The notes under the pieces were generated by a model. The model saw only the letters and a program-made list of their open reading frames with translations, was not told where the DNA came from and made no database searches. Source: an uncultured Oleiphilaceae bacterium (GTDB lineage Bacteria > Pseudomonadota > Gammaproteobacteria > Pseudomonadales > Oleiphilaceae). From it: a stretch of 64,000 nucleotides of DNA. Positions 1-64,000 of the stretch are shown here, in pieces. Both the position numbers and the translations under genes were made by a program. Position 1 is the first letter of the stretch. Each line of letters opens with the position of its first letter. Location: the NCBI GenBank assembly GCA_913060665.1, contig CAJXUY010000007.1, forward strand, positions 62,001 to 126,000. The letters are read 5' to 3'.

Positions 1-714
1 CACAGCACTGCAAAAGGTGTGGTGATGTCGCAAAGTGTAAGGCGTATTGAGTGGACGGAAACAGCAGGTGAATTAGGTGCGCTGTTGCTAGAACTGCAGC
101 AAATAAAAACACTAAAGCCTGTCCATAATAAACGTTCTCGATCGGTGAACAGTCTTCATTCATATACGTTAATTCCGAATAAAAAAGGTTATTTAACACT
201 TCAGCCAGTGCAAAAGGTTGATGTGACACGGTTGCATGAATTTTACGGTCTTTTCAAAACTAAAAAGATAGCAGAGAAAGCGCTTCAGGGTATCAATTCA
301 ACTAATGAATTATGTGCAAAACTAATCGGGTTAGATAAAGGTCAAGGAGCTTGCTTTCAGTATAAGCTTGGTCGTTGCAAGGGCGCTTGTGTTGGCGAGG
401 AGGATATGAGTCGGTATAACTTAAGAATGCAGATTGCATTTCACTCGCTACAACTTAAAAAATGGCCTTATAAAGGCGCTATTGCAGTAAAGGAATATCA
501 GTCTTTCATCGGGAAAACAGATATTCATATAATTTATGGGTGGATTCACTTAGCCACGGTTAATAGTGATGTAGAAGTTGATGATTTTAATGTACGTGAA
601 CAGGTGAGCGCTTGTTTGGAGGGCGACTATCCATTTGACGCAGATGCCTATAGGGTTATGGCAAAGAGCCTCTCTGCACCCAAAAACAAGCTTACTATTA
701 TTGAATGCCGTTAG
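1..714 (+). CDS. C-terminal part of a GIY-YIG (UvrC/Cho-type) nuclease, 5' truncated by the window
   Basis: The reading frame is open from base 1 (first residues HSTAKG) with no convincing start, so the N-terminus lies upstream of the window. The segment around ETAGELGALLLE and LKPVHNKRSR matches the end of a GIY-YIG nuclease domain of the UvrC/Cho family, where the catalytic Glu (E in GELGALL) is followed by the 'xxLKPxxNxRxR' strand. A Cys-rich stretch (ACFQYKLGRCKGAC, about residues 113-126 counted from base 19) matches the Cys cluster seen in Cho and in DnaQ-GIY-YIG fusion proteins. It could be Cho, which makes the 3' incision in nucleotide excision repair, or the C-terminal half of a DnaQ-like exonuclease/GIY-YIG fusion. 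The missing 5' part decides between them. Confidence 0.75.
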   Translation, partial: HSTAKGVVMSQSVRRIEWTETAGELGALLLELQQIKTLKPVHNKRSRSVNSLHSYTLIPNKKGYLTLQPVQKVDVTRLHEFYGLFKTKKIAEKALQGINSTNELCAKLIGLDKGQGACFQYKLGRCKGACVGEEDMSRYNLRMQIAFHSLQLKKWPYKGAIAVKEYQSFIGKTDIHIIYGWIHLATVNSDVEVDDFNVREQVSACLEGDYPFDADAYRVMAKSLSAPKNKLTIIECR

Positions 715-947
715 TGCGGTACAGGTGATTACAAAAACATTCTCCCACCTCATTTAAAGGTTTTTATGCTATGGATACTTGCCATTACAGAAAAAAATGG
801 TAATCCTTCCAACTAGCGGCTTTAATTAAAGAGTAGTTTGCAGGTTAATTGGTAATAAGAAAGTGTGAGTTTTACTTATTTCGAATTTGGACAAAGCTAT
901 AGGTTTGAGTATCAATAGAGATAAAGGGCCGGTGGCATAGGAGTTTT

Positions 948-3590
948 GTGGGTTCTATCCGTTTTAAAACACTGAGGGCGCTCCTGGTGTTTTGCAGCGT
1001 ATTGATGTCGTCTGCCCATGCGGAGAACTTCGTTCATCCAAATAAAAGTGCGAGCTTTGATCAGTATCAGCTTAAATTGGCCTTAGGTCCTTACATCGAG
1101 TATCTGGAAGATGCAGAAAGCAGGTTGATGATAGGGAATATTCTGCAAACCCCTATTGAAGCATGGACAGAAAATACTGACTCCACCCCAAATTTCGGGT
1201 ATACCAATAGTTCATATTGGTTTCGGCTCTCTTTGCATAATGCCTCGCAACAAGATGAGCTATCCCGATTATTGGTAATTGACTACCCTCTCATCGATCA
1301 TATTGAGTTCTTTCGTGTCAGAAATGGTGTGGTGATAGATCAGTACTCAACTGGTGATAAACTCCCGTTTTCGCAGCGACCTGTCGAGCATCGAAATTTT
1401 ATTTTTCCTCTGGACTTTTATGCGGGTGAGACAAATGAAGTCTATTTTCGTATTGAAAGCAGTGGTGCGATTCAGGTGCCGCTTTCAATTTGGGAGCCGC
1501 AACAATTCTTTATAGACGATCAGTCTGAGTTAGTTCGTAAAAGCATATTTTACGGTGTTTTGTCAGTAATGGTGTTGTTCAACTTCTTTTTGTTCTTTTC
1601 ACTCAAGGAAGCGCCGTACTTTTATTATGTAATGTTTGTCTTTTCGTTTTTACTGACCCAATCGGCGATGCATGGGATAACCTACCAGTATCTTTGGCCG
1701 AGGTTTCCTGCTGTGCAGGAAATGGCCGTATTGCTCGGGGTGCCGGGCTGTGTGTTGTTTACGTCTCTATTTAGTCGCAGTTTTTTATCGTTAGCGCATC
1801 ATGCTCCGCGAATGGATCTATTTTTCAAGGTCACCGCTACGCTGGGAGCATTAAACATATTGGCGGCCTTTGTGTTGCCTTATCGTTTGGTGACGACATC
1901 CGCCGTGTTTATGGTTGCCGTGGTGAGTTTAGGCTGCATATTTATAGGCCCCTACCTGTGGATGAAAGGACATAAAATTGCTCGCTTCTTCACGATCGCC
2001 TGGATGTGTATGGTGGTATCTACCACACTGTTGGCCTTGAATAAATTTGGTGTTATTCCCTATAACTTCTTTACTGAAAACAGTCTGCAGTTTGGTTCAG
2101 CTCTGGAAGCGGTGCTTTTATCGTTCGCCCTTGCTGACCGGTTAAACCGAGAGCGACAAGATCGCTGGAAAGCTCAGCAAAAAATGCTCTCAGAGGTTAG
2201 GCAGCGCCATCATATAGAAGAGACCATGATCTATGATGCGACTCATAATCATTTAACAGGGCTCCCTAATAGAGCGTTTATGGAAAATCGTTTTGGTGAA
2301 CTGTTGAAAAATGATCTATTTCGCAAAGAGGGTATCGCGCTTGTTTTAGTTCACTTTGATCGCTTTCATGAAATTAATAAAACCCTAGGGCATCTGAGAG
2401 CGGATCAATTGCTAAAAACGGTTTGTTTGAAGGTTAATAGTAAAGCTCAGGGGCTAGAGGGCCTGATAGCAATTGAGCAAAATGAACGGCAATCGCTAGG
2501 GATATCAGTCGTTGAAGGCGTATCTACCGCTATGCTTATTGATAGGCGCAAGAATCTGGATCTTGTAAAGACAGCGAGAGAGTTAGTTGAAATGTTATCG
2601 ACGCCTATTGAATATGATGGTTTGGCAATTGACGTTGGCGCGTCGGTAGGTATTGCCCATTATCCTCAGCATGGTGACAATATTGATGCACTACTGAGCA
2701 ACGGTATGATAGCGGTGGACGTCGGCATTCATGGTGGCGACCGCGTGACAGAGTACTCTGAAGAAATTAACCCCTATAATGCTCGTCGGCTAACATTGAT
2801 GGGGGACCTTAGGAATGCCATTAACAATGATTTGTTAGAACTTTATTTTCAGCCTCAGGTGTGTTGTAAGCTGAACAGGGTAACCAGCATTGAAGCATTG
2901 TTGCGCTGGAATCACCCTTTACATGGTTTTATCCCGCCTGATGAGTTTATTCCTATAGCTGAAAAAACGGGCACTATTAATATGGTGACTAAATGGGTGC
3001 TAGATAAGGCTCTGTCGAGAGTCGCTGAGCTAAATGATAAAGAGTATGAAGTTGCAGTCGCCGTCAATATTTCTGCGGTTAACTTAAAAGAGAAACAATT
3101 TCCGTTATTAGTAAAGTCGTTGCTTAATAAATACCGAGTTGAACCTCGCTTTCTTGTGTTGGAGGTGACCGAAACTGCTATGATGGAAGATCCTGAGAAT
3201 GCGCTATTGATATTGACTACGTTAAACCATATTGGCGTTAAACTATCGATCGATGATTTTGGAACCGGCCACTCTTCACTGGCTTACATCAAAAAATTAC
3301 CGGTTCATGAAATCAAAATTGATCGATCGTTTGTGATGGAGATGGACCAAGATAAAGATGGCTCTATAATTGTCAAAACCACCGTTAATATGTGTCATGA
3401 TTTGGGTTATGACGTCGTTGCCGAAGGTGTTGAAACGCTTACAAGTTTCGATACTTTAAAAGCTATGGGGTGCGATTATCTTCAAGGATACTACTTGGCC
3501 AGACCTTTACCCTTTAGTGACCTGCTTGTTTGGTTGGACGAGGCTCCATGGCATCAGGACTTAGCCGACGGCATGATCTTTACTTCCTAA
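948..3590 (+). CDS. Membrane c-di-GMP phosphodiesterase: 7TMR-DISM sensor, degenerate GGDEF, EAL
   Basis: A GTG start with AGGAG five bases upstream gives an 880-residue protein. A signal peptide (cleavage near SSAHA/EN) precedes a 7TMR-DISM extracellular domain (about 30-180) and seven membrane segments (about 190-395), followed by a linker, a GGDEF-fold domain (about 430-620) and an EAL domain (about 630-870). The GGDEF domain keeps LTGLPNR and HFDRFHEINKTLG, but the GGDEF signature is absent, so cyclase activity is not expected. The EAL domain has all core motifs: EALLRW (Glu near 649), VNIS, EVTE, DDFGTG, IKIDRSF, AEGVE and LQGYY. It should therefore hydrolyse c-di-GMP in response to a periplasmic or membrane signal. 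A paralogue of the same layout lies at 25188-27800. Confidence 0.9.
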   Translation: MGSIRFKTLRALLVFCSVLMSSAHAENFVHPNKSASFDQYQLKLALGPYIEYLEDAESRLMIGNILQTPIEAWTENTDSTPNFGYTNSSYWFRLSLHNASQQDELSRLLVIDYPLIDHIEFFRVRNGVVIDQYSTGDKLPFSQRPVEHRNFIFPLDFYAGETNEVYFRIESSGAIQVPLSIWEPQQFFIDDQSELVRKSIFYGVLSVMVLFNFFLFFSLKEAPYFYYVMFVFSFLLTQSAMHGITYQYLWPRFPAVQEMAVLLGVPGCVLFTSLFSRSFLSLAHHAPRMDLFFKVTATLGALNILAAFVLPYRLVTTSAVFMVAVVSLGCIFIGPYLWMKGHKIARFFTIAWMCMVVSTTLLALNKFGVIPYNFFTENSLQFGSALEAVLLSFALADRLNRERQDRWKAQQKMLSEVRQRHHIEETMIYDATHNHLTGLPNRAFMENRFGELLKNDLFRKEGIALVLVHFDRFHEINKTLGHLRADQLLKTVCLKVNSKAQGLEGLIAIEQNERQSLGISVVEGVSTAMLIDRRKNLDLVKTARELVEMLSTPIEYDGLAIDVGASVGIAHYPQHGDNIDALLSNGMIAVDVGIHGGDRVTEYSEEINPYNARRLTLMGDLRNAINNDLLELYFQPQVCCKLNRVTSIEALLRWNHPLHGFIPPDEFIPIAEKTGTINMVTKWVLDKALSRVAELNDKEYEVAVAVNISAVNLKEKQFPLLVKSLLNKYRVEPRFLVLEVTETAMMEDPENALLILTTLNHIGVKLSIDDFGTGHSSLAYIKKLPVHEIKIDRSFVMEMDQDKDGSIIVKTTVNMCHDLGYDVVAEGVETLTSFDTLKAMGCDYLQGYYLARPLPFSDLLVWLDEAPWHQDLADGMIFTS

Positions 3591-3623
3591 TAAACAAGTG
3601 ATTTCGCAAACACAGGGCTCTCT

Positions 3624-3887
3624 ATGAAAAAATTGAAAAATGAAGCTAAATTAGTCAAAGAGGCTATTCGTATTGGGTCTATTTATGTTGAAAAAAGAGG
3701 TGTCTGCCATTTCGAATCGACAGACTCATCCAAGAAAAAATCAGAATATATTTACCGGCTGCTGGTACATGATAAGCAAATTCAACCTCTTCCCTCAGAG
3801 CAGGAAAACGAACCCAATATAAAGCACAAATTGGCTATTTGGTTGCATAAGCAGCTGCCAGAGGGGCATGATTTGCTCAGTGATTAA
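3624..3887 (+). CDS. Small conserved protein, DUF5062-like
   Basis: An 87-residue soluble, highly charged protein with no signal peptide or membrane segment. The pattern KLKNEAKLVKEAIRIG, then EKRGVCHFES, YIYRLLVHDK and an acidic end resembles the small proteins catalogued as DUF5062 in marine gammaproteobacteria; this is from memory of the family. It starts 33 bases after the upstream phosphodiesterase stop and could be co-transcribed with it. No function is known to me. Confidence 0.7.
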   Translation: MKKLKNEAKLVKEAIRIGSIYVEKRGVCHFESTDSSKKKSEYIYRLLVHDKQIQPLPSEQENEPNIKHKLAIWLHKQLPEGHDLLSD

Positions 3888-3981
3888 ACGCTCGCGCTTG
3901 CACTCATGGTCATAGGCTACTTATGAATTCGGTTCGCCGATAACAGGCATAGAAACAACAGTATTAATCGAAAAGAGGCGA

Positions 3982-4446
3982 ATGATGAAGATTGCGGTTA
4001 ATGGAGTGGAGCAGGTGGTTGAGTTTGAGCCAGATACGCCTCTTTTATGGGTGATCAGGGATGAGCTAAAACTCAAAGGTACGAAGTTTGGCTGCGGGAA
4101 AGGCCTTTGCGGGGCCTGCACTGTGCACTTGAATGGACACGCTATTCGTTCTTGTATTACCCCTGTCAGCGCGGTTGAGAACCAGAATATTACGACTATC
4201 GAAGGCCTTGGTTCTGATGACACCCCCCATCCACTACAGGCAAGCTGGGTTGAATTTAATGTTCCTCAATGCGGCTACTGCCAGTCTGGCCAGCTAATGT
4301 CTGCCAGTGCATTATTGGCGCAAAATGCTAATCCAACGGATGCTGATATAGACTCAGCCATGTCAGGAAATGCGTGCAGGTGTGGTACTTACCCCAGAAT
4401 AAAAGCAGCTATTCACCACACTGCTGATAATCTTAAAAACAGCTAA
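3982..4446 (+). CDS. 2Fe-2S subunit of a molybdenum hydroxylase (isoquinoline 1-oxidoreductase alpha-like)
   Basis: The 154-residue protein has the two-domain layout of the small iron-sulfur subunit of xanthine oxidase-family enzymes. A plant-type ferredoxin cluster motif lies at about 39-51 (GCGKGLCGACTVH), and the C-terminal helical cluster motifs are CGYCQSGQ and ACRCGTYPRI. It passes electrons from the Mo active site of the neighbouring subunit to an acceptor. No FAD subunit gene is present, as is typical of the IorA/IorB type rather than the three-subunit CoxMSL type. The start ATG follows AGAGGCGA and the Mo subunit gene begins 15 bases after the stop. Confidence 0.92.
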   Translation: MMKIAVNGVEQVVEFEPDTPLLWVIRDELKLKGTKFGCGKGLCGACTVHLNGHAIRSCITPVSAVENQNITTIEGLGSDDTPHPLQASWVEFNVPQCGYCQSGQLMSASALLAQNANPTDADIDSAMSGNACRCGTYPRIKAAIHHTADNLKNS

Positions 4447-4461
4447 CCGAGGAGGCTTATC

Positions 4462-6687
4462 ATGAATCACCAATCGACTGACATTAATGTCTCTCGGCGC
4501 CAGTTCTTAAAGGTATCTGTGACCGCCACCGGCAGCTTTTCTCTCGCTTCGTTCTTGCCCGGCTGTGCCACCTTTGGCGGTAAGGCGCTATCAGAAGGGG
4601 GAGACTGGGCGGCTAATGCTTGGCTTGAAATTACCTCTGAATCGAACATCATATTTACCCTGGACCGTGTTGAAATGGGGCAGGGCACGACGACCGGGCT
4701 CACAACATTATTGGCTGAAGAATTAGGTGTTGAGCCGGAGACGGTTACCGTTATTTATGCTCCTGTGGCGAATGATTATCGAAACCCTGAATATGGTTTG
4801 CAGATGACTGGGGGAAGTAACAGTTTATCGACCAGTTGGGGGCAAATAAGACTAGCGGGTGCTACCGCTAGAGAGATGCTGGTAGCGGCTGCCGCAGAAG
4901 TTTATGAAGTGCCGGTTGAGCAGTGCCAGGCAAATGATGGATATGTAGCGTTGGCCGACCATAGCAAAAAATTGAGTTATGGTGAGTTAGCTGTGCTGGC
5001 TGCTTCACAGTCTGTACCCTCAAACCCCCGCTTAAAGCCTGCTGCAGAATTTAGGTTTATTGGTAAGCAGAATAAACGATTAGACATAGCAGGTAAGGTA
5101 AATGGTCGTACAGTGTATGGCATCGATACAGACGTCGAAGGTATGGTCTATGCGGTCATCAGCCGAAGCCCTGTAATAGGCGGAAAAGTTAAACAGTTTG
5201 ACGCTTCGAAAGCATTAGCCTCAAAAGGTATTGTGGCTGTTTTTGAAGTTTACAACGGCATCGCCGTCTTGGCCGAGCAATACTGGCAGGCTCGAAAAGC
5301 GCAACAAACGCTTGAAATCGAGTGGGATGAAGGGCCTCTTGCAGAGTTGTCATCGGATGATATGTTCCAGAGCTTTAAGCAGGCGGCGTTGGCAGACCAA
5401 GGTAAAATAGTCCGTGATGAAGGGGATTTTGACGATGCGGTAGAGGGTGCGGCTCGTGTTTTCGAAGCAGAGTATCACACTCCATTTCTTGCACACGCTA
5501 CGCTTGAACCTATGAATTGTGTCGTTGAGGTGCGCGATAACCACGCTCAGGTATGGGCTCCCACCCAAGCACCTGACCTTGCCCGTATTGCGGTGGCGCG
5601 TGTTACTGACCTTTCGCCTAGTGATGTTGATGTTACGGTTACCGCGATAGGTGGCGGCTTTGGTCGTCGCCTCACTCAAGATTTTATTGAAGAAGCCGCC
5701 GCAGTGGCGACCCAGGCTAAGCGCCCGGTTAAGCTGATGTGGTCGCGGGAAGAAGACACTCAGCATGACTGGTATCGCCCGGCAACGTATCACAAGCTAA
5801 AAGCTACCTTTAATGATACCGGCGGAGTGACTGGCTGGGATCATCAAATTGTTGCGCCTAATTTACTTGACTGGTATATCCGGGATGCTGCGCCAGCACA
5901 GTACCCTTGGGCACCTAAGTTTATGTACGGCATGCTGGGTTCTATTGGCTTGGCCATGCAAGGTGTTGCGGTACCTAAAGATGAAACAGCTATCGAAGGA
6001 GCTGTTAGTGTGCCCTACGATATAGCGAATTTACAGGTTCGTCATACGCATGCAGACATTGGTGTGCCGGTGTCGTTTTGGCGTTCTGTTGGTCATTCAC
6101 AAAATGCATTTTATGTGGAAAGCTTTATCGATGAATTGGCACATGAAACGATGACCGATCCATTTTTGTTTAGACAATCGCTGTTGCAAAACCAACCTCG
6201 CCAGCGTCGAGTATTAGAATTAGCGGCTGAGCAATCAGGCTGGAGTAAGTCGTTACCAAAAGGTCGCTTTAGAGGGATTTCGGTACATAAAAGCTTTAAG
6301 AGTTATGCCGCCCAAGTGGTCGAGTTGTCCGTCGATAACGGCGAGATTAATATGCACCGAGTGGTGTGCGCCATTGACTGCGGTATTGTGGTTAACCCCG
6401 ATATTGTCAAAGCTCAAATGGAAAGCGGAATTATTTTTGCTCTGACGGCTGCGCTTTATGGTGAAATAAGCCTTAAAAACGGGCGTGTTGAGCAATCTAA
6501 TTTCGATGATTATAAATTGTTGCGGATGAATGAAACCCCTGAAATTGACGTATATATAGTTGATAGCAATGAAAGCCCTACCGGGGTAGGTGAACCCGGT
6601 GTGCCGCCATTAGCCCCAGCGGTTGCTAATGCAATATTTGCCGCTACGGGTAAGCGGTTGAGGTCTCTACCGCTGCGATTGACATAA
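4462..6687 (+). CDS. Molybdopterin-binding subunit of a molybdenum hydroxylase (IorB-like), Tat-exported
   Basis: The 741-residue large subunit starts 15 bases after the 2Fe-2S gene and is preceded by GAGGAGG. The N-terminus has a twin-arginine motif (SRRQFLK, about residues 11-17), a hydrophobic stretch and then LPGC, a possible lipobox, so the folded holoenzyme is probably exported and perhaps lipid-anchored. Mo-cofactor motifs include EMGQGTTTG, GGGFGRR and, near the C-terminus, GVGEPGVPPLAP, which carries the catalytic Glu of the xanthine oxidase family. The family oxidises N-heterocycles or aldehydes by water-derived hydroxylation; the substrate cannot be read from the sequence. The next gene, xdhC-like, overlaps its stop by one base (TAATG). 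Confidence 0.9.
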   Translation: MNHQSTDINVSRRQFLKVSVTATGSFSLASFLPGCATFGGKALSEGGDWAANAWLEITSESNIIFTLDRVEMGQGTTTGLTTLLAEELGVEPETVTVIYAPVANDYRNPEYGLQMTGGSNSLSTSWGQIRLAGATAREMLVAAAAEVYEVPVEQCQANDGYVALADHSKKLSYGELAVLAASQSVPSNPRLKPAAEFRFIGKQNKRLDIAGKVNGRTVYGIDTDVEGMVYAVISRSPVIGGKVKQFDASKALASKGIVAVFEVYNGIAVLAEQYWQARKAQQTLEIEWDEGPLAELSSDDMFQSFKQAALADQGKIVRDEGDFDDAVEGAARVFEAEYHTPFLAHATLEPMNCVVEVRDNHAQVWAPTQAPDLARIAVARVTDLSPSDVDVTVTAIGGGFGRRLTQDFIEEAAAVATQAKRPVKLMWSREEDTQHDWYRPATYHKLKATFNDTGGVTGWDHQIVAPNLLDWYIRDAAPAQYPWAPKFMYGMLGSIGLAMQGVAVPKDETAIEGAVSVPYDIANLQVRHTHADIGVPVSFWRSVGHSQNAFYVESFIDELAHETMTDPFLFRQSLLQNQPRQRRVLELAAEQSGWSKSLPKGRFRGISVHKSFKSYAAQVVELSVDNGEINMHRVVCAIDCGIVVNPDIVKAQMESGIIFALTAALYGEISLKNGRVEQSNFDDYKLLRMNETPEIDVYIVDSNESPTGVGEPGVPPLAPAVANAIFAATGKRLRSLPLRLT

Positions 6688-7697
6688 TGCCCCCGCAGAT
6701 GGTTAGCACTGAGTACAGAGTCATTGATACCTTATGCCAATGGCTCGATGCAGGCCACTCGGTCTGGTTGTGTACCATTGTAAAAACATGGGGCTCGTCG
6801 CCTAGGCCTGCGGGTTCTATTCTGGCATTTCACCCAGAATTTGGTGTTGTAGGGTCACTGTCGGGTGGTTGCATTGAAGAGGCGTTAATTCGAAAACTCG
6901 CGTTAGCGCATCAAGTGTCAAATGTTATAGACCTCCCTTTTTTGTACGATTACTCAATATCAGAAGGTGATCAGGCTCGCTACTCGCTTCCATGTGGTGG
7001 GCAGTTAACCGTATTGGTTGAGCGCTTAACTGCCACACCTGAAACATGCCAGCACCTTAACGGGATTCTAGAGTCTCTCAATAATCGCCAGCGAATATAC
7101 CGAGTGGTTTCGTTAACAGGTGATGGAATGGCCTTATCGACTGGGCCTGACAACGAGCATGGTATGAGTGTTGTTAAAACAGTTGAGTTAGCGGAATTGG
7201 CGGATTCAGTGACGATACTGTTTGGGCCCACATTTAAAATGTTGTTATTAGGAGCAGGCGAAGTCTCATTTTATGTTGCTCAAATGGCGATCTCTGTTGG
7301 TTTTTCGGTAACGCTTTGTGACCCCCGCGAATCGTTTTTACAGGGTTGGAAACAAGAAGGTGTTGAGATAATACAATGCCTACCGGATGATTTGGTAAGG
7401 GAGCGATTTTTTGATCCGTACTGTGCCATTTTAGCACTCGCGCATGACCCTAGAGTAGATGATATGGCGCTCATGGAAGCGCTTAAAACAGAGGCGTTTT
7501 ACATAGGTGCTATGGGCTCTTTAAAGACCACCGAGGCTCGCTGTGAACGGTTAGCCCAGCTAGACTGTTCGCCTGCCGAAATTAGTCAGCTACACGCCCC
7601 TATTGGCATTAATATAGGGAGCAAAAAACCCGCAGAAATAGCAATATCGATCATGGCCGAAGTATTAGCTACGCGACATCAATTTTTCAATGGCTAA
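6687..7697 (+). CDS. XdhC/CoxI-family Mo-cofactor maturation protein
   Basis: The 336-residue protein has the N-terminal XdhC_CoxI domain (TWGSSPRPAGS, GSLSGGCIEEAL, about residues 30-70) and the C-terminal Rossmann XdhC_C domain (LLLGAGEVS near 185, AMGSLKTTEAR near 270). Family members bind Mo-cofactor, promote its sulfuration and hand it to xanthine-oxidase-type apoenzymes. Its ATG shares one base with the Mo-subunit stop (TAATG), so translation is probably coupled. This fits a chaperone dedicated to the enzyme encoded by the two preceding genes. Confidence 0.9.
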   Translation: MPPQMVSTEYRVIDTLCQWLDAGHSVWLCTIVKTWGSSPRPAGSILAFHPEFGVVGSLSGGCIEEALIRKLALAHQVSNVIDLPFLYDYSISEGDQARYSLPCGGQLTVLVERLTATPETCQHLNGILESLNNRQRIYRVVSLTGDGMALSTGPDNEHGMSVVKTVELAELADSVTILFGPTFKMLLLGAGEVSFYVAQMAISVGFSVTLCDPRESFLQGWKQEGVEIIQCLPDDLVRERFFDPYCAILALAHDPRVDDMALMEALKTEAFYIGAMGSLKTTEARCERLAQLDCSPAEISQLHAPIGINIGSKKPAEIAISIMAEVLATRHQFFNG

Positions 7698-7736
7698 CCG
7701 GGCTTGGGGTTTCACCTAGGCATGTTTTTTGGGGCC

Positions 7737-8315
7737 TCAGCTAAGTACGTTCTGGGGTACATCAATATCATGTAAAATCATCGGGTCGTCTACATTAATG
7801 ATGTTTAGTGCATTGGGGAATTGTTTGAGAATCGATTTTGCCCCATCGTCACCTGATAACTGAGATAGCTCGTCAAAATAGTATCGGCCAAACAAAACAG
7901 GGTGCCCCAACTTCTTTTGGTAGCAGGGGCGAACAATGGTGCTGAGTGAAATATGGTTAGGTAAGCTTGTAAACGTTTGCGGCAGTATGTAGGGCATATC
8001 AGCCAAGCAAATGCCGATCCAATCGACTGATTTAGTGTTTATACTCGCGGTAGCTTCGGCAATCACACTTGATAACCCTTTTTCAGCACTTGAGACTTTT
8101 ATGACGCTCACATTCGTATTGCTTAGATGGGCAGTAAGTGCGGTGTCACCTTCTCGAATAACCAGAGCAAACGTACACCCTGAACTTTTTAATGCTTTAA
8201 TTGATGCTTGGATAATGCTTCTACCGGATGGCAGTGCGTGCAGCAGCTTTGGGCTGCCAAAACGTTGAGAGAAACCTGCGGCTAAGAGTAGGTAAAGTCC
8301 AGTTTTATTGGTCAT
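7737..8315 (-). CDS. MocA-like molybdenum cofactor nucleotidyltransferase
   Basis: The 192-residue protein is an NTP_transf_3 (MobA-like) nucleotidyltransferase. The N-terminal nucleotide-binding signature is LLAAGFSQRFGSPKLL (about residues 10-25), and CLADMPY and the GHPVLF pattern near residue 138 are also present. MocA homologues make the cytosine dinucleotide form of the molybdenum cofactor used by xanthine-oxidase-type enzymes. It is convergent with the xdhC-like gene, only 39 bases apart, which supports a role in maturing the neighbouring molybdenum hydroxylase. MobA-type GTP use cannot be excluded. Confidence 0.85.
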   Translation of the reverse strand: MTNKTGLYLLLAAGFSQRFGSPKLLHALPSGRSIIQASIKALKSSGCTFALVIREGDTALTAHLSNTNVSVIKVSSAEKGLSSVIAEATASINTKSVDWIGICLADMPYILPQTFTSLPNHISLSTIVRPCYQKKLGHPVLFGRYYFDELSQLSGDDGAKSILKQFPNALNIINVDDPMILHDIDVPQNVLS

Positions 8316-8479
8316 TTCATCATAATACGGGGCATGTCGATGATTACCAAACGCTTTTTCTGACCTTTTGATGATGCAAACTAAGCACTCAGGTTGCCAT
8401 TAACCTGACTCGAATAGACTTTTGGTGCCGCTTTTGTTTCAATACTTAGCATAATGAAAAAGGAAATAATCGAATTATT

Positions 8480-9520
8480 TTGAACACATATACAACACAC
8501 TTTAAAGTCTGCACATTTAATCTATTTAACTACGTTCTCCCGCCTAACGCTTATTACGAAACTGAAAATATCTATACCCTGCCCAAGTGGGAGAAAAAAC
8601 AGCGCTGGATTTCACAGCAGTTATTGAATTTATCGCCTGATATTATTGGTTTTCAAGAAGTGTTTAGCCCTGAGGCGCTTAAAGATCTAGCCGCTCAACA
8701 TGACTTACCCCATTTTGTAACGGTGTCCGAGCCAGAAGTCAGAGCGCATCATGTGTATGAAAAACCTGTGGTGGCGTTGGCTTCGCGTTTTCCTATTCTA
8801 ACGGCACAAGCCGTTGAGGTCGATTTAGCGCTCATAGATGCGCTCAAACTACAGCCTGATTTTAAATTTAGTCGCCCACCCATTCGTGCGGAAATTAAGA
8901 TTAAAGGCTTCGGTAATGTGTTGGTGTATGTTACCCATTTGAAGTCCAAACGGTCGCAGTTGAAACCTCAGCTAACCGGTCATGAGGCTGAGTTTGATAG
9001 CATTAGTGAAAGTGTTTCAGCGCAGGTCCACGGCAGCTGGGCATCGACGATTCAAAGGGGGACAGAGGCGACACTGATCTATCAAGATATCATTGAGCAA
9101 ATGAGAAAACGAGAACGACCTGTTATGGTGTTAGGTGATTTAAATGACTCCATGGCATCGCCTGTACTGCAATCGTTGGTTGGCGGAAAAAATATTGATA
9201 GGTTGGATGGAAAAAATGTAGCGGGTATGGCGATAGGGCCTCAACGAGCGATACAACGGTTTTCATTATTTGATGGGTTTGAATTACAAGAGACGATACT
9301 TCCGGCGCAGCGCAAGCCAACCCATTATTTTGCTAATAGAGGTAATGTGTTGGATTATATTCTGTTGTCCAAAGATTTTAAGGCAGATTATGATCACAGT
9401 ATCGCGAGTGTTCATACTTATCAGGTGAATGACGCCCACCTCACCAACCCACACCCTGAAACTGATGCAGAATGTTCAGATCATGCGCCAGTGTTGGTAG
9501 AAATTGAGATTAGGTACTGA
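8480..9520 (+). CDS. Endonuclease/exonuclease/phosphatase (EEP) family protein
   Basis: The 346-residue protein uses a TTG start; AGGAAA lies 13 bases upstream and the family fold begins at once with KVCTFNLFNY. EEP-fold signatures are FQEVFS (metal-binding Glu), THLKS, GDLNDSM (Asp/Asn) and SDHAPV (catalytic Asp-His), in the usual order. It has no signal peptide, so it is probably cytoplasmic. Members cleave phosphodiesters in nucleic acids, lipids or small molecules; the substrate is unknown. It stands alone, between the divergently read mocA-like gene and rnr. Confidence 0.85.
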   Translation: MNTYTTHFKVCTFNLFNYVLPPNAYYETENIYTLPKWEKKQRWISQQLLNLSPDIIGFQEVFSPEALKDLAAQHDLPHFVTVSEPEVRAHHVYEKPVVALASRFPILTAQAVEVDLALIDALKLQPDFKFSRPPIRAEIKIKGFGNVLVYVTHLKSKRSQLKPQLTGHEAEFDSISESVSAQVHGSWASTIQRGTEATLIYQDIIEQMRKRERPVMVLGDLNDSMASPVLQSLVGGKNIDRLDGKNVAGMAIGPQRAIQRFSLFDGFELQETILPAQRKPTHYFANRGNVLDYILLSKDFKADYDHSIASVHTYQVNDAHLTNPHPETDAECSDHAPVLVEIEIRY

Positions 9521-9553
9521 GCTTGATGAATGTCACAGCCGTGTTATCGATAG

Positions 9554-9584
9554 TTGAGCGTGTATGGGGCTTTGCCGCTATAAT
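9554..9584 (+). promoter_or_regulatory. Candidate sigma-70 promoter upstream of rnr
   Basis: A perfect TATAAT at 9579-9584 is preceded by TTGAGC at 9554-9559 with a 19-base spacer, longer than optimal. It lies about 95 bases before the rnr ATG and after the EEP gene stop. The -10 is convincing; the -35 is less so. Confidence 0.35.
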
Positions 9585-9680
9585 GATGGCAGTTGTTATT
9601 TTAAGTTCCGGCTATTTTTGAGCATCGGGTTATTTTGATACTAAAATTATTAACGACGCAGCAGAGCTGCAGGAAAGTGA

Positions 9681-12146
9681 ATGTCAAAGAAAAAAGTACG
9701 TGATCCTTATGCTCAGAGAGAGGCGGAGAAGTACGATAATCCAGTGCCTAGTCGAGAGTTTATACTTGAGCATTTGGAAAAAACAAAAGCGCCCGCGACT
9801 CATCCTGAGTTGTGCAAGGCGCTAAATTTAAAAGACGAAGATTCGATAGAGGCTATTCGACGAAGGCTAATTGCCATGAGTCGTGACGGACAGCTTATTT
9901 GTAACCGTCGAGGGCAATATGTGCCGACCAGTAGCATCAGTCTCATTAAAGGACGTGTTCAAGGTCATAAAGACGGGTTTGGTTTTGTTATCCCTGAAGA
10001 TGGCACCAGCGACCTGTTTCTAACCGCTAGGCAGATGCGCTCAGTGGTTCATGGGGACACTGTTTTGGTGAGAGTTGATGATGTTGATCAACGGGGCCGC
10101 CGAATGGCTATTATTGTTGAAGTGCTTGAGCGAAATACAGAGCAAGTTGTAGGGCGTTTATGTCTTGAAAGTGGGATCGCATTTGTAACCCCCGAAAATA
10201 CTAAAATTGCCAACGATGTCATGATTCCGCTTGATGCCTGTATGGATGCCAAACATGGGCAATACGTGGTAGTTGAGATCACTCAGCATCCAACCGTGCG
10301 AACTAGCGCAGTTGGTAAAGTGCTAGAGGTGATGGGGGATCATATGGCGCCAGGCATGGAGATTGATGTTGCTATTCGCTCTCATAGTATTCCATTTGTT
10401 TGGCCTATCGAGGTGATACAGGCGGTGAAGTCATTTTCAGGTGAGGTTGCTGAGAGTGATAAACAGCACCGAGTCGACATTCGCCACTTGCCTTTAGTGA
10501 CTATTGACGGTGAAGATGCCCGTGACTTTGATGATGCGGTTTATTGTGAGCCGAAAAAATCCGGCGGCTGGCGTCTGTATGTTGCGATAGCCGACGTGGC
10601 TCATTATGTGAAAATGGGGCAGCCGTTAGACGTTGAAGCCTACAATAGAGGGAACTCTGTTTACTTCCCAGATCATGTGGTGCCGATGTTGCCTGAGGTG
10701 CTATCGAATGGTTTGTGTTCACTCAATCCTCAAGTCGACCGACTTTGTATGGTTTGTGAAATGACCATTAGCGAACAGGGTATGCTGAGCGGATATAAAT
10801 TTTATGAGGGAGTAATGCACTCCCATGCTCGATTGACGTATACCAAAGTCAGTTCAATGCTGGAGCACCCAGACAGTAATGAAGGTCAGCAATTGTGCGA
10901 ACGTTATGCTAGCACCTTGCCCCATTTGCACCACCTGTTTGATCTTTACCATGCGTTGCGGCGTGCCCGTGACCAGCGAGGTGCGATCGACTTTGAGACT
11001 GTTGAGACACGAATACTGTTTGGCGATGAGCGAAAAATTGAGCAGATTGTTCCCACTCAGAGAAACGAAGCTCATAAAATTATCGAAGAATGTATGTTGT
11101 CTGCCAACGTCGCAACGGCGCGCTTTTTGAAGAAAAACAAACTGCATACTCTTTATCGAGTACATGAAGGCCCTGGCCCTGAAAAACTTGAGAATTTGAG
11201 AGAGTTTTTAGGCGAGTTAGGCTTGCAGTTACAAGGTGAGCGAGACAAGCCAAAGCCTGCTAACTACCAGTCTCTATTGGCAGACATTAAAGGCCGTCCT
11301 GATTTTAGTGTTATTCAGACGGTTATGTTGCGCTCGCTTAGTCAGGCTGTTTATAGCCCGGAAGAAGAAGGCCATTTCGGATTAGGTTATCCTCATTATG
11401 CGCATTTTACCTCGCCTATTAGACGTTACCCTGATCTTACCGTGCATCGCGCGATTAAATCTGTGATACACAGTGAAACGGTTTGCAATCAAGTGCAGCG
11501 AACCGATGTGATCAAACCTAAAGAAAACCCATATCATTACGATCTGCCGCAAATGCTTCAGTTGGGTGAACACTGTTCAATGACCGAGCGACGCGCAGAT
11601 GAAGCCACGCGGGATGTGGTGAGCTGGCTTAAATGTGAGTTCTTACAGCAGCATTTAGGTGAGACCTTTGAGGGCATTATTTCTGGTGTGACATCGTTTG
11701 GGTTCTTTGTTGAACTTAAAGACCTATATATTGACGGCTTAGTTCATGTCTCCTCTTTAAAGAGCGATTACTATCATTACGATCAAGCCAAGCACCGCTT
11801 AGTCGGTGAGCGAACAGGTGCCAGCTACCGTTTGGGCGATACTGTAAGTGTACAGGTGATCAGGATAGATCTTGATGACCGTAAGATCGACTTTGAAATA
11901 CTGGGTCAGCCAAAGCGTAGACCCGAAAAAAGCGGAGGTGCCTCAAGACGGAAAGTGGACAAAGCAGACGGTAAGCCTAAAGGAAGAGGAAGCCGAAAGG
12001 CATTGCTAGATAAAATTCCAGAAAAGGGTAAAAAGAAAAAAGCGACTAAGAAAACGGGGAAGAAAAAAAACACCGCTAATAAGTCTGCACCTCGAACCTC
12101 TAAAGCAGGAGGCGCGACACCTCGTAAGAGAAAGGTATCGAAATAG
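9681..12146 (+). CDS. rnr: Ribonuclease R
   Basis: The 821-residue protein has the full RNase R layout: an N-terminal winged-helix region, two cold-shock domains (KGRVQGHKDGFGFV near 93), the RNB catalytic domain (DGEDARDFDDAVYC, about 276-289, with the metal-binding Asp cluster), an S1 domain (FEGIISGVTSFGFFVEL, about 670) and a long Lys/Arg-rich tail (about 750-821). It is a processive 3'-5' exoribonuclease that can degrade structured RNA and acts in rRNA quality control. It directly precedes rlmB, as in many gammaproteobacteria. GCAGGAAAGTG supplies the ribosome-binding site. Confidence 0.97.
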   Translation: MSKKKVRDPYAQREAEKYDNPVPSREFILEHLEKTKAPATHPELCKALNLKDEDSIEAIRRRLIAMSRDGQLICNRRGQYVPTSSISLIKGRVQGHKDGFGFVIPEDGTSDLFLTARQMRSVVHGDTVLVRVDDVDQRGRRMAIIVEVLERNTEQVVGRLCLESGIAFVTPENTKIANDVMIPLDACMDAKHGQYVVVEITQHPTVRTSAVGKVLEVMGDHMAPGMEIDVAIRSHSIPFVWPIEVIQAVKSFSGEVAESDKQHRVDIRHLPLVTIDGEDARDFDDAVYCEPKKSGGWRLYVAIADVAHYVKMGQPLDVEAYNRGNSVYFPDHVVPMLPEVLSNGLCSLNPQVDRLCMVCEMTISEQGMLSGYKFYEGVMHSHARLTYTKVSSMLEHPDSNEGQQLCERYASTLPHLHHLFDLYHALRRARDQRGAIDFETVETRILFGDERKIEQIVPTQRNEAHKIIEECMLSANVATARFLKKNKLHTLYRVHEGPGPEKLENLREFLGELGLQLQGERDKPKPANYQSLLADIKGRPDFSVIQTVMLRSLSQAVYSPEEEGHFGLGYPHYAHFTSPIRRYPDLTVHRAIKSVIHSETVCNQVQRTDVIKPKENPYHYDLPQMLQLGEHCSMTERRADEATRDVVSWLKCEFLQQHLGETFEGIISGVTSFGFFVELKDLYIDGLVHVSSLKSDYYHYDQAKHRLVGERTGASYRLGDTVSVQVIRIDLDDRKIDFEILGQPKRRPEKSGGASRRKVDKADGKPKGRGSRKALLDKIPEKGKKKKATKKTGKKKNTANKSAPRTSKAGGATPRKRKVSK

Positions 12147-12215
12147 GATGCGCTTGCGCACCGTGGCTGAATGTAATCTGTATATGATCGTAATTTTCAA
12201 TGGTAATACTTAACA

Positions 12216-12962
12216 ATGTCTGAGCTTCAAACTGTTTTCGGCCTCCATGCAGTTTCTGCATTGCTGGAAAAAGAACCGGAAAAAATAAAGCGTTTATTAG
12301 TGTTGAGCGGGCGTAAAGATAAACGACTTGAAAGCCTGCTGGTCGCCGCTAGAAAAACGGGTGTAAGCATAGAGAATATAGATCGTCACAAGCTCGACAA
12401 AATAGTCGTAGGCAATCACCAAGGGGTGATAGCGGAGTGTGACGCGGTTGCAGAATTGGATGAAGGTGATTTAGAAGAGCTACTGCAAGCATTAACTGAG
12501 AAGCCGTTTCTGCTTGTTTTAGATGGTGTGACCGACCCTCATAATCTAGGTGCTTGTTTACGTTCAGCAGACGCGGCGGGCGTACATGCGGTGATCGCAC
12601 CGAAAGATAAGTCTGCACCTCTTAATGGTGTCGCCCGAAAAGTCGCGTGTGGTGCCGCAGAGCATGTGCCGTATATAAAAGTGACCAATTTAGCCAGAAC
12701 GTTAAGATGGTTAAAGCAATACGGAATTTGGTTGGTCGGCGCAGCAGGGGAAACCGAAAAGACTATCTATGAAAATGACTTTAACGGTGCTGTGGGTTTG
12801 ATTATGGGGGCAGAGGGGAAGGGACTTCGCCGCTTGACTAAAGAGCACTGTGATGACCTCGTTAAGATTCCTATGGCAGGGTCAGTGAGTAGCCTTAATG
12901 TTTCGGTAGCAACGGGTATTTGTTTGTTTGAAGCCGTGAGGCAGCGAGAAACGAATAAATAA
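12216..12962 (+). CDS. rlmB: 23S rRNA (guanosine-2251) 2'-O-methyltransferase RlmB
   Basis: The 248-residue SpoU/TrmH-type methyltransferase has an N-terminal L30e-like RNA-binding domain (VFGLHAVSALLE at the start) and a C-terminal knotted SPOUT domain. The motifs are LDGVTDPHNLGACLRSA (motif 1, about 104-120), IMGAEGKGLRR (motif 2) and IPMAGSVSSLNVSVA (motif 3). It methylates G2251 in the ribosomal P-loop. The gene follows rnr by about 70 bases and is probably co-transcribed with it. Confidence 0.96.
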   Translation: MSELQTVFGLHAVSALLEKEPEKIKRLLVLSGRKDKRLESLLVAARKTGVSIENIDRHKLDKIVVGNHQGVIAECDAVAELDEGDLEELLQALTEKPFLLVLDGVTDPHNLGACLRSADAAGVHAVIAPKDKSAPLNGVARKVACGAAEHVPYIKVTNLARTLRWLKQYGIWLVGAAGETEKTIYENDFNGAVGLIMGAEGKGLRRLTKEHCDDLVKIPMAGSVSSLNVSVATGICLFEAVRQRETNK

Positions 12963-13025
12963 GCACAAGACCGTGGTCGTTAGTAAGTCTTGAACGTCAT
13001 CGTTTGTTTTTTGTTCAAATTCTGC

Positions 13026-13054
13026 TTGCAACCCCCTTGCTTAAACACTAAAAT
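13026..13054 (+). promoter_or_regulatory. Candidate rpsF operon promoter with GC-rich discriminator
   Basis: TTGCAA at 13026-13031, a 17-base spacer and TAAAAT at 13049-13054 are followed at once by GCGCGG. A GC-rich discriminator after the -10 is typical of ribosomal promoters under stringent (ppGpp) control. The predicted start, near 13061, leaves a leader of about 80 bases before rpsF. Confidence 0.55.
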
Positions 13055-13106
13055 GCGCGGTTCTTAAAACACATCAATTCAACTCCTTGCTTCTCAAAGC
13101 GATTTA

Positions 13107-13139
13107 CCGCTTGTGGGAGGCTTATAACCCGTAGGGAGA
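13107..13139 (+). promoter_or_regulatory. Candidate S6:S18 autoregulatory leader element of rpsF
   Basis: Just before rpsF the leader contains GTGGGAGGC, TTATAA and ACCCGTAGG, able to form a short GGG/CCC hairpin with an exposed CCG. The published S6:S18-binding leader motif upstream of bacterial rpsF has this hairpin with a conserved CCG. The resemblance is by eye; a covariance-model match would settle it. The same bases include the rpsF ribosome-binding site (GTAGGGAG). Confidence 0.4.
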
Positions 13140-13143
13140 TACA

Positions 13144-13584
13144 ATGCGTCATTACGAAATCGTAATTCTGGTGCACCCGGATCAAAGCGAGCAAGTTCCA
13201 GCAATGGTTGAGCGTTACACAGGCATCATCGCTGATGCTGGTGGTGAAGTTCATCGCTTAGAAGATTGGGGCCGTCGCCATATGGCTTATCCTATCAACA
13301 AGATTCACAAGGCACACTATGTTCTTATGAACATTGAATGTACTGGTGAAGCGTTAGATGAGCTATCTCACAACTTCCGTTTCAACGATGCGATCATTCG
13401 TGACATGATCATCCGTCGTAAAGAAGCGATCACTGAAGTTTCTCTAATTAAAGCATCTGAAGGCCGTGAAGAGCGTAGATATGATCGTGAAGATCGTCGT
13501 CCTGCTCCTGAAGCTGCTGAAGAGAGTCCAGCTGAAACTACTGATGCTGCTGATACTGACGACCAGGCTGAAGGCGAAGAGTAA
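13144..13584 (+). CDS. rpsF: 30S ribosomal protein S6
   Basis: The 146-residue S6 begins [17 protein letters not shown] and includes [11 protein letters not shown] and the [13 protein letters not shown] end of the fold. An acidic, Ala/Glu-rich tail (about residues 110-146) follows, as in gammaproteobacterial S6 proteins, which receive C-terminal glutamates. S6 pairs with S18 on the 30S platform. It is the first gene of the rpsF-rpsR-membrane protein-rplI group. Confidence 0.98.
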
Positions 13585-13643
13585 TCTTCCTTTTATATTG
13601 ATTGGTTAATTATTAGTTAAAATTTTAATTTGGAGAAATTACA

Positions 13644-13874
13644 ATGGCTCGTTTTTTTCGTCGTCGTAAGTTTTGCCGCTTCACTGCTGAAGGGGTTAAA
13701 GAAATAGATTACAAAGATATCGAAACGTTAAAAGGTTACGTATCTGAAACCGGTAAAATCGTTCCTAGCCGTATTACTGGTACTAAAGCTCGTTACCAGC
13801 GTCAGCTGGCAACAGCGATTAAACGTGCACGTTACGTGGCTCTGTTACCTTTTACAGATAACCACAACGAGTAA
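13644..13874 (+). CDS. rpsR: 30S ribosomal protein S18
   Basis: The 76-residue S18 begins [17 protein letters not shown] and contains the [19 protein letters not shown]-like core (here [20 protein letters not shown]) and a basic C-terminal helix. It binds S6 and helps shape the mRNA exit platform of the 30S subunit. The single N-terminal Cys does not make a zinc site. It is 59 bases after rpsF, with TGGAGAAATT as the ribosome-binding site. Confidence 0.98.
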
Positions 13875-13898
13875 CTTAAAAAGTAGCGATTACCCTGT

Positions 13899-14762
13899 AT
13901 GCGTGCATTAGCAGAATTTTTGATGCGCGGCCCTAAACAGGCCGTAATCGTGGCGGTGGTTGCCGCAGCACTGCCGTTGATGTTTTGGTTAAGTGCGGCT
14001 GTTCTAACTCTGGTTACGTTACGTAAGGGAGTTGGACAAGGAATAAATGTTTTGGTTTGGGCTTTACTACCGGCTATTGCATGGTGGATTAAGCTCGGCG
14101 ATCCGGGAATAGTGTTAGTGTTGGTGTTTTCTTGGGTGATGGCTGTCGCATTGAGGCAGACGGTATCCTGGGAGAAGACATTAATTGCAGGTGTTGTAAT
14201 TGCGTTTATAACAGGGCTTTTATTGCCTGTGTTATTGCCAGAAGTAATACAGCAGTTAATTGATATGGCCAAAGAAGTTTATAGGCAGATCGACCCTGAG
14301 ATGGTTAAACAGCTCAGTGGAGAGTTAGAACCCGCGTTCACCTCTCTAATGGTTGGCAGCTTGGCAACGACATATCTAGCGATAGCATTAGGAGCAGTGG
14401 TTCTGGCCAGAGGTTGGCAGTCTTCACTCTATAACCCTGGAGGCTTTGGTAAGGAGTTTCATAGTTTTAAGTTATCGCCGGTGTTTGCACTGTGCTTTGT
14501 TGGCTTAGCGCTATTTGGTCCTTCGATTAGTTTAAATGTTGTCCTATTGGTACTGGTTATGTTGGTACCGCTGACACTGGCTGGCATTGCATTGGTTCAT
14601 GGTGGTGTGGCTAAACGGAATTTGGGCGGGCATTGGTTATTTGTGTTTTATATATGCACAATATTTATGCCTAGCTTGTTTTTGCTGATTATTTTAATGG
14701 CAATATTGGATAGCTGTTTCGACTTTAGACGTCGAATCAAGACTACTCCGGTCGACCAGTAA
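13899..14762 (+). CDS. Multi-pass membrane protein of the rpsR-rplI intergenic position (DUF2232/YybS-like)
   Basis: The 287-residue protein has about seven or eight hydrophobic segments and almost no soluble domain. Pseudomonads carry a hypothetical membrane protein at the same place, between rpsR and rplI; the topology and length fit DUF2232 (YybS-like) proteins. It starts 24 bases after rpsR and lies inside the ribosomal operon, so it should be expressed with growth. Its role is unknown; the location is conserved but proves no ribosomal link. Confidence 0.75.
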
Positions 14763-14802
14763 ATATTACAGCTATCACAGACGGTTTAAAGAGGTTTGCG
14801 AG

Positions 14803-15249
14803 ATGGAAGTTATCCTGCTCGAGAAAGTCGGTAAACTCGGCGGCCTTGGTGACAAGGTTGGCGTAAAATCAGGTTACGGTCGTAACTACCTTATCCCATA
14901 TGGTAAGGCTGTTCCTGCTACTGCAGCAAATGTTGCAGAGTTTGATGTTCGTCGTGCTGAGCTTGAAAAAGCAGCAGCTGAAAAACTTGCAGCTGCACAA
15001 GCACGTGCAGAGCAAGTAAATGCAATTGAAGTCACTATCGTTTCTAAAGCGGGTGATGAAGGCAAATTGTTTGGTTCAATTGGTGTTCGTGATGTTTCTG
15101 ATGCAATTACGGCTGCCGGCGTTGAAGTGAACAAAAGTGAAGTTCGTCTTCCAGAAGGACCACTTCGTACAGTAGGTGAGTATGAAATTACTATTCACCT
15201 TCACAGCGATGTGGATGCAGTCGTTAAGCTGTCTGTTGTTTCTGAGTAA
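14803..15249 (+). CDS. rplI: 50S ribosomal protein L9
   Basis: The 148-residue L9 has the family start [19 protein letters not shown] with the [13 protein letters not shown] strand, the long Ala/Glu-rich connecting helix (about 45-75) and the C-terminal domain ([12 protein letters not shown]). It binds 23S rRNA near L1 and restrains frameshifting. A long hairpin follows the stop and probably ends the operon. Confidence 0.98.
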
Positions 15250-15318
15250 TAATATTTAGAAACTGAAAGACATCAGTCGCGCGTTTATAGTGTTGGTTGG
15301 TGTAGCTTAGTGAATTGT

Positions 15319-15376
15319 AAGTACGGCCTGAGGGTAGCTAGAGTAAATTACTTTAGTTAACCCTTGGGCCGTACTT
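15319..15376 (+). terminator. Long composite hairpin between rplI and dnaB (terminator or structured RNA)
   Basis: The arms AAGTACGGCCTGAGGGT (15319-15335) and ACCCTTGGGCCGTACTT (15360-15376) pair over 17 positions, two of them G-U. Inside the loop, CTAGAGTA and TACTTTAG (15338-15356) form a second 8-bp hairpin. The U-run after it is weak (GTTT), with a T-rich stretch only about 15 bases further on. It is most likely the terminator of the rpsF-rplI operon, but it is longer than usual. Confidence 0.65.
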
Positions 15377-15475
15377 GTTTCTGGTGTATGGTTTTATTTT
15401 TATTTCTACTCTTTGCCCATTAAGATACCCCTATGTGTTTTCAGGCCTTATGTGTTTCAGATGTAATGGTAGATC

Positions 15476-16855
15476 ATGAATAATATGAACTCTGATAAAG
15501 AATTAAGTCAGCTAAAGGTTCCTCCTCACTCAATTGAAGCTGAGCAGTCTGTGCTGGGCGGTTTAATGCTCGACAATAGCAAGTGGGATGTCGTGGCCGA
15601 TAAGGTGGTGGAAGATGATTTTTATCGCCATGAGCATCGGTTAATTTTTAGGGTTATTGCACGGTTGGCTGGAGAAGCCAAACCTCTTGATGTTGTTACC
15701 TTATCTGAAGAATTGGAAAAACTTGGCGAGCTACAAAATGCTGGTGGACTCTCGTATTTAGGTGACTTGGCCAAGAATACCCCTAGTGCTTCAAATATAA
15801 GAGCTTACTCTGAAATTGTGAGTGAGCGTGCGATTATTCGGAAACTAATTACTGCTTCAGGCGAGATTACTGATTCTGCTTTTAACACCCAGGGTCGAAC
15901 CAGTGCGGAGTTGCTCGATGAGGCTGAGCGGAAAGTTTTTCAGATCTCAGAGTCTCGAGCATCAGAGGGCGGCCCTCAAAATGTTAATCCTATATTAACG
16001 CAAACTCTAGAGCGTATTGATGAGCTATTTAATACCGATGACCCACTAACAGGAACTACGACAGGGTTTAGAGACCTAGATGCGAATACAGGGGGGTTGC
16101 AGCCGTCCGACTTGGTTATCGTGGCAGCTCGCCCTTCAATGGGTAAAACAGCATTTGCCATGAACTTGGTTGAAAATGCGTTATTTGGAGCGGGAAAGCC
16201 AGTATTAGTATTCAGTATGGAAATGCCATCTGACGCAATCGTTATGCGTATGCTGTCTTCTATGGGGCGAATTCATCAGGGTCGCGTAAGAAGTGGTAAG
16301 TTGGAAGAGGATGATTGGCCTCGTTTAACCTCTGCCGTCAGCTTATTAAAAGACAAGCCTCTCTATATTGACGATACAGCGGGATTAAGTCCAACAGAGG
16401 TTCGTTCAAGGGCTCGCAGAATTGCACGCGAAACGAAACAAGAGTTTGGCTTGATAATGATTGATTACCTGCAATTAATGCAGGTGCCGGGTAATAATGA
16501 AGGTCGTACGTCTGAAATATCAGAAATATCTCGTTCTCTGAAAGCGCTGGCAAAGGAACTAAAATGCCCGGTTGTGGCCTTGTCTCAGCTTAACCGTAGC
16601 TTGGAGCAACGCCCTAACAAGCGCCCAATCAACTCGGACTTGCGTGAATCGGGCGCGATAGAGCAGGACGCCGATATCATTATGTTTATTTACCGAGATG
16701 ATTATTATAATGAAGATAGCCCTGATAAGGGGATAGCAGAAATTATTATCGGCAAGCAACGAAATGGTCCGACAGGGACTATCAAGCTGGGCTTTCAGGG
16801 GCAGTTCACTAAGTTTGAAGACTTGACTCATGTTGATTATGGTGATGAGTTTTAA
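15476..16855 (+). CDS. dnaB: Replicative DNA helicase DnaB
   Basis: The 459-residue hexameric helicase has an N-terminal DnaG-interaction domain (PPHSIEAEQSVLGGLMLD, about 16-33) and a RecA-fold motor: Walker A ARPSMGKTAFAMN (about 218-230), Walker B LIMIDYLQLMQ and the arginine-finger region RESGAIEQDADI. There is no intein, although DnaB is a common intein site. It unwinds DNA at the replication fork. Its stop overlaps the alr start by one base (TAATG). Confidence 0.98.
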   Translation: MNNMNSDKELSQLKVPPHSIEAEQSVLGGLMLDNSKWDVVADKVVEDDFYRHEHRLIFRVIARLAGEAKPLDVVTLSEELEKLGELQNAGGLSYLGDLAKNTPSASNIRAYSEIVSERAIIRKLITASGEITDSAFNTQGRTSAELLDEAERKVFQISESRASEGGPQNVNPILTQTLERIDELFNTDDPLTGTTTGFRDLDANTGGLQPSDLVIVAARPSMGKTAFAMNLVENALFGAGKPVLVFSMEMPSDAIVMRMLSSMGRIHQGRVRSGKLEEDDWPRLTSAVSLLKDKPLYIDDTAGLSPTEVRSRARRIARETKQEFGLIMIDYLQLMQVPGNNEGRTSEISEISRSLKALAKELKCPVVALSQLNRSLEQRPNKRPINSDLRESGAIEQDADIIMFIYRDDYYNEDSPDKGIAEIIIGKQRNGPTGTIKLGFQGQFTKFEDLTHVDYGDEF

Positions 16856-17958
16856 TGACTAGACCAGCTATCGCAACCATAGATTTACAGGCTTTTAGGG
16901 CGAACTATGCGTTCGCTGAGGAGCTTGCAGGTGATGCGTTATGTGTGGCCGTTATAAAGGCCAATGGTTATGGTCATGGAATCTGTCAAGTTGCCAAAGA
17001 GCTACCTGCTTCAACGCTTGCAGTTGCCTGCGTTGATGAGGCAATGCTATTGCGAGCTGAAGGCGTAAAGAACCCGATTGTGGTGCTTGAAGGGGCGTTT
17101 TCGGCTGAAGAGGTGAGGTTGGCCTCTTGCGAGACGTTACAGCTAATTGTACATGCTGCTTATCAAATAGAGCAGCTTGCAGAGCTTCAGTTGGGTGATT
17201 CGATAGATGTCTGGGTTAAGATAAACACCGGTATGAACCGCTTGGGTTTCCCTCCCGCTTTGTGTGATGAGGTGCTGGCAAAACTTAGGCGCTTGTCTTC
17301 GGTCCGTGTGTTAGGCCTGATGACTCATTTTTCTTGCGCTGATGAAATTGATATGGCTGAGACTGAGCGGCAGTTAAGCCTGTTTGGCTCTGTCGTGCAT
17401 AAATTAGGCTCTGCCGCCGAAGGTCTTCTGTTAACAGCAGCAAACTCTGCTGCTTTGCTGGAGCATAACCCATCACGCTTTGACTGTGTTAGGCCAGGCA
17501 TCATGCTATATGGCTCTTCACCGTTAGCACACATATCATCAGAAGCGCTTGGTTTGAAAGCTGTTATGTCGCTGGAGTCGCGTATCATGGCGATACATGA
17601 GTTGGAGACGGGTGACTGTGTGGGTTATGGTGGTACATGGCGAGCGAGTCGAGAAACACGAATTGCCACGATTGCGATGGGGTATGGAGATGGTTACCCT
17701 CGTCACGCTGAGACAGGTACGCCCGTATGGATCGGTGATAGAGTCGTGCCATTAATTGGTCGAGTCTCAATGGATATGCTGACCGTTGATTTAAGTTATC
17801 ACCCTGATGCACAAGTAGGCGACTCAGTTGAGCTGTGGGGCAAAAATATTTCAGTTGATGAGGTGGCAAGCGCTTCAGGAACTATTAGCTATGAGTTGTT
17901 GACCGGAGTGACCTCAAGGGTCCCTAGACTCTATCTGAATAGCCAGAGTGAGCTGTAG
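16855..17958 (+). CDS. alr: Alanine racemase (PLP-dependent)
   Basis: The 367-residue protein has the PLP-binding VIKANGYGHG motif (catalytic Lys near 35), the GMNRLGF and RPGIMLYG segments, and the second-domain tyrosine context CVGYGGTW plus IGRVSMDML. It interconverts L- and D-alanine for peptidoglycan. The one-base overlap with dnaB (TAATG) suggests translational coupling; the dnaB-alr order matches Pseudomonas. Confidence 0.97.
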   Translation: MTRPAIATIDLQAFRANYAFAEELAGDALCVAVIKANGYGHGICQVAKELPASTLAVACVDEAMLLRAEGVKNPIVVLEGAFSAEEVRLASCETLQLIVHAAYQIEQLAELQLGDSIDVWVKINTGMNRLGFPPALCDEVLAKLRRLSSVRVLGLMTHFSCADEIDMAETERQLSLFGSVVHKLGSAAEGLLLTAANSAALLEHNPSRFDCVRPGIMLYGSSPLAHISSEALGLKAVMSLESRIMAIHELETGDCVGYGGTWRASRETRIATIAMGYGDGYPRHAETGTPVWIGDRVVPLIGRVSMDMLTVDLSYHPDAQVGDSVELWGKNISVDEVASASGTISYELLTGVTSRVPRLYLNSQSEL

Positions 17959-18034
17959 TAAGTCAATTTCCCTCCCGATACTCTCATATACACTGATAAC
18001 TTCAATATCAATAACCATTACTCGGATAACATTA

Positions 18035-18442
18035 ATGATTAGTTGGAAAGCGCTTATTGTCGGGCTGATAGTGACAATTTTAGTGGGGTTGTTTGGTCAA
18101 GCGATTTATGTCTTGCTTGCTTCTTATATTGGTATGGCCGCAAGCGATTACGTTTTTTTCTCAACCTATAAACAAGAGATTTGGTTTGTTTTTGCTATTC
18201 TTGTTTATTGTCTGACGATGACGTTTGGTGGCTTGTTAACGGGCACTATAGCGAATCAATTTAAAGTCTCTCATGCAGCTGTTGTTGGATTTATAGCTAG
18301 TGTCACGTCGGTTGTGTCTTCAGCAGAAAGCGGCCATATAACATTTATGGCAGTTGTGATTGTTGTGCTTGGGACGTTTTTTTCTTCATTAGGCGGCGTT
18401 TTTGCTCGCCGAGTATCAGAGATTGACGAGTCAGCTGTTTAA
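18035..18442 (+). CDS. Small four-helix membrane protein, unknown function
   Basis: Starting at the ATG at 18035 gives 135 residues (MISWKALIVGLIVT...) with four hydrophobic segments and a short charged tail. The frame is open upstream to 17948, overlapping the end of alr, but that extension is low-complexity Ser/Ile/Thr, so I prefer the later ATG. The pattern of segments with a GGLLTGTIA turn resembles small TIGR04086/YrzE-like membrane proteins, but I do not recognise the family firmly. It sits 76 bases after alr and ends before a strong terminator. Confidence 0.65.
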   Translation: MISWKALIVGLIVTILVGLFGQAIYVLLASYIGMAASDYVFFSTYKQEIWFVFAILVYCLTMTFGGLLTGTIANQFKVSHAAVVGFIASVTSVVSSAESGHITFMAVVIVVLGTFFSSLGGVFARRVSEIDESAV

Positions 18443-18454
18443 TTATCGGCAAAA

Positions 18455-18488
18455 AAAATGCCTGATTAACTGAATAGTCAGGCATTTT
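18455..18488. terminator. Bidirectional intrinsic terminator
   Basis: AAAATGCCTGA and TCAGGCATTTT form a perfect 11-bp stem with a 12-base loop, flanked by A- and T-rich arms. It serves the upstream membrane-protein gene on the + strand; ompW reads toward it on the - strand. Confidence 0.85.
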
Positions 18489-18518
18489 AATAAGCTAGGG
18501 AGTGGTCGTCTTTCAAAA

Positions 18519-18550
18519 CTTACAGCTCTTAAAGCTTACAGCTCTTAAAA
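18519..18550. repeat. Short tandem duplication (2 x 16 bp)
   Basis: CTTACAGCTCTTAAAG at 18519-18534 is followed at once by CTTACAGCTCTTAAAA at 18535-18550, differing only in the last base. It lies in the 3' flank of ompW, and a partial third unit (ACACTTAAAA) runs into the ompW end. It is probably replication slippage. Confidence 0.8.
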
Positions 18551-18560
18551 TTAACGACAC

Positions 18561-19298
18561 TTAAAATTTATAGTATGCACCCAGCATGTAAACATAAGGG
18601 TCTACTTCAATATCAACGTTTGCTTTTACTGTTCCAACGTTAGTATCGGCAGTAATTTCAGCATCTGCATCGATATTGATCCACCAAACCGCTGCTGTTA
18701 ATCCCATATTATCAGAGAGTTCATAGTTGAACCCTGCTTGGATTGAAGCGCCTATAGAGTCATCAATATCTAATTTAGTACTTGTTGCGACAACGCCAGG
18801 CGCACCGGCTAATTCCGCTAATGCACCAATTGAGTCGGTTAGTGTTTGGGTTGTTCCTTCATTAAAGAAAAGGGTGTAGTTAATGCCAGCCCCTACATAT
18901 GGCTGAAACTTAGCATCAGGTTCTGCAAGGTAGTATTGAACGCTAAGTGTTGGTGGTAGGTGTTGAGTATCACCTAGTTTTCCAACGCCAGCAATGGCAC
19001 CTGCTCCTGATATGTCATGTTTGAACGGTGTTGCGGCTAGTAACTCAATGCCTACGCGATCTGTCGCCATGTAAGTGAACACCAGCCCTAGCTGGGTATC
19101 TGAGTTAAGACCTACCTGAGCGCCGCTCGCTGGGCCTAGTGAAGGCGTATTAATAATGATATCTGAGCTGGTTTCTTGCGGATCAACCGTTGCTATCCCA
19201 CCTTTAACAAATATATTGCCCGCTTCATATGCTAAAGCAGACTGGCTTACTAGTATTGAACCAGCAATGAATGATGAGGTTAAAGTACGTTTAATCAT
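18561..19298 (-). CDS. ompW: OmpW-family outer membrane protein
   Basis: The 245-residue precursor has a signal peptide ending near SALA/YEAGN and an eight-stranded beta-barrel pattern that finishes VDPYVYMLGAYYKF, with a C-terminal aromatic sorting signal. OmpW family hallmarks include GNIFVKGG near the mature N-terminus and a YVGAGINYTLFF-type strand. OmpW forms a small hydrophobic channel and is often induced without oxygen. Here it lies downstream of an fnr-type gene and has a candidate FNR half-site upstream. Confidence 0.93.
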   Translation of the reverse strand: MIKRTLTSSFIAGSILVSQSALAYEAGNIFVKGGIATVDPQETSSDIIINTPSLGPASGAQVGLNSDTQLGLVFTYMATDRVGIELLAATPFKHDISGAGAIAGVGKLGDTQHLPPTLSVQYYLAEPDAKFQPYVGAGINYTLFFNEGTTQTLTDSIGALAELAGAPGVVATSTKLDIDDSIGASIQAGFNYELSDNMGLTAAVWWINIDADAEITADTNVGTVKANVDIEVDPYVYMLGAYYKF

Positions 19299-19373
19299 AT
19301 GGCTACCCTGACTGATTTTCGAGTGTTATGAATCATAATGGGGTGCAGTTTAACTTTGGTAAAATATGCTTAA

Positions 19374-19387
19374 TTGATATATCGCAA
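19374..19387 (-). promoter_or_regulatory. Imperfect FNR/Anr box upstream of ompW
   Basis: TTGAT at 19374-19378, ATAT and CGCAA at 19383-19387 match the TTGAT-N4-ATCAA consensus in 8 of 10 positions. It is about 80 bases before the ompW start. FNR control of ompW is known in other gammaproteobacteria, which makes it plausible. Confidence 0.4.
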
Positions 19388-19505
19388 TAAATGGCAACTG
19401 AAAGGTGGGTGTGGGGTGAGGGAAAGAGAATAAAATGAGATAAGTCAAATAAAATAGAAATACCTATAGTTAGGTGCTTTTGATTTGTTCGAAATGTGTA
19501 GATAT

Positions 19506-19532
19506 AAAAAAGAGGCCATTGGTCTCTTTTTT
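19506..19532. terminator. Terminator between fnr and ompW
   Basis: AAAAAAGAGGCC and GGTCTCTTTTTT pair over 12 positions (one G-U) around the loop ATT, with a U-run on either strand. It ends the fnr-type gene (- strand) and separates it from ompW. Confidence 0.88.
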
Positions 19533-19550
19533 ATGGAGGTGTGTGTTTAC

Positions 19551-20312
19551 CTATTCGGGCTTTATGCATTTACCATGGCTTTTTACGATATCTACTAGTG
19601 CGTCCATGTTTTCAAGCACAACTTCACGCCCCTGAACAGATATAAGGCCGCTTTTTTGGAAGCGTGTAAACACACGACTAACCGTTTCAACGGCAAGACC
19701 AAGGTAATTGCCAATATCATTTCTCGGCATTGGGAGTCTGAAGTGCGTGCCTGAAAGCTTACGTAACTTAAAGCGACTAGAAAGGCTAAGTAGCAACGAG
19801 GCTATTCGTTCTTCTGCTGTATTTTTGCTTAGCAGCATCGTGAGTTGTCGGCTACCTTGTATCTCTTTGCTCATTAATGAGAAAAAATGGTGCTGAAGAG
19901 TGGGTATTTTGGTTGCTAATGACTCGAGTTGAGAAAATGGGATTTCGCAGACGCTTGCGCGCTCAAGTGCTTTTGCAGAGCAGCTATATGAGTCTGTGTT
20001 GGTGCTGTCGAGGCCAATTATTTCACCTGGCAAGTAAAAACCGGTAACTTGCTCCTCTCCATCTTCTGTTACAGAGTAGGTTTTTATTGCGCCACTGCGA
20101 ACCGCAAACAAAGACTTGAAAGCAGAGTGCTCTTTGAAAATATGATCGCCGCGATTAATTGTTTTACCTTGTTTTATAAGGTCTTCCAGGCGGTCGATAT
20201 CATCTTTGTTGACCGCAATCGGAATGCAAAGGTTGCTTAGACTGCACTGCAAACAGGAGTGATGAATGCCTGATGTGGGTTGTGGGTCTATTGCTGCGAT
20301 TTTTTCGCTCAT
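19551..20312 (-). CDS. fnr: Fnr/Anr-type oxygen-sensing transcription regulator
   Basis: The 253-residue protein keeps the cysteines that bind the oxygen-labile 4Fe-4S cluster, at E. coli-like positions: C20, C23, C29 (SCLQCSLSNLC) and C122 (RASVCEI). A cyclic-nucleotide-binding-fold domain (FYLPGEIIGLD) and an HTH with ETVSRVFTRFQ follow; the E-xx-SR recognition residues predict binding to TTGAT-N4-ATCAA. It should activate anaerobic genes. Its neighbours ompW and the hemN-like gene carry candidate boxes. The last residues (HGKCIKPE) include an extra Cys not needed for the cluster. Confidence 0.95.
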   Translation of the reverse strand: MSEKIAAIDPQPTSGIHHSCLQCSLSNLCIPIAVNKDDIDRLEDLIKQGKTINRGDHIFKEHSAFKSLFAVRSGAIKTYSVTEDGEEQVTGFYLPGEIIGLDSTNTDSYSCSAKALERASVCEIPFSQLESLATKIPTLQHHFFSLMSKEIQGSRQLTMLLSKNTAEERIASLLLSLSSRFKLRKLSGTHFRLPMPRNDIGNYLGLAVETVSRVFTRFQKSGLISVQGREVVLENMDALVDIVKSHGKCIKPE

Positions 20313-20375
20313 CTTTGTTCTACTCGGTTAATAGCTTTCATTCCAAGAGAGTAATCAATTTTTATGACAGATGGA

Positions 20376-20405
20376 ATATATATATGATTCTACCATATAT
20401 ATATA
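20376..20405. other. AT-only hairpin upstream of fnr
   Basis: Two ATATATATAT arms (20376-20385 and 20395-20404) flank a 9-base loop (GATTCTACC), and GTAGAA just beyond can also pair with TTCTAC in the loop. It lies in the 140-base gap between the hemN-like and fnr genes and could be promoter DNA for fnr or a weak terminator. Confidence 0.4.
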
Positions 20406-20452
20406 GTAGAACTAGATAGCAGGAGGTAAAAAATAGGTGCTACTACTTACAT

Positions 20453-21568
20453 CTAATACTTTGGTCTAATATAGCCGCCGTAAGCAAATGGGAGTTGGTT
20501 GTTTTCTAGCTGTTGGTAATACTGGTCTAACTGATCCACGTTGTGAGAAAACGAGTTTTCAATTAGGCTTGTTGCCCCTAGACCAATACCGATTAAATCG
20601 CCTGAAATTCCTTTGGATACTGAGTTGTCCCTTGAAAATTTCACATGGTTCAGTTTTTGGTAGTTGGCCTGAATAAGCCTGTTTTCGAACTCTTGGTGGT
20701 AATTACACTGGGTTGTGTCTCCTGCTTCTACCCCTGAAAGAACAGATTGCCGCTCTTCTTCGTCTATTAAATAGATAGTGTCTGGGTTAATGGCAATAAG
20801 CCCTTCAAGTTTTTTACTGAGGTTTTTACAAGACTCGTGCTTACCAGTCAGAAAGCGAACATTAACGGTTTTAAACCCATATTGTTTAAATATTTTCACC
20901 TGCTCGGCTAGAAACCCGAAGTCAATAGGTCCTTGATCTCTATTTTGGGTGCCTAAGCAGATATGGTTGAACCCTAGACCTTTGATTAGTGCAATTATGG
21001 CATTGTCAGCGGGAACTCTCTCAAGTTCAATAACGTATGTGCCTTCGCGTTCATCTTGTAATGTAAAGGCCTTGTTGAGGGAGTACATAATCTCTGTCAT
21101 TTCCACAGGCGTTAGCAGTTGCGCTATCTCTCCCTGCCAATGAATATAGTTAATGCTACGGTTATGTGGAATAAGTTCGCTAACTAGGCGAATCTCTTTT
21201 AACAGATGATTAATATAGTTTCTAACGGGAGAGTGGTTTGAATGATTGCTCTTGGGGATTGGATAGCTGCAAAGTGTGTTCTGCAGCGGCATTGATAAGC
21301 TTAAAGCTAGTTCAGAGTTGGTTCTGTTGCTGTTGGTAATTACATCGGTATAGCTTTTTAGACTAAACGCTCTGTCTTCTACGAACAACCCTGGCCTGTC
21401 CGGAGAGTCGTACCGAAAGCTGTTGGTGCAAAATAACCAGTCCTTGTGTGAGAAAATCTGTCTCATAGTGCGGCTTGTTGGGTATGAGGTAACCCCAAAA
21501 ACATCCTGTATTGTTCGATGATTAGCTTTTATGGGGGTTATTTTCTCAAACGGAGATCCCATTATCAT
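20453..21568 (-). CDS. HemN-like protein lacking the radical SAM cysteines (probable pseudoenzyme)
   Basis: The 371-residue protein aligns with oxygen-independent coproporphyrinogen III oxidase (HemN) along much of its length: the TPVEMTEIMYSL region, GLGFNHICLGTQNRD, YGFKTVNVRFLTG and the late GDLIGIGLGATSLI. The radical SAM site is destroyed. Where HemN has PFCxxxCxxCxC, this protein has PLQNTLCSYPIP, so three of four cysteines are replaced (Q96, C100, P103, P105). The SAM-binding GGGTP segment reads WQGEIAQ near 144-150. It is also shorter than HemN (about 455). The frame is intact, it sits next to fnr where pseudomonads place hemN, and a perfect FNR box lies upstream. Confidence 0.8.
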   Translation of the reverse strand: MIMGSPFEKITPIKANHRTIQDVFGVTSYPTSRTMRQIFSHKDWLFCTNSFRYDSPDRPGLFVEDRAFSLKSYTDVITNSNRTNSELALSLSMPLQNTLCSYPIPKSNHSNHSPVRNYINHLLKEIRLVSELIPHNRSINYIHWQGEIAQLLTPVEMTEIMYSLNKAFTLQDEREGTYVIELERVPADNAIIALIKGLGFNHICLGTQNRDQGPIDFGFLAEQVKIFKQYGFKTVNVRFLTGKHESCKNLSKKLEGLIAINPDTIYLIDEEERQSVLSGVEAGDTTQCNYHQEFENRLIQANYQKLNHVKFSRDNSVSKGISGDLIGIGLGATSLIENSFSHNVDQLDQYYQQLENNQLPFAYGGYIRPKY

Positions 21569-21656
21569 TCCTAAATTAAATCATAGCCTGAAGAAAGGCG
21601 TGCTTACGAGCTGATACCTTAGAATTAGCAGTCTACTCAATGCGTATATGGGAGCG

Positions 21657-21670
21657 TTGATTTGTATCAA
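21657..21670 (-). promoter_or_regulatory. Perfect FNR/Anr box upstream of the hemN-like gene
   Basis: TTGATTTGTATCAA is an exact TTGAT-N4-ATCAA palindrome. Read on the - strand, TAGACT follows after a 21-base gap, close to the spacing of class II FNR-activated promoters (box near -41.5). The start codon of the hemN-like gene is 89 bases downstream. Confidence 0.8.
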
Positions 21671-21768
21671 TAGACTAGGGGTTGGGGTATATTTTCGAAA
21701 AATATGATTTAAAAGGCTGGCTTAGTTCAAGAGGGTGATTAAAATATGTATCCGGATTATTTGGAATA

Positions 21769-21800
21769 TGAGAGGCGCTATCTCTCGAAGGCGCCTCTCA
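21769..21800. terminator. Hairpin downstream of fabB
   Basis: TGAGAGGCGC and GCGCCTCTCA form a perfect 10-bp GC-rich stem with a 12-base loop, 17 bases after the fabB stop. There is no T-run on the - strand, so termination efficiency is uncertain. Confidence 0.55.
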
Positions 21801-21816
21801 AACTGTTTGTTTTTAT

Positions 21817-23034
21817 TTAAGCGTTAACGCTACGAAATATAAGTGTCGCATTTGTTCCACCGAAACCAAAACTATTTGACATCACAGTGTTGAGATTTCT
21901 TTCAACGGGGTTGCCGGTGACAATAGGGACGCCGTCTGCTTCTTCTGCCAGCTGAGTTACGTTGGCTGTTGTAGCAATGAAATTATGCTTGAGCATTAAC
22001 AGTGAGTAAATAGCTTCATGTACTCCCGCAGCTCCAAGCGAGTGACCTGACAATGATTTAGTTGATGAAACCAAAGGTACATTGTTCTTAAATACGGTTT
22101 TTACTGCTCGAAGCTCTGAAACGTCACCTACCGGTGTGCTGGTACCATGTGCGTTGATATAGTCGATAGGCGTATCTACTGTTTCTAATGCTTGTTGCAT
22201 GCACCGAATAGCGCCCTCTCCCGAGGGGGCAACCATGTCGTATCCATCAGATGATGCACCATAGCCTGCTAACTCAGCATAAATAGGGGCACCCCGTTTA
22301 ACTGCATGTTCGTACTCTTCTAGAACCAGCATTCCCCCCCCGCCTGCGATGACAAAACCATCTCGGCTTTGATCGAAAGGTCGCGAGGCCGTCTCAGGCG
22401 TATCATTAAATTTAGTGGATAGTGCACCCATCGCATCGAAGAACATTGATTGTGACCAGTGTTCTTCTTCTCCGCCACCTGCAAAAATAATGTCGTGTTT
22501 GCCGGACTGAATTTGCTCCATGCCGTGCCCAATGCAGTGCGTGCTGGTCGCACAGGCGGATGATATGGAGTAATTTACGCCCTTTATTTTAAATGCAGTC
22601 GCTAGGCAGGCTGATACCGTGCTGGCCATGATTCTCGGTACCATATAGGGGCCAATACGTTTGACGCCTTTTTCTTCCATGATATGAGTGGCATTTACTT
22701 GATTTTCACAAGATGCTCCCCCAGAGCCTGCGATTAAGCCAACTCTGGGGTTTGAGACCTGTTCTAGTGATAAGTTTGAATCTTCGATTGCTTGTTGCAT
22801 CGCTATATAGGCGAACGCGGATGAGTCACCCATAAACCGAAGAGTTTTGCGGTCAATTAATGCGGTTTTATCTATCTCTATTGATCCCGCAATCTGACTT
22901 TTGAACCCCTTATCTTTATAAGACTCGTTAAAACGAATGCCTGACTTGCCTTCTTTTAGACTGTGCAGAACGTCTTCCGTGGTATTCCCCAGGCAGGAAA
23001 CAATCCCCATGCCTGTAACAACTACTCTTCGCAT
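21817..23034 (-). CDS. fabB: 3-oxoacyl-[acyl-carrier-protein] synthase I
   Basis: The 405-residue thiolase-fold condensing enzyme has the Cys-His-His triad: [13 protein letters not shown] (catalytic Cys161), [11 protein letters not shown] and [13 protein letters not shown]. Length and the [12 protein letters not shown] context fit KAS I (FabB) rather than FabF. It elongates acyl chains and is needed for unsaturated fatty acid synthesis. The usual partner fabA is not adjacent, so the gene stands alone. [13 protein letters not shown] at the C-terminus is complete. Confidence 0.92.
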
Positions 23035-23111
23035 TGGTTTTCTCGGTCATTAATGAAGTAATTGGCGCTATTCTAACTAAATTTATGGGTATTGTTAAAT
23101 ATGACAAACGT

Positions 23112-23588
23112 CTATTCGGACTTAGTTGCCGCGCGCGAAAAATTAGAAAGGGCGTGACTAATTTTAGTGATTACTTTGTCACAGCCTTTAATATTATGAC
23201 GCTTTGAAAGATAGGTTGGGTCATTGTAACTAAACCAGACTGTTCCTTTATCATCCTCCCATATCAACGCTTTTTGAGGTAAGTCGATTGCTACGGGTTG
23301 TCGGCACTGCATAAGAGGCGTACCGACTTTAGGGTTGCCAAAGATGACTAGTTCTGTTGGGCGTAATACCTTGTCTACTTTCTCGGCACCTTCTGTATGA
23401 TTGATTCTGGCAAAAACGGTCATCCCTTTTTTCTCCAATACGTTAATTAGCTTATCGGCTGTTGACCTAACGTTATGGTTACTTTTGACACTAATAAGGC
23501 CCTTGCTACCCAGCGCGGCAGATGTATCTGCTAACACTGAAGATGAAGCAATAAAAGCAGAGATCAAGCAAAACAGAAGTATGCGCAT
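23112..23588 (-). CDS. Exported DUF302-domain protein
   Basis: The 158-residue precursor has a signal peptide (cleavage near SSVLA/DTS). The mature part has the DUF302 pattern: an N-terminal strand-helix unit (TADKLINVLEKKGMTVFARINH), LVIFGNPKVGTPLMQ and DLPQKALIWED. The domain occurs in periplasmic proteins of unclear role, possibly binding ligands or metal. It starts 9 bases after the PilZ-dehydrogenase gene, so the two are probably one operon. Confidence 0.85.
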   Translation of the reverse strand: MRILLFCLISAFIASSSVLADTSAALGSKGLISVKSNHNVRSTADKLINVLEKKGMTVFARINHTEGAEKVDKVLRPTELVIFGNPKVGTPLMQCRQPVAIDLPQKALIWEDDKGTVWFSYNDPTYLSKRHNIKGCDKVITKISHALSNFSRAATKSE

Positions 23589-23597
23589 AGAAATTCC

Positions 23598-24983
23598 TTA
23601 AGAGTCGTTTGGATGGCGTATGAGTAATGTTTTATAGCCACACTTTTTTGCTTCGTCAAAAAACGTTTGAGGAGAGCTTAATGCTTGATCCCCTTTCGTA
23701 TTTAGCACGAGGGCTTCTAAAAGGCAACCGGGAATATTGTTATTGTGGAAGTTAGGCATTCTCGGATACATATTATAGCGATCACAGGTAACGACTGTTT
23801 TCCATATATCAACTTCTTGATTGTTTAATAGTGCTCGAGTGGGGCGCTTGATGCAGGGGTGAGTATCGTCTGCCAAGACTGTGCCGGGGTTCATATGGCT
23901 TATCATTGGTATAATATCGTTACCTCTTGCGGTTAATACGAGTACTAGTTTGGTGTCGCGCAGACGTTCTCCACGTTTGGTATAGAGTACTTTTGAGCCA
24001 TTAATGATGCTGGTTTTCTCTTCTGTGTAGCGAGGGTCGATTGCGATGACTGACTGAAAGCTGTGGCTTAAGTCCTCAATCAAACTGGCGCCAATTCTAC
24101 CTGCGCCACCCAAGATTGCGATAGAATTTCTTTCGGAGTCATTATTTAGTTTGCTCGCGATCTGCATCGCTGATTCGTACATGGCAAATCTAGTGCCGTA
24201 TGCACCATCTACCAGTGGCGGAGCAATGTCGATACCGGCTTTCATACTAAAACCGGGTAGCCTCCCAACCAAAGCAAACCGGTTTGCATTCGGAAATGCC
24301 TTCTGTAAGTCTGCAATGTATTTTCGAACCAGTGTTGAATCAGATGCCAGCTCTTCTTCAGAATAGACCGAAGACACCATAACTCCGCGTGATGAAGCGC
24401 CTTTAATATACGCTGCGACTACAATAGGAGGGCAAACTTTTCTGAACCAGTCTGGGAAATAGGCTCTCTGATCTCCGCGTGTGCCATAGACTGCAAAAAT
24501 CACTTTCGGGTCTACGGCTCTTTTAATAAATGGCCAGCATAAATTTACAGTTAAAAAACCTGTCATTCTCAGTACTATCCAGAGTTGACGCTTAATCTTA
24601 GCTAAGGGTGATACTTTCGGTTTGATTTTATTGTCGTTGGCCGCTTGTTGGTATTCTTCGTCTTTGGGTGTCGTGGTAAATATATGGTTGAGTGCATCGA
24701 TCTCGACGGCAGTTACTTTCTGGAAACGTATTCCAATAACATTTTCTTTTCGGTACGTTATTTCATACTGTGCCTTAATGTTGCCTGTTTTTGTTCTGAT
24801 CGTGATGAGTCCGTGATCTTCCAGTTTTTCGGAATTGACTGAGTCGACAAGTGAAATGCTTGCCCCCCCCACTGACAGGTTTTTAGATCTACCTACGATA
24901 CGGGAATTTTCCGACTCTAGTATTAAAGGAAGGTTAATTGAATGTCGGTCGTTAAGTCTTTCATCCTTTCGGTTCGTTTTCAT
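23598..24983 (-). CDS. PilZ domain fused to a Rossmann-fold dehydrogenase-like domain
   Basis: The 461-residue protein starts with a PilZ domain (about 1-110) that keeps both c-di-GMP-binding motifs: RLNDR (RxxxR, residues 9-13) and NLSVGG (N-x-S-x-x-G, near 38). A linker and a hydrophobic stretch (about 133-150, LWIVLRMTGFLTVNLCWPF) follow, then a second domain with an NAD(P)-binding signature, ILGGAGRIGASLIEDL near residue 290, and a later ADDTHPCIKRP segment. That part resembles amino-acid or acyl-type dehydrogenases such as glutamyl-tRNA reductase or shikimate dehydrogenase folds, but I cannot assign a substrate. The fusion suggests a c-di-GMP-controlled oxidoreductase. The DUF302 gene follows closely. 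Confidence 0.8.
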   Translation of the reverse strand: MKTNRKDERLNDRHSINLPLILESENSRIVGRSKNLSVGGASISLVDSVNSEKLEDHGLITIRTKTGNIKAQYEITYRKENVIGIRFQKVTAVEIDALNHIFTTTPKDEEYQQAANDNKIKPKVSPLAKIKRQLWIVLRMTGFLTVNLCWPFIKRAVDPKVIFAVYGTRGDQRAYFPDWFRKVCPPIVVAAYIKGASSRGVMVSSVYSEEELASDSTLVRKYIADLQKAFPNANRFALVGRLPGFSMKAGIDIAPPLVDGAYGTRFAMYESAMQIASKLNNDSERNSIAILGGAGRIGASLIEDLSHSFQSVIAIDPRYTEEKTSIINGSKVLYTKRGERLRDTKLVLVLTARGNDIIPMISHMNPGTVLADDTHPCIKRPTRALLNNQEVDIWKTVVTCDRYNMYPRMPNFHNNNIPGCLLEALVLNTKGDQALSSPQTFFDEAKKCGYKTLLIRHPNDS

Positions 24984-25015
24984 ATAGATAATTCTTTTTA
25001 CAGCTTTAATGAGTA

Positions 25016-25031
25016 TAGATATACATATCTA
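25016..25031. promoter_or_regulatory. Palindrome upstream of the PilZ-dehydrogenase gene
   Basis: TAGATAT-AC-ATATCTA has 7-bp perfect arms around two bases, 33 bases before the PilZ-fusion start. It sits in the 204-base divergent gap with the phosphodiesterase gene at 25188. Possible operator; the regulator is unknown. Confidence 0.35.
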
Positions 25032-25187
25032 CAGGGGTTGTTGACAATTTGAAACCATTTAATTCAACAAGTAATGAAGATTTACTAGAAAATAGTTCTA
25101 TAATCCTATGTAATAAACTGAATATATTTACTTAAACTGTCTGTTTTTTGACAGCAACTTATATAAAGCATAATTCATACCAATATT

Positions 25188-27800
25188 ATGAAGTCTTTTT
25201 TCGGTCGTTTCTTTTTAGCTGTAACCCTATTCTTTGCAATAGCGCCAGCTTATTCGTTTGAGGTTTTAGATAACGCTCAACGTGTCTCCCTCGATGGTCA
25301 GCTCTCGTACTACGAGGATCCCACGGCTGCACTTTCACTTGATGAAGCTGTAACTCTTTATGAAAACGGAGGAATGACTAAAAATACAAATGGCATTCTT
25401 AATTTTGGTTTTAGTGATTCGGCGTTTTGGATTCGAGCATCATTTAAATTTTCCGATGTCTTAAATGCAGATGAAAACTGGATTGTGTCGTTGGACTACG
25501 CCCCATTGGAAAAGGTCGATCTATTTATTCTAGAAGAGGGGGAAATGCAGCATATTGTCTCGGGTACTAGCAAGCCGTTTGATGCTCGGCCTGTGTTGCA
25601 TAGAAACTTAATTTACCCAGTCAAAAATAACGGAGGGTCTGAGTATGAAGTGTGGCTTCGAGTTGAGTCCGATAGCTCTATTCAAGTTCCATTGAGCCTC
25701 TGGACCGCCAAGAAGTATTTTGAACACGAGACTTTCGGCTCTTATGGTTGGGGGATATTTTTTGGAATCTTGATGGCGCTGGGTTTATATAACTTATTTT
25801 TATTTGTTGCTGTAAAAGACCCCGCCTACCTATATTACGTGCTTTACCTTATAGGGTTGTCTGGCGTTGTATTGTTTTTGAATGGGCAGGGGGCGCAGTA
25901 TGTTTGGAAGCACAATGAAGGGTGGAATCAATATGCGCTGCTGACATTTACGTGCTTTTCCGTATTTTGGGCACTTCAATTCTCTCGAGCATTCCTTGAA
26001 ACCCGCAAGACTATACCTCGTTTTGATATGGTTATGTTGGGCCTAATGGGGCTAGTTGTTGTCTCTGCCATCATAGGGTTTATGGGGGGTGATATAAGCT
26101 TCCCTCGTTTGGCGGGAATGATTGCAGGATTGTTCACCATCGTTTTAATGGTCGCAGGGTTCAAAGTTCTTAAAAATGGTAACCCTATCGCACCATATTT
26201 CCTGATTGCATGGTCATTTTTCTTAGGCGGTATTCTGGTGTACTTGGCAAGTGTTTTCGGATTGTCTCCTACCAATTTTTTTACCGAAAGCGCTATTCAA
26301 CTTGGTTCTGCAGGCGAAGCCATTCTTCTTTCTCTTGGGTTGGCCAAGCGGATTAAGATAGAGCGAAAATTAAAATACGAAGCATTGGAGTCAAAGCATC
26401 ATACGATTCTTAAATGGCAGCGAGCGGAAAAAAAATTACTTGAGAGAGCGAGTTATGACTCTCTTACATCGCTCCCGAACAGTACTTTATTGTATAAGTG
26501 CATTGAAGAGCTAAAGGCTGAGCGTTCAGGTGCAGTAAAATCATTTGGGTTAGTGATTATTCATTTCAACCGTTTTCATGAGATCAACAAAACATTAGGT
26601 AAGCGAAACGGTGATCTGTTGTTGATTAGAGCTGCGGATCGCTTGGCTTATGAGGCAGGTAGAATTGACCATGTGTTGCCTGTTGATCGAACGGACGATT
26701 ATTTTCATTTTTTATCAGTGCTAGACGGTATTAATTTTGGCGTATTGGTTGAAATGAGTGTGGACATCAATGCCCCTCATTTTGTGGCTGAAAAACTATT
26801 AGAGGTTATGAAAAAGCCTATCGAACATGAGGGTTTGTTCATTGATATTGATGCTATTGCGGGGGTTTCGCTTTACCCTGTACACGGAGAGGAGCTCGAC
26901 TCATTAGCTCAGCATGCGACTATCGCGTTAGAGAACTCCAATAAGTCATCTCAAAAGATATCAACATACTCCCCGGAGTTGAACTATTACAGTACACGTC
27001 GTCTGTCGCTTATGGGGGACCTGTTAAAAGCGATTGAGTCAAATAGTCTTGATTTGTTCTTACAGCCTCAAGTAGATTTGTCTAGCTCTAATGTAATTGG
27101 TGCTGAAGCCTTAATAAGGTGGGAGCATGACCAGCATGGGTTTGTTCGGCCGGATGAATTTATACCTCTCGCCGAGCAGTCAGGACTTATCCGGCCGCTT
27201 ACCGCGTGGGTAATAGATAAAGTATTGCAATACGACAAAAACTTTCAGGCGAGAGACTATGATATTCAACTCTCTATCAATATCTCCGCCAAAAACATTG
27301 CAGAAGTCAACTTGGTTAAAAATACGCTCGATAAATTACTCGAATATGACGCCTCTCCCAAGCGAATCGTATTTGAAATGACCGAAACCACCATGATGGA
27401 TAACCCTGAAAAAGCGTTAAGTGTATTGAAGGACTTAAGCGATTTAGGGATACAGCTAAGTATTGATGACTTTGGTACTGGCTATTCATCTCTCTCTTAT
27501 TTGAATCAGTTGCCGGTTGATGAGTTAAAAATAGATCGTTCGTTTGTTACAGATATGATTCAAAGCCCACAAAACCAAAAAATCGTTGAAATGACGGTGA
27601 ACCTTGCTCATACCCTAGGTTTAAAGGTGGTGGCAGAAGGTATCGAAGATCGAGAGACAATGTTGCAGCTGCAAAAGCTCGGTTGTGATGTTGCGCAAGG
27701 CTACTTTATTGGGCGCCCAATGCCGGAGGAAGCATTTTTGAGTTGGCTCGAAAAGCACTCAAGTAGCAATGTAAAATCTATTGCTCGTTCCATCAAATAG
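25188..27800 (+). CDS. Membrane c-di-GMP phosphodiesterase: 7TMR-DISM sensor, degenerate GGDEF, EAL (paralogue)
   Basis: The 870-residue protein has a signal peptide (cleavage near APAYS/FE), a 7TMR-DISM extracellular domain, seven membrane segments (about 185-390), a degenerate GGDEF domain and an EAL domain. The GGDEF domain keeps SYDSLTSLPN and HFNRFHEINKTLG; the signature position reads LDGINFGVLVE, so no cyclase activity is expected. The EAL motifs are complete: EALIRWEH (Glu near 640), INIS, EMTE, DDFGTG, LKIDRSF, AEGIE and AQGYF. It is the paralogue of the protein at 948-3590 and is divergent from the PilZ fusion. Confidence 0.9.
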   Translation: MKSFFGRFFLAVTLFFAIAPAYSFEVLDNAQRVSLDGQLSYYEDPTAALSLDEAVTLYENGGMTKNTNGILNFGFSDSAFWIRASFKFSDVLNADENWIVSLDYAPLEKVDLFILEEGEMQHIVSGTSKPFDARPVLHRNLIYPVKNNGGSEYEVWLRVESDSSIQVPLSLWTAKKYFEHETFGSYGWGIFFGILMALGLYNLFLFVAVKDPAYLYYVLYLIGLSGVVLFLNGQGAQYVWKHNEGWNQYALLTFTCFSVFWALQFSRAFLETRKTIPRFDMVMLGLMGLVVVSAIIGFMGGDISFPRLAGMIAGLFTIVLMVAGFKVLKNGNPIAPYFLIAWSFFLGGILVYLASVFGLSPTNFFTESAIQLGSAGEAILLSLGLAKRIKIERKLKYEALESKHHTILKWQRAEKKLLERASYDSLTSLPNSTLLYKCIEELKAERSGAVKSFGLVIIHFNRFHEINKTLGKRNGDLLLIRAADRLAYEAGRIDHVLPVDRTDDYFHFLSVLDGINFGVLVEMSVDINAPHFVAEKLLEVMKKPIEHEGLFIDIDAIAGVSLYPVHGEELDSLAQHATIALENSNKSSQKISTYSPELNYYSTRRLSLMGDLLKAIESNSLDLFLQPQVDLSSSNVIGAEALIRWEHDQHGFVRPDEFIPLAEQSGLIRPLTAWVIDKVLQYDKNFQARDYDIQLSINISAKNIAEVNLVKNTLDKLLEYDASPKRIVFEMTETTMMDNPEKALSVLKDLSDLGIQLSIDDFGTGYSSLSYLNQLPVDELKIDRSFVTDMIQSPQNQKIVEMTVNLAHTLGLKVVAEGIEDRETMLQLQKLGCDVAQGYFIGRPMPEEAFLSWLEKHSSSNVKSIARSIK

Positions 27801-27869
27801 AATTTAACGTTCAGGTTAGTCTGAAATACATATATAACCCTTTCATCTGCTCGTTTTATATTGACGTAA

Positions 27870-27888
27870 CCGTATAATTTTTATACGG
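27870..27888. other. Short perfect inverted repeat after the phosphodiesterase gene
   Basis: CCGTATAA-TTT-TTATACGG, perfect 8-bp arms with a 3-base loop, 70 bases after the phosphodiesterase stop. There is no T-run, so it could be an operator or a weak terminator. Confidence 0.4.
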
Positions 27889-28092
27889 CCCTTCACATTT
27901 CTGAGTATTGGCTATACTTAAGCATAGCATCAGGAAATGAGACTCGAGTGTAGCCACTTCCCCCCAAGTATTCGTTAACATATCAGCAGTTATACTTTGC
28001 AGGTAATGATGGCTGCACAGGGTCGTGGGCTAAGAATTTGTAAGCTTAGGTCGCGCAAGAGTCTTGGTTAATATGAAGGAGTAGGTAAATAT

Positions 28093-28647
28093 ATGAGCGC
28101 TTCGACTACTAAAAAGAGCAATAAAAAAGATACAGAATTATCTCCGGATATTATGGACCCTCAAGCTCAATTGAGAGAGATTCAGCAACTGCTATTTGGC
28201 CAGCAGGTTGCGGAGGTGCGCCAAACGATTGAAACGTTAAGCAGTCACAACGAAAAGCAGTTTTTAGCAATGGATCAGCAGATTATTCAGTCGATCAAGG
28301 AACTCAAAACGCATTTGAGCGGTAAGCTGGATGATCTGTCAGCACATGTTGCCCAACTAAATGAAGCGTCTCAAAACCGAGATGCCCTTATTGAAGGTGA
28401 AGTCTCCTCGGTGCAGCAAGCGTTGGATACTTTTCAAAAGCAAACAATTGCCGCGCAAGACTCGTTGGAATCCCAGCTTTTTTCAGAGGCAGAGAAGCTT
28501 GCGGCTGATATGGAGGGTAAATATAAAGATGTTCTTGAGAAACTGGGTAATACATCGGGAGAGCTGTCTGACCGTAAGACAGATAGGAAGACCCTCGCCG
28601 ACCTGCTAGTTAATATGGCAAACAGTCTGGAAGGTGAACCTGGCTGA
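28093..28647 (+). CDS. Coiled-coil protein, first gene of the GTPase/OmpA/c-di-GMP operon
   Basis: The 184-residue soluble protein is largely alpha-helical with heptad-like spacing from about residue 20 to 150 and a Lys/Ser/Thr-rich N-terminus; it has no signal peptide or membrane helix. I do not recognise the family. ATG follows AAGGAGTAGGTAAAT. The next gene starts within the stop region (a GTG at 28634 overlaps it; the ATG at 28649 is one base after it). It probably acts as a cytoplasmic scaffold or adaptor for its operon partners. Confidence 0.8.
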   Translation: MSASTTKKSNKKDTELSPDIMDPQAQLREIQQLLFGQQVAEVRQTIETLSSHNEKQFLAMDQQIIQSIKELKTHLSGKLDDLSAHVAQLNEASQNRDALIEGEVSSVQQALDTFQKQTIAAQDSLESQLFSEAEKLAADMEGKYKDVLEKLGNTSGELSDRKTDRKTLADLLVNMANSLEGEPG

Positions 28648-28648
28648 T

Positions 28649-30646
28649 ATGTCACAAGCTGAAGGGAATGTGTCTATTGAAAATACAGATCAGAATAATG
28701 CTGAGAGCTCAGTCGGAGAGCTTGAGCCTGACAATAATTATTTAAGACTAAGACGGTTATTGTTGGGAGAGGACTACTCGTCTGCATTAAAGCGTTATAT
28801 CTCAAAAGAGGAAGAGGTAGAGCGCGTATCTGAAGCGCTCCCTAAAGCGGTTAAAAACACCAACCAAGCTGAGCTGGGAGGGGCTTTATCGCCTGTTGTA
28901 GATAAAGCTATCGAAAAATCCATTGAGCAAAACCCCACTCGTATTACTCATATATTGTTTCCTATAATGGGCCCTGCGATTCGAAAAGCTGTCGCGTCGG
29001 CGTTAGCCGAAATGGTTCAATCACTCAACACTCTGCTTGAGAAAAGCTTAACTTTAGGGTCTCTTAGCTGGCGTATACGCGCTTGGCGAGCGGGAATGCC
29101 TTATGCTCAATACGCGCTGTTACAGACGACTCAATATCGTGTAGAGCAGGTACTGCTGGTGCATCGAGAGACAGGGCTACTGTTAAATTCAGTGACAGCC
29201 CCCGAAGTTCATACACAAGACCCTGAGCTGGTCTCTAGTATGTTGACGGCTATTGGTGACTTTGTATCAGATTCTTTTTCTGCCGGTGATGAAACACTTG
29301 AGCGGGTTCGTTTAGGGGAGCTTGAAATTCACCTTAATATGGGACCTCATGCGATTTTGGCGATTGCTGTGAGAGGTTCTGCGTCTGATGAATTAGCCCT
29401 AAAATCGATGACCACCATAGAGACGATTCATGCTCGTTTTGGCCATCAGTTAAATCAGTTTGAGGGTGATAGAGCGCCGTTTGACGAGACAACGCCAACG
29501 TTGTCTGAATGCCTATTGTCACAAAAACTTGAGTCAGATGAAAAACGTAAACCATGGATGGCGGTCTTACTTTTACTGATAGGGGGAGGGTATGGTGTTT
29601 TTAGTGGCATTGAAAGTCGCCAAATAGAGCAGCAGTATATTGCGTTAGAAAAACTTGTAAATGATGAACCAGGATACCTAGTGTTATCCGCTGACTCTAC
29701 AGGCGAAACGCTTAATATTAAAGCGTTGCGCAGCCCCGAGTCTCGCACGACTGACCTTCTGACTGCTGAACTGCTAGCGCATTCTGAAATGCTGGCTCGT
29801 GCGGGATGGTCAATAAATAGCGCTGTTGTGACGGTTATAGAGGATACAGTTGTACATATGGGGCCCGCGCCTACGGTCTTTGTTCAACCTGTTGAAGAAA
29901 TGCCGAGGAGGCCTGTTGTTAATGTTGAGGCCGTTACCAAGGCGTTACTCATTGAAGGGGAGCGGGTAACGATTATTGCTCAAGGTGGGCATTTAAGTGT
30001 AACAGGTGAAGTCAGTGAGGCAACACGTCAGCGCCTTGTTGAAGACCAAACACTCAAACAAACTTATGATGATATCGACTTCTCTGGTTTAATGATTAGC
30101 GATATCTCTTCTGCCCTAGATAGGCTTAAAGAGTTGGTAGATCGTCTTCATAATACTGTTTTTTATTTTGAGCCCAACGAGTCAAGATTGTCTGGAGATG
30201 AATTATTAAAAATTCCTTCAGTTGTAAAAACAATTGAGGCGTTAGAGAAACAAGCTTCAATTATCGGGGTTAGAGATTTGCAGATCATTGTGATGGGGTT
30301 TGCCGATAGTACCGGTTCTTTATTTGCAAACAGCACCGTGAGCCAGCAAAGAGCAGATGGAATTAGATCAATGCTCACAGAAAGCGCAGTGTCGGCAGAT
30401 ATTATGGTGGCGTGGGGGGCAGGGAATATTGATTTGGATAACATTTCTGATAAGGCTCAGCGCAGGGTTACACTTCAGGTACTATACTCTGGGGATGCAT
30501 CAAACTCTGAATCTGTACTAAACTCAGAACAAGCACCTAACGTTGAACCAATGTCAGATGCAGCGCAAACGCTAAATTCAGAGCCGCCTGCAGAGAAGGT
30601 AAATGATATGGACGTCGATCCAGGAGATTCATGGTGGGTAAAGTAA
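28649..30646 (+). CDS. Inner-membrane protein with large cytoplasmic domain and periplasmic OmpA-type peptidoglycan-binding domain
   Basis: I chose the ATG at 28649 (665 residues), with AAGGTG 12 bases upstream; a GTG at 28634 is the alternative. About 300 cytoplasmic residues precede one membrane helix (WMAVLLLLIGGGYGVF), then about 200 periplasmic residues including a BON-like segment (LSVTGEVSEATRQRL) and a C-terminal OmpA domain (VFYFEPNESRL ... VMGFADSTG ... SQQRADGI). The cytoplasmic part contains VEQVLLVHRETGLLL, SSMLTAIGDFVSDSF and ILAIAVRG, which look like a Roadblock/longin-type fold; this is inference. The GTPase gene overlaps its 3' end by 16 bases. Confidence 0.82.
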   Translation: MSQAEGNVSIENTDQNNAESSVGELEPDNNYLRLRRLLLGEDYSSALKRYISKEEEVERVSEALPKAVKNTNQAELGGALSPVVDKAIEKSIEQNPTRITHILFPIMGPAIRKAVASALAEMVQSLNTLLEKSLTLGSLSWRIRAWRAGMPYAQYALLQTTQYRVEQVLLVHRETGLLLNSVTAPEVHTQDPELVSSMLTAIGDFVSDSFSAGDETLERVRLGELEIHLNMGPHAILAIAVRGSASDELALKSMTTIETIHARFGHQLNQFEGDRAPFDETTPTLSECLLSQKLESDEKRKPWMAVLLLLIGGGYGVFSGIESRQIEQQYIALEKLVNDEPGYLVLSADSTGETLNIKALRSPESRTTDLLTAELLAHSEMLARAGWSINSAVVTVIEDTVVHMGPAPTVFVQPVEEMPRRPVVNVEAVTKALLIEGERVTIIAQGGHLSVTGEVSEATRQRLVEDQTLKQTYDDIDFSGLMISDISSALDRLKELVDRLHNTVFYFEPNESRLSGDELLKIPSVVKTIEALEKQASIIGVRDLQIIVMGFADSTGSLFANSTVSQQRADGIRSMLTESAVSADIMVAWGAGNIDLDNISDKAQRRVTLQVLYSGDASNSESVLNSEQAPNVEPMSDAAQTLNSEPPAEKVNDMDVDPGDSWWVK

Positions 30647-31161
30647 TCGCCAAAAAGGTGTGTATGGTTGGCCCGTTTGCCGTTGGCAAAACAAGTTTGG
30701 TCCGTCGCTTTGTAGACAGTATTTTCAGTGACACTTATCTTACGACCATCGGTGTCAAAATATCTAAGAAGCCCGTAGCCGTTAACGGTGACCAAGTACA
30801 GTTAATGATTTGGGATATCGAAGGCGTAGATGTATTTACTGAACTTAAGCCTAGCTACCTGAGGGGTGCTTCCGGTGTCTTGTTGATATTGGATGGCACT
30901 CGCCCTAAAAGCGTCGAGATGGCGGCTGAATTATCTAACGTACTAGGAGAACAGTTGCCTGGTGTTCCCGTTGTTGGACTGCTGAATAAGTGCGATCTGA
31001 TGTATGAGTGGAAACTGGGTGAGTCAGACATAGAAGGGCTTGAGGCGTTAGGTATAAGCGTAATAAAAACAAGTGCTAAAACAGGGCGTAATGTTGAGTT
31101 GGCGTTTGAGTTGATGGTTAACAAAATGGGACTTGGATCAGGAGTGCCTGAGTCGCCATGA
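30631..31161 (+). CDS. Ras/Rab-like small GTPase
   Basis: The 176-residue protein is a single G domain: G1 GPFAVGKTS (14-22), G2 TTIG (38-41), G3 WDIEG (61-65), G4 NKCD (119-122) and G5 SAK (148-150). The residue after G3, where Ras has the catalytic Gln, is Val66, so intrinsic hydrolysis should be slow and a partner may supply GAP function. There is no membrane anchor or lipidation signal. AGGAG sits four bases before the ATG. It overlaps the OmpA-domain gene upstream by 16 bases and the GGDEF-EAL gene downstream by four (ATGA). Confidence 0.92.
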   Translation: MVGKVIAKKVCMVGPFAVGKTSLVRRFVDSIFSDTYLTTIGVKISKKPVAVNGDQVQLMIWDIEGVDVFTELKPSYLRGASGVLLILDGTRPKSVEMAAELSNVLGEQLPGVPVVGLLNKCDLMYEWKLGESDIEGLEALGISVIKTSAKTGRNVELAFELMVNKMGLGSGVPESP

Positions 31162-33344
31162 GCATACTGGAAGGTATTATTGAAGAACTGGGCGTAGCAG
31201 CCTTAGTAAAAGATGGTGCATACTTTCGGCTAGTTAATGCTCAGAGTGGTTGGTTTAGAGATCTTTTAGCGTCACTTTCTTGTCCCGTTCAGGAAGATGG
31301 CTCCATAGTTGATAGTGAGAGCTTATGTCATGCATTTCCGTTTATCGAAAACTTTTTGATAGATGCTGAGGCGGCTTGGGGTGAGTCAGGCGCCAAAACA
31401 GTGAGGTCGGGGATATGGACCGAAACAGACAAGTCAGGCTGTGAGCATCAGTTGGAAGCAAAGGCATGCAGTGTAAATGGTGTTCCTGTTTTACTGATAG
31501 AAAATCATACTACGACGTTCTCAGAACATCATGGGGTCTATCAAAAGGCCCGTGATATCGCGCTATTAAACGAAAAGCTAGTGTCTGAGCTTAATCAGCG
31601 GCAGCGAGAGTTACAGAGTGAGATCGAGCGTTATATTTTGCAGGAAGCCTCTATTAAAGGTGTTGCTGAAAGTGTTAAGGGTCATACTTCTGCGGTGATG
31701 ATTTGCCAGCCCAATGGTCAAATCGAAATGATCAATAAAGCCCTAATTGATATTTATCAGATGGATGATGTTGACCTCAAAAGGGTTTCGTTACTTGATC
31801 AATGGGTAAGTGAGGCAGAAGCACAGTATCCAGAGCTGAAACGAGTGATTGAAAACGGCTCATATTGGGAAGGTGAGTTTGAGAGCAAAAGTGGCAGTGG
31901 TGTTGATCGCTGGGTGCGCCTTACCATAGGGCCCGTCAAGGAGCAGGATGGACAGATCAGCCATTATGTGTGCGTCGCAAACGATATTAGTGAATTTAGA
32001 AGCCTGGATACCTCAAGCGGAAGTGACGGGGGGTATGATTTCACCACTCATTTGCCTAATCGGCGGCACTTTTGGCGGCATATTAACGCTGTTGCCGAAG
32101 GCGGATTGACAGGTGATTTCGGCCTTGGCTTGATGTATATAGACTTGGACTATTTTAAGCGCGTTAATGATGACCTAGGACATCAGGCAGGGGACTTTTT
32201 GTTGAGTGCGGTAGCGTCAAGAATCTCCCGCTCTGTTAAGCATCATGATTTTGTTGCTCATTTAGGAGGCGATGAGTTTGTTGTACTTGTTCGCTATATT
32301 GAAGAGGTTAGCCAGCTTGATATTGTGGCCGACCGGCTGTTGGAATCTATCCATGAGCCACTGTTCGTAAATGGGCAGTCAATTTCGATGTCTGCCAGTA
32401 TTGGCATAACCATTAATGTAGAGTCTAGTTTTGACCCCGCCTTGCTGGTAAGACAAGCTGACCTTGCTATGTATGCAGCCAAAGAGCTGGGTAAAGGGCA
32501 GTCACGTTTTTATGATCCTGCTATGGAGTGTAATATTCCGCATAAGTTACAGCGGGAAAGGGAACTTATAGATGCAATTGACCGACAAGAGTTTGTATTG
32601 CATTTGCAGCCACAAATTAGTATCTCCGGCGAAGAAGAGGTTAGAGTTGAAGCGCTGATTCGTTGGCAGCACCCCGATCATGGTTTGCTTCCACCTGCTG
32701 ATTTTATTGGAATAGCTGAAGAGTCGGGATTGATAATCCCTATGGGCAGTTGGGTATTACGACAAGCGTGCGGGATTGGGGCTGACCTACTGAGTGAGAG
32801 TAAGAAAATATGTATAGCGGTTAATATTTCTGCGAAGCAATTGAGACATCCAGATTTCTATAAAACGTTGACTAACATCCTTTCTGAGACCAGTTTTCCT
32901 GCGTCTCAACTAGAGTTAGAAATTACCGAGAGTTGTTTTTTAGAAGACTTAAATGCAGTGATTTTGCTTATCGAAAAAATTCGTAAGCTTGGCGTTACCA
33001 TTGCGTTGGATGATTTTGGTACGGGTTTCTCGTCACTAAATTATTTGCGCCAGCTCCCCGTGGACTATCTAAAAATAGATCGCTCGTTTATTCAGGGGCT
33101 GGAAATAGACCGGGAAAGCCAAGCGATCACCTCTTCAGTTATTAGTTTAGCGAGTGAGCTCAATATCGATGTTATTGCTGAAGGTGTAGAGACTGAGGCG
33201 CAGTTTGATTTTTTGCGATGCCGTCAGGTCAATTTTGTTCAGGGTTTCTTATTTTACCGGCCATTGTCGCTGAGTGCATTGCTTAAGTCTTACGGTCAAA
33301 TTAAACTTCTAAATGATGAAAATAAGTTTAATAAACCGCAGTAG
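31158..33344 (+). CDS. Cytoplasmic PAS-GGDEF-EAL c-di-GMP enzyme
   Basis: The 728-residue protein has an N-terminal region without a recognised domain (about 1-130), a coiled coil (about 135-165), a PAS domain (about 170-285), GGDEF (about 295-460) and EAL (about 480-720). Both catalytic signatures are intact: LGGDEF near 370 and EALIRW near 498, with VNIS, EITE, DDFGTG, LKIDRSF and AEGVE. The GGDEF inhibitory-site position reads KHHD instead of RxxD, so product feedback is probably lost. There are no membrane segments. Four-base overlap with the GTPase gene suggests coupled translation and a shared pathway. Confidence 0.92.
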   Translation: MSILEGIIEELGVAALVKDGAYFRLVNAQSGWFRDLLASLSCPVQEDGSIVDSESLCHAFPFIENFLIDAEAAWGESGAKTVRSGIWTETDKSGCEHQLEAKACSVNGVPVLLIENHTTTFSEHHGVYQKARDIALLNEKLVSELNQRQRELQSEIERYILQEASIKGVAESVKGHTSAVMICQPNGQIEMINKALIDIYQMDDVDLKRVSLLDQWVSEAEAQYPELKRVIENGSYWEGEFESKSGSGVDRWVRLTIGPVKEQDGQISHYVCVANDISEFRSLDTSSGSDGGYDFTTHLPNRRHFWRHINAVAEGGLTGDFGLGLMYIDLDYFKRVNDDLGHQAGDFLLSAVASRISRSVKHHDFVAHLGGDEFVVLVRYIEEVSQLDIVADRLLESIHEPLFVNGQSISMSASIGITINVESSFDPALLVRQADLAMYAAKELGKGQSRFYDPAMECNIPHKLQRERELIDAIDRQEFVLHLQPQISISGEEEVRVEALIRWQHPDHGLLPPADFIGIAEESGLIIPMGSWVLRQACGIGADLLSESKKICIAVNISAKQLRHPDFYKTLTNILSETSFPASQLELEITESCFLEDLNAVILLIEKIRKLGVTIALDDFGTGFSSLNYLRQLPVDYLKIDRSFIQGLEIDRESQAITSSVISLASELNIDVIAEGVETEAQFDFLRCRQVNFVQGFLFYRPLSLSALLKSYGQIKLLNDENKFNKPQ

Positions 33345-33373
33345 AAAAGGCATCACCCGTTAATGCTGGCTAC

Positions 33374-33622
33374 TCAAAATGAGGTCGGTTGTTCTATTTC
33401 GTAAATAGCGTCACTAATCGTATCTAGCTTGCTTTCGAGCACAGTTTGAGCGTCATGTAGGCCTCGATTGTAGTAAAACGCACCAACCTCTTTTGCAAAA
33501 AAATCTAATAGAAAATCCGCGTCAAATTGACCAATTTCATGATCTAGTTGATCCTCGAAATAGCGTTGAATTTTACCAATTAGTATATTTTTTTCGTCAA
33601 TTGAAAATTTTATTTCTGGCAT
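33374..33622 (-). CDS. DUF2164-family small protein
   Basis: The 82-residue protein (from the ATG at 33622, MPEIKFSIDEKN) matches DUF2164 in length and pattern: an N-terminal KIQRYFEDQLDHEIG helix, LLDFFAKEVGAFYYNRGLHDA and an acidic end. A TTG start at 33640 would add six residues, but AAGAG precedes the later ATG. Function is unknown. It is 14 bases after the 56-codon gene upstream and is probably co-transcribed with it. Confidence 0.85.
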   Translation of the reverse strand: MPEIKFSIDEKNILIGKIQRYFEDQLDHEIGQFDADFLLDFFAKEVGAFYYNRGLHDAQTVLESKLDTISDAIYEIEQPTSF

Positions 33623-33636
33623 GGGAGCAGCTCTTA

Positions 33637-33807
33637 TCAATCTTTTTTATCAATGCTAATTTCTATTTGTTTAGTATTTCCTGCAAACCACTTTTGAACG
33701 TATAGAGAGCCTATGATGGGGGCCGTTCCTTCTGCTGGGGCCTCTTTGTAGCGGACACTGTTCTTGGTTTCTTTTTCATATTCAAATTTCACGATCATTT
33801 TTGACAT
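33637..33807 (-). CDS. Small protein of 56 residues, unknown function
   Basis: The frame encodes MSKMIVKFEYEKETKN through to a Lys/Asp-rich end, with no membrane segment. AAGGGA lies about six bases before the ATG, and the stop is 14 bases before the DUF2164 start, a normal operon spacing. Strand-like, charged composition suggests a small beta-rich fold (VKFEYEKE, IIGSLYVQKWF, IEISIDKK). I do not recognise a family. Confidence 0.7.
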   Translation of the reverse strand: MSKMIVKFEYEKETKNSVRYKEAPAEGTAPIIGSLYVQKWFAGNTKQIEISIDKKD

Positions 33808-33971
33808 GCCGTTCCCTTTACGTGGTCGTAATATAGATGGTTATGTGTTTAAACGAACAGAATAACAGGAACTGTATAGGATGCCTAAGTGCTAAATGGC
33901 TGTCGACTTTCAGATATCGTCTATACTGTTTTAAGAGTTGTAATGCCGATAAAATTAAGGAGAAGGTCTGT

Positions 33972-34907
33972 ATGACTGAAGCGACACAGAAATTTCGCTT
34001 AGTTACGAGAAGTGATTTCGATGGTTTGGTTTGTGCCGTATTGCTTAAGCATCTTGATATGGTTGATGATATTAAATTTGTGCACCCGAAAGATATGCAG
34101 GATGGAAAAGTAGAGATATCAGCCACTGATATTTCGACTAACTTACCTTTTGTCGAAGGTGTACATCTAGCGTTTGATCACCATCTGTCAGAAACGATTC
34201 GAAACGAGAAAAGAGATAATCATATCATCGACCCTGAGGCTCCATCTGCTGCGAGGGTTGTATATGATTACTATGGCGCTGAAAAAACGTTTCCGCTTGA
34301 ATGGAAAGATATGATGGAGGCGGTGGATAAGGGGGATTCTGCTCAATTTAATAAAGAAGAAGTGCTTGACCCAAAAGGCTGGGACCTACTTAATTTCTTA
34401 ATGGATGCGCGTACTGGGTTAGGGCGTTTTCGTGAGTTCAGAATTTCAAACTATGACTTGATGATGGATTTAATAGATTATTGCCGTAATCATAATATCG
34501 ATGACATTCTATCTCTACCTGACGTAAAAGAGCGTGTAGAGCTTTATCTTGATCAGGATGCTAGATTCAAAGAGCAGATAAAACGCTGCTCTAAGGTCTA
34601 TCAGAATCTTGTGGTGTTGGATCTGCGAAACGAAGAAGTGATTCATGCAGGTAACCGGTTTGTCATCTATGCGTTATTCCCTGAATGCAATATCTCTATC
34701 CATATACTTTGGGGACTTAAACAGCAGAACACGGTATTTGCAACCGGTAAGTCTATATTTGATCGAGGTTCTAAAACCAATGTAGGCGAGCTAATGCTGG
34801 AATATAATGGAGGGGGCCATCAGGCCGCAGGGACTTGCCAAGTTGAAAATGATCAAAGTGATGCAGTATTAGCGCAGCTAATTAAACGAATTAACCAAGA
34901 TGGCTAG
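33972..34907 (+). CDS. DHH-family phosphoesterase
   Basis: From the ATG at 33972 (GGAGAAGG about six bases upstream) the protein has 311 residues; an upstream extension to 33837 has no family content. DHH-superfamily motifs are present: SDFDGLVC (motif I, with Phe where DADG is usual), FDHHLS (motif III) and the C-terminal DHHA1 GGGHQAAGTC glycine motif. Related enzymes cleave short oligoribonucleotides, cyclic dinucleotides or polyphosphate. With several c-di-GMP genes next door, a role in pGpG or dinucleotide turnover is possible but not shown. Confidence 0.85.
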   Translation: MTEATQKFRLVTRSDFDGLVCAVLLKHLDMVDDIKFVHPKDMQDGKVEISATDISTNLPFVEGVHLAFDHHLSETIRNEKRDNHIIDPEAPSAARVVYDYYGAEKTFPLEWKDMMEAVDKGDSAQFNKEEVLDPKGWDLLNFLMDARTGLGRFREFRISNYDLMMDLIDYCRNHNIDDILSLPDVKERVELYLDQDARFKEQIKRCSKVYQNLVVLDLRNEEVIHAGNRFVIYALFPECNISIHILWGLKQQNTVFATGKSIFDRGSKTNVGELMLEYNGGGHQAAGTCQVENDQSDAVLAQLIKRINQDG

Positions 34908-34934
34908 TTATTCGTATTGATTTTTATGAACGAC

Positions 34935-34973
34935 AATAAAACACTAACGCAATGTGGTCGTTAGTGTTTTATT
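34935..34973. terminator. Bidirectional terminator overlapping the cytochrome gene's 3' end
   Basis: AATAAAACACTAACG and CGTTAGTGTTTTATT form a perfect 15-bp stem with a 9-base loop, followed by T-rich DNA on the + strand. The last codons and TAA stop of the triheme cytochrome gene (- strand) are encoded inside the right arm, so one palindrome ends both convergent genes. Confidence 0.88.
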
Positions 34974-35845
34974 AATTTCAGCCATTCTTGCTCACTAGAT
35001 AGGTTGTCTCTGATGTCAAAGGCTAGTCTGTGAGTACCGTGGCAGCGAGCGCATGCCTGTACGGCTAGTGTTCCTAGATATCGCCCCTGATCTTTTAACG
35101 ACCCTCCTTTCAAGCTTTCTTCTAGGTTGCCCATGGTTTGTTTAATCGCATCACTAGGGAATACTTTGGTATCTTTCTTGTGGCAGTCTGAGCAGATGCT
35201 GCCGAGCGCAAACATTCCTTCAGCAAGTTCGGAGTAAGATGATAAAGCCTGATCAGTCAGTCCGTCTTCTGAAAGTATTTTAATACTATTAACTTGCTTC
35301 GTTAATGCGGACATATGAGCATTGAGTGAAATAGGCGAGTTTGAGTGCAGTGAGCCGGTTGCTGGTAGTGTTACATCAATGGATGAGAAGTTTGGTGCGC
35401 GAAACCGAATTGCAGTGATGGTTCTATAGTCTTGATGGCACGACTCACAACTGCTGCTTATTTTTTTAAGCATGTACAAGGCTTCATTAAATTGACCATT
35501 TTTACTACTTGCTTGCAGAGATAATATGGCTTTTTGATCTAGTGATTTAGACCATTCAGGAACCATTTCGCCGATTTTAAAGTAATGCTCGCTGAGCTTA
35601 GTTACCCACTTATTGAGCCGTTCAGTATCGCCATTTTCAGCATAATAGTTAGCCGCTTGCATCTCTCGACGCAAACTGAACATGGTATGTAGCCATACTT
35701 GCCGTTTGTTTTCAGGCTTGTACCATTGGGCGAGCGACTGAGGAGGGGTTTTAAATACGATTACTTTATCTTTATGAGCATAGGCGACTATGCCAACAGC
35801 TAAGATAAGAAGGCATTGAATAATAATAAAGTGGGGCCATCGCAT
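34961..35845 (-). CDS. Membrane-anchored triheme c-type cytochrome
   Basis: The 294-residue protein has an N-terminal hydrophobic segment (about 5-23) that could be a signal anchor, then three haem c sites: CESCH (about 144), CSDCH (about 220) and CARCH (about 268). Haem-free spacers are helical. The repeats resemble cytochrome c'-like helical bundles, but the overall family is not one I can name. It should carry electrons in the periplasm. It is convergent with the DHH gene and shares its terminator. Confidence 0.85.
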   Translation of the reverse strand: MRWPHFIIIQCLLILAVGIVAYAHKDKVIVFKTPPQSLAQWYKPENKRQVWLHTMFSLRREMQAANYYAENGDTERLNKWVTKLSEHYFKIGEMVPEWSKSLDQKAILSLQASSKNGQFNEALYMLKKISSSCESCHQDYRTITAIRFRAPNFSSIDVTLPATGSLHSNSPISLNAHMSALTKQVNSIKILSEDGLTDQALSSYSELAEGMFALGSICSDCHKKDTKVFPSDAIKQTMGNLEESLKGGSLKDQGRYLGTLAVQACARCHGTHRLAFDIRDNLSSEQEWLKLIKH

Positions 35846-36017
35846 GAAGGAGGTTTGTCTTTTGTTAAGTCTACGTGTGAATAGAATAAATCTTTTCAGT
35901 GAAGTAACTATTAGATATCCATAAACCTGCGGCCCTCTTGTTCTATAGAGGGTAGAAAAGGTATAGCAACTTAATACAAAACAATTAAACGAAGTTTACT
36001 TGATGGCCTATATTAAC

Positions 36018-36353
36018 TTACTCGTCGTCAACACTTGCTGCAGCTTCAAATTCTTCGATGCTCTTTAGTGCGGTATCAAGTTTTTGCTTGTTTTGATCGC
36101 TTGTCTGTTTCAATTGATTGTAAGCAGATTGAAGCGTTTTGTTTTTCTTCCGCTGTTCAGCCACTTGGCTTTTCGAACGTTCAAGAAGCTTGTTTGACTC
36201 TGCTGCTGCACGAGAGGCTTTTTCTGCTTTCTTTTCAGCCGCGGCCGCTTTTTGATCAGCCGCTAACAATTGTTTCTTTAACTTCTTAATTTCGTCGTCT
36301 TTGGTGATTTCTTCGAGCTTTTCAATCAGGTCAATTGTGATGTTTTCAGGCAT
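36018..36353 (-). CDS. Coiled-coil protein, unknown function
   Basis: The 111-residue protein is almost entirely a predicted coiled coil (about residues 15-100) rich in Ala, Lys, Glu and Gln, with an acidic tail (EEFEAAASVDDE). It has no signal peptide, Cys or Trp. I know no family for it. It lies alone between the triheme cytochrome and a gene-free stretch. Confidence 0.7.
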   Translation of the reverse strand: MPENITIDLIEKLEEITKDDEIKKLKKQLLAADQKAAAAEKKAEKASRAAAESNKLLERSKSQVAEQRKKNKTLQSAYNQLKQTSDQNKQKLDTALKSIEEFEAAASVDDE

Positions 36354-36769
36354 AGATATTGTGACTCTGGGGTTGGTTAAGTTTATAAAGTGAGCAATAT
36401 AGTTAAGAATGCTAGTATGTTCAACCTAGAATTTGTATCTGAGAAGATTTTCTGTTGACTTAATCTCAAGTCGCGACTAAGGAAATCAAATATTTTGGTC
36501 TGATTTCTGTCGTTTAAGTAAGTTGTTTTTTGTGAGTCTTGGATTTTAACTGATTGATATTAATCATTAAATGTTATTAGTTGGTTTTTTTATTGCCCCG
36601 TTTTACGAGGTTTTTTTTACTGTCAGGTCAGTTGGCTGCCTTCAAAGGTAATTTATTTAGTAAGATCACTGTTTGTATTAATTTTTTGCGACGTGTGCGT
36701 GATTTGGTATAAGCGGCACTATTGTGCCAAACCGCCAATATTTAGTTCTAGTCAACAATTGTGCTGATG
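36354..36769. other. Gene-free AT-rich stretch
   Basis: I see no coding frame on either strand. At 36554-36567, TTGAT-ATTA-ATCAT matches the FNR box in nine of ten positions. A weak CCCCG/CGAGG hairpin followed by eight T (about 36597-36618) could be a terminator. Nothing else stands out. Confidence 0.5.
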
Positions 36770-38521
36770 CTAATGGCCTTTTGCGACGCCTTCTCGACGA
36801 GAATCGGCAGCACCGATTAGCCCATCAGGCGTCACTAAAATACCGTGTAGGCCGCTATTGAGTTCGCGAATTTTAATTTTATGTCCCTTTGTTTCTAATG
36901 CTTTTTTTAGATCGACTGCTGCGGTGTCTGATTCCAGGTCTGTCGTGCTATTTCGGTTGCTTATATTGGGTAGATCAATCGCGAGTTGAATGTCTAGCTT
37001 CCAATCAAGAACACCGATGATAGCTTTGGCCACATAATTGATGATTCTGCTTCCACCAGGAGAGCCTATGACTAGCAGCAGCTTGTCGTTTTCATCAAAA
37101 ATCATCATCGGTGACATTGAGCTGCGTGGGCGTTTCTTACCTTCAACCCGGTTGGCTACCAGCTTACCATTTTGTTTGCTACGGAAAGAGAAATCAGTTA
37201 GTTGGTTGTTAAGTAAAAAACCTCTGACCATCAAGGTGGACCCAAATGCCATTTCAATACTAGTGGTCATTGATACGGCATTACCAGAAGCATCTACGAT
37301 TGAAACATGGGACGTTGAGGGTTGTGCAAAGGTATCTCCTTTTGAAAATGCAGTGTTATTCGGTATGTGTCCCGCAGGTGCTGTGCTCATATCCTTGTCT
37401 ATATTGATGAGGCCTGAACGCTGTTTTAAATAGCTGCTACCAAGTAGCCCTGTTACGGGTACGTCTACAAAATCGCTATCGGCTATGTAGGTGTCTCGGT
37501 CTGCGTAGGCGAGGCGAGAGGCCTGACTAAATAAATGAATAGCATCGGCGTCCATCGGGGAATAGGTGCTGAGTTTGAAGGGTTCAAGTAGCGATAGTAT
37601 TTGTAGCAGGGTAATTCCCCCTGATGTCGGGGGCCCCATTCCGCATACTTTATATTGATGATAGGGTGCACAAATAGGTAGGCGTTCTTTTGACTGGTAG
37701 GATGATAAGTCTTCTTCAGTCAGTAGCCCGGGGTTATCATGTGCGTTTTGCACGGCGCTAACAATATCTTTGGCTATACCTCCGCTATAAAACGCCTTAG
37801 GGCCGAGCGTTGAAATTTTCTTTAGCGTGTCGGCAAGCTCAGGGTTACGAAGAGTAGCCCCGGTTTGCAGTGGTTGCCCGTTGGGGTAAAAGTAGTTTGA
37901 AGCTTTGTCGTATCGGCCTAATGCTGGGTTTGTATTATTGGCAATAAGAAGGTGTAGGCGTTCCGAGACTGTAAACCCCTTCTCTGATAACGTTATAGCT
38001 TCTTTAAATAGTGCACTCCAGGGCAGCTTTCCATGCGCTTTATGAGCTTTTGCCAGTACCGAAACCACCCCTGGGCTTCCAACAGATCGTCCGCCGGTCA
38101 ATGCCTCCCACCAGTTCATGGGTTTGCCTTTGGCATTTAAGAACAGATCACCTGTCGCCGCTGAAGGGGCTGTTTCTCGTCCGTCCCAACTAGTCAATTT
38201 ATGTTGGTTGTTGTCCCAGTGAAGGATAAAGGCTCCACCCCCTATGCCTGATGATTGTGGCTCTACCAGTGTTAGCACCATTTGTACTGCGATAGCGGCG
38301 TCTACAGCGCTTCCGCCTTCTCTCAGCACGCGAACCCCTGCGTCGACAGCATACGGGTTGGCAGCTGAAACCATAAACTTGTTTGATTTAGTTGATAGCT
38401 TGTGCTGAACGCCTGTAGCCGCCTCGGGGTCTCTGGCTTCGGCTGAGGGCATTTTTGCCAAGCAGGTAGAGGATACTAGTACCATTAATAAAAGCATGCT
38501 TAGTGGGGGGAGGTAGGGCAT
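36770..38521 (-). CDS. ggt: Gamma-glutamyltransferase
   Basis: The 583-residue precursor has a signal peptide (near SSTCLA/KMP) and the autoprocessing site at QPSTSHVSIVDASGNA, whose Thr becomes the catalytic N-terminal nucleophile of the small subunit. Supporting motifs are GGSAVDAAIA, SGIGGGAF, PRSSMSP and GSPGGSRIINYV. It cleaves or transfers the gamma-glutamyl group of glutathione in the periplasm. Length and order are normal for the family. Confidence 0.95.
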   Translation of the reverse strand: MPYLPPLSMLLLMVLVSSTCLAKMPSAEARDPEAATGVQHKLSTKSNKFMVSAANPYAVDAGVRVLREGGSAVDAAIAVQMVLTLVEPQSSGIGGGAFILHWDNNQHKLTSWDGRETAPSAATGDLFLNAKGKPMNWWEALTGGRSVGSPGVVSVLAKAHKAHGKLPWSALFKEAITLSEKGFTVSERLHLLIANNTNPALGRYDKASNYFYPNGQPLQTGATLRNPELADTLKKISTLGPKAFYSGGIAKDIVSAVQNAHDNPGLLTEEDLSSYQSKERLPICAPYHQYKVCGMGPPTSGGITLLQILSLLEPFKLSTYSPMDADAIHLFSQASRLAYADRDTYIADSDFVDVPVTGLLGSSYLKQRSGLINIDKDMSTAPAGHIPNNTAFSKGDTFAQPSTSHVSIVDASGNAVSMTTSIEMAFGSTLMVRGFLLNNQLTDFSFRSKQNGKLVANRVEGKKRPRSSMSPMMIFDENDKLLLVIGSPGGSRIINYVAKAIIGVLDWKLDIQLAIDLPNISNRNSTTDLESDTAAVDLKKALETKGHKIKIRELNSGLHGILVTPDGLIGAADSRREGVAKGH

Positions 38522-38603
38522 GTCTCACTCGCAGTTTTTTCGGTTTTAAGGTGTTTTATATTTCAAGGTAGTTTGTAGTGTAGGCGAATAATAATCAATT
38601 GCC

Positions 38604-39671
38604 TCAGCCTGTGTGGTAACGTTGAGAAATTTCCTCATAGTTGGCAACAATCTTACTGACATAAAGGCTTGTCTCCTCATATGCGGGCATTAAGCCATAC
38701 TGGGTGTAGATAGGTTGATTGGTCCAGGTTTTGGAAAGCCCTGCATTGTATGCCGCAGAGGCTGAGAGGATATTCCCGCTTCGCACTCGTAACGCATTAG
38801 CAAGCATTTTGACCATGGCAAAAATAGGCTTTTGGTAAGTGAGTCGTTCGTCAAACCGGCTAAAAAATTCGGTTTGTCCAAACAGGTCTCGTTTACCTAG
38901 TTCTGTAATATTGGTTTCTAGGTAATCAACGTAGTTCTTTTTAGCTTCTGCTATGCTGCTATTTATTTCGCTTATTTCAGCAATATAATCGAGTTGGTTT
39001 TGGGCTTCTTCAGGCGCCTCTTGACCTTGCGCCATAAACGTAAGTGCTTTTTCAAGATTAAAAAACTTAGTGCTTCTATTGTTCTTGATGAAGTTGTTTC
39101 GTTTTTTGATAAGTGCATCATACTGTTGAAGCGAACCAGCCAATTCAGGTTTTTTGTAAGGGGGATTGTGATGCGCGGGAAGGTCTCCTGCTACAATCAT
39201 TTGGTGGCCGGCACGTGCGGTATAAGGCATAAATTGGCAGAGGCCAGCGGCTAATGAACGAGACAGCGCAAACTCACAAAACAGAGATTCTGCCTTGATC
39301 TGAGAGAGTACCCAAATAGGATCGACAGGGTAGAGAGATTCATGATGCTTAACTGCTTTATTGATCCAGTAGATGATATTGGTTAAACGGTTTTCAAAGT
39401 CAATTTGCTCGAAAGGCTGCTGCCAAAATTGGAGAGACATACCCGAATAGTGGGTTTTCATAAAGTCGTAGACGGCGCGCTCAAGTTTGACTCTATCGTT
39501 ATCAGAAAGCTCGAACGAAGTGCCTCGATCAATTAGAAAGCTCAACGAGGTGTTATGGCCTGAAGTGGGCGTGTTATCAAGAGCTATAGTGTTGAGGCTT
39601 AATGTAGAGACAGCTATGCCTGAGCCCGCTAGAAGAAAATCTCGTCTATTGATGTTTGAGCCATATTTCAT
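38604..39671 (-). CDS. Tat-exported lytic transglycosylase-like protein
   Basis: The 355-residue protein starts with a twin-arginine signal (NRRDFLLAG, residues 8-16) and has an SLT-type domain: IKAESLFCEFALSRSLAAGLCQFMPYTA with the catalytic Glu near 127, SASAAYNAGLS and an ETSLYVSKIVANYE end. A charged insert (about 170-250) separates the two halves. It probably cleaves peptidoglycan in the periplasm. The 5' end of this gene is repeated as a fragment at 47028-47324. Confidence 0.85.
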   Translation of the reverse strand: MKYGSNINRRDFLLAGSGIAVSTLSLNTIALDNTPTSGHNTSLSFLIDRGTSFELSDNDRVKLERAVYDFMKTHYSGMSLQFWQQPFEQIDFENRLTNIIYWINKAVKHHESLYPVDPIWVLSQIKAESLFCEFALSRSLAAGLCQFMPYTARAGHQMIVAGDLPAHHNPPYKKPELAGSLQQYDALIKKRNNFIKNNRSTKFFNLEKALTFMAQGQEAPEEAQNQLDYIAEISEINSSIAEAKKNYVDYLETNITELGKRDLFGQTEFFSRFDERLTYQKPIFAMVKMLANALRVRSGNILSASAAYNAGLSKTWTNQPIYTQYGLMPAYEETSLYVSKIVANYEEISQRYHTG

Positions 39672-39685
39672 GAAAGATACTCGTA
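39358..39685 (-). repeat. Direct repeat, copy A (5' end of the transglycosylase gene)
   Basis: This 328-bp stretch recurs at 47028-47324 in the same orientation with about eight substitutions and one 31-bp deletion. It covers roughly the first 105 codons and 14 bases upstream of the start. The two copies enclose the zinc-response cluster. Confidence 0.9.
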
Positions 39686-40203
39686 AGGAGGAGGGTTAGT
39701 ACGTTACGAATTTATGAGCCTAACACCTATAGCGTATTTTAGAAATCCAAAGGAGTGAAAGGCTATTGACAGGTTAAAGTGTCTATATGAGCATGTGGGC
39801 AAAGCACCGGCCTGAATTAATCCAATTCAATATTATTCTGGGTTAATAACACGTTGAGATTACTGCTACTACAAATCTCCTCTAACGCCAAGGAGAGCTT
39901 ATGGCCTATAGTGCCAGCCGCTAACTGTATTGGAACGTTATCGGCTGAGAGCGGCATAGTTGGATGTTAGGCCAACCAGCACTTGATAGAAAGCCTCTTG
40001 TTGCTTGGTTTTTTTAAAGTGGTTCTACCTGCTTCAATAACCTAGGTCAACCCAGAGCCGTTAATGCCATCTATGTTGTGGAGCTCTGCTGTAGGTTTCA
40101 GTTTTTTGCAACGAACTGTAATAACCTGCAACTGCATCACGAAGGCCTCGCGAACTTTAAATGAGTGTGGGTTTTACTAAACCAGGGCGATACTTATTTG
40201 CCT
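39672..40203 (-). other. Non-coding or decayed stretch beside the zinc cluster
   Basis: No intact gene is visible. On the - strand there are short open pieces interrupted by stops; one, near 39825-39965, reads MPLSADNVPIQLAAGTIGHK and onward for about 45 codons. This looks like remnant coding DNA but I could not assign a family. The region separates the repeat copy A from the last gene of the zinc cluster. Confidence 0.35.
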
Positions 40204-40425
40204 TTACACTCCAGCTTTTTGTTTCGCTTGATGAAACCAGGCTAAAACTTGTTGGCGATATTGAGAGCCATACAACTGAACAAATTGCTTCGTTCTAAAG
40301 TCATTTAGATCCTGCATGGAAGTAATGCGTTCATCAATAAATGCAGGTGTTAAGGGTAACCCGCATTCAACCGTAATACAGTGATGCCAATCCTCATAGT
40401 TCTGGGGTATTAGTCCATTCATCAT
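40204..40425 (-). CDS. Small conserved protein at the end of the zinc-response operon
   Basis: The 73-residue soluble protein (YEDWHHCITVECGLPLTPAF, then RTKQFVQLYGSQYRQQVLAW) begins four bases after thrS2, so it belongs to the operon. The Cys/His residues near its N-terminus (HHC, C) could bind metal, but that is inference. I recall similar short proteins near zinc-response genes but cannot name a family. Confidence 0.75.
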   Translation of the reverse strand: MMNGLIPQNYEDWHHCITVECGLPLTPAFIDERITSMQDLNDFRTKQFVQLYGSQYRQQVLAWFHQAKQKAGV

Positions 40426-40429
40426 GTTA

Positions 40430-42388
40430 CTAGCTCTCCTGTAATGGGTTCTTGGATAGTTCTTGGAGGTCTGGGGGGGTCGTTTCTTTTACGAGATAAG
40501 AAACAGCGTCAGCTAAGGCAAACTCCCCTAAGCTTTCGCCACTAATATGACGCAGGTTAACAGTAAGGCTTTCAGCTTCTTTGGCCCCTACAACTGCCAT
40601 ATAAGGTACTTTGCTTAAAGTATGCTGGCGTATTTTGTGTCCTATTTTCTCTCGGCCACAATCTATCTGTACTCTTAACCCCGCTCTTCTGAATACCAAA
40701 TGGATTCGCTGTGCATACTCTTGAGACTTTTCAGATATAGCGAGTACAGAAACCTGCACCGGTGAAAGCCACGCAGGTAACTTGCCTGCGTAGTGCTCAA
40801 TTAAAATACCAGTGAAACGCTCTAATGAACCAAACAATGCTCGGTGTAACATAACGGGTACTTGTTTCTGCCCGTGCTCATCTACATAGTTAAGGTCGAA
40901 GCGGCCAGGTAAATTCATATCTACCTGAAGGGTGCCACACTGCCAATCCCGGCCAATAGAATCGCGTAGTGTAAACTCCAATTTCGGGCCGTAAAATGCG
41001 CCTTCGCCTTTATTAATGTCATAAGGCAAATCTAGGTTTTGTAAGGAAGTAACTAAGGCTGATTCTAGGGTATCCCATGTTTCATCACTTCCTATTCTAT
41101 TGTCTGGGCGTGTTGACAATTTGATATGAACATCTTCAAAGCCGAAGTCGCGATAGATAGCCAGCACCAGCTCGATAACACGAACACACTCGACCTGCAT
41201 TTGCTCCAATGTGCAATATATGTGAGCGTCATCCTGTGTAAAGTGTCGAACACGAAGTAGTCCATGTAACGATCCAGAAGGCTCATACCGATGCACCTTG
41301 CCAAATTCCGCCATTCTAATTGGTAGGTCTCGATAGCTTTTGAAGCCGTGTCGATACATTAATACGCTTCCCGGGCAACTCATCGGCTTTAATGCTAAAA
41401 GGCGATCATCTGGCGTCTGGGTGGTATACATATGGTCACGATAATTTTGCCAATGTCCTGATGTTTCCCAAAGGCTGCGATCCATAAGGTCAGGCGTGTT
41501 GACCTCTTCGTAACCTTCTTCCTGCTGTTGACGTCGCATATAATCGATTAGTTGTTGAAACAGTGTCCAGCCTTTTGAATTCCAAAATACAGACCCTGGC
41601 GCTTCATCTGAAAAATGAAATAAGCCTAGCTCTTTTCCTAAACGACGATGGTCGCGTTTTTCAGCCTCCTCCAACATATTAAGGTGTACTTTTAGCTCTT
41701 TCTTGTTAGACCAAGCTGTTCCATAAATCCGTTGCAACTGCTCGTTATTTGAGTCCCCTCGCCAATAGGCGCCAGAGATTTTCATTAACTTAAAGTGAGG
41801 TAGGAATCGCGTGTTTGGTACATGAGGGCCACGACACATATCGATATATTCCTCATGATAGTATAACCCCATGCTTTCAACGTTAGGCATGTCTTCAATT
41901 AGCTGGAGTTTGTAACTCTCCTCACGCGCTTTGAAAATATCGACCACTTCATCTCGAAGCTGAATGCGCTTTACTACTTTATAGTTCGTCTTGATTAAGG
42001 CTCTCATTCGACTTTCAATCGACGCTAAATCTTCTGCCGTGAAAGGGCGCTTATAGGCGATATCATAATAGAAACCATTTTCAATAACGGGCCCTATTAC
42101 CATCTTTGCATCAGGAAACAATTGCTTCACTGCATGCCCTACCAAGTGGGCACATGAATGACGAATAATCTCGCGCCCTTCCTCTTCATTTGGTGTAATT
42201 ATGCGCAGACTGGCATCGCTAACAATGAGATCACATGAGTCGTGAAGCTGTCCATCTACCTCACCTGCCAAGGTGTTCTTTGCGAGCCCAGGACCAATAT
42301 CTTCAGCTACCTGCATTACAGTGATAGGCCCATCGAAACTACGAATCGACCCGTCAGGTAATGAAACATTAATTGAAGTGTTACTCAT
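40430..42388 (-). CDS. thrS2: Threonyl-tRNA synthetase, zinc-cluster paralogue
   Basis: The 652-residue protein has the full ThrRS layout: TGS, editing domain ([11 protein letters not shown]), class II core ([40 protein letters not shown]) and anticodon-binding domain. The zinc ligands of E. coli ThrRS (Cys in SCPGS, His in DDAHIY, His in MLHRA) are all kept, so it is not zinc-free by sequence. It is not next to infC-rpmI-rplT, where the housekeeping copy usually is, and it is inside a zinc-response operon, so I read it as a second copy. Confidence 0.9.
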
Positions 42389-42435
42389 ATGTGCTCTCTA
42401 CGATTTGGTAATTAGAATAGTGCTTTAAATCTGGA

Positions 42436-43341
42436 CTAGTACTTTTGGTCAATGGCGACGGCATTATGCGCGTGTAGACTTTCTTGATGTTCAACCTTGA
42501 ACCAATAGTCTGTGACGAATGCCATCTTCTCTAAGTCATTTTTGATACGCCGTGCTGCATCTTCACAGAACATTAGGTTTTCGGCATTCAAGCGCGCGAA
42601 GGCTTGTTCATCTTGACGCTTAACTGCGGTTTGAACAGGTGTGCCGATAATGCTTTCGAATTGAGAGACTAATGATACAAAATCGGGAAAATAGTCTTTT
42701 GCTAAAGAAAGTTTGAGATAAGCATATGATCGCTGGCTATGGGGCGTTGCGATAGAACCTGCATCGGATACAACCCAGTTCATCAAATCCTGTTTATCAA
42801 TCTTACCGCCCGAGAATTTCTTGTTAATCGCCTCGGCATATAGCTGCCGAGAAAGGGATGCCGAACAAGGGCATGTGCTGGAATAGGCAATTGTGAGCTC
42901 AAGTTCCACAGTCAGTTGACCATTAAGCAACTGGATATCAATACGTACTGGATAAGACTGGAAGCCTATTTCGCCGCTAAGCAGTGCAGGTTTTTCAAGT
43001 ACCAGTTCAAACTCAAGCACTAATCTGGCGTTTTGACTAATCCCCTCTTGGGATTGCACCATGCATTGCAGCAAGGACACGAGTTTATCTTTTGATAGAG
43101 GCTTTCCCGCTAGCTTCTCATTCAGCGCCAAATGAAGCCGGGACATATGAATGCCTTTTGCCTCAGCTTTATCGAAGCTTACATACAAGGATGATTTTGC
43201 ACTCACCTGCTGAGTGTGAGTGTCTTTAATGGCGATAAGTAATGGAATGGCAAGCTCTTCCATCCCCACCCATTTGAGTGGCTTTTGAATCTCCGCTACG
43301 TGATGAGATGTGACGTCTGGCAATAAAGAAGGATTAAACAT
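42436..43341 (-). CDS. folE2: GTP cyclohydrolase IB (FolE2)
   Basis: The 301-residue protein belongs to the FolE2/COG1469 family: LKWVGMEELAIPL near the start, YSSTCPCSASLSR with the catalytic Cys, TPHSQRS and NLMFCEDAARR. It converts GTP to dihydroneopterin triphosphate, the first step of folate synthesis, and replaces zinc-dependent FolE when zinc is scarce because it can use other metals. It sits between pyrC2 and thrS2 in the same operon, 31 bases after pyrC2. Confidence 0.95.
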   Translation of the reverse strand: MFNPSLLPDVTSHHVAEIQKPLKWVGMEELAIPLLIAIKDTHTQQVSAKSSLYVSFDKAEAKGIHMSRLHLALNEKLAGKPLSKDKLVSLLQCMVQSQEGISQNARLVLEFELVLEKPALLSGEIGFQSYPVRIDIQLLNGQLTVELELTIAYSSTCPCSASLSRQLYAEAINKKFSGGKIDKQDLMNWVVSDAGSIATPHSQRSYAYLKLSLAKDYFPDFVSLVSQFESIIGTPVQTAVKRQDEQAFARLNAENLMFCEDAARRIKNDLEKMAFVTDYWFKVEHQESLHAHNAVAIDQKY

Positions 43342-43372
43342 ATTTTTCCTAGAATGACTTTTGTATTGGCTG

Positions 43373-44713
43373 CTAGCCTAAAGACGTAAATTTAAGTTGT
43401 TGTGCGGCAGAAGGTTTATCCAGCACCGTTTCGCCGTCATATACGAGCTCACCATTGACCCACGTGGCACAAATTCGTGAAGAGAATTCGACACCATCAA
43501 AAGGCGTCCAGAGGCAACGGTAAAGTGTGGTGTCATCAGAAGCGAAGGTCGTTTGGCATGGGTCAACCAATACGAGGTCTGCAAAATAACCCTCTCGAAT
43601 GAAGCCTCGCTCTGCCACGCCATATCGGATCGCGGGGTTATGTGAGACTTTCTCAACAAGCTGTTTTATCGATAGCCGTTTGTGACGAACATGCTCCAGT
43701 ACGCTCAACAACGCATGTTGAACAAGAGGTAAACCCGCAGGCGCCTCCATATAAGGCTTGTTTTTTTCAGCCAAGGTATGCGGCGCGTGATCTGTGGCGA
43801 TAATATCGATCAGGTTTGATCTTAAGGCTTTTACTAGCGCATCCCGATCACTTTTCTTTTTGATTGCAGGATTACACTTAATAAGATTACCTCGCTTCTC
43901 GTAATCTTCTTCGCTGAACCAGAGGTGATGCACACAAGCTTCGGCAGTGATGCGTTTATTTTTAACGGGGCCTGACTCAAACAAGCTAAGCTCCCTTTCC
44001 GTTGTGATATGCAAAACATTTAGTTGGCTTTTGTATTTCTTAGCCAAACTAACGGCATACGAAGAAGAGGCATAACAGGCTTCATCATCACGAATGATTG
44101 GGTGATCATGAATCGTCATCTCGCGACCTGAGCGGCTCAGTTTCTTTAAGTACTGAGCGATGAGCGGGCCGCTTTCACAGTGCGTGGCAATCAAGACAGG
44201 ACTTTCTCGAAAAATTGCTTCTAGGGCAGTTGGGTTCTCAACCAGAAGGTTGCCAGTCGAGGCCCCCATAAACACTTTGACGCCACAGGCAATAGCTGGA
44301 TCCAATGCTTTAATTTGCTCCAGGTTGTCTTCTGTTGCACCAAGATAAAACGCATAGTTCGCCGCGGAATCTCGGGCAGCAATCGCAAATTTTTCGTCTA
44401 GCGCATCAATCGTAGTCGTGGCAGGGCTAACGTTAGGCATTTCCATATAGCTAGTAATTCCGCCCGCGACCGCTGCTCGAGACTCCGTGGCGATACGGCC
44501 TTTATGGGTTAAGCCAGGTTCTCGGAAATGCACCTGATCATCTATCATTCCAGGTAGAAGCCAACGGCCTTTCGCATCAACGACTAGTTCCCCAGGTTTT
44601 GCTGGAATAAAACTGTCTATCAGTTCAATGCGTTGATTGTTAATCCGAACGTCTACGTCGCGAATCTGCCCCTCGTTAACAACTAGTGCGTCTTTAATCA
44701 ATGTACTTGGCAT
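43373..44713 (-). CDS. pyrC2: Dihydroorotase-like protein (PyrC2), altered metal site
   Basis: The 446-residue amidohydrolase follows class I dihydroorotase: IDDQVHFREPG (about 58-67), GVKVFMGAS (Lys for carboxylation), ATHCES, LHIT and ATDHAPHT. The first metal-binding motif is usually HxH; here it is QVH (Q60-V61-H62), so one zinc ligand is lost. It should cyclise carbamoyl-aspartate in pyrimidine synthesis or replace the zinc enzyme in zinc shortage. It lies 18 bases after hisI2 in the operon. Confidence 0.9.
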   Translation of the reverse strand: MPSTLIKDALVVNEGQIRDVDVRINNQRIELIDSFIPAKPGELVVDAKGRWLLPGMIDDQVHFREPGLTHKGRIATESRAAVAGGITSYMEMPNVSPATTTIDALDEKFAIAARDSAANYAFYLGATEDNLEQIKALDPAIACGVKVFMGASTGNLLVENPTALEAIFRESPVLIATHCESGPLIAQYLKKLSRSGREMTIHDHPIIRDDEACYASSSYAVSLAKKYKSQLNVLHITTERELSLFESGPVKNKRITAEACVHHLWFSEEDYEKRGNLIKCNPAIKKKSDRDALVKALRSNLIDIIATDHAPHTLAEKNKPYMEAPAGLPLVQHALLSVLEHVRHKRLSIKQLVEKVSHNPAIRYGVAERGFIREGYFADLVLVDPCQTTFASDDTTLYRCLWTPFDGVEFSSRICATWVNGELVYDGETVLDKPSAAQQLKFTSLG

Positions 44714-44731
44714 TGCGTTCTCGCTCTCCTT

Positions 44732-45151
44732 TTAAAGTCCTTTGCCGACAATATGAACTTGTTTTTCTGCTCGATCGACTTCCAAATAGAAGCAGTCAGG
44801 ACGATGAGTATGGCAAGCCGCCCCAGTCTGATTCACGAGACAAAGAACACTATCGCCATCACAATCAAAAAACATCGATACCAGCTCTTGGGTATGACCA
44901 CTTGTTTCACCCTTCGTCCAAAGCGCTTGACGGCTGCGCGACCAATACGTCACTCGCCCTGTCTCAATGCTTAGCTCCAAAGCCTCCTTGTTCATCCAGG
45001 CCATCATCAAAACCGCTTTGCTCTCGACATCTTGTGTAATGACTGGAATCAATCCTGATTCAGTAAATGACAAGTTTTCAATCACCTCATGCAAGGGCAA
45101 GCTTTCTCCATCAGTTTTCGTTTCCAGCGAATGAAAAAACTGACAATACAT
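44732..45151 (-). CDS. hisI2: Phosphoribosyl-AMP cyclohydrolase paralogue (HisI2)
   Basis: The 139-residue protein matches HisI: VLMMAWMNKEAL, GRVTYWSRSRQALWTKGETSG, DCDGD and the metal-site cysteines in AACHTHRPDCFY. It opens the adenine ring of PR-AMP in histidine synthesis. It is not in a his operon, but first in the zinc-response operon, with a Zur-like palindrome 34 bases before its start, so it is probably a zinc-starvation paralogue. Confidence 0.93.
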   Translation of the reverse strand: MYCQFFHSLETKTDGESLPLHEVIENLSFTESGLIPVITQDVESKAVLMMAWMNKEALELSIETGRVTYWSRSRQALWTKGETSGHTQELVSMFFDCDGDSVLCLVNQTGAACHTHRPDCFYLEVDRAEKQVHIVGKGL

Positions 45152-45184
45152 CTCTTTATCTCCAACTATTACGGTTAAATAATT

Positions 45185-45202
45185 GTGATGTTATAACATA
45201 TC
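45185..45202 (-). promoter_or_regulatory. Candidate Zur box upstream of hisI2
   Basis: GTGATG-TTATAA-CATATC contains the perfect 12-bp palindrome ATGTTATAACAT, which matches the TGTTATA half-sites of gammaproteobacterial Zur operators. It lies 34 bases before hisI2, where it would block the promoter of the whole hisI2-to-thrS2 operon. Confidence 0.7.
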
Positions 45203-45272
45203 GTTAATGATTGAAATTCAAGTACTCATACTCAAATTATGAAAACACTACTGTCTTCTTTGCCTTTAATGT

Positions 45273-46295
45273 CTAAAACAAAGGGTGCCCAGCGCTAATC
45301 GTCGAGGCAGCATTATAAAAACTCCAACCCAATATAATCAGAATCACGCCTCCCGTTAGGCGTATGTAGTGACTAAAAACATGCGCAAAGAATCCATTAC
45401 CTTCCTCTGAAGAGTTTATAAATCGCTCCAACCAAGATCGCGCGTATAAAGTTGCCACTGCGATCAAGCTCACTGAGAAGCCAGTCCCAACCCCCATCAT
45501 CAAGGTTGCAATAACCCCGTAGGAGTACACGCCAACTAAATGTGCATAAATCAATACGACAATTGCACCAGAACAAGGACGAAACCCCATTGAAAGAATA
45601 ACAGTAAGCGTTTGCCAAATAGACTCATTCTGCTTTGGCACATGGGTATGGGAGCAGCCGCACTCAGAGCTATGATTGTCAGCATGATGGTGGTGACTTT
45701 CATGATGGTCATGAGCGTGGCTATGATCTAAGTGATGGGAAATATCGATTTGCTTATTCGAACGGCGAAGTTTAATCATTCGCCTAATAGAGCCAACTAC
45801 CATCATAAAACCTAACAGCACGACGAGAACGTAGCTTACCAAGGCCATATCATCCCCGTAACTTTGAACATCAGCCAACTTAAATTTCAGCACTCTAGCT
45901 AAAGCGCTTACAAGCACTATGGCGACAACCGACTGTAAAATAGCTGCTGTAAAAGAGATAAAAATCCCTTTCTTTACACTTTCTTGATTGGTTCCAAGGT
46001 AAGTTACGATCACCGCTTTTCCATGCCCCGGTCCTATAGCATGAAAGACACCATAGCCAAAACTTAGAGCAATGAGGGCTCCGCCATATTTAAATATATC
46101 TTCAGACACCGCGTTGATATGAGTCGCCAACATTTCGTGAAGTAGTTTTTGCCATTCAATCGTTGTTAAAACGAATGCTCCCCATTCGGAGTAAACTGCA
46201 AACCCCAGAGCAAAGACTAAAGCTAGTATCACTGCTTTTGTAGCTATTGCTAAATAGGATGTCCGAAGTGAGGTAGTTAATAAATTCACAATCAT
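45273..46295 (-). CDS. zevB: NicO/ZevB-type metal transporter with His-rich loop
   Basis: The 340-residue protein has about seven membrane segments and the NicO/RcnA signatures FHAIGPGHGKAVIVTYLG and GFRPCSGAIVVL. A cytoplasmic or periplasmic loop (about 195-225) is packed with His, Asp and Cys (HHLDHSHAHDHHESHHHH and SSECGCSHTH), fitting metal binding. NicO proteins carry Ni/Co, but in zinc-response loci the ZevB branch is implicated in zinc uptake. Its neighbours and Zur support zinc. The start overlaps a 48-codon frame (TAATG). Confidence 0.85.
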   Translation of the reverse strand: MIVNLLTTSLRTSYLAIATKAVILALVFALGFAVYSEWGAFVLTTIEWQKLLHEMLATHINAVSEDIFKYGGALIALSFGYGVFHAIGPGHGKAVIVTYLGTNQESVKKGIFISFTAAILQSVVAIVLVSALARVLKFKLADVQSYGDDMALVSYVLVVLLGFMMVVGSIRRMIKLRRSNKQIDISHHLDHSHAHDHHESHHHHADNHSSECGCSHTHVPKQNESIWQTLTVILSMGFRPCSGAIVVLIYAHLVGVYSYGVIATLMMGVGTGFSVSLIAVATLYARSWLERFINSSEEGNGFFAHVFSHYIRLTGGVILIILGWSFYNAASTISAGHPLF

Positions 46296-46441
46296 TACTC
46301 TTTAAAAATTGATGGTTGTCGTTTAAAGCCCAAGGCCAAATAACCGATCAAAACAACGCTTGATGTTAATTCACCCGAATTATGAGGGTGTGCTTGATCC
46401 GGAGCATTTAGCCGCTTCGCAACTAAAGGAAAAACAAACAT
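46295..46441 (-). CDS. 48-codon frame coupled to the ZevB-like gene (possible zevA remnant)
   Basis: A short frame (MFVFPLVAKRLNAPDQ, then AHPHNSG) ends in a TAA that shares a base with the transporter ATG (TAATG). DUF1007/ZevA periplasmic partners start their mature part with AHPH and are encoded directly before zevB, so it could be a deletion remnant of zevA. A hydrophobic piece (SSVVLIGYLALGF) is present. The ribosome-binding site is weak, so it may not be translated. Confidence 0.35.
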   Translation of the reverse strand: MFVFPLVAKRLNAPDQAHPHNSGELTSSVVLIGYLALGFKRQPSIFKE

Positions 46442-46454
46442 TTTTATTCACTTT

Positions 46455-46916
46455 CTAAGCGCCTGTATTGATGCAATCACCACAGAGACAATTTATTTCT
46501 AACTGCGGACTAACGAGCTGAAAACCTTCGGACTCAACATCTTGCTTTATTCCTTCTTTAGTTACTTCCCCTAAACTAATTTCCTTAACGCGCAGGCATT
46601 TTTCGCAAATTAAAAACTGAGAAACTTCGTGTTCATGATGACAATCTATATGACCGCAAGCGACATATTTGTTTGCTAGGTTGAGCTTATGTGCAAATTG
46701 CTGCTCCTGAAGAAAGTCTAGTATTCGATATACAGACATAGGAGATATAGTTTCGTTAAAATTTTCCAAACATAAGTCAACCAACTCGTAGGCTGACATA
46801 GCTTTTTCAGAGAGCAGCAGGCCGGACAATACCATCTTTCGTTTTTCGGTCAATCGAACACCCTTTTGGTTACACTTCCGCTCGGCATGATCTATTTTTT
46901 CCTGACACCGAACCAT
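46455..46916 (-). CDS. zur: Zur/Fur-family metal-responsive repressor
   Basis: The 153-residue protein has a Fur-type winged helix (GVRLTEKRKMVLSGLL, MSAYELVDL, ISPMSVYRILDFL) and a metal domain with HIDCHHEHEVSQFLICEKC and a terminal CLCGDC, giving the two CxxC pairs of the structural zinc site. Shape and context, among folE2, pyrC2 and a transporter, point to Zur rather than iron Fur. It should repress the cluster when zinc is ample. A related palindrome lies 66 bases upstream, suggesting autoregulation. Confidence 0.88.
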   Translation of the reverse strand: MVRCQEKIDHAERKCNQKGVRLTEKRKMVLSGLLLSEKAMSAYELVDLCLENFNETISPMSVYRILDFLQEQQFAHKLNLANKYVACGHIDCHHEHEVSQFLICEKCLRVKEISLGEVTKEGIKQDVESEGFQLVSPQLEINCLCGDCINTGA

Positions 46917-46981
46917 CTCACTTCCTTTAACCGATAAAATGAAGTGTAACTAGCAAGCGATTCTCTCTTACACAACCAAAG

Positions 46982-46999
46982 GATATGATACAACATATC
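46982..46999 (-). promoter_or_regulatory. Candidate Zur box upstream of zur
   Basis: GATATG-ATACAA-CATATC has perfect 6-bp arms around a 6-base centre, the same layout as the site before hisI2 (both share ATG-N6-CATATC). It lies 66 bases before the zur start. Confidence 0.55.
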
Positions 47000-47027
47000 A
47001 TTGGTCTCATCTACCAAATTTACTACA

Positions 47028-47324
47028 TTATTGATCCAGTAGATGATATTGGTTAATCGGTTTTCAAGGTCAATTTGCTCGAAAGGCTGCTGCCAAAATT
47101 GGAGAGATATACCCGAATAGTGGGTTTTCATAAAGTCGTAGACAGCACGCTCAAGTTTGACTCTATTGTTATCAGAAAGCTCAACGAGGTGTTATGGCCT
47201 GAAGTGGGCGTGTTATCAAGAGCTATAGTGTTGAGGCTTAATGTAGAGACAGCTATGCCTGAGCCCGCTAGAAGAAAATCTCGTCTATTGATGTTTGAAC
47301 CATATTTCATGAAAAATACTCGTA
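47028..47324 (-). pseudogene. Truncated copy of the transglycosylase 5' end (direct repeat, copy B)
   Basis: This 297-bp piece matches 39358-39685 with about eight substitutions. It has the Tat signal (NRRDFLLAG) but lacks 31 bp. The missing piece lies between two AGAAAGCTC repeats in copy A, so replication slippage removed it and shifted the frame. After about 100 codons' worth of sequence the homology stops, so it cannot make the enzyme. Confidence 0.9.
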
Positions 47325-47365
47325 GGCAATAAAATTATACAAGCGTTGGGTTGTGCTTTAATCGA

Positions 47366-47396
47366 GATAAAGGCTGCGTAATTAACAGCCTTTATC
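47366..47396. terminator. Hairpin downstream of the chemoreceptor gene
   Basis: GATAAAGGCTG and CAGCCTTTATC form a perfect 11-bp stem with a 9-base loop, 13 bases after the chemoreceptor stop. The U-run is weak on both strands. Confidence 0.65.
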
Positions 47397-47408
47397 TGTA
47401 TCTACTGA

Positions 47409-49736
47409 CTAAACTCGGAACGCTGCAAGCATAGCTTTAAGATCCCCTGCCATAAGTGAGAGTTCTCGACTTGATGCAGCAATTTCTTCCGTTCGGTTAT
47501 TATTTTGGCTCGATAAATCGCTGACAGCGTTAACGTTCTGGCTAATTTCCTGTGATACGCAGGTCTGCTGCTCAGCGGCAGGTGCTATTTGTGTACTTGC
47601 ATCCGTCATTCTAATGATTAATTCAGCTATATTTTGAAAAGATACATTGGCGGTTTCTGCGGCCTGTATACCATCGCTCATGCTCATTTTACTTTTATCC
47701 ATTACACTAACCGCATTTTGAGTGCCATTCTGTAAGCGGGTGATAATTTCTTGAATCTCAACTGTTGAACTGTGCGTACGTTGAGACAAGGTACGAACTT
47801 CGTCAGCTACTACGGCAAAACCACGCCCGGTTTCACCCGCACGAGCAGCTTCAATGGCTGCGTTTAACGCTAACAGGTTAGTCTGCTCGGCAATCCCTTG
47901 TATTTCTCCCAATACCCTGCCAATCAAGTCGCTATCTTTGTGCAGGTCTTCGATTACCACTGAAGCTTCATCGATATTTTTAGCAAGTGCATGAATTGAA
48001 TCTTGGCACTCTTTATTGACTATCGTACCATCTTTCGCTGTGGCATTAGTTTCTTGGGCTATGTCTGCTGCGGCGCTAGCATTGCTGGTGACTTCATCTG
48101 CTGAGGCACTCATTTGGGTAACGGCTGAGGCCATCATTTCGGTCTGGTTATGCTGACTATCAATAGCATTTTTAGTCTCTTCAGAAGTAACTTCAAGCTG
48201 GGTAGATAAACTCGACAAACTTAGTACTGAATTATTAAGCTCCCCTATCATCACCTGCAACCTTTCTACAAAAAGGTTAAACCAGTGCGCAAGATCTCCC
48301 AGTTCGTCACTTCGGTCGGCTGCAAGACGTTGAGTTAAATCTCCCTTGCCTTCTGCAATATCACGAAGCATTTTAACGGTTGTATTAATAGGTTCAATGG
48401 TACGTAACGCAAAGATGAATCCGATTGCAGCGGCTAAAACTGAAGCAATAGTGATGATGATCGCAGAGTTGAGAATAATGATTGACTTGAGTTGCTCTGT
48501 GGGAGCGAATGCTTCCTCAAGATCAATTTCACTCATAATAGCCCAGTTTAACCCTTCTATTCTTATTGGCTCATAAGCAGATAATACCTCGATACCTCTA
48601 TAATCTAAAAATGACTGAAACCCCGTTTCTCCGGCAATGGCAGCCTGAGAACCCACGGTCTTCACTGACTGTAAACTGATATTAGTACCCTTTGCTTCAA
48701 TCTCGCTTACAACCGATTCCGGTACGTCTATTTCACGCAGTAATTCGAAATACCCATCGGGATCTTCGACCAAAAACCGACTCATACTACGCATCGTAAA
48801 ATCACTTCCCACTAGATACGTTTCTCCTGATTCGCCCAAACCACCAATTTTCCAGTGGTTATCATGAGTCATGATCTTATTGATTGGTTCAATAGGCATC
48901 TGGAAGATTAGAACACCTAATTTTTTACCCTGATCGAAAACTGGCGATGCGATAAAAGAAGCGGGTGCTTCGTAGGAAGGGCTGTAAGAAGCAAAATCTA
49001 CCAAACCGACCGCATCCGGGTCGCTACTATCTTTAACCATTTTAAATGCTTCCCCTATACCGCTATTTGCATAAGGGCCATCAATTAATGATGTTGTGTA
49101 ATCCAATTCTTTATAGACCGAATAAATAATATCACCGGTGACATGGTCAACTAAGAAAATATCGTAATATTGAAATCTTTGTAAATAATCGCGAATATGA
49201 GGGTGATACAAGCCATGATGTTTATTGTAATCTGACGCTTGTTTGGCACGTACTAAACCGTCTTTCTCGCCAAGTGCTTGAGGGTTGTTCGCAATATAAG
49301 CAGATTGCAAGGCAAGAGAGTCATTGTCTAGCCCCGCTAACATAGCCGTTATGTTCGCTTGTTTACCATTGTTTAGTTTGCGATAGTTTTGATCAAACTG
49401 ATTTTGATAGTAACGTTGAACCGCGGCCCTTTCCTCGGCTAGGTCACCGTCTACTTGTTGACGATAACTTTTAAAGCCGCTACGAAAATCACTCATTGCA
49501 TCAATTATCATTCGGTCATTAGAAAAAGTCAGTACTTGATTTTTAATGCCCACTAAATAATCATCAATACGTCGCGCGGTTGCGTCTCTTATTGCAACCA
49601 GTTTCCGTTGATTTTGTTCTTTAAGCGCATTGCGGCTAGAGTCGATTGCAACCGAACCAATTATCAAACCCACAACGATTATCGGAACAATCGCTAATAA
49701 CAAGGCACCAATGATCAGTTTATTCTTTACTTTCAT
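47409..49736 (-). CDS. Methyl-accepting chemotaxis protein
   Basis: The 775-residue receptor has a first membrane helix (about 8-30), a large periplasmic ligand-binding region of double-Cache type (about 35-430), a second helix ([15 protein letters not shown]), HAMP (about 455-510) and a signalling domain with the hairpin-tip motif [23 protein letters not shown] (written as the conserved E-to-G stretch around 630). No C-terminal pentapeptide for CheR/CheB docking is seen. It senses an unknown small molecule. A hairpin follows it. Confidence 0.93.
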
Positions 49737-49872
49737 TTAAATTTCAACCAGTTATAAGTAATCTTTCAGTAAAGATCATAAAAAGGGTAACTTCAAGCAT
49801 ATCAATTCATATTTGTATGTGAAAACCCCGTCTTGGTCCAAATAATTACTTTGTTTATGATGTTTGCTCCGT

Positions 49873-51219
49873 CTATCTCCTAAATACAGCCATGGGCATC
49901 CCTCTCTTTGGGGTGAGAACTGCGCCGGCAAAGTACTCGGGCGGCGCCTTCTCCTCATATACGAGCTTAAACTTTCTGTATACCGTTACGAGAATAATGA
50001 TGGCTTCGAGCATTGATAAATGTTCGCCTATGCAAACGCGAGGACCACCCCCAAATGGGCTGTAAACGTATTTTGGGAGGTTAGCCGTAAACTCATCTGT
50101 CCACCGCTCTGGATCAAACTTTTTGGGACTTTCAAAGTACTTATCGAGCCTTTGCATCAAGTACTGACAGATGTAAACCGTCGTTCCCTTATGGATTTTA
50201 TATGGACCAAGTTGTGTGTCACGCTCTGCCTCGCGACCTATTGCCCAAACGACCGGCATAAGTCGCATCGATTCCTTGATTACTTTTTTAGTGTAAGTCA
50301 GCTTGTCTAGCTTATCTGCGGTCAGTGCTTCTCCATTTAAGACGTAATCAATCTCTCGCAGCATCTTCCGTTCTACCTCGTTATGCTGAGACAGTAGATA
50401 AAAGGTAGAGCTAAGTGTAATAGCTGTCGTGTCATGACCTGCCAGGAAAATAGTCATGATTTCATCCCGCAGTTGTTTATTGCTCATTGAGGAGCCATCT
50501 TCGTATTTGGCCCTCATTAAATTAGACAGGAGTGTAGGGTACTCAGAATCACTTTCTTTGCTCTCGTCGATGAAACCCATGACTTCGGATTCGATGACAT
50601 CAATTAGATTCTGGTACCGCTTGTTTGAGGGCAGTGGAAGTTTATGGATGAAGGGGTGAGGTCTTTTAATTCTAGATAGTATAAGGTGCTCCAGTTCTTT
50701 TAGAGCCTCAAGGAGAGTTTGACCCTTATCGCCTGTGGTGGTGTTGAATATGATCTTTGCGATTATATTCGCTGTAAGCCCCATCATTTTGTCATGAATG
50801 TCGATGCGTGAGCCGTTAATCCAGGAACTCACTTCCAAGTCGGATAGTGATATCATGGAGTCAATGTATGTGGCTACGCTTTTGGGGCGAAAGGATGGCG
50901 ACGCTAGTTTTCTTTGGGTTTTCCAAGACTCTCCCTCATTCGTCAGCAAACCATTACCAAAAACTTCTTTCACGTTATCCCAGAAAATACGGTTTTTTGA
51001 GTAGTCATGGTGTTTGGAGACCAGTACTTCTCCAATCAGCTTTGGGTCAAATATTGCAATTGAGTCGAAGTTCACCATGTTGAAACGAACGACATCGCCA
51101 TAGTCTTTATGTAATTGTTGAAAGAAATTTTGTGGGTCTGAGTAGAGTTCCAGAAGACTGCCAAGTATGGGGAGTCCTTTGTGTCGAGGCGCGCTAGTCT
51201 TGACCATTATTGTGTCCAT
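49873..51219 (-). CDS. Cytochrome P450
   Basis: The 448-residue P450 has the I-helix AGHDTTA, the K-helix ESMR (ExxR), and the haem loop FGGGPRVCIGE with the Cys thiolate near 396. There is no N-terminal membrane anchor, so it is soluble and needs separate redox partners, none of which is encoded nearby. The pattern is closer to the CYP4/CYP102-like class that acts on long-chain substrates than to P450cam; the substrate is unknown. It lies between the chemoreceptor and an integrase remnant, so it may have been acquired by transfer. Confidence 0.9.
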   Translation of the reverse strand: MDTIMVKTSAPRHKGLPILGSLLELYSDPQNFFQQLHKDYGDVVRFNMVNFDSIAIFDPKLIGEVLVSKHHDYSKNRIFWDNVKEVFGNGLLTNEGESWKTQRKLASPSFRPKSVATYIDSMISLSDLEVSSWINGSRIDIHDKMMGLTANIIAKIIFNTTTGDKGQTLLEALKELEHLILSRIKRPHPFIHKLPLPSNKRYQNLIDVIESEVMGFIDESKESDSEYPTLLSNLMRAKYEDGSSMSNKQLRDEIMTIFLAGHDTTAITLSSTFYLLSQHNEVERKMLREIDYVLNGEALTADKLDKLTYTKKVIKESMRLMPVVWAIGREAERDTQLGPYKIHKGTTVYICQYLMQRLDKYFESPKKFDPERWTDEFTANLPKYVYSPFGGGPRVCIGEHLSMLEAIIILVTVYRKFKLVYEEKAPPEYFAGAVLTPKRGMPMAVFRR

Positions 51220-51377
51220 ATCGAATTTGACCGGTATTATGGCGCAATAAGTTTCAGGGATCTGTGAAGCTGACCTGTAAAAGCGGGAAAACCAGCCGAA
51301 CTAGTACGAGAAAACATATAAAATCTTATCAATGGGCTTATACTATTTTTCAACTCTTCAATTGATATGTCTCTTAG

Positions 51378-51616
51378 GTATCCATTAGCTACAGAGTGCA
51401 TGATATTCGGCACACAATAGGGAGAGGATTGAGAGTAGCTGGAGTACCGGAGGACGCTAGAGGGGATATTTTGGGGCATGACAGTGGTGATGTCATGACT
51501 CTATAGCTGAAATTGACGAACTTATCTAAGCAGTTGAAAGGGTAGCGGATGAGCCAGCGTCTGCCACACTCACTTTAACTTCACTTAGAAATGCTCAATC
51601 ACGAAAGGGAAATAAA
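51378..51616 (+). pseudogene. Decayed 3' end of a tyrosine integrase
   Basis: One frame reads SYRVHDIRHTIGRGLRVAG, then VPEDARGDILGHDSG and a stop, which is the HxxR and LGH core of tyrosine recombinases. In another frame, SIAEIDELI, a stop and AVERVADEPAS continue the usual C-terminal helix. The frame shift and stops show it is dead; the N-terminal half is missing. It ends at the tRNA-Met terminator, pointing toward the tRNA 3' end. Confidence 0.78.
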
Positions 51617-51645
51617 AAAGGCTTAGCACTATGTGCTAAGCCTTT
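51617..51645 (-). terminator. tRNA-Met terminator
   Basis: AAAGGCTTAGCAC and GTGCTAAGCCTTT form a perfect 13-bp stem with a 3-base loop; on the - strand TTTTTTATTT follows. It lies 18 bases after the tRNA 3' end. Confidence 0.9.
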
Positions 51646-51663
51646 GAATTTTTTTCAAATAAT

Positions 51664-51740
51664 TGGTGGCTACACCGGGATTCGAACCTGGGACCCCATC
51701 ATTATGAGTGATGTGCTCTAACCAACTGAGCTATGTAGCC
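51664..51740 (-). tRNA. tRNA-Met (CAT anticodon, elongator type)
   Basis: The - strand gives a complete cloverleaf: acceptor GGCTACA...TGTAGCC, D arm AGCTCAGTTGGTTAGAGC, anticodon loop CTCATAA, T arm with GGTTCGAATCC, and an encoded CCA. The first base pairs with the acceptor strand, unlike initiator tRNA. It matches E. coli elongator tRNA-Met closely. Confidence 0.97.
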
Positions 51741-51758
51741 GCAACATTTGAGGCGCGT

Positions 51759-51787
51759 ATTTTGTTGTTTTTGAAGGGGGATGTCAA
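51759..51787 (-). promoter_or_regulatory. tRNA-Met promoter
   Basis: On the - strand TTGACA (51782-51787), a 17-base spacer, CAAAAT (51759-51764) and a GC-rich discriminator (ACGCGCC) lead to a start about 12 bases before the mature tRNA. Strong, stable-RNA type. Confidence 0.65.
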
Positions 51788-51835
51788 CCCCCTTGCCTCA
51801 TGAATTTATAACAAGTTGATATAAATTACGATAAA

Positions 51836-52927
51836 TCAGACGTTGAAGCGGAAGTGCATAACATCGCCGTCTTTAACGATGTAGTCTTTTCCTTCTAAGC
51901 CCCATTTACCTGCTTCTTTCGCACCTTGTTCACCGTTGAATTCAATGAAGTCATCATAAGACGTAACTTCTGCGCGAATGAAGCCTTTTTCGAAGTCGGT
52001 ATGAATAACGCCGGCGGCTTGAGGGGCTGTTGCACCGATAAATACGGTCCATGCTCTAACTTCTTTTACGCCTGCAGTGAAATAGGTTTGCAGTCCTAAT
52101 AGTGAGTATCCAGCGCGAATCACACGGTCTAAACCGGCTTCTTCCATACCCAGATCGGCAAGAAACTCTTCTTTTTCTTCGTCGTCGAGTTCGGCTATTT
52201 CTGCTTCTAATTTGTTGCAGATGGGAACTACTAATGCGTTTTCTTCTGCTGCTATAGCTCTCACTGTATCCAGGTGAGGGTTGTTTTCGAAGCCTTCTTC
52301 GTCGACATTGGCGATATACATCGTAGGCTTGATGGTCAGCAAGTGAAACTCCTGTAGAAGTGCTAGTTCTTCTTCTGAAAGGCCTGCTGTTCGCACTGGT
52401 TTTGCTTCATTAAGGTGTGGCAAAAGTCTTTCTAGGATATCAATCTGTGCTTTGGCTGTTTTATCACCGCCTTTGGCTATCCGGCCGATGCGTTTGATGC
52501 CTTTCTCAACACTATCAAGGTCAGATAGGGCGAGCTCTGTATTTATTACGTCGATATCTGCTGCTGGATCTATTTTTGAAGCTACGTGAATGACGTTCTC
52601 GTCATCAAAGCAGCGAACCACGTGTGCGATTGCGTCGGTTTCGCGGATGTTGGCTAGGAATTGGTTGCCTAAACCTTCTCCTTTTGAAGCCCCTGCTACA
52701 AGCCCTGCAATATCGACAAACTCCATTGTAGTTGCGAGTACGCGTTCCGGTTTGACTATAGCGGCTAGTTTATCCAAACGAGGGTCGGGCATAGGTACAA
52801 CGCCAGCATTTGGTTCGATGGTGCAGAATGGAAAGTTCTCTGCGCCTATACCTGCTTTGGTAAGTGCGTTAAATAGAGTCGATTTACCTACATTTGGTAG
52901 GCCGACAATGCCACATTTGAAACCCAT
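51836..52927 (-). CDS. ychF: Redox-regulated ATPase YchF
   Basis: From the ATG at 52927 the protein has 363 residues ([19 protein letters not shown]), the usual YchF length; six more upstream codons are open but not in the family. It is an Obg-like P-loop protein with NVGKST (G1), DIAGLV (G3) and the variant G4 (NxxE) that prefers ATP over GTP, plus a TGS domain ([13 protein letters not shown]). It acts in ribosome and redox homeostasis. It is downstream of pth in the standard order. Confidence 0.97.
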
Positions 52928-53113
52928 AAACGTAATCTCTAACAAGAGTGTATAAAAAAGAGGCGATATTATACCTGCAGTCAGGTCGCAAATAAATGGT
53001 GGTGGGTTCCTTAGTGAGGATTCTGTAGGGGTGTAATGTGAATTCTAGGTTTCTGAAAATGAATTGGTTGAGTTGGGCGGGTAGGGTGAGAAACAATATG
53101 GGGTATCGAGGGC

Positions 53114-53701
53114 TCAGGCTTTAAAGGCGTGTAGACGGTTCATGGCTTTTTGCCATTCGCCATTCACTATCTCGGGAAGTACTCGGTTGATTTCGTCATA
53201 GACGGCATTAAGCTGCTCGGTTTCTTGCTTGCCTATTCTGCCTAATACATGTCCGGTAACTCGTTCGCTGCTACCAGGGTGATCAATACCTAGGCGTAGC
53301 CTGTAAAACTGTTTGTTGCCGCCAAAGTGGCTGATAATATCCCTTAGTCCATTGTGTCCGCCGTGACCGCCACCTTGTTTGAGTTTAAGGGTTCCACAGG
53401 GTATATCAAGTTCATCATGTGCGACTAAGACTTCTTCAGGTTTTATTTTGAAGAATTGACAGAGGGCGTTAACGGATAACCCGCTACGATTCATAAATGT
53501 GGTGGGGTTTAGAAGGTGTAGATCATTACCGTGAAAATTAATTTTGGTATATAGGCCGTGATACTTTCTCTCTGGTCTTAGGCTGGTGCCAGCGCTTTTT
53601 GCGAGTTCTTCAACAAAAAGAGCCCCAGCGTTATGGCGGGTATTCTCGTATTCCTTGCCTGGGTTTCCCAGGCCAACGATTAAGCGAATATTATCCGGCA
53701 T
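53114..53701 (-). CDS. pth: Peptidyl-tRNA hydrolase
   Basis: The 195-residue protein has the Pth core: [17 protein letters not shown] with the catalytic His near 22, [24 protein letters not shown] and GGHNGLRDI. It recycles stalled peptidyl-tRNA. It lies 33 bases after rplY and before ychF, as in Pseudomonas. Confidence 0.97.
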
Positions 53702-53734
53702 GATCTGAGGCTCTCTTTCTAGGGCTAAGGAGGC

Positions 53735-54373
53735 TTATTCTTCGCCTGCTTCCTCTGATGCTGATTCTTCGCCTTCTTCTATCTTCTCACCCTTAGGCTT
53801 GTGTACTGCTGCAACAGGAAGATCGTGATCTTCGCCATGCTGAAGTGCTGCAATTGTAACGCCTTTTGGTAGAACAAGGTCTGACAAGTGGATGATGGTC
53901 TCAACATGAACATCAAGCATGTCGACTTCGATGAACTCTGGAAGATCGCCAGGCAGGCAGGTGATTTCAACATCTGAACACTGGTGAGAGATCGCTCCAC
54001 CTTCCATCTTAGCACCAACACACTCTTCTTCATTTGTGAAGTGAAGTGGAACATGTACGTTGATAGGCTGGTTTTTGCTTACACGCAAGAAATCAGCGTG
54101 CATGATTTCATCACGAGCAGGGTGACGCTGAAGATCTTTCAGGATAGCGCTTTCTTCTTTACCAGCAACGTTGATGGTAAGGATGTGAGAATAAAAAGCT
54201 TCGCTTTCTAAAGACTTAATGATCTCATTGTGCTTTAAGGTTAAAGATACTGGCTCTTTGTCGCCACCGTAAATGATAGCTGGAACCAAGTTCTCTAAAC
54301 GACGAAGGCGGCGGCTCGCACCTTTCCCCTTGTCTGCACGAACTTCTGCGTTTACTACAAATGCATTAGTCAT
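53735..54373 (-). CDS. rplY: 50S ribosomal protein L25 (CTC/TL5 form)
   Basis: The 212-residue two-domain form begins ADKGKGASRRLRR, the 5S rRNA-binding region, followed by a beta domain and an acidic tail (EEGEESASEEAGEE). The form is longer than the 94-residue E. coli L25. It binds 5S rRNA in the central protuberance. Confidence 0.96.
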   Translation of the reverse strand: MTNAFVVNAEVRADKGKGASRRLRRLENLVPAIIYGGDKEPVSLTLKHNEIIKSLESEAFYSHILTINVAGKEESAILKDLQRHPARDEIMHADFLRVSKNQPINVHVPLHFTNEEECVGAKMEGGAISHQCSDVEITCLPGDLPEFIEVDMLDVHVETIIHLSDLVLPKGVTIAALQHGEDHDLPVAAVHKPKGEKIEEGEESASEEAGEE

Positions 54374-54573
54374 TTGTTATTCCTCAATAAAAATATAAAC
54401 CTCTACTGCGATCTTGCGACCAGATCTGCAGTATGGGTGTTTCAAATGACGGCTAAAGCCGCCGGCTAATACGACAACGAGCTTCCAAAAGGAAGCCCGC
54501 TATCAAAATTCTCTATTTGTTACGGCGTTTTATTGGCCGAAGTGCGCTCTAATTAGTCAAATTATGCTCTAAA

Positions 54574-55518
54574 TTAGTCGAACATAGCGCTGATAGACTC
54601 TTCATTACAGATTCTACGAATTGACTCTGCAAGAAGGCTTGCCATCGAGAGGGGGCGGATTTTACCACATTTTAGTGCTTTGTCACTAAGCGGGATGGTG
54701 TCTGCCACAATTAGTTCGTCTAGTGTTGATGAGCTAATATTCTCAATTGCAGGACCAGAAAGTACCGGGTGGGTGATATAAGCTACTACTTTCTCTGCGC
54801 CGTGCTCTTTAAGCGCTTCTGCTGCCTTGCAGAGAGTGCCTGCGGTATCGACGATATCGTCGATTAGAATACAGGTTTTTCCTTTTACATCACCGATGAT
54901 ATGCATAACTTGTGATACGTTAGCTTTGGGGCGACGTTTGTCAATGATCGCCAAATCAACATCGTTTAGGCGCTTTGCCATGGCTCTTGCGCGAACAACG
55001 CCGCCTACATCTGGTGATACGACCATAAAGTTTTCGTAATTGGCGCGTTCAATGTCATCAACCAAGACTGGTGTGGCGTAGATGTTATCAACAGGGATAT
55101 CAAAGAACCCCTGAATTTGATCAGCATGAAGATCTACGGTCAGAAGGCGGTCTATGCCAACGCCTGTCATCATGTCTGCCACCACTTTGGCGCTAATCGC
55201 TACACGTTTTGAGCGTACGCGTCGGTCTTGTCGGGCATAGCCAAAGTAAGGGACAACTGCCGTAATTCGTGTGGCTGAAGCTCGGCGCAAGGCATCTGCC
55301 ATTACGATAAGCTCCATGATATTGTCGTTAGTAGGGTTGCATGTGGGCTGAATAATGAAAACGTCTCTTCCTCGAACATTTTCATTGATTTCTACTGAGA
55401 TTTCCCCATCGCTAAATTTCTCAACGACTGCATTTCCCATAGGGATGTGGAGAGCCTCAACGACTTGAGTAGCCAGTTTTGGATTAGCGTTACCAGTAAA
55501 TACCATTAACTTAGACAC
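54574..55518 (-). CDS. prs: Ribose-phosphate pyrophosphokinase
   Basis: I place the start at GTG 55518 (314 residues, reading [15 protein letters not shown]), with GAAGGT about nine bases upstream; the frame is open further up, but that part runs into the tRNA-Gln region and has no family content. Motifs are [39 protein letters not shown] and the PRPP loop DDIVDTAGT. It makes PRPP for nucleotides, histidine and tryptophan. Downstream are rplY and pth. Confidence 0.96.
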
Positions 55519-55572
55519 GACGAATACCTTCAGGATAATTATCGAATATAGTATGATGAGGAGATAGAATAA

Positions 55573-55647
55573 TGGCTGGGGTGGCTGGATTCGAACCAAC
55601 GCATGACGGGATCAAAACCCGTTGCCTTACCGCTTGGCGACACCCCA
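55573..55647 (-). tRNA. tRNA-Gln (TTG anticodon)
   Basis: The - strand gives acceptor TGGGGTG/CACCCCA, D arm CGCCAAGCGGTAAGGC, anticodon loop TTTTGAT (anticodon TTG), T arm GTTGGTTCGAATCCAGC and encoded CCA, 75 bases in all. It lies between ispE and prs, the same place as in Pseudomonas. Confidence 0.97.
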
Positions 55648-55695
55648 GTAATATCATTTATGATACTCTTTCAGTTTCTTCAGTTTTGTTTGGTC

Positions 55696-56538
55696 TCAAC
55701 AAAATAAGGGGGAGGAGTTGAGTCCTTTACTTATGAAACCTTTAACGCTTTTGGGTAACTTAGAAAACGCTGATTCAGCTTCTTCTTTGGAGTCAAATGC
55801 TGCAAAAACACAAGCGCCTGTCCCCGTTAGTCTTGATCTACCATGTTTGTTAAGTTCATCAATTGCAAACTTTACCGCTGGGTATAGCTCACTAACAATG
55901 TTCTCGAAATCATTGTGGTAGTTCTTGACGTCTCCCTCAAGAGCGGGCGCTATTTTCATCTTTGGAGTGTCTCTTGTCAAGCGTTGGTGAGAAAAAATTT
56001 CTCCAGTGTCTACGTGACAATCGGGGGTTAGAACAATGTACCAATCTTCAGCGGGGTTTGCGGGGGTTAGGATTTCGCCTATTCCCTCTGCCCAAGCTGA
56101 ATGACCTTTAATGAATACAGGTACATCTGCGCCAAGGGTTAAGCCCAATTTCATTAGTTGTTTTATGCTTTGTTGGCAGTGCCATAAGTCGTTAAGAGCC
56201 ACCAATGTCGTGGCTGCATCGGAACTTCCTCCCCCAAGCCCTCCACCCATAGGTAATATTTTTTCAATATTAATAGCAACACCTGTGGTGACCTTTTTGT
56301 AGGGCCTGAGTAGCATTGCCGCTTTATAAATTAGATTGTCGTGTTGATTAACACCTCTTATGGCAGGGGATATTTCTATGACATCTTCTGGTATGGTTGT
56401 GAAGTGGAGGGAGTCACTACGATCAATAAATTGAAATAGTGTTTGAAGCTCGTGATAGCCATCTTCACGTCTGCCATTGATGTGGAGAAACAAATTAAGC
56501 TTTGCGGGCGCGGGTAGGGAGATGCGAGTCTGAGTCAT
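55696..56538 (-). CDS. ispE: 4-diphosphocytidyl-2-C-methyl-D-erythritol kinase
   Basis: From the ATG at 56538 the protein has 280 residues (MTQTRISLPAPAKLNLFL), matching the family start; an ATG nine codons earlier overlaps lolB. GHMP kinase motifs are PAPAKLNLFLHI, PMGGGLGGGSSDAA and the C-terminal RLTGTGACVFAAF. It phosphorylates CDP-ME in the MEP isoprenoid pathway. It follows lolB. Confidence 0.95.
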   Translation of the reverse strand: MTQTRISLPAPAKLNLFLHINGRREDGYHELQTLFQFIDRSDSLHFTTIPEDVIEISPAIRGVNQHDNLIYKAAMLLRPYKKVTTGVAINIEKILPMGGGLGGGSSDAATTLVALNDLWHCQQSIKQLMKLGLTLGADVPVFIKGHSAWAEGIGEILTPANPAEDWYIVLTPDCHVDTGEIFSHQRLTRDTPKMKIAPALEGDVKNYHNDFENIVSELYPAVKFAIDELNKHGRSRLTGTGACVFAAFDSKEEAESAFSKLPKSVKGFISKGLNSSPLFC

Positions 56539-56545
56539 ATTAATA

Positions 56546-57187
56546 TTAAGGTAATTGCCATTCATTGATAATAACGGTTATTTTGGCTTGTTGCTGTCTT
56601 AAAACTACTTTTTTGGGCAGGTTAATATTATTTAAAACGGTATATTTGGAGTAGTTAATCTGCCAGCCATTTTGGTTTAGTTGGGAAAGTTCTCCGCTAT
56701 TATTAAATTTCAACACTTTAATTTGATCTTTGGTTGACTGAATGGGCGCTGGAATTCCTTTAACCCAATATCTAAGTTGAGCGATTGGAAGGGGCCAGCC
56801 TATATGCTGTTGAATTAGTTTTGTGGGTTGGTAGGAGGTTATGGGGTCTTCACCCGACTCTGTCATCACTATGTAGTTGGGGTTGCCTTCAATTCGCGTG
56901 GCGCCGAGCCCAAAAATTGCGGATGAGAGGTCGATGATGAATTGGGCGTCTTGTTGTTTCCAGCGATTGATGACGGCGCTATCGATTCTTTCAGGAACTT
57001 TAACGCCTATTTTTCCTGAAAACTCCCAGTGATCAATGGCTGATAGCTGGGATATGGTTTCTTGCCATTCAGGTGGCTCTGCTAGTGTTAAAGGTATTTC
57101 TACGGTGCTCGCGCAGCCTTGCATTAGAAATGCAAGCAGTAAACCGGTTGCCCATAGTTGAGTCGTTGAGTGGGTAGAATTGCTCAT
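56546..57187 (-). CDS. lolB: Outer-membrane lipoprotein insertion protein LolB
   Basis: The 213-residue lipoprotein precursor has a lipobox (LMQGCAST) after a hydrophobic segment and the LolB core: WEFSGKIGVKVPE, LRYWVKGIPAP and a C-terminal strand pattern. It takes lipoproteins from LolA and inserts them in the outer membrane. It sits between the TPR lipoprotein and ispE, as in Pseudomonas. Confidence 0.93.
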   Translation of the reverse strand: MSNSTHSTTQLWATGLLLAFLMQGCASTVEIPLTLAEPPEWQETISQLSAIDHWEFSGKIGVKVPERIDSAVINRWKQQDAQFIIDLSSAIFGLGATRIEGNPNYIVMTESGEDPITSYQPTKLIQQHIGWPLPIAQLRYWVKGIPAPIQSTKDQIKVLKFNNSGELSQLNQNGWQINYSKYTVLNNINLPKKVVLRQQQAKITVIINEWQLP

Positions 57188-57199
57188 TTTTGTATGGGG

Positions 57200-58993
57200 T
57201 TAAGGCTGCTCTGTTGTTGGCTTAGTTGGAGTGGGTGCTCCGAGCCTTTTCATTGTATCTTCTACAATGGTATTAGTGCTTTCTTTTTTGAGTGACTCTT
57301 GCCATAGTGTGAGTGCGCTGTCCTTATCCCCGCTTTGCCATAGAACCTCGCCTAGGTGGGCGGCAACTTCAGGGTCGGGAAACTGCGAATAGGCGAGTGT
57401 TAAGTATTCGAGAGATTTTTCCAGATTTCCCATTCGATAATAAACCCAACCCATGCTATCTAGTATTGCTGGGTTATTAGGGTTTAGCTCATAAGCTTTT
57501 GTAATGAGTTCAAAAGCTTCCATCAATCTGGAGGTCTTGTCAGCTAGTGTATAGCCAAGCGCATTGAGTGCTACTGCGTTATTGGGGTCAGTTTTTAGTA
57601 TAGCGCGTAAGTCTTCTTCCATTTCATCTAGTCTCCCTGCTTTATCAAGTAGCATGGACCTTGAATATAGGAGTTTTGAGTTGGCAGGAAAGTCCATTAG
57701 TGCAATATTGATAGAGCCCAGTGCAAGGTCGTCTTCGTCAACGTCGAGTAATAAGTTAACCTCAATTAACCAGAAGTTTTCTGCTTGGTCAGGTGCGGCT
57801 TGCCTTAGTTTCTCCAGCCCCATTAGAGCTTCGTTAAGAAGGCCTTCTTGTGCCATCAAAAAACTCGCTCTGGAGATTGATGAGTAAAAGTGTGTGCCGC
57901 TTTCAACACTTAAGTAGTGTTGAATAGCTTTTTCGGTATCTTTATTTTTATCTGCAATTCTGCCGAGGTAAAAGTGTGATTCATTAGTATGCTGTTGAGA
58001 GTTTAGCAATAGATTGAATTGTTCAATGGCTTCTTCTTCATCTTTGTTTTCTAATGAAACTAATGCGTAAGATAATCTTAAACCTGCGACCTCTGGAAAC
58101 TGTCCCATTAATCCCTTAAAAACTGACTGTGCTTCATCTAGTTGATTATCGTCAATGAGTAGTCGTCCGTAGAGGGTGCCCATTTTTCGGTTTTCAGGAA
58201 AGTTGTCCGTTTGTTCTTCCAGGTACTGTATAGCCTCAGGTAATTTCTTTTGATCGTATAGCAGACCTGCTTGAAGTAGGATCGAGGGTTGAAAATCGGG
58301 TTCTTTGGTAAGCAGGGGGGCTAGTGTAGCGACGGCGTCGTTGGTATGCCCTGTATTCTTTTGCATTACTGCAAGACTGTATATGACCTCTTTATTGTGA
58401 GGGTGTCGCTGATACAAAGACATATAAAGGCTGAGAAGTGTTTGCTGCTCTTCTTCTGCGAGTGTTTTTGAGTGCACTGCTAGCCTATCTAGATCAGCGT
58501 CACCGTTAAGCTCAATGATTTTTTCCATGTACACCATCGCTTCTTCATATTTTTTATTGCGCGCATGGTGGAAGGCTGCGAGTTGGTTAGCTTCAATATC
58601 ATTGGGCTCAATTTCCGCCCAAACTTTTGAAAGTTGAAGTTGTGCGTTTCCGGCCTTTAGGTACTGTGCAATTCTGAAGGCGCGTTTGGTGATGGCTATA
58701 TCTTTTGTGTTTACTGCTTGTTGAACATAATTAAGTAGCGTTATGTCGTAACGCCCTCTTTGTGCTGCAATCTCTGCGGTTAATAATGCATACATGGTTT
58801 CTGGATCAAACTCTGAGTATTCAATTTCCGGGTCCGCTGAGGGGAATTGATCTGCTGCTTGCTCGGGTTTGTTGTCCGCTACTGATTGTGCATCTGCCTG
58901 AGAATTAAATGACTGAAGGGAGCAGCCTGAAGCCATAACCGAGAGTATGATTGGCGGTAGAAATCTAACGATGTTATTTACACTGAATTTCAT
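57200..58993 (-). CDS. TPR-repeat lipoprotein
   Basis: From the ATG at 58993 the protein has 597 residues, with a lipobox (VMASGCSLQ) near residue 25. A TTG start at 59014 would add seven. The rest is at least ten tetratricopeptide-like units (for example NPAILDSMGWVYYRMGNLEK). A protein of the same type lies at this place in Pseudomonas (next to lolB and hemA). It probably organises an outer-membrane or periplasmic complex; no partner is known. Confidence 0.88.
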   Translation of the reverse strand: MKFSVNNIVRFLPPIILSVMASGCSLQSFNSQADAQSVADNKPEQAADQFPSADPEIEYSEFDPETMYALLTAEIAAQRGRYDITLLNYVQQAVNTKDIAITKRAFRIAQYLKAGNAQLQLSKVWAEIEPNDIEANQLAAFHHARNKKYEEAMVYMEKIIELNGDADLDRLAVHSKTLAEEEQQTLLSLYMSLYQRHPHNKEVIYSLAVMQKNTGHTNDAVATLAPLLTKEPDFQPSILLQAGLLYDQKKLPEAIQYLEEQTDNFPENRKMGTLYGRLLIDDNQLDEAQSVFKGLMGQFPEVAGLRLSYALVSLENKDEEEAIEQFNLLLNSQQHTNESHFYLGRIADKNKDTEKAIQHYLSVESGTHFYSSISRASFLMAQEGLLNEALMGLEKLRQAAPDQAENFWLIEVNLLLDVDEDDLALGSINIALMDFPANSKLLYSRSMLLDKAGRLDEMEEDLRAILKTDPNNAVALNALGYTLADKTSRLMEAFELITKAYELNPNNPAILDSMGWVYYRMGNLEKSLEYLTLAYSQFPDPEVAAHLGEVLWQSGDKDSALTLWQESLKKESTNTIVEDTMKRLGAPTPTKPTTEQP

Positions 58994-59300
58994 CTTGTTA
59001 TTTATTCGCAGCAATTATTAAGCTTTATGATGACACAAGAAAAAAAATAAGCCTACCATCAAAAGTAAAAATTAAATGACGGTAATTTTTACTTAATATC
59101 ATTTGCTTAAGGCGTTGCCGTGTTTGTTTTCCTCATTGCTGCATTTATTGGCTTTAATCAAGGAATATGGAAGGTGTTTTCATTATTCTCTCGCTCTCGT
59201 GACAATTATTCACAACTGTAGCGCAGGGTTGAGTGGTCTTATTGCTGTACGCCCTGTAAAATGCGGATTTTCAAAATCTAGTAAAGGTTCTTCAGATTAT

Positions 59301-60587
59301 ATGGCGTTGCTGGCGTTAGGTATTAATCATAAAACGGCTTCGGTTGCAGTACGCGAAAAGGTGGCCTTTTCGCCAGAACTGATAGTGGCTGCGCTTCAGG
59401 AGGCTCAGCAAGTTTCTGCTGTGAGTGAGGTGGCGATCTTATCAACCTGTAATCGAACCGAGCTTTATTGCGCTACAGGGCTTGAGGGTAGCCGCGCGCT
59501 ACTGGAATGGCTGGGGGAGTATCATGACCTTCAGTTAGGCGAGCTAGAGTCTTGTAGTTATGCTCATTGGAATGAAGACGCTGCTAGACATATGATGAAG
59601 GTAGCTAGTGGGTTAGACTCGTTAGTTTTAGGCGAACCTCAAATTTTAGGGCAATTAAAGTCGGCCTATGCCACGGCCCGTGATGCTGAAACAGTTGGCG
59701 GTGAGTTGGGTCGGTTGTTTGAGCAAACTTTTTCGGTAGCCAAGCGGGTTAGAACTGATACTGCCATTGGTGAAAACCCCGTTTCTGTTGCTTATGCTGC
59801 GGTGCATTTGGCGAGCCACCTCTTCTCGGACATGAGCCAAAACCGAGCGCTATTGATCGGAGCGGGTAAAACCGTTGAGTTGGTCGCTCGTCACCTTAAA
59901 GAAGCGGGTGTTCGTGATATTACTGTTGCAAACAGAACGTTATCAAGGGCTCAAGAGCTTGCCCAAGAGATTCAAGGCGACGCGATTTTGCTATCGGATA
60001 TTCCTGATCGTCTTCCTTACGCAGATATTGTTATTGCGTCCACGGCTAGTCAGTTGCCTATTTTAGGGAAGGGGGCGGTTGAACGAGCGCTGAAAATGCG
60101 GAAGCATCGCCCTATTTTTATGGTTGATATAGCGGTACCTCGTGATATAGAGCCTCAGGTTAGTGAGCTTGACGATGTATACCTTTATACTGTTGATGAT
60201 CTAAAACAGGTTATTGATGAAAATGTTAAATCTCGAGAAGGTGCTGCTCGAGAAGCCGAGCACCTGGTTGAGAGTGGTGCGGCTGAATTTATGTTTCAGA
60301 TCCGAGCACTCTCAGCGAGCAGTACGTTAAAGCAGTTTCGCGGTCAGGTAGAAGATATTAGGGATACCGAAGTAGAGAAGGCATTAAGAGTTATTCGAAA
60401 CGGTGGTGACCCTGAGGCTGCGATGAAGGGATTGGCGCGAGGGTTAACCAATAAGATAATTCATAGTCCCACGGTTCAGGTTCGTAAAGCGTCTGCTGAG
60501 GGTCGAGTAGAAGTAACCGATTGGTTAAGAGAGTTATTTGAACTGCCTACCTCCAAGCAAGACTCTTCTACAGTAGATAAGCGTTAG
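59301..60587 (+). CDS. hemA: Glutamyl-tRNA reductase
   Basis: The start is the ATG at 59301 ([19 protein letters not shown]); the frame is open to 59103, but that 66-residue stretch is not in the family. The protein has 428 residues, with STCNRTELY (catalytic Cys), an NADPH domain ([16 protein letters not shown]) and a C-terminal dimerisation domain. It reduces glutamyl-tRNA to the 5-aminolevulinate precursor. The 286-base gap to the divergent TPR gene holds both promoters; I see no clear operator there. Confidence 0.96.
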
Positions 60588-60712
60588 CGTCTGCTGGCTC
60601 ATCATTAAGCGCCTTTGAATATTACAATTTCTCAGTTATTTATGATTATTCCCGCTTTATTCATATAGAATACGGTAACTTGATTTAATAGAACAATGGT
60701 AAAAAAACCAAG

Positions 60713-61798
60713 ATGAAAGCATCAATAGTTGCAAAACTGGACAACATTAGTGAGCGCTACGAAGAAATTGCCGCTCTGCTCAGTGATCCAGGTGTTATTT
60801 CAGATCAGAATAAATTTCGTGACCTGTCTAAGGAATATGCTGAACTAGAGCCTGTTGTTAAGTGTTTTGGTGACTATAAACAGGTAGATGACGATATTGA
60901 AGAAGCGAATATGCTGCTTCAAGATGGCGATTCTGATATGCGTGAAATGGCCCAGGAAGAGCTTTCTGAAGCAGAAGCGCGCAAAGAATTGCTAGGGCTT
61001 GAGTTGCAAAAACTTCTGTTGCCTAAAGACCCGAATGACACTCATAACGTATTCCTTGAAATTAGAGCGGGTACCGGTGGTGATGAAGCTGCTATTTTTG
61101 CGGGTGATTTGTTCAGAATGTATTCCCGTTACGCAGAAACCCAGCGCTGGAAAGTTGAAGTTGTAAGCGAGAGTTTGGGTGAGCATGGTGGTTATCGTGA
61201 GATTATCACTCGATTAGTGGGTGATGGCGTTTATGGTCAACTGAAATTTGAGTCTGGTGCTCACAGAGTACAGCGTGTACCTGAAACAGAGTCACAGGGT
61301 CGAATACATACCTCAGCATGTACTGTTGCGGTAATGCCTGAAGCAGATTCTTTGGAAGAAATTGATATAAATAAAGGTGACCTTAGGATAGATACCTTTA
61401 GGGCATCGGGTGCGGGCGGTCAGCATGTTAACAAAACTGACTCAGCTATTCGATTGACTCACTTGCCAACGGGTATTGTGGTTGAGTGTCAGGATGAGCG
61501 GTCTCAGCACAAAAATAAAGCAAGAGCGATGTCGTTATTGCAAGCCAAACTTAATTCTTCGCAGAAAGATGCTGCGGATAAAGAACAAGCAGATGCACGT
61601 AAGAGCTTGGTAGGTAGTGGTGATCGGTCAGAACGAATACGCACCTATAACTACCCGCAGGGACGTATTACTGATCACCGCATCAATCTAACATTGTATA
61701 AGCTGGCTGAAGTGACCGAGGGTGACTTGAACCCTGTCATTGAGCCGCTGTTACAGGAGTATCAGGCTGACCTTCTGGCCTCGTTAAGCGAAGATTAA
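60713..61798 (+). CDS. prfA: Peptide chain release factor 1
   Basis: The 361-residue protein has the GGQ motif ([16 protein letters not shown]) for peptide release and, in place of the RF1 PAT/PVT codon-recognition tripeptide, PET ([15 protein letters not shown]). It decodes UAA and UAG. The stop overlaps prmC by one base (TAATG), which couples the factor to the enzyme that methylates its Gln. Confidence 0.97.
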
Positions 61799-62643
61799 TG
61801 TCTGTATCGATAGCTGATTTGCTGCGTCAGGCAGACTTGCCTGAATCAGACACACCTAATTTGGACAAAGAGATATTGCTCTGTCATGTGTTAAATAAAG
61901 ACAGGGCATACCTTTATACCTGGCCCGAAAAGGTACTCAACCCCTCTCAATTGACCGCTTTTTCAATCTTGCTCGAACGCCGTAATGCAGGCGAGCCCGT
62001 TGCTTATCTAACGGGAATTAGGGAGTTTTGGTCCCTGCCGCTAAATGTACATCCATCCACTCTTATCCCTCGGCCCGATACTGAACGTTTAGTGGAAGTC
62101 GCGCTTGAGTTAACATCCTGCGAGCCTTTACATGTTGTTGATCTTGGTACAGGTACGGGCGCAATTGCATTGGCGCTAGCATCAGAAAGAGTTCAGTGGA
62201 TGGTGACGGGTATAGATCAGTCAGAGGAGGCTGTTTGTTTAGCGAAAGAGAATGCCCGCATTAATCAATTGGAGCGAGTAGAATTTAAGGTGGGCTCTTG
62301 GTGTGATGAGCTGGCCTCAAGAAGTGTCGACTTGATGATAAGTAACCCTCCTTATATATCGGATTCAGACCCCCATTTGTCACAAGGAGATGTTCGTTTT
62401 GAGCCTTTGTCGGCTTTGGTTGCTGCACAAAACGGATTATCTGATATCGTTGATATTGCAAAGCAATCCAGTGTCTGCTTAAAGGATCAAGGGTGGCTGA
62501 TGGTAGAGCACGGCTTTGAGCAGGCAGGTGATGTACGACAGATTTTTAAAACCTGCGGGTATTCTAGTGTCGCGAGTTATCAGGACTTATCAGGCAATGA
62601 TCGCGTTACCGTTGGGCGTTGGTTAGTGGTGGAAACTCAATGA
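61798..62643 (+). CDS. prmC: Release-factor glutamine methyltransferase
   Basis: The 281-residue SAM methyltransferase has VVDLGTGTGAIALALA (SAM loop) and SNPPYI (substrate Gln). It methylates the GGQ glutamine of RF1 and RF2. Its ATG overlaps the prfA stop and moeB follows 15 bases later. Confidence 0.97.
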   Translation: MSVSIADLLRQADLPESDTPNLDKEILLCHVLNKDRAYLYTWPEKVLNPSQLTAFSILLERRNAGEPVAYLTGIREFWSLPLNVHPSTLIPRPDTERLVEVALELTSCEPLHVVDLGTGTGAIALALASERVQWMVTGIDQSEEAVCLAKENARINQLERVEFKVGSWCDELASRSVDLMISNPPYISDSDPHLSQGDVRFEPLSALVAAQNGLSDIVDIAKQSSVCLKDQGWLMVEHGFEQAGDVRQIFKTCGYSSVASYQDLSGNDRVTVGRWLVVETQ

Positions 62644-62658
62644 TTGAAGGAGGGTGTC

Positions 62659-63432
62659 ATGACGTCACGGGATGATTACGATTTTAGTGATGAGCAGTTG
62701 CAGCGATATAGCCGCCAGATAATGTTGCCGGTATTTGATATTGCAGGTCAGTCACGTCTAGCAACAAGTCGTGTGCTTATTCTAGGGATGGGAGGTTTGG
62801 GTTCACCAGTTGCACTTTATTTGGCGGCAGCTGGGGTAGGGACGTTACACTTAGTTGATTTTGATTCGGTGGACTTGTCCAATTTGCAGAGGCAGATAGC
62901 ACACAGGGTTTCGACAGTAGGTGAAAAGAAGGTTGAGTCGGCTAAAAAAGCGATTGCTCAGATTAATCCTGATGTAGATGTATTGGCCCAGTCGGAATTG
63001 CTTGAAGGAAGGGCCCTGTCGGATGCTATATCTGAAGCAGATATCGTCATTGATGCGACAGATAACTTTTCTTCTCGGTTTGCTATTAATGCGGCCTGTG
63101 TAAGTAGCAAAACGCCTTTAGTCTCGGGAGCTGCTATTCGCATGGAGGGGCAAGTGTCAGTGTTTGATCCTCGTATGGGCGATTCTCCGTGTTATCAGTG
63201 TTTATACTCTGATATTTCGGAAGATGAGCTAACGTGTTCAGAGGCGGGGGTAATGGCGCCTTTAGTAGGGATTATTGGCTCTGTGCAGGCGATGGAGGCT
63301 GTAAAACTCGTATCAGGTATGGGACAGCCGTTAGCAGGTAAGTTATTGATATTGGACGCCATGACGATGGAGTGGCGAACCATGAAATTAAAGAAAGACC
63401 CTTTATGTCGGGTCTGTTCCTCAATTTCGTGA
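62659..63432 (+). CDS. moeB: Molybdopterin-synthase adenylyltransferase MoeB-like (ThiF/E1-like)
   Basis: From the ATG at 62659 (AAGGAGGG upstream) the protein has 257 residues. It is an E1-like adenylating enzyme: RYSRQIMLP, GMGGLGSPVALYLAAAGVG, DFDSVDLSNLQRQ and the two CxxC zinc pairs (CYQC and CRVC). It activates the MoaD C-terminus in molybdopterin synthesis, and here would supply the Mo-hydroxylase at the start of the window. ThiF function cannot be excluded. Confidence 0.9.
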   Translation: MTSRDDYDFSDEQLQRYSRQIMLPVFDIAGQSRLATSRVLILGMGGLGSPVALYLAAAGVGTLHLVDFDSVDLSNLQRQIAHRVSTVGEKKVESAKKAIAQINPDVDVLAQSELLEGRALSDAISEADIVIDATDNFSSRFAINAACVSSKTPLVSGAAIRMEGQVSVFDPRMGDSPCYQCLYSDISEDELTCSEAGVMAPLVGIIGSVQAMEAVKLVSGMGQPLAGKLLILDAMTMEWRTMKLKKDPLCRVCSSIS

Positions 63433-63444
63433 CTTGGACTCAGT

Positions 63445-64000
63445 CTAAAGGTTGGCTTCAGCGAATTCTGCTAATATTGATCTTGGAACACCCTTGAGGT
63501 GGATATGCCCACCATGCTTAAATCGCTTAAAACGTTCGGTCATAAAGGTTAAACCTGAACTGAGTGGGCTGAGGTATGGGGTGTCAATTTGGGCAAGGTT
63601 ACCTAAGCAGACAACCTTACTGCCAGTGCCGGCCCGAGTAATAATTGTTTTTATTTGGTGGGGCGTCAAGTTCTGGGATTCATCAATGAGTATTAAGCTA
63701 TATTGGAAGCTTCGTCCTCTGATATAGTTCAAGGACTTAAACTGAAGGGGGACTTTGTCGAGAATATATTCGACACTGCCGTGAGTGTTTTCATCATCTT
63801 GGTGTAATGCTTCAAGGTTGTCAGTAATAGCTCCAAGCCAAGGTTCCATTTTTTCAGTTTCTGTCCCTGGTAGAAAACCAATATCTTCGTCTAGCCCTTG
63901 AACACTGCGAGTAGCAATAATGCGTTTGTATAGCTTGCTGGCGACTGTCATTTCGATGGCGGCGGCTAATGCGAGTATTGTTTTTCCCGAGCCGGCTGCA
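63445..64000 (-). CDS. PhoH-family ATPase, 5' part outside the window
   Basis: The visible 185 residues run in frame from the window end. They start with AAGSGKTILALAAAIE, a P-loop, then LILIDESQNLTPHQIKTIITRAG (Walker B) and CLGNLAQIDTPYLS. This is the PhoH ATPase domain, probably the long PIN-PhoH (YlaK/PhoH2) form in which an N-terminal PIN nuclease precedes it; the N-terminus is not visible. It is convergent with moeB, 12 bases away. Confidence 0.88.
   Translation of the reverse strand, partial: AAGSGKTILALAAAIEMTVASKLYKRIIATRSVQGLDEDIGFLPGTETEKMEPWLGAITDNLEALHQDDENTHGSVEYILDKVPLQFKSLNYIRGRSFQYSLILIDESQNLTPHQIKTIITRAGTGSKVVCLGNLAQIDTPYLSPLSSGLTFMTERFKRFKHGGHIHLKGVPRSILAEFAEANL

What the first reader, a model, noticed from the sequence alone, without database searches (positions are those of the whole stretch)
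28093..33344. Four-gene operon linking a Ras-like GTPase, an envelope-spanning OmpA-domain protein and a c-di-GMP enzyme
The sequence shows four genes with almost no spacing (1-base gap, 16-base and 4-base overlaps): a coiled-coil protein, a protein with about 300 cytoplasmic residues, one membrane helix and a periplasmic OmpA peptidoglycan-binding domain, a small GTPase, and a PAS-GGDEF-EAL enzyme with both active sites intact. Small Ras-like GTPases in bacteria (MglA) use Roadblock-fold partners (MglB) for polarity and motility. I infer a cell-wall-attached machine in which a GTPase cycle and local c-di-GMP are coupled across the inner membrane. I know no characterised system with this composition.
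Basis: partly seen in the sequence, partly recalled or inferred. Interest (0 to 1): 0.85.

Follow-up and report, generated by a model that had tools for sequence, protein, structure and literature searches.

The report
Wall-anchored bacterial Rab-like GTPase signalling operon
Four adjacent genes form a widespread bacterial signalling set in which a membrane protein tied to the cell wall, carrying a predicted longin domain (a fold that works with Rab switch proteins in our own cells), sits beside a Rab-like switch protein and an enzyme that makes or breaks a second messenger; the gene set was catalogued in 2014, but the longin domain looks new.

Summary
The operon is a Group 1 Rup system, described from genome comparison in 2014 (PMC4316618); my searches found no experiments on it.

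Best reading: an envelope-to-cytoplasm G-protein relay, with the longin protein as membrane-bound GTPase regulator and the PAS domain as effector, possibly also GAP. Binding and catalysis are inferred, not shown.

The parts
28093..28647 (+). gene 1: coiled-coil protein, 184 aa; N-terminal IQQLLFGQQ and C-terminal KxDRxxLAxLL..MA..L motifs
   Evidence: no Pfam family above its curated cut-off
28634..30646 (+). gene 2: longin-TM-OmpA protein, 670 aa (alternative start ATG 28649)
28736..29047 (+). gene 2 aa 35-138, cytoplasmic helices; LRRLLLGED motif at aa 39-47
   Evidence: secondary structure (block pLDDT 55-76), motif
29129..29527 (+). gene 2 aa 166-298, predicted longin domain (b-b-a-b-b-b-a-a)
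29558..29623 (+). gene 2 aa 309-330, inner-membrane helix
29675..30169 (+). gene 2 aa 348-512, periplasmic alpha/beta units (BON-like by eye, not tested)
30101..30493 (+). gene 2 aa 490-620, OmpA domain
30631..31161 (+). gene 3: Rab-like small GTPase (Group 1 Rup), 176 aa
30814..30828 (+). G3 motif DIEGV (aa 62-66): Val where Ras and Rab carry the catalytic Gln
31158..33344 (+). gene 4: output protein, PAS-type N-domain, PAS, GGDEF, EAL, 728 aa
31158..31508 (+). gene 4 aa 1-117, PAS-fold adaptor domain (type A)
31509..31658 (+). gene 4 aa 118-167, signalling helix; Q129 (31542-31544) conserved
32034..32498 (+). GGDEF domain (aa 293-447)
32559..33263 (+). EAL domain (aa 468-702)

Best explanation
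The operon encodes a Group 1 Rup system, a transmembrane G-protein relay. Gene 2 is held in the inner membrane, with OmpA in the periplasm (binding peptidoglycan is recalled family knowledge) and a predicted longin domain plus helices in the cytoplasm. By analogy with longin Rab GEFs, the longin part recruits the Rab-like GTPase and probably drives nucleotide exchange when the envelope state changes. GTP-loaded GTPase then binds the PAS-fold N-domain of the output protein. That domain carries a conserved Gln (Q129) near the foot of a signalling helix, which could complete the Gln-less active site; the output would then be effector and GAP together, and binding or hydrolysis would switch the GGDEF-EAL enzyme through the helix. 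The coiled-coil protein is a scaffold. Shown: sequences, conserved order, co-occurrence, residue conservation. Predicted: longin and PAS folds. Inferred: all binding, GEF and GAP roles, the input signal, and the sign of the c-di-GMP output.
Confidence: 0.6

Rival explanations
1. The longin protein is a passive membrane platform (or the GAP) and exchange is spontaneous or driven by another protein; the PAS domain is an ordinary effector and its Gln is structural.
For: [quoted passage not shown] R132 and other residues of the region are as conserved as Q129. GTPase 66 and the partner Gln do not stand out as a pair.
Against: Lack of the G3 Gln in 156 of 170 GTPases calls for some compensation; one Desulfobacterota-type group is unusual at both sites.
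Confidence: 0.25
2. The four genes are co-transcribed but do not form one signalling chain; the c-di-GMP enzyme is controlled by its own PAS domains and the GTPase by something else.
For: No binding data; output type varies widely; in one genome longin and GTPase lie on different contigs (G340); 26 of 148 GTPases have no longin match upstream.
Against: Conserved order in 120 of 148; nearly complete co-occurrence in gammaproteobacteria; adaptor domains common to unrelated outputs, sometimes standing alone beside the GTPase (L116, L128, L130, L132, L048).
Confidence: 0.08
3. The cytoplasmic domain is a divergent Roadblock (MglB-type) domain and the set is an MglA/MglB-like polarity system.
For: Roadblock and longin share a core fold (PMC10933270 passages); Robl_LC7 matched 1 of 55 members at E 0.081; a helix also precedes the first strand, as in Roadblock.
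Against: Two C-terminal helices and the listed structural matches are longin-like; the GTPase has a DxxG motif, not the TVPGQ or GTPGQ given for MglA.
Confidence: 0.07

Closest known systems
Group 1 Rup GTPase systems (PMC4316618)
   Same: Same four components, GTPase without G3 Gln, output N-terminal region with conserved Gln, GGDEF-EAL or kinase output
   Different: The paper left the membrane protein's domain and the output N-domain unassigned; here they are predicted as longin and PAS folds, and the output range seen is wider
Eukaryotic longin Rab GEFs (Fuzzy-Inturned/Rab23, Mon1-Ccz1, TRAPP)
   Same: Rab-like GTPase paired with a longin-domain protein
   Different: Bacterial, one longin gene in the window's operon, membrane-anchored with OmpA, linked to second-messenger or kinase outputs; GEF activity untested
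MglA/MglB and actinobacterial conservons
   Same: Small GTPase with a dedicated partner; conservons are operons with a kinase-like protein
   Different: MglA-type G3 motif and Roadblock partner there; Rab-type G3 and predicted longin partner here
YfiBNR (recalled)
   Same: OmpA-type wall binding coupled to a c-di-GMP enzyme; YfiB is among the OmpA structural matches
   Different: No GTPase

Membership tests
Group 1 Rup system | Small single-domain GTPase with Ras-like G1-G5 motifs | tested here: met
   176 aa, GPFAVGKTS, TTIGV, DIEG, NKCD, TSAK
Group 1 Rup system | No catalytic Gln in G3 | tested here: met
   Val66 in the window; Gln in 14 of 170
Group 1 Rup system | Neighbours: coiled-coil protein, domain-TM-OmpA protein, signalling output | tested here: met
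Group 1 Rup system | Conserved Gln in the N-terminal region of the output | tested here: met
   Q129; 89 of 98 type A, 63 of 65 type B; that this is the Gln of the paper's logo is inferred, the figure is not held
Group 1 Rup system | Position in the Rup clade of the published tree | not tested
   the paper's named sequences were not fetched
Longin domain | b-b-a-b-b-b-a-a fold | tested here: met
   on a predicted model only:
Longin domain | Sequence match to a longin family | tested here: inconclusive
   only E 0.03-0.05 matches in 3 of 55 members, 1 of 61 at E 0.022, none in PDB sequences; single-sequence scans are weak for this fold
Longin Rab GEF | Guanine nucleotide exchange on the GTPase | not testable with these tools
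   needs protein
MglA | TVPGQ or GTPGQ G3 motif | tested here: not met
   DIEGV
Roadblock/MglB | Roadblock domain in the partner | tested here: inconclusive
   no PF03259 match in the genome at E <= 1e-5; profile comparison not significant; related fold, not listed among 50 rows
PAS domain (output aa 1-117) | PAS fold | tested here: met
   predicted model only; Z mostly 7-8, moderate
OmpA domain | OmpA family match and fold | tested here: met

The most novel reading that the evidence does not exclude
Bacteria of a dozen or more phyla run a dedicated Rab-longin signalling machine across the inner membrane: a membrane-tethered longin protein activates a Rab-like GTPase, which switches interchangeable outputs through a PAS receiver domain that supplies the catalytic Gln. 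The Rab/longin partnership of eukaryotic membrane traffic would then have bacterial relatives, kept as one operon.
Probability: 0.35. Interest if true: 0.93.

Novelty: new member of a known kind. Interest (0 to 1): 0.7.

Why it matters
If the longin assignment holds, a class of bacterial GTPase operons known since 2014 without a mechanism becomes directly testable: regulator, switch and effector are named with residues to mutate. The accounts of which I read passages speak of longin domains in eukaryotes and Asgard archaea and of Roadblock/longin families as thought to be of archaeal origin (PMC10933270), and PMC4316618 proposes that eukaryotic Rab/Ran/Ras/Rho arose by transfer from a Group 1 Rup-like source (passage). 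A bacterial longin partner beside just those GTPases bears on where the Rab-longin pairing began. It would also be a modular transmembrane relay with swappable outputs, alongside two-component systems.

Tried and rejected
Sequence search of PDB with the longin alignment: four hits at E 0.27-7.9, none named as a longin. Homology of adaptor types A and B by profile: P 0.011 in one pairwise comparison, not convincing alone; an earlier run looked significant only because the type A set still held tandem B segments. Switch-region enrichment as proof of an interface: rejected as unstable to weighting. Covariation of GTPase 66 with the partner Gln: not outstanding. Promoter and terminator scan of 27700-33900: no more sites than shuffles. 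Literature for an experimental Rup study or a bacterial longin: none seen; the listings show 20 of 28 and 20 of 42 papers, and the library is open-access only. The Levine 2013 review is not held. RNA families, phage and plasmid collections were not searched.

Counts: the 170 GTPases (168 loci) include some genomes twice (for example L044/L058, L046/L057, L062/L171, L136/L177); 161 aligned rows are distinct. Identical pairs were removed only for the covariation. Of 123 relatives found the best 80 were kept; 63 of these 80 loci hold a longin match, the rest being cut by contig ends, arranged otherwise or without one. Places not fetched with neighbours: 6 of 35 and 17 of 39. The groups are the phyla of L075, L079, L094 and L066 by the titles, and each count includes the genome it was centred on. 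Output types come from motif patterns; ten were checked with Pfam. Residue labels of type A are shifted by a dropped insert; column 124 is Q129.

Full report
Observation. The four genes are at the stated places with the stated spacing, except that gene 2 may start at GTG 28634 (overlap) or ATG 28649 (1-base gap). The genome is a 4.4 Mb assembly in which the EAL search lists 27 places. Its family includes an Oleiphilus assembly: G021 contig 19 has the length of PZPK01000012.1.

Known identity. PMC4316618 (sections 16 and 18 and passages read) describes Group 1 Rup GTPases with three conserved neighbours: a coiled-coil protein, a protein with an unknown conserved domain often followed by a TM helix and OmpA, and a diguanylate cyclase/phosphodiesterase or histidine kinase with an invariant N-terminal Gln. 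It notes the missing G3 Gln and speculates that it comes in trans. The window fits every feature tested, so the operon is a new member of that kind. Experimental work on Rup was not seen in nine searches, two of whose listings were cut at 20 papers.

Distribution. A scan of genome contigs with the GTPase alignment gave 123 relatives, the best 80 kept; their record titles cover about 14 phyla, many of them MAGs. Longin matches lie in 63 of the 80 loci and in 13 of those phyla; the one Cloacimonadota locus has only about 500 bases upstream, and the Treponema locus has the longin gene downstream. The GTPase is patchy: 8 of 58 genomes including the window's own, with two of four congeners lacking it; 32 of 369 gammaproteobacteria at E <= 1e-25; and at E <= 1e-35, 33 of 292, 11 of 297, 12 of 247 and 10 of 235 genomes of the phyla of L075, L079, L094 and L066. 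The same 8 of 58 genomes carry both GTPase and the N-terminal part of gene 2, with the two matches next to each other; the other gene 2 matches are to OmpA-type stretches. In the 369 gammaproteobacteria the longin profile is in 30 genomes (E <= 1e-10) and the GTPase in 32, with 29 shared, Fisher p 1.5e-38, not corrected for kinship.

Gene order. Of 170 GTPases in the fetched loci, 148 have 3.2 kb or more upstream: 122 have the longin protein there, 122 the coiled coil, 120 both; 26 have no longin match. Of 156 with 1.5 kb or more downstream, 127 have a type A or type B adaptor. Some cyanobacterial loci counted as missing have a further PAS-like adaptor with a similar LxQxANE stretch by eye.

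Output. The first 168 residues model with mean pLDDT 91 as a PAS fold plus a long helix. Q129 and R132 are each conserved at 0.96 by weight over 63 sequences. A second adaptor type (B) is found as a stand-alone protein, in tandem with A, or fused. Pfam on ten outputs shows HD-GYP, histidine kinases with or without receiver and Hpt, GGDEF, class III cyclase, sigma-54 activator with Fis-type HTH, SpoIIE phosphatase and PAS alone. L048 has only a stand-alone adaptor of 131 aa, with kinase genes on the other strand.

Covariation. With 103 loci common to four partner blocks, column pairs above z 3.5 with the GTPase make up 0.0037 for longin, 0.0031 for N-helices, 0.0009 for coiled coil and 0.0006 for OmpA. 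OmpA is on the same chain but outside the cytoplasm, so it serves as a control, though its conservation differs. At 50% weighting the figures are 0.0023, 0.0022, 0.0008 and 0.0006; at 40% (effective number 2 to 12) they are 0.0003, 0.0002, 0.0004 and 0.0008, so the excess is gone. Switch-residue enrichment is not stable. In the 80% run, longin pairs include D67, R78, V66 and T38 of the GTPase, and the top type B pair joins V66 to a column that is Trp in L068. For type A, T38 with the Q129 column has z 5.0, among the top five, while V66 with Q129 ranks 653 of 25,277. I read all this as suggestive only.

Gln in trans. G3 Gln is present in 14 of 170 GTPases. Nine of these have no recognised partner, two of them (L120, L125) because the contig ends; of five with one, three partners have Arg and two Gln, against 7 non-Gln and 120 Gln among the other GTPases (one truncated partner, L127, left out), Fisher p 0.003. 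The Arg cases come from one Desulfobacterota-type group, so this is close to one event, and L239, a Gln-bearing cyanobacterial GTPase, is followed by a protein that seems to keep the Gln.

Shared motif. Coiled-coil and longin proteins both start with a similar motif, [IV]R-x-[IL]LFG-x-Q and LR-x-LLLG-x-E (R in 116 of 136 and 106 of 135; G in 129 of 136 and 92 of 135); the window's coiled coil has Gln at the Arg position. It may be a common docking site. This is new to me and untested.

Mechanism. See the best explanation. Longin complexes as Rab GEFs are reported for Inturned-Fuzzy and Rab23 (PMC6864590, abstract and outline read), and PMC3521125 (passages) derives longin domains from Roadblock partners of MglA. 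A bacterial longin beside a Rab-like GTPase was not seen in print.

Verdict.

Noticed in passing
25188-27800 (+): 7TMR-DISM receptor with degenerate GGDEF (no GGDEF signature by eye) and EAL, directly upstream of the operon; a related EAL-protein ORF also lies beside the coiled-coil gene in L042
   Followed up: partly
23598-24983 (-): PilZ domain followed by a long part without a clear Pfam match; another possible c-di-GMP-related gene in the neighbourhood
   Followed up: no
28093-28647 and 28634-30646: Coiled-coil and longin proteins share an N-terminal R-x-[IL]L[FL]G-x-[QE] motif in the aligned relatives
   Followed up: partly
L048:5923-6318 (-): Stand-alone 131-aa type B adaptor after the GTPase, with histidine kinase genes on the opposite strand; similar stand-alone adaptors in Granulosicoccaceae loci
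   Followed up: partly
L076, L091, L106: Dehalococcoidia longin proteins end right after the TM helix, a tail-anchored longin layout
   Followed up: partly
L209 and L122: Two Rup GTPase genes in tandem in one locus
   Followed up: no
L095: Treponema locus with the longin protein downstream of the GTPase instead of upstream
   Followed up: no
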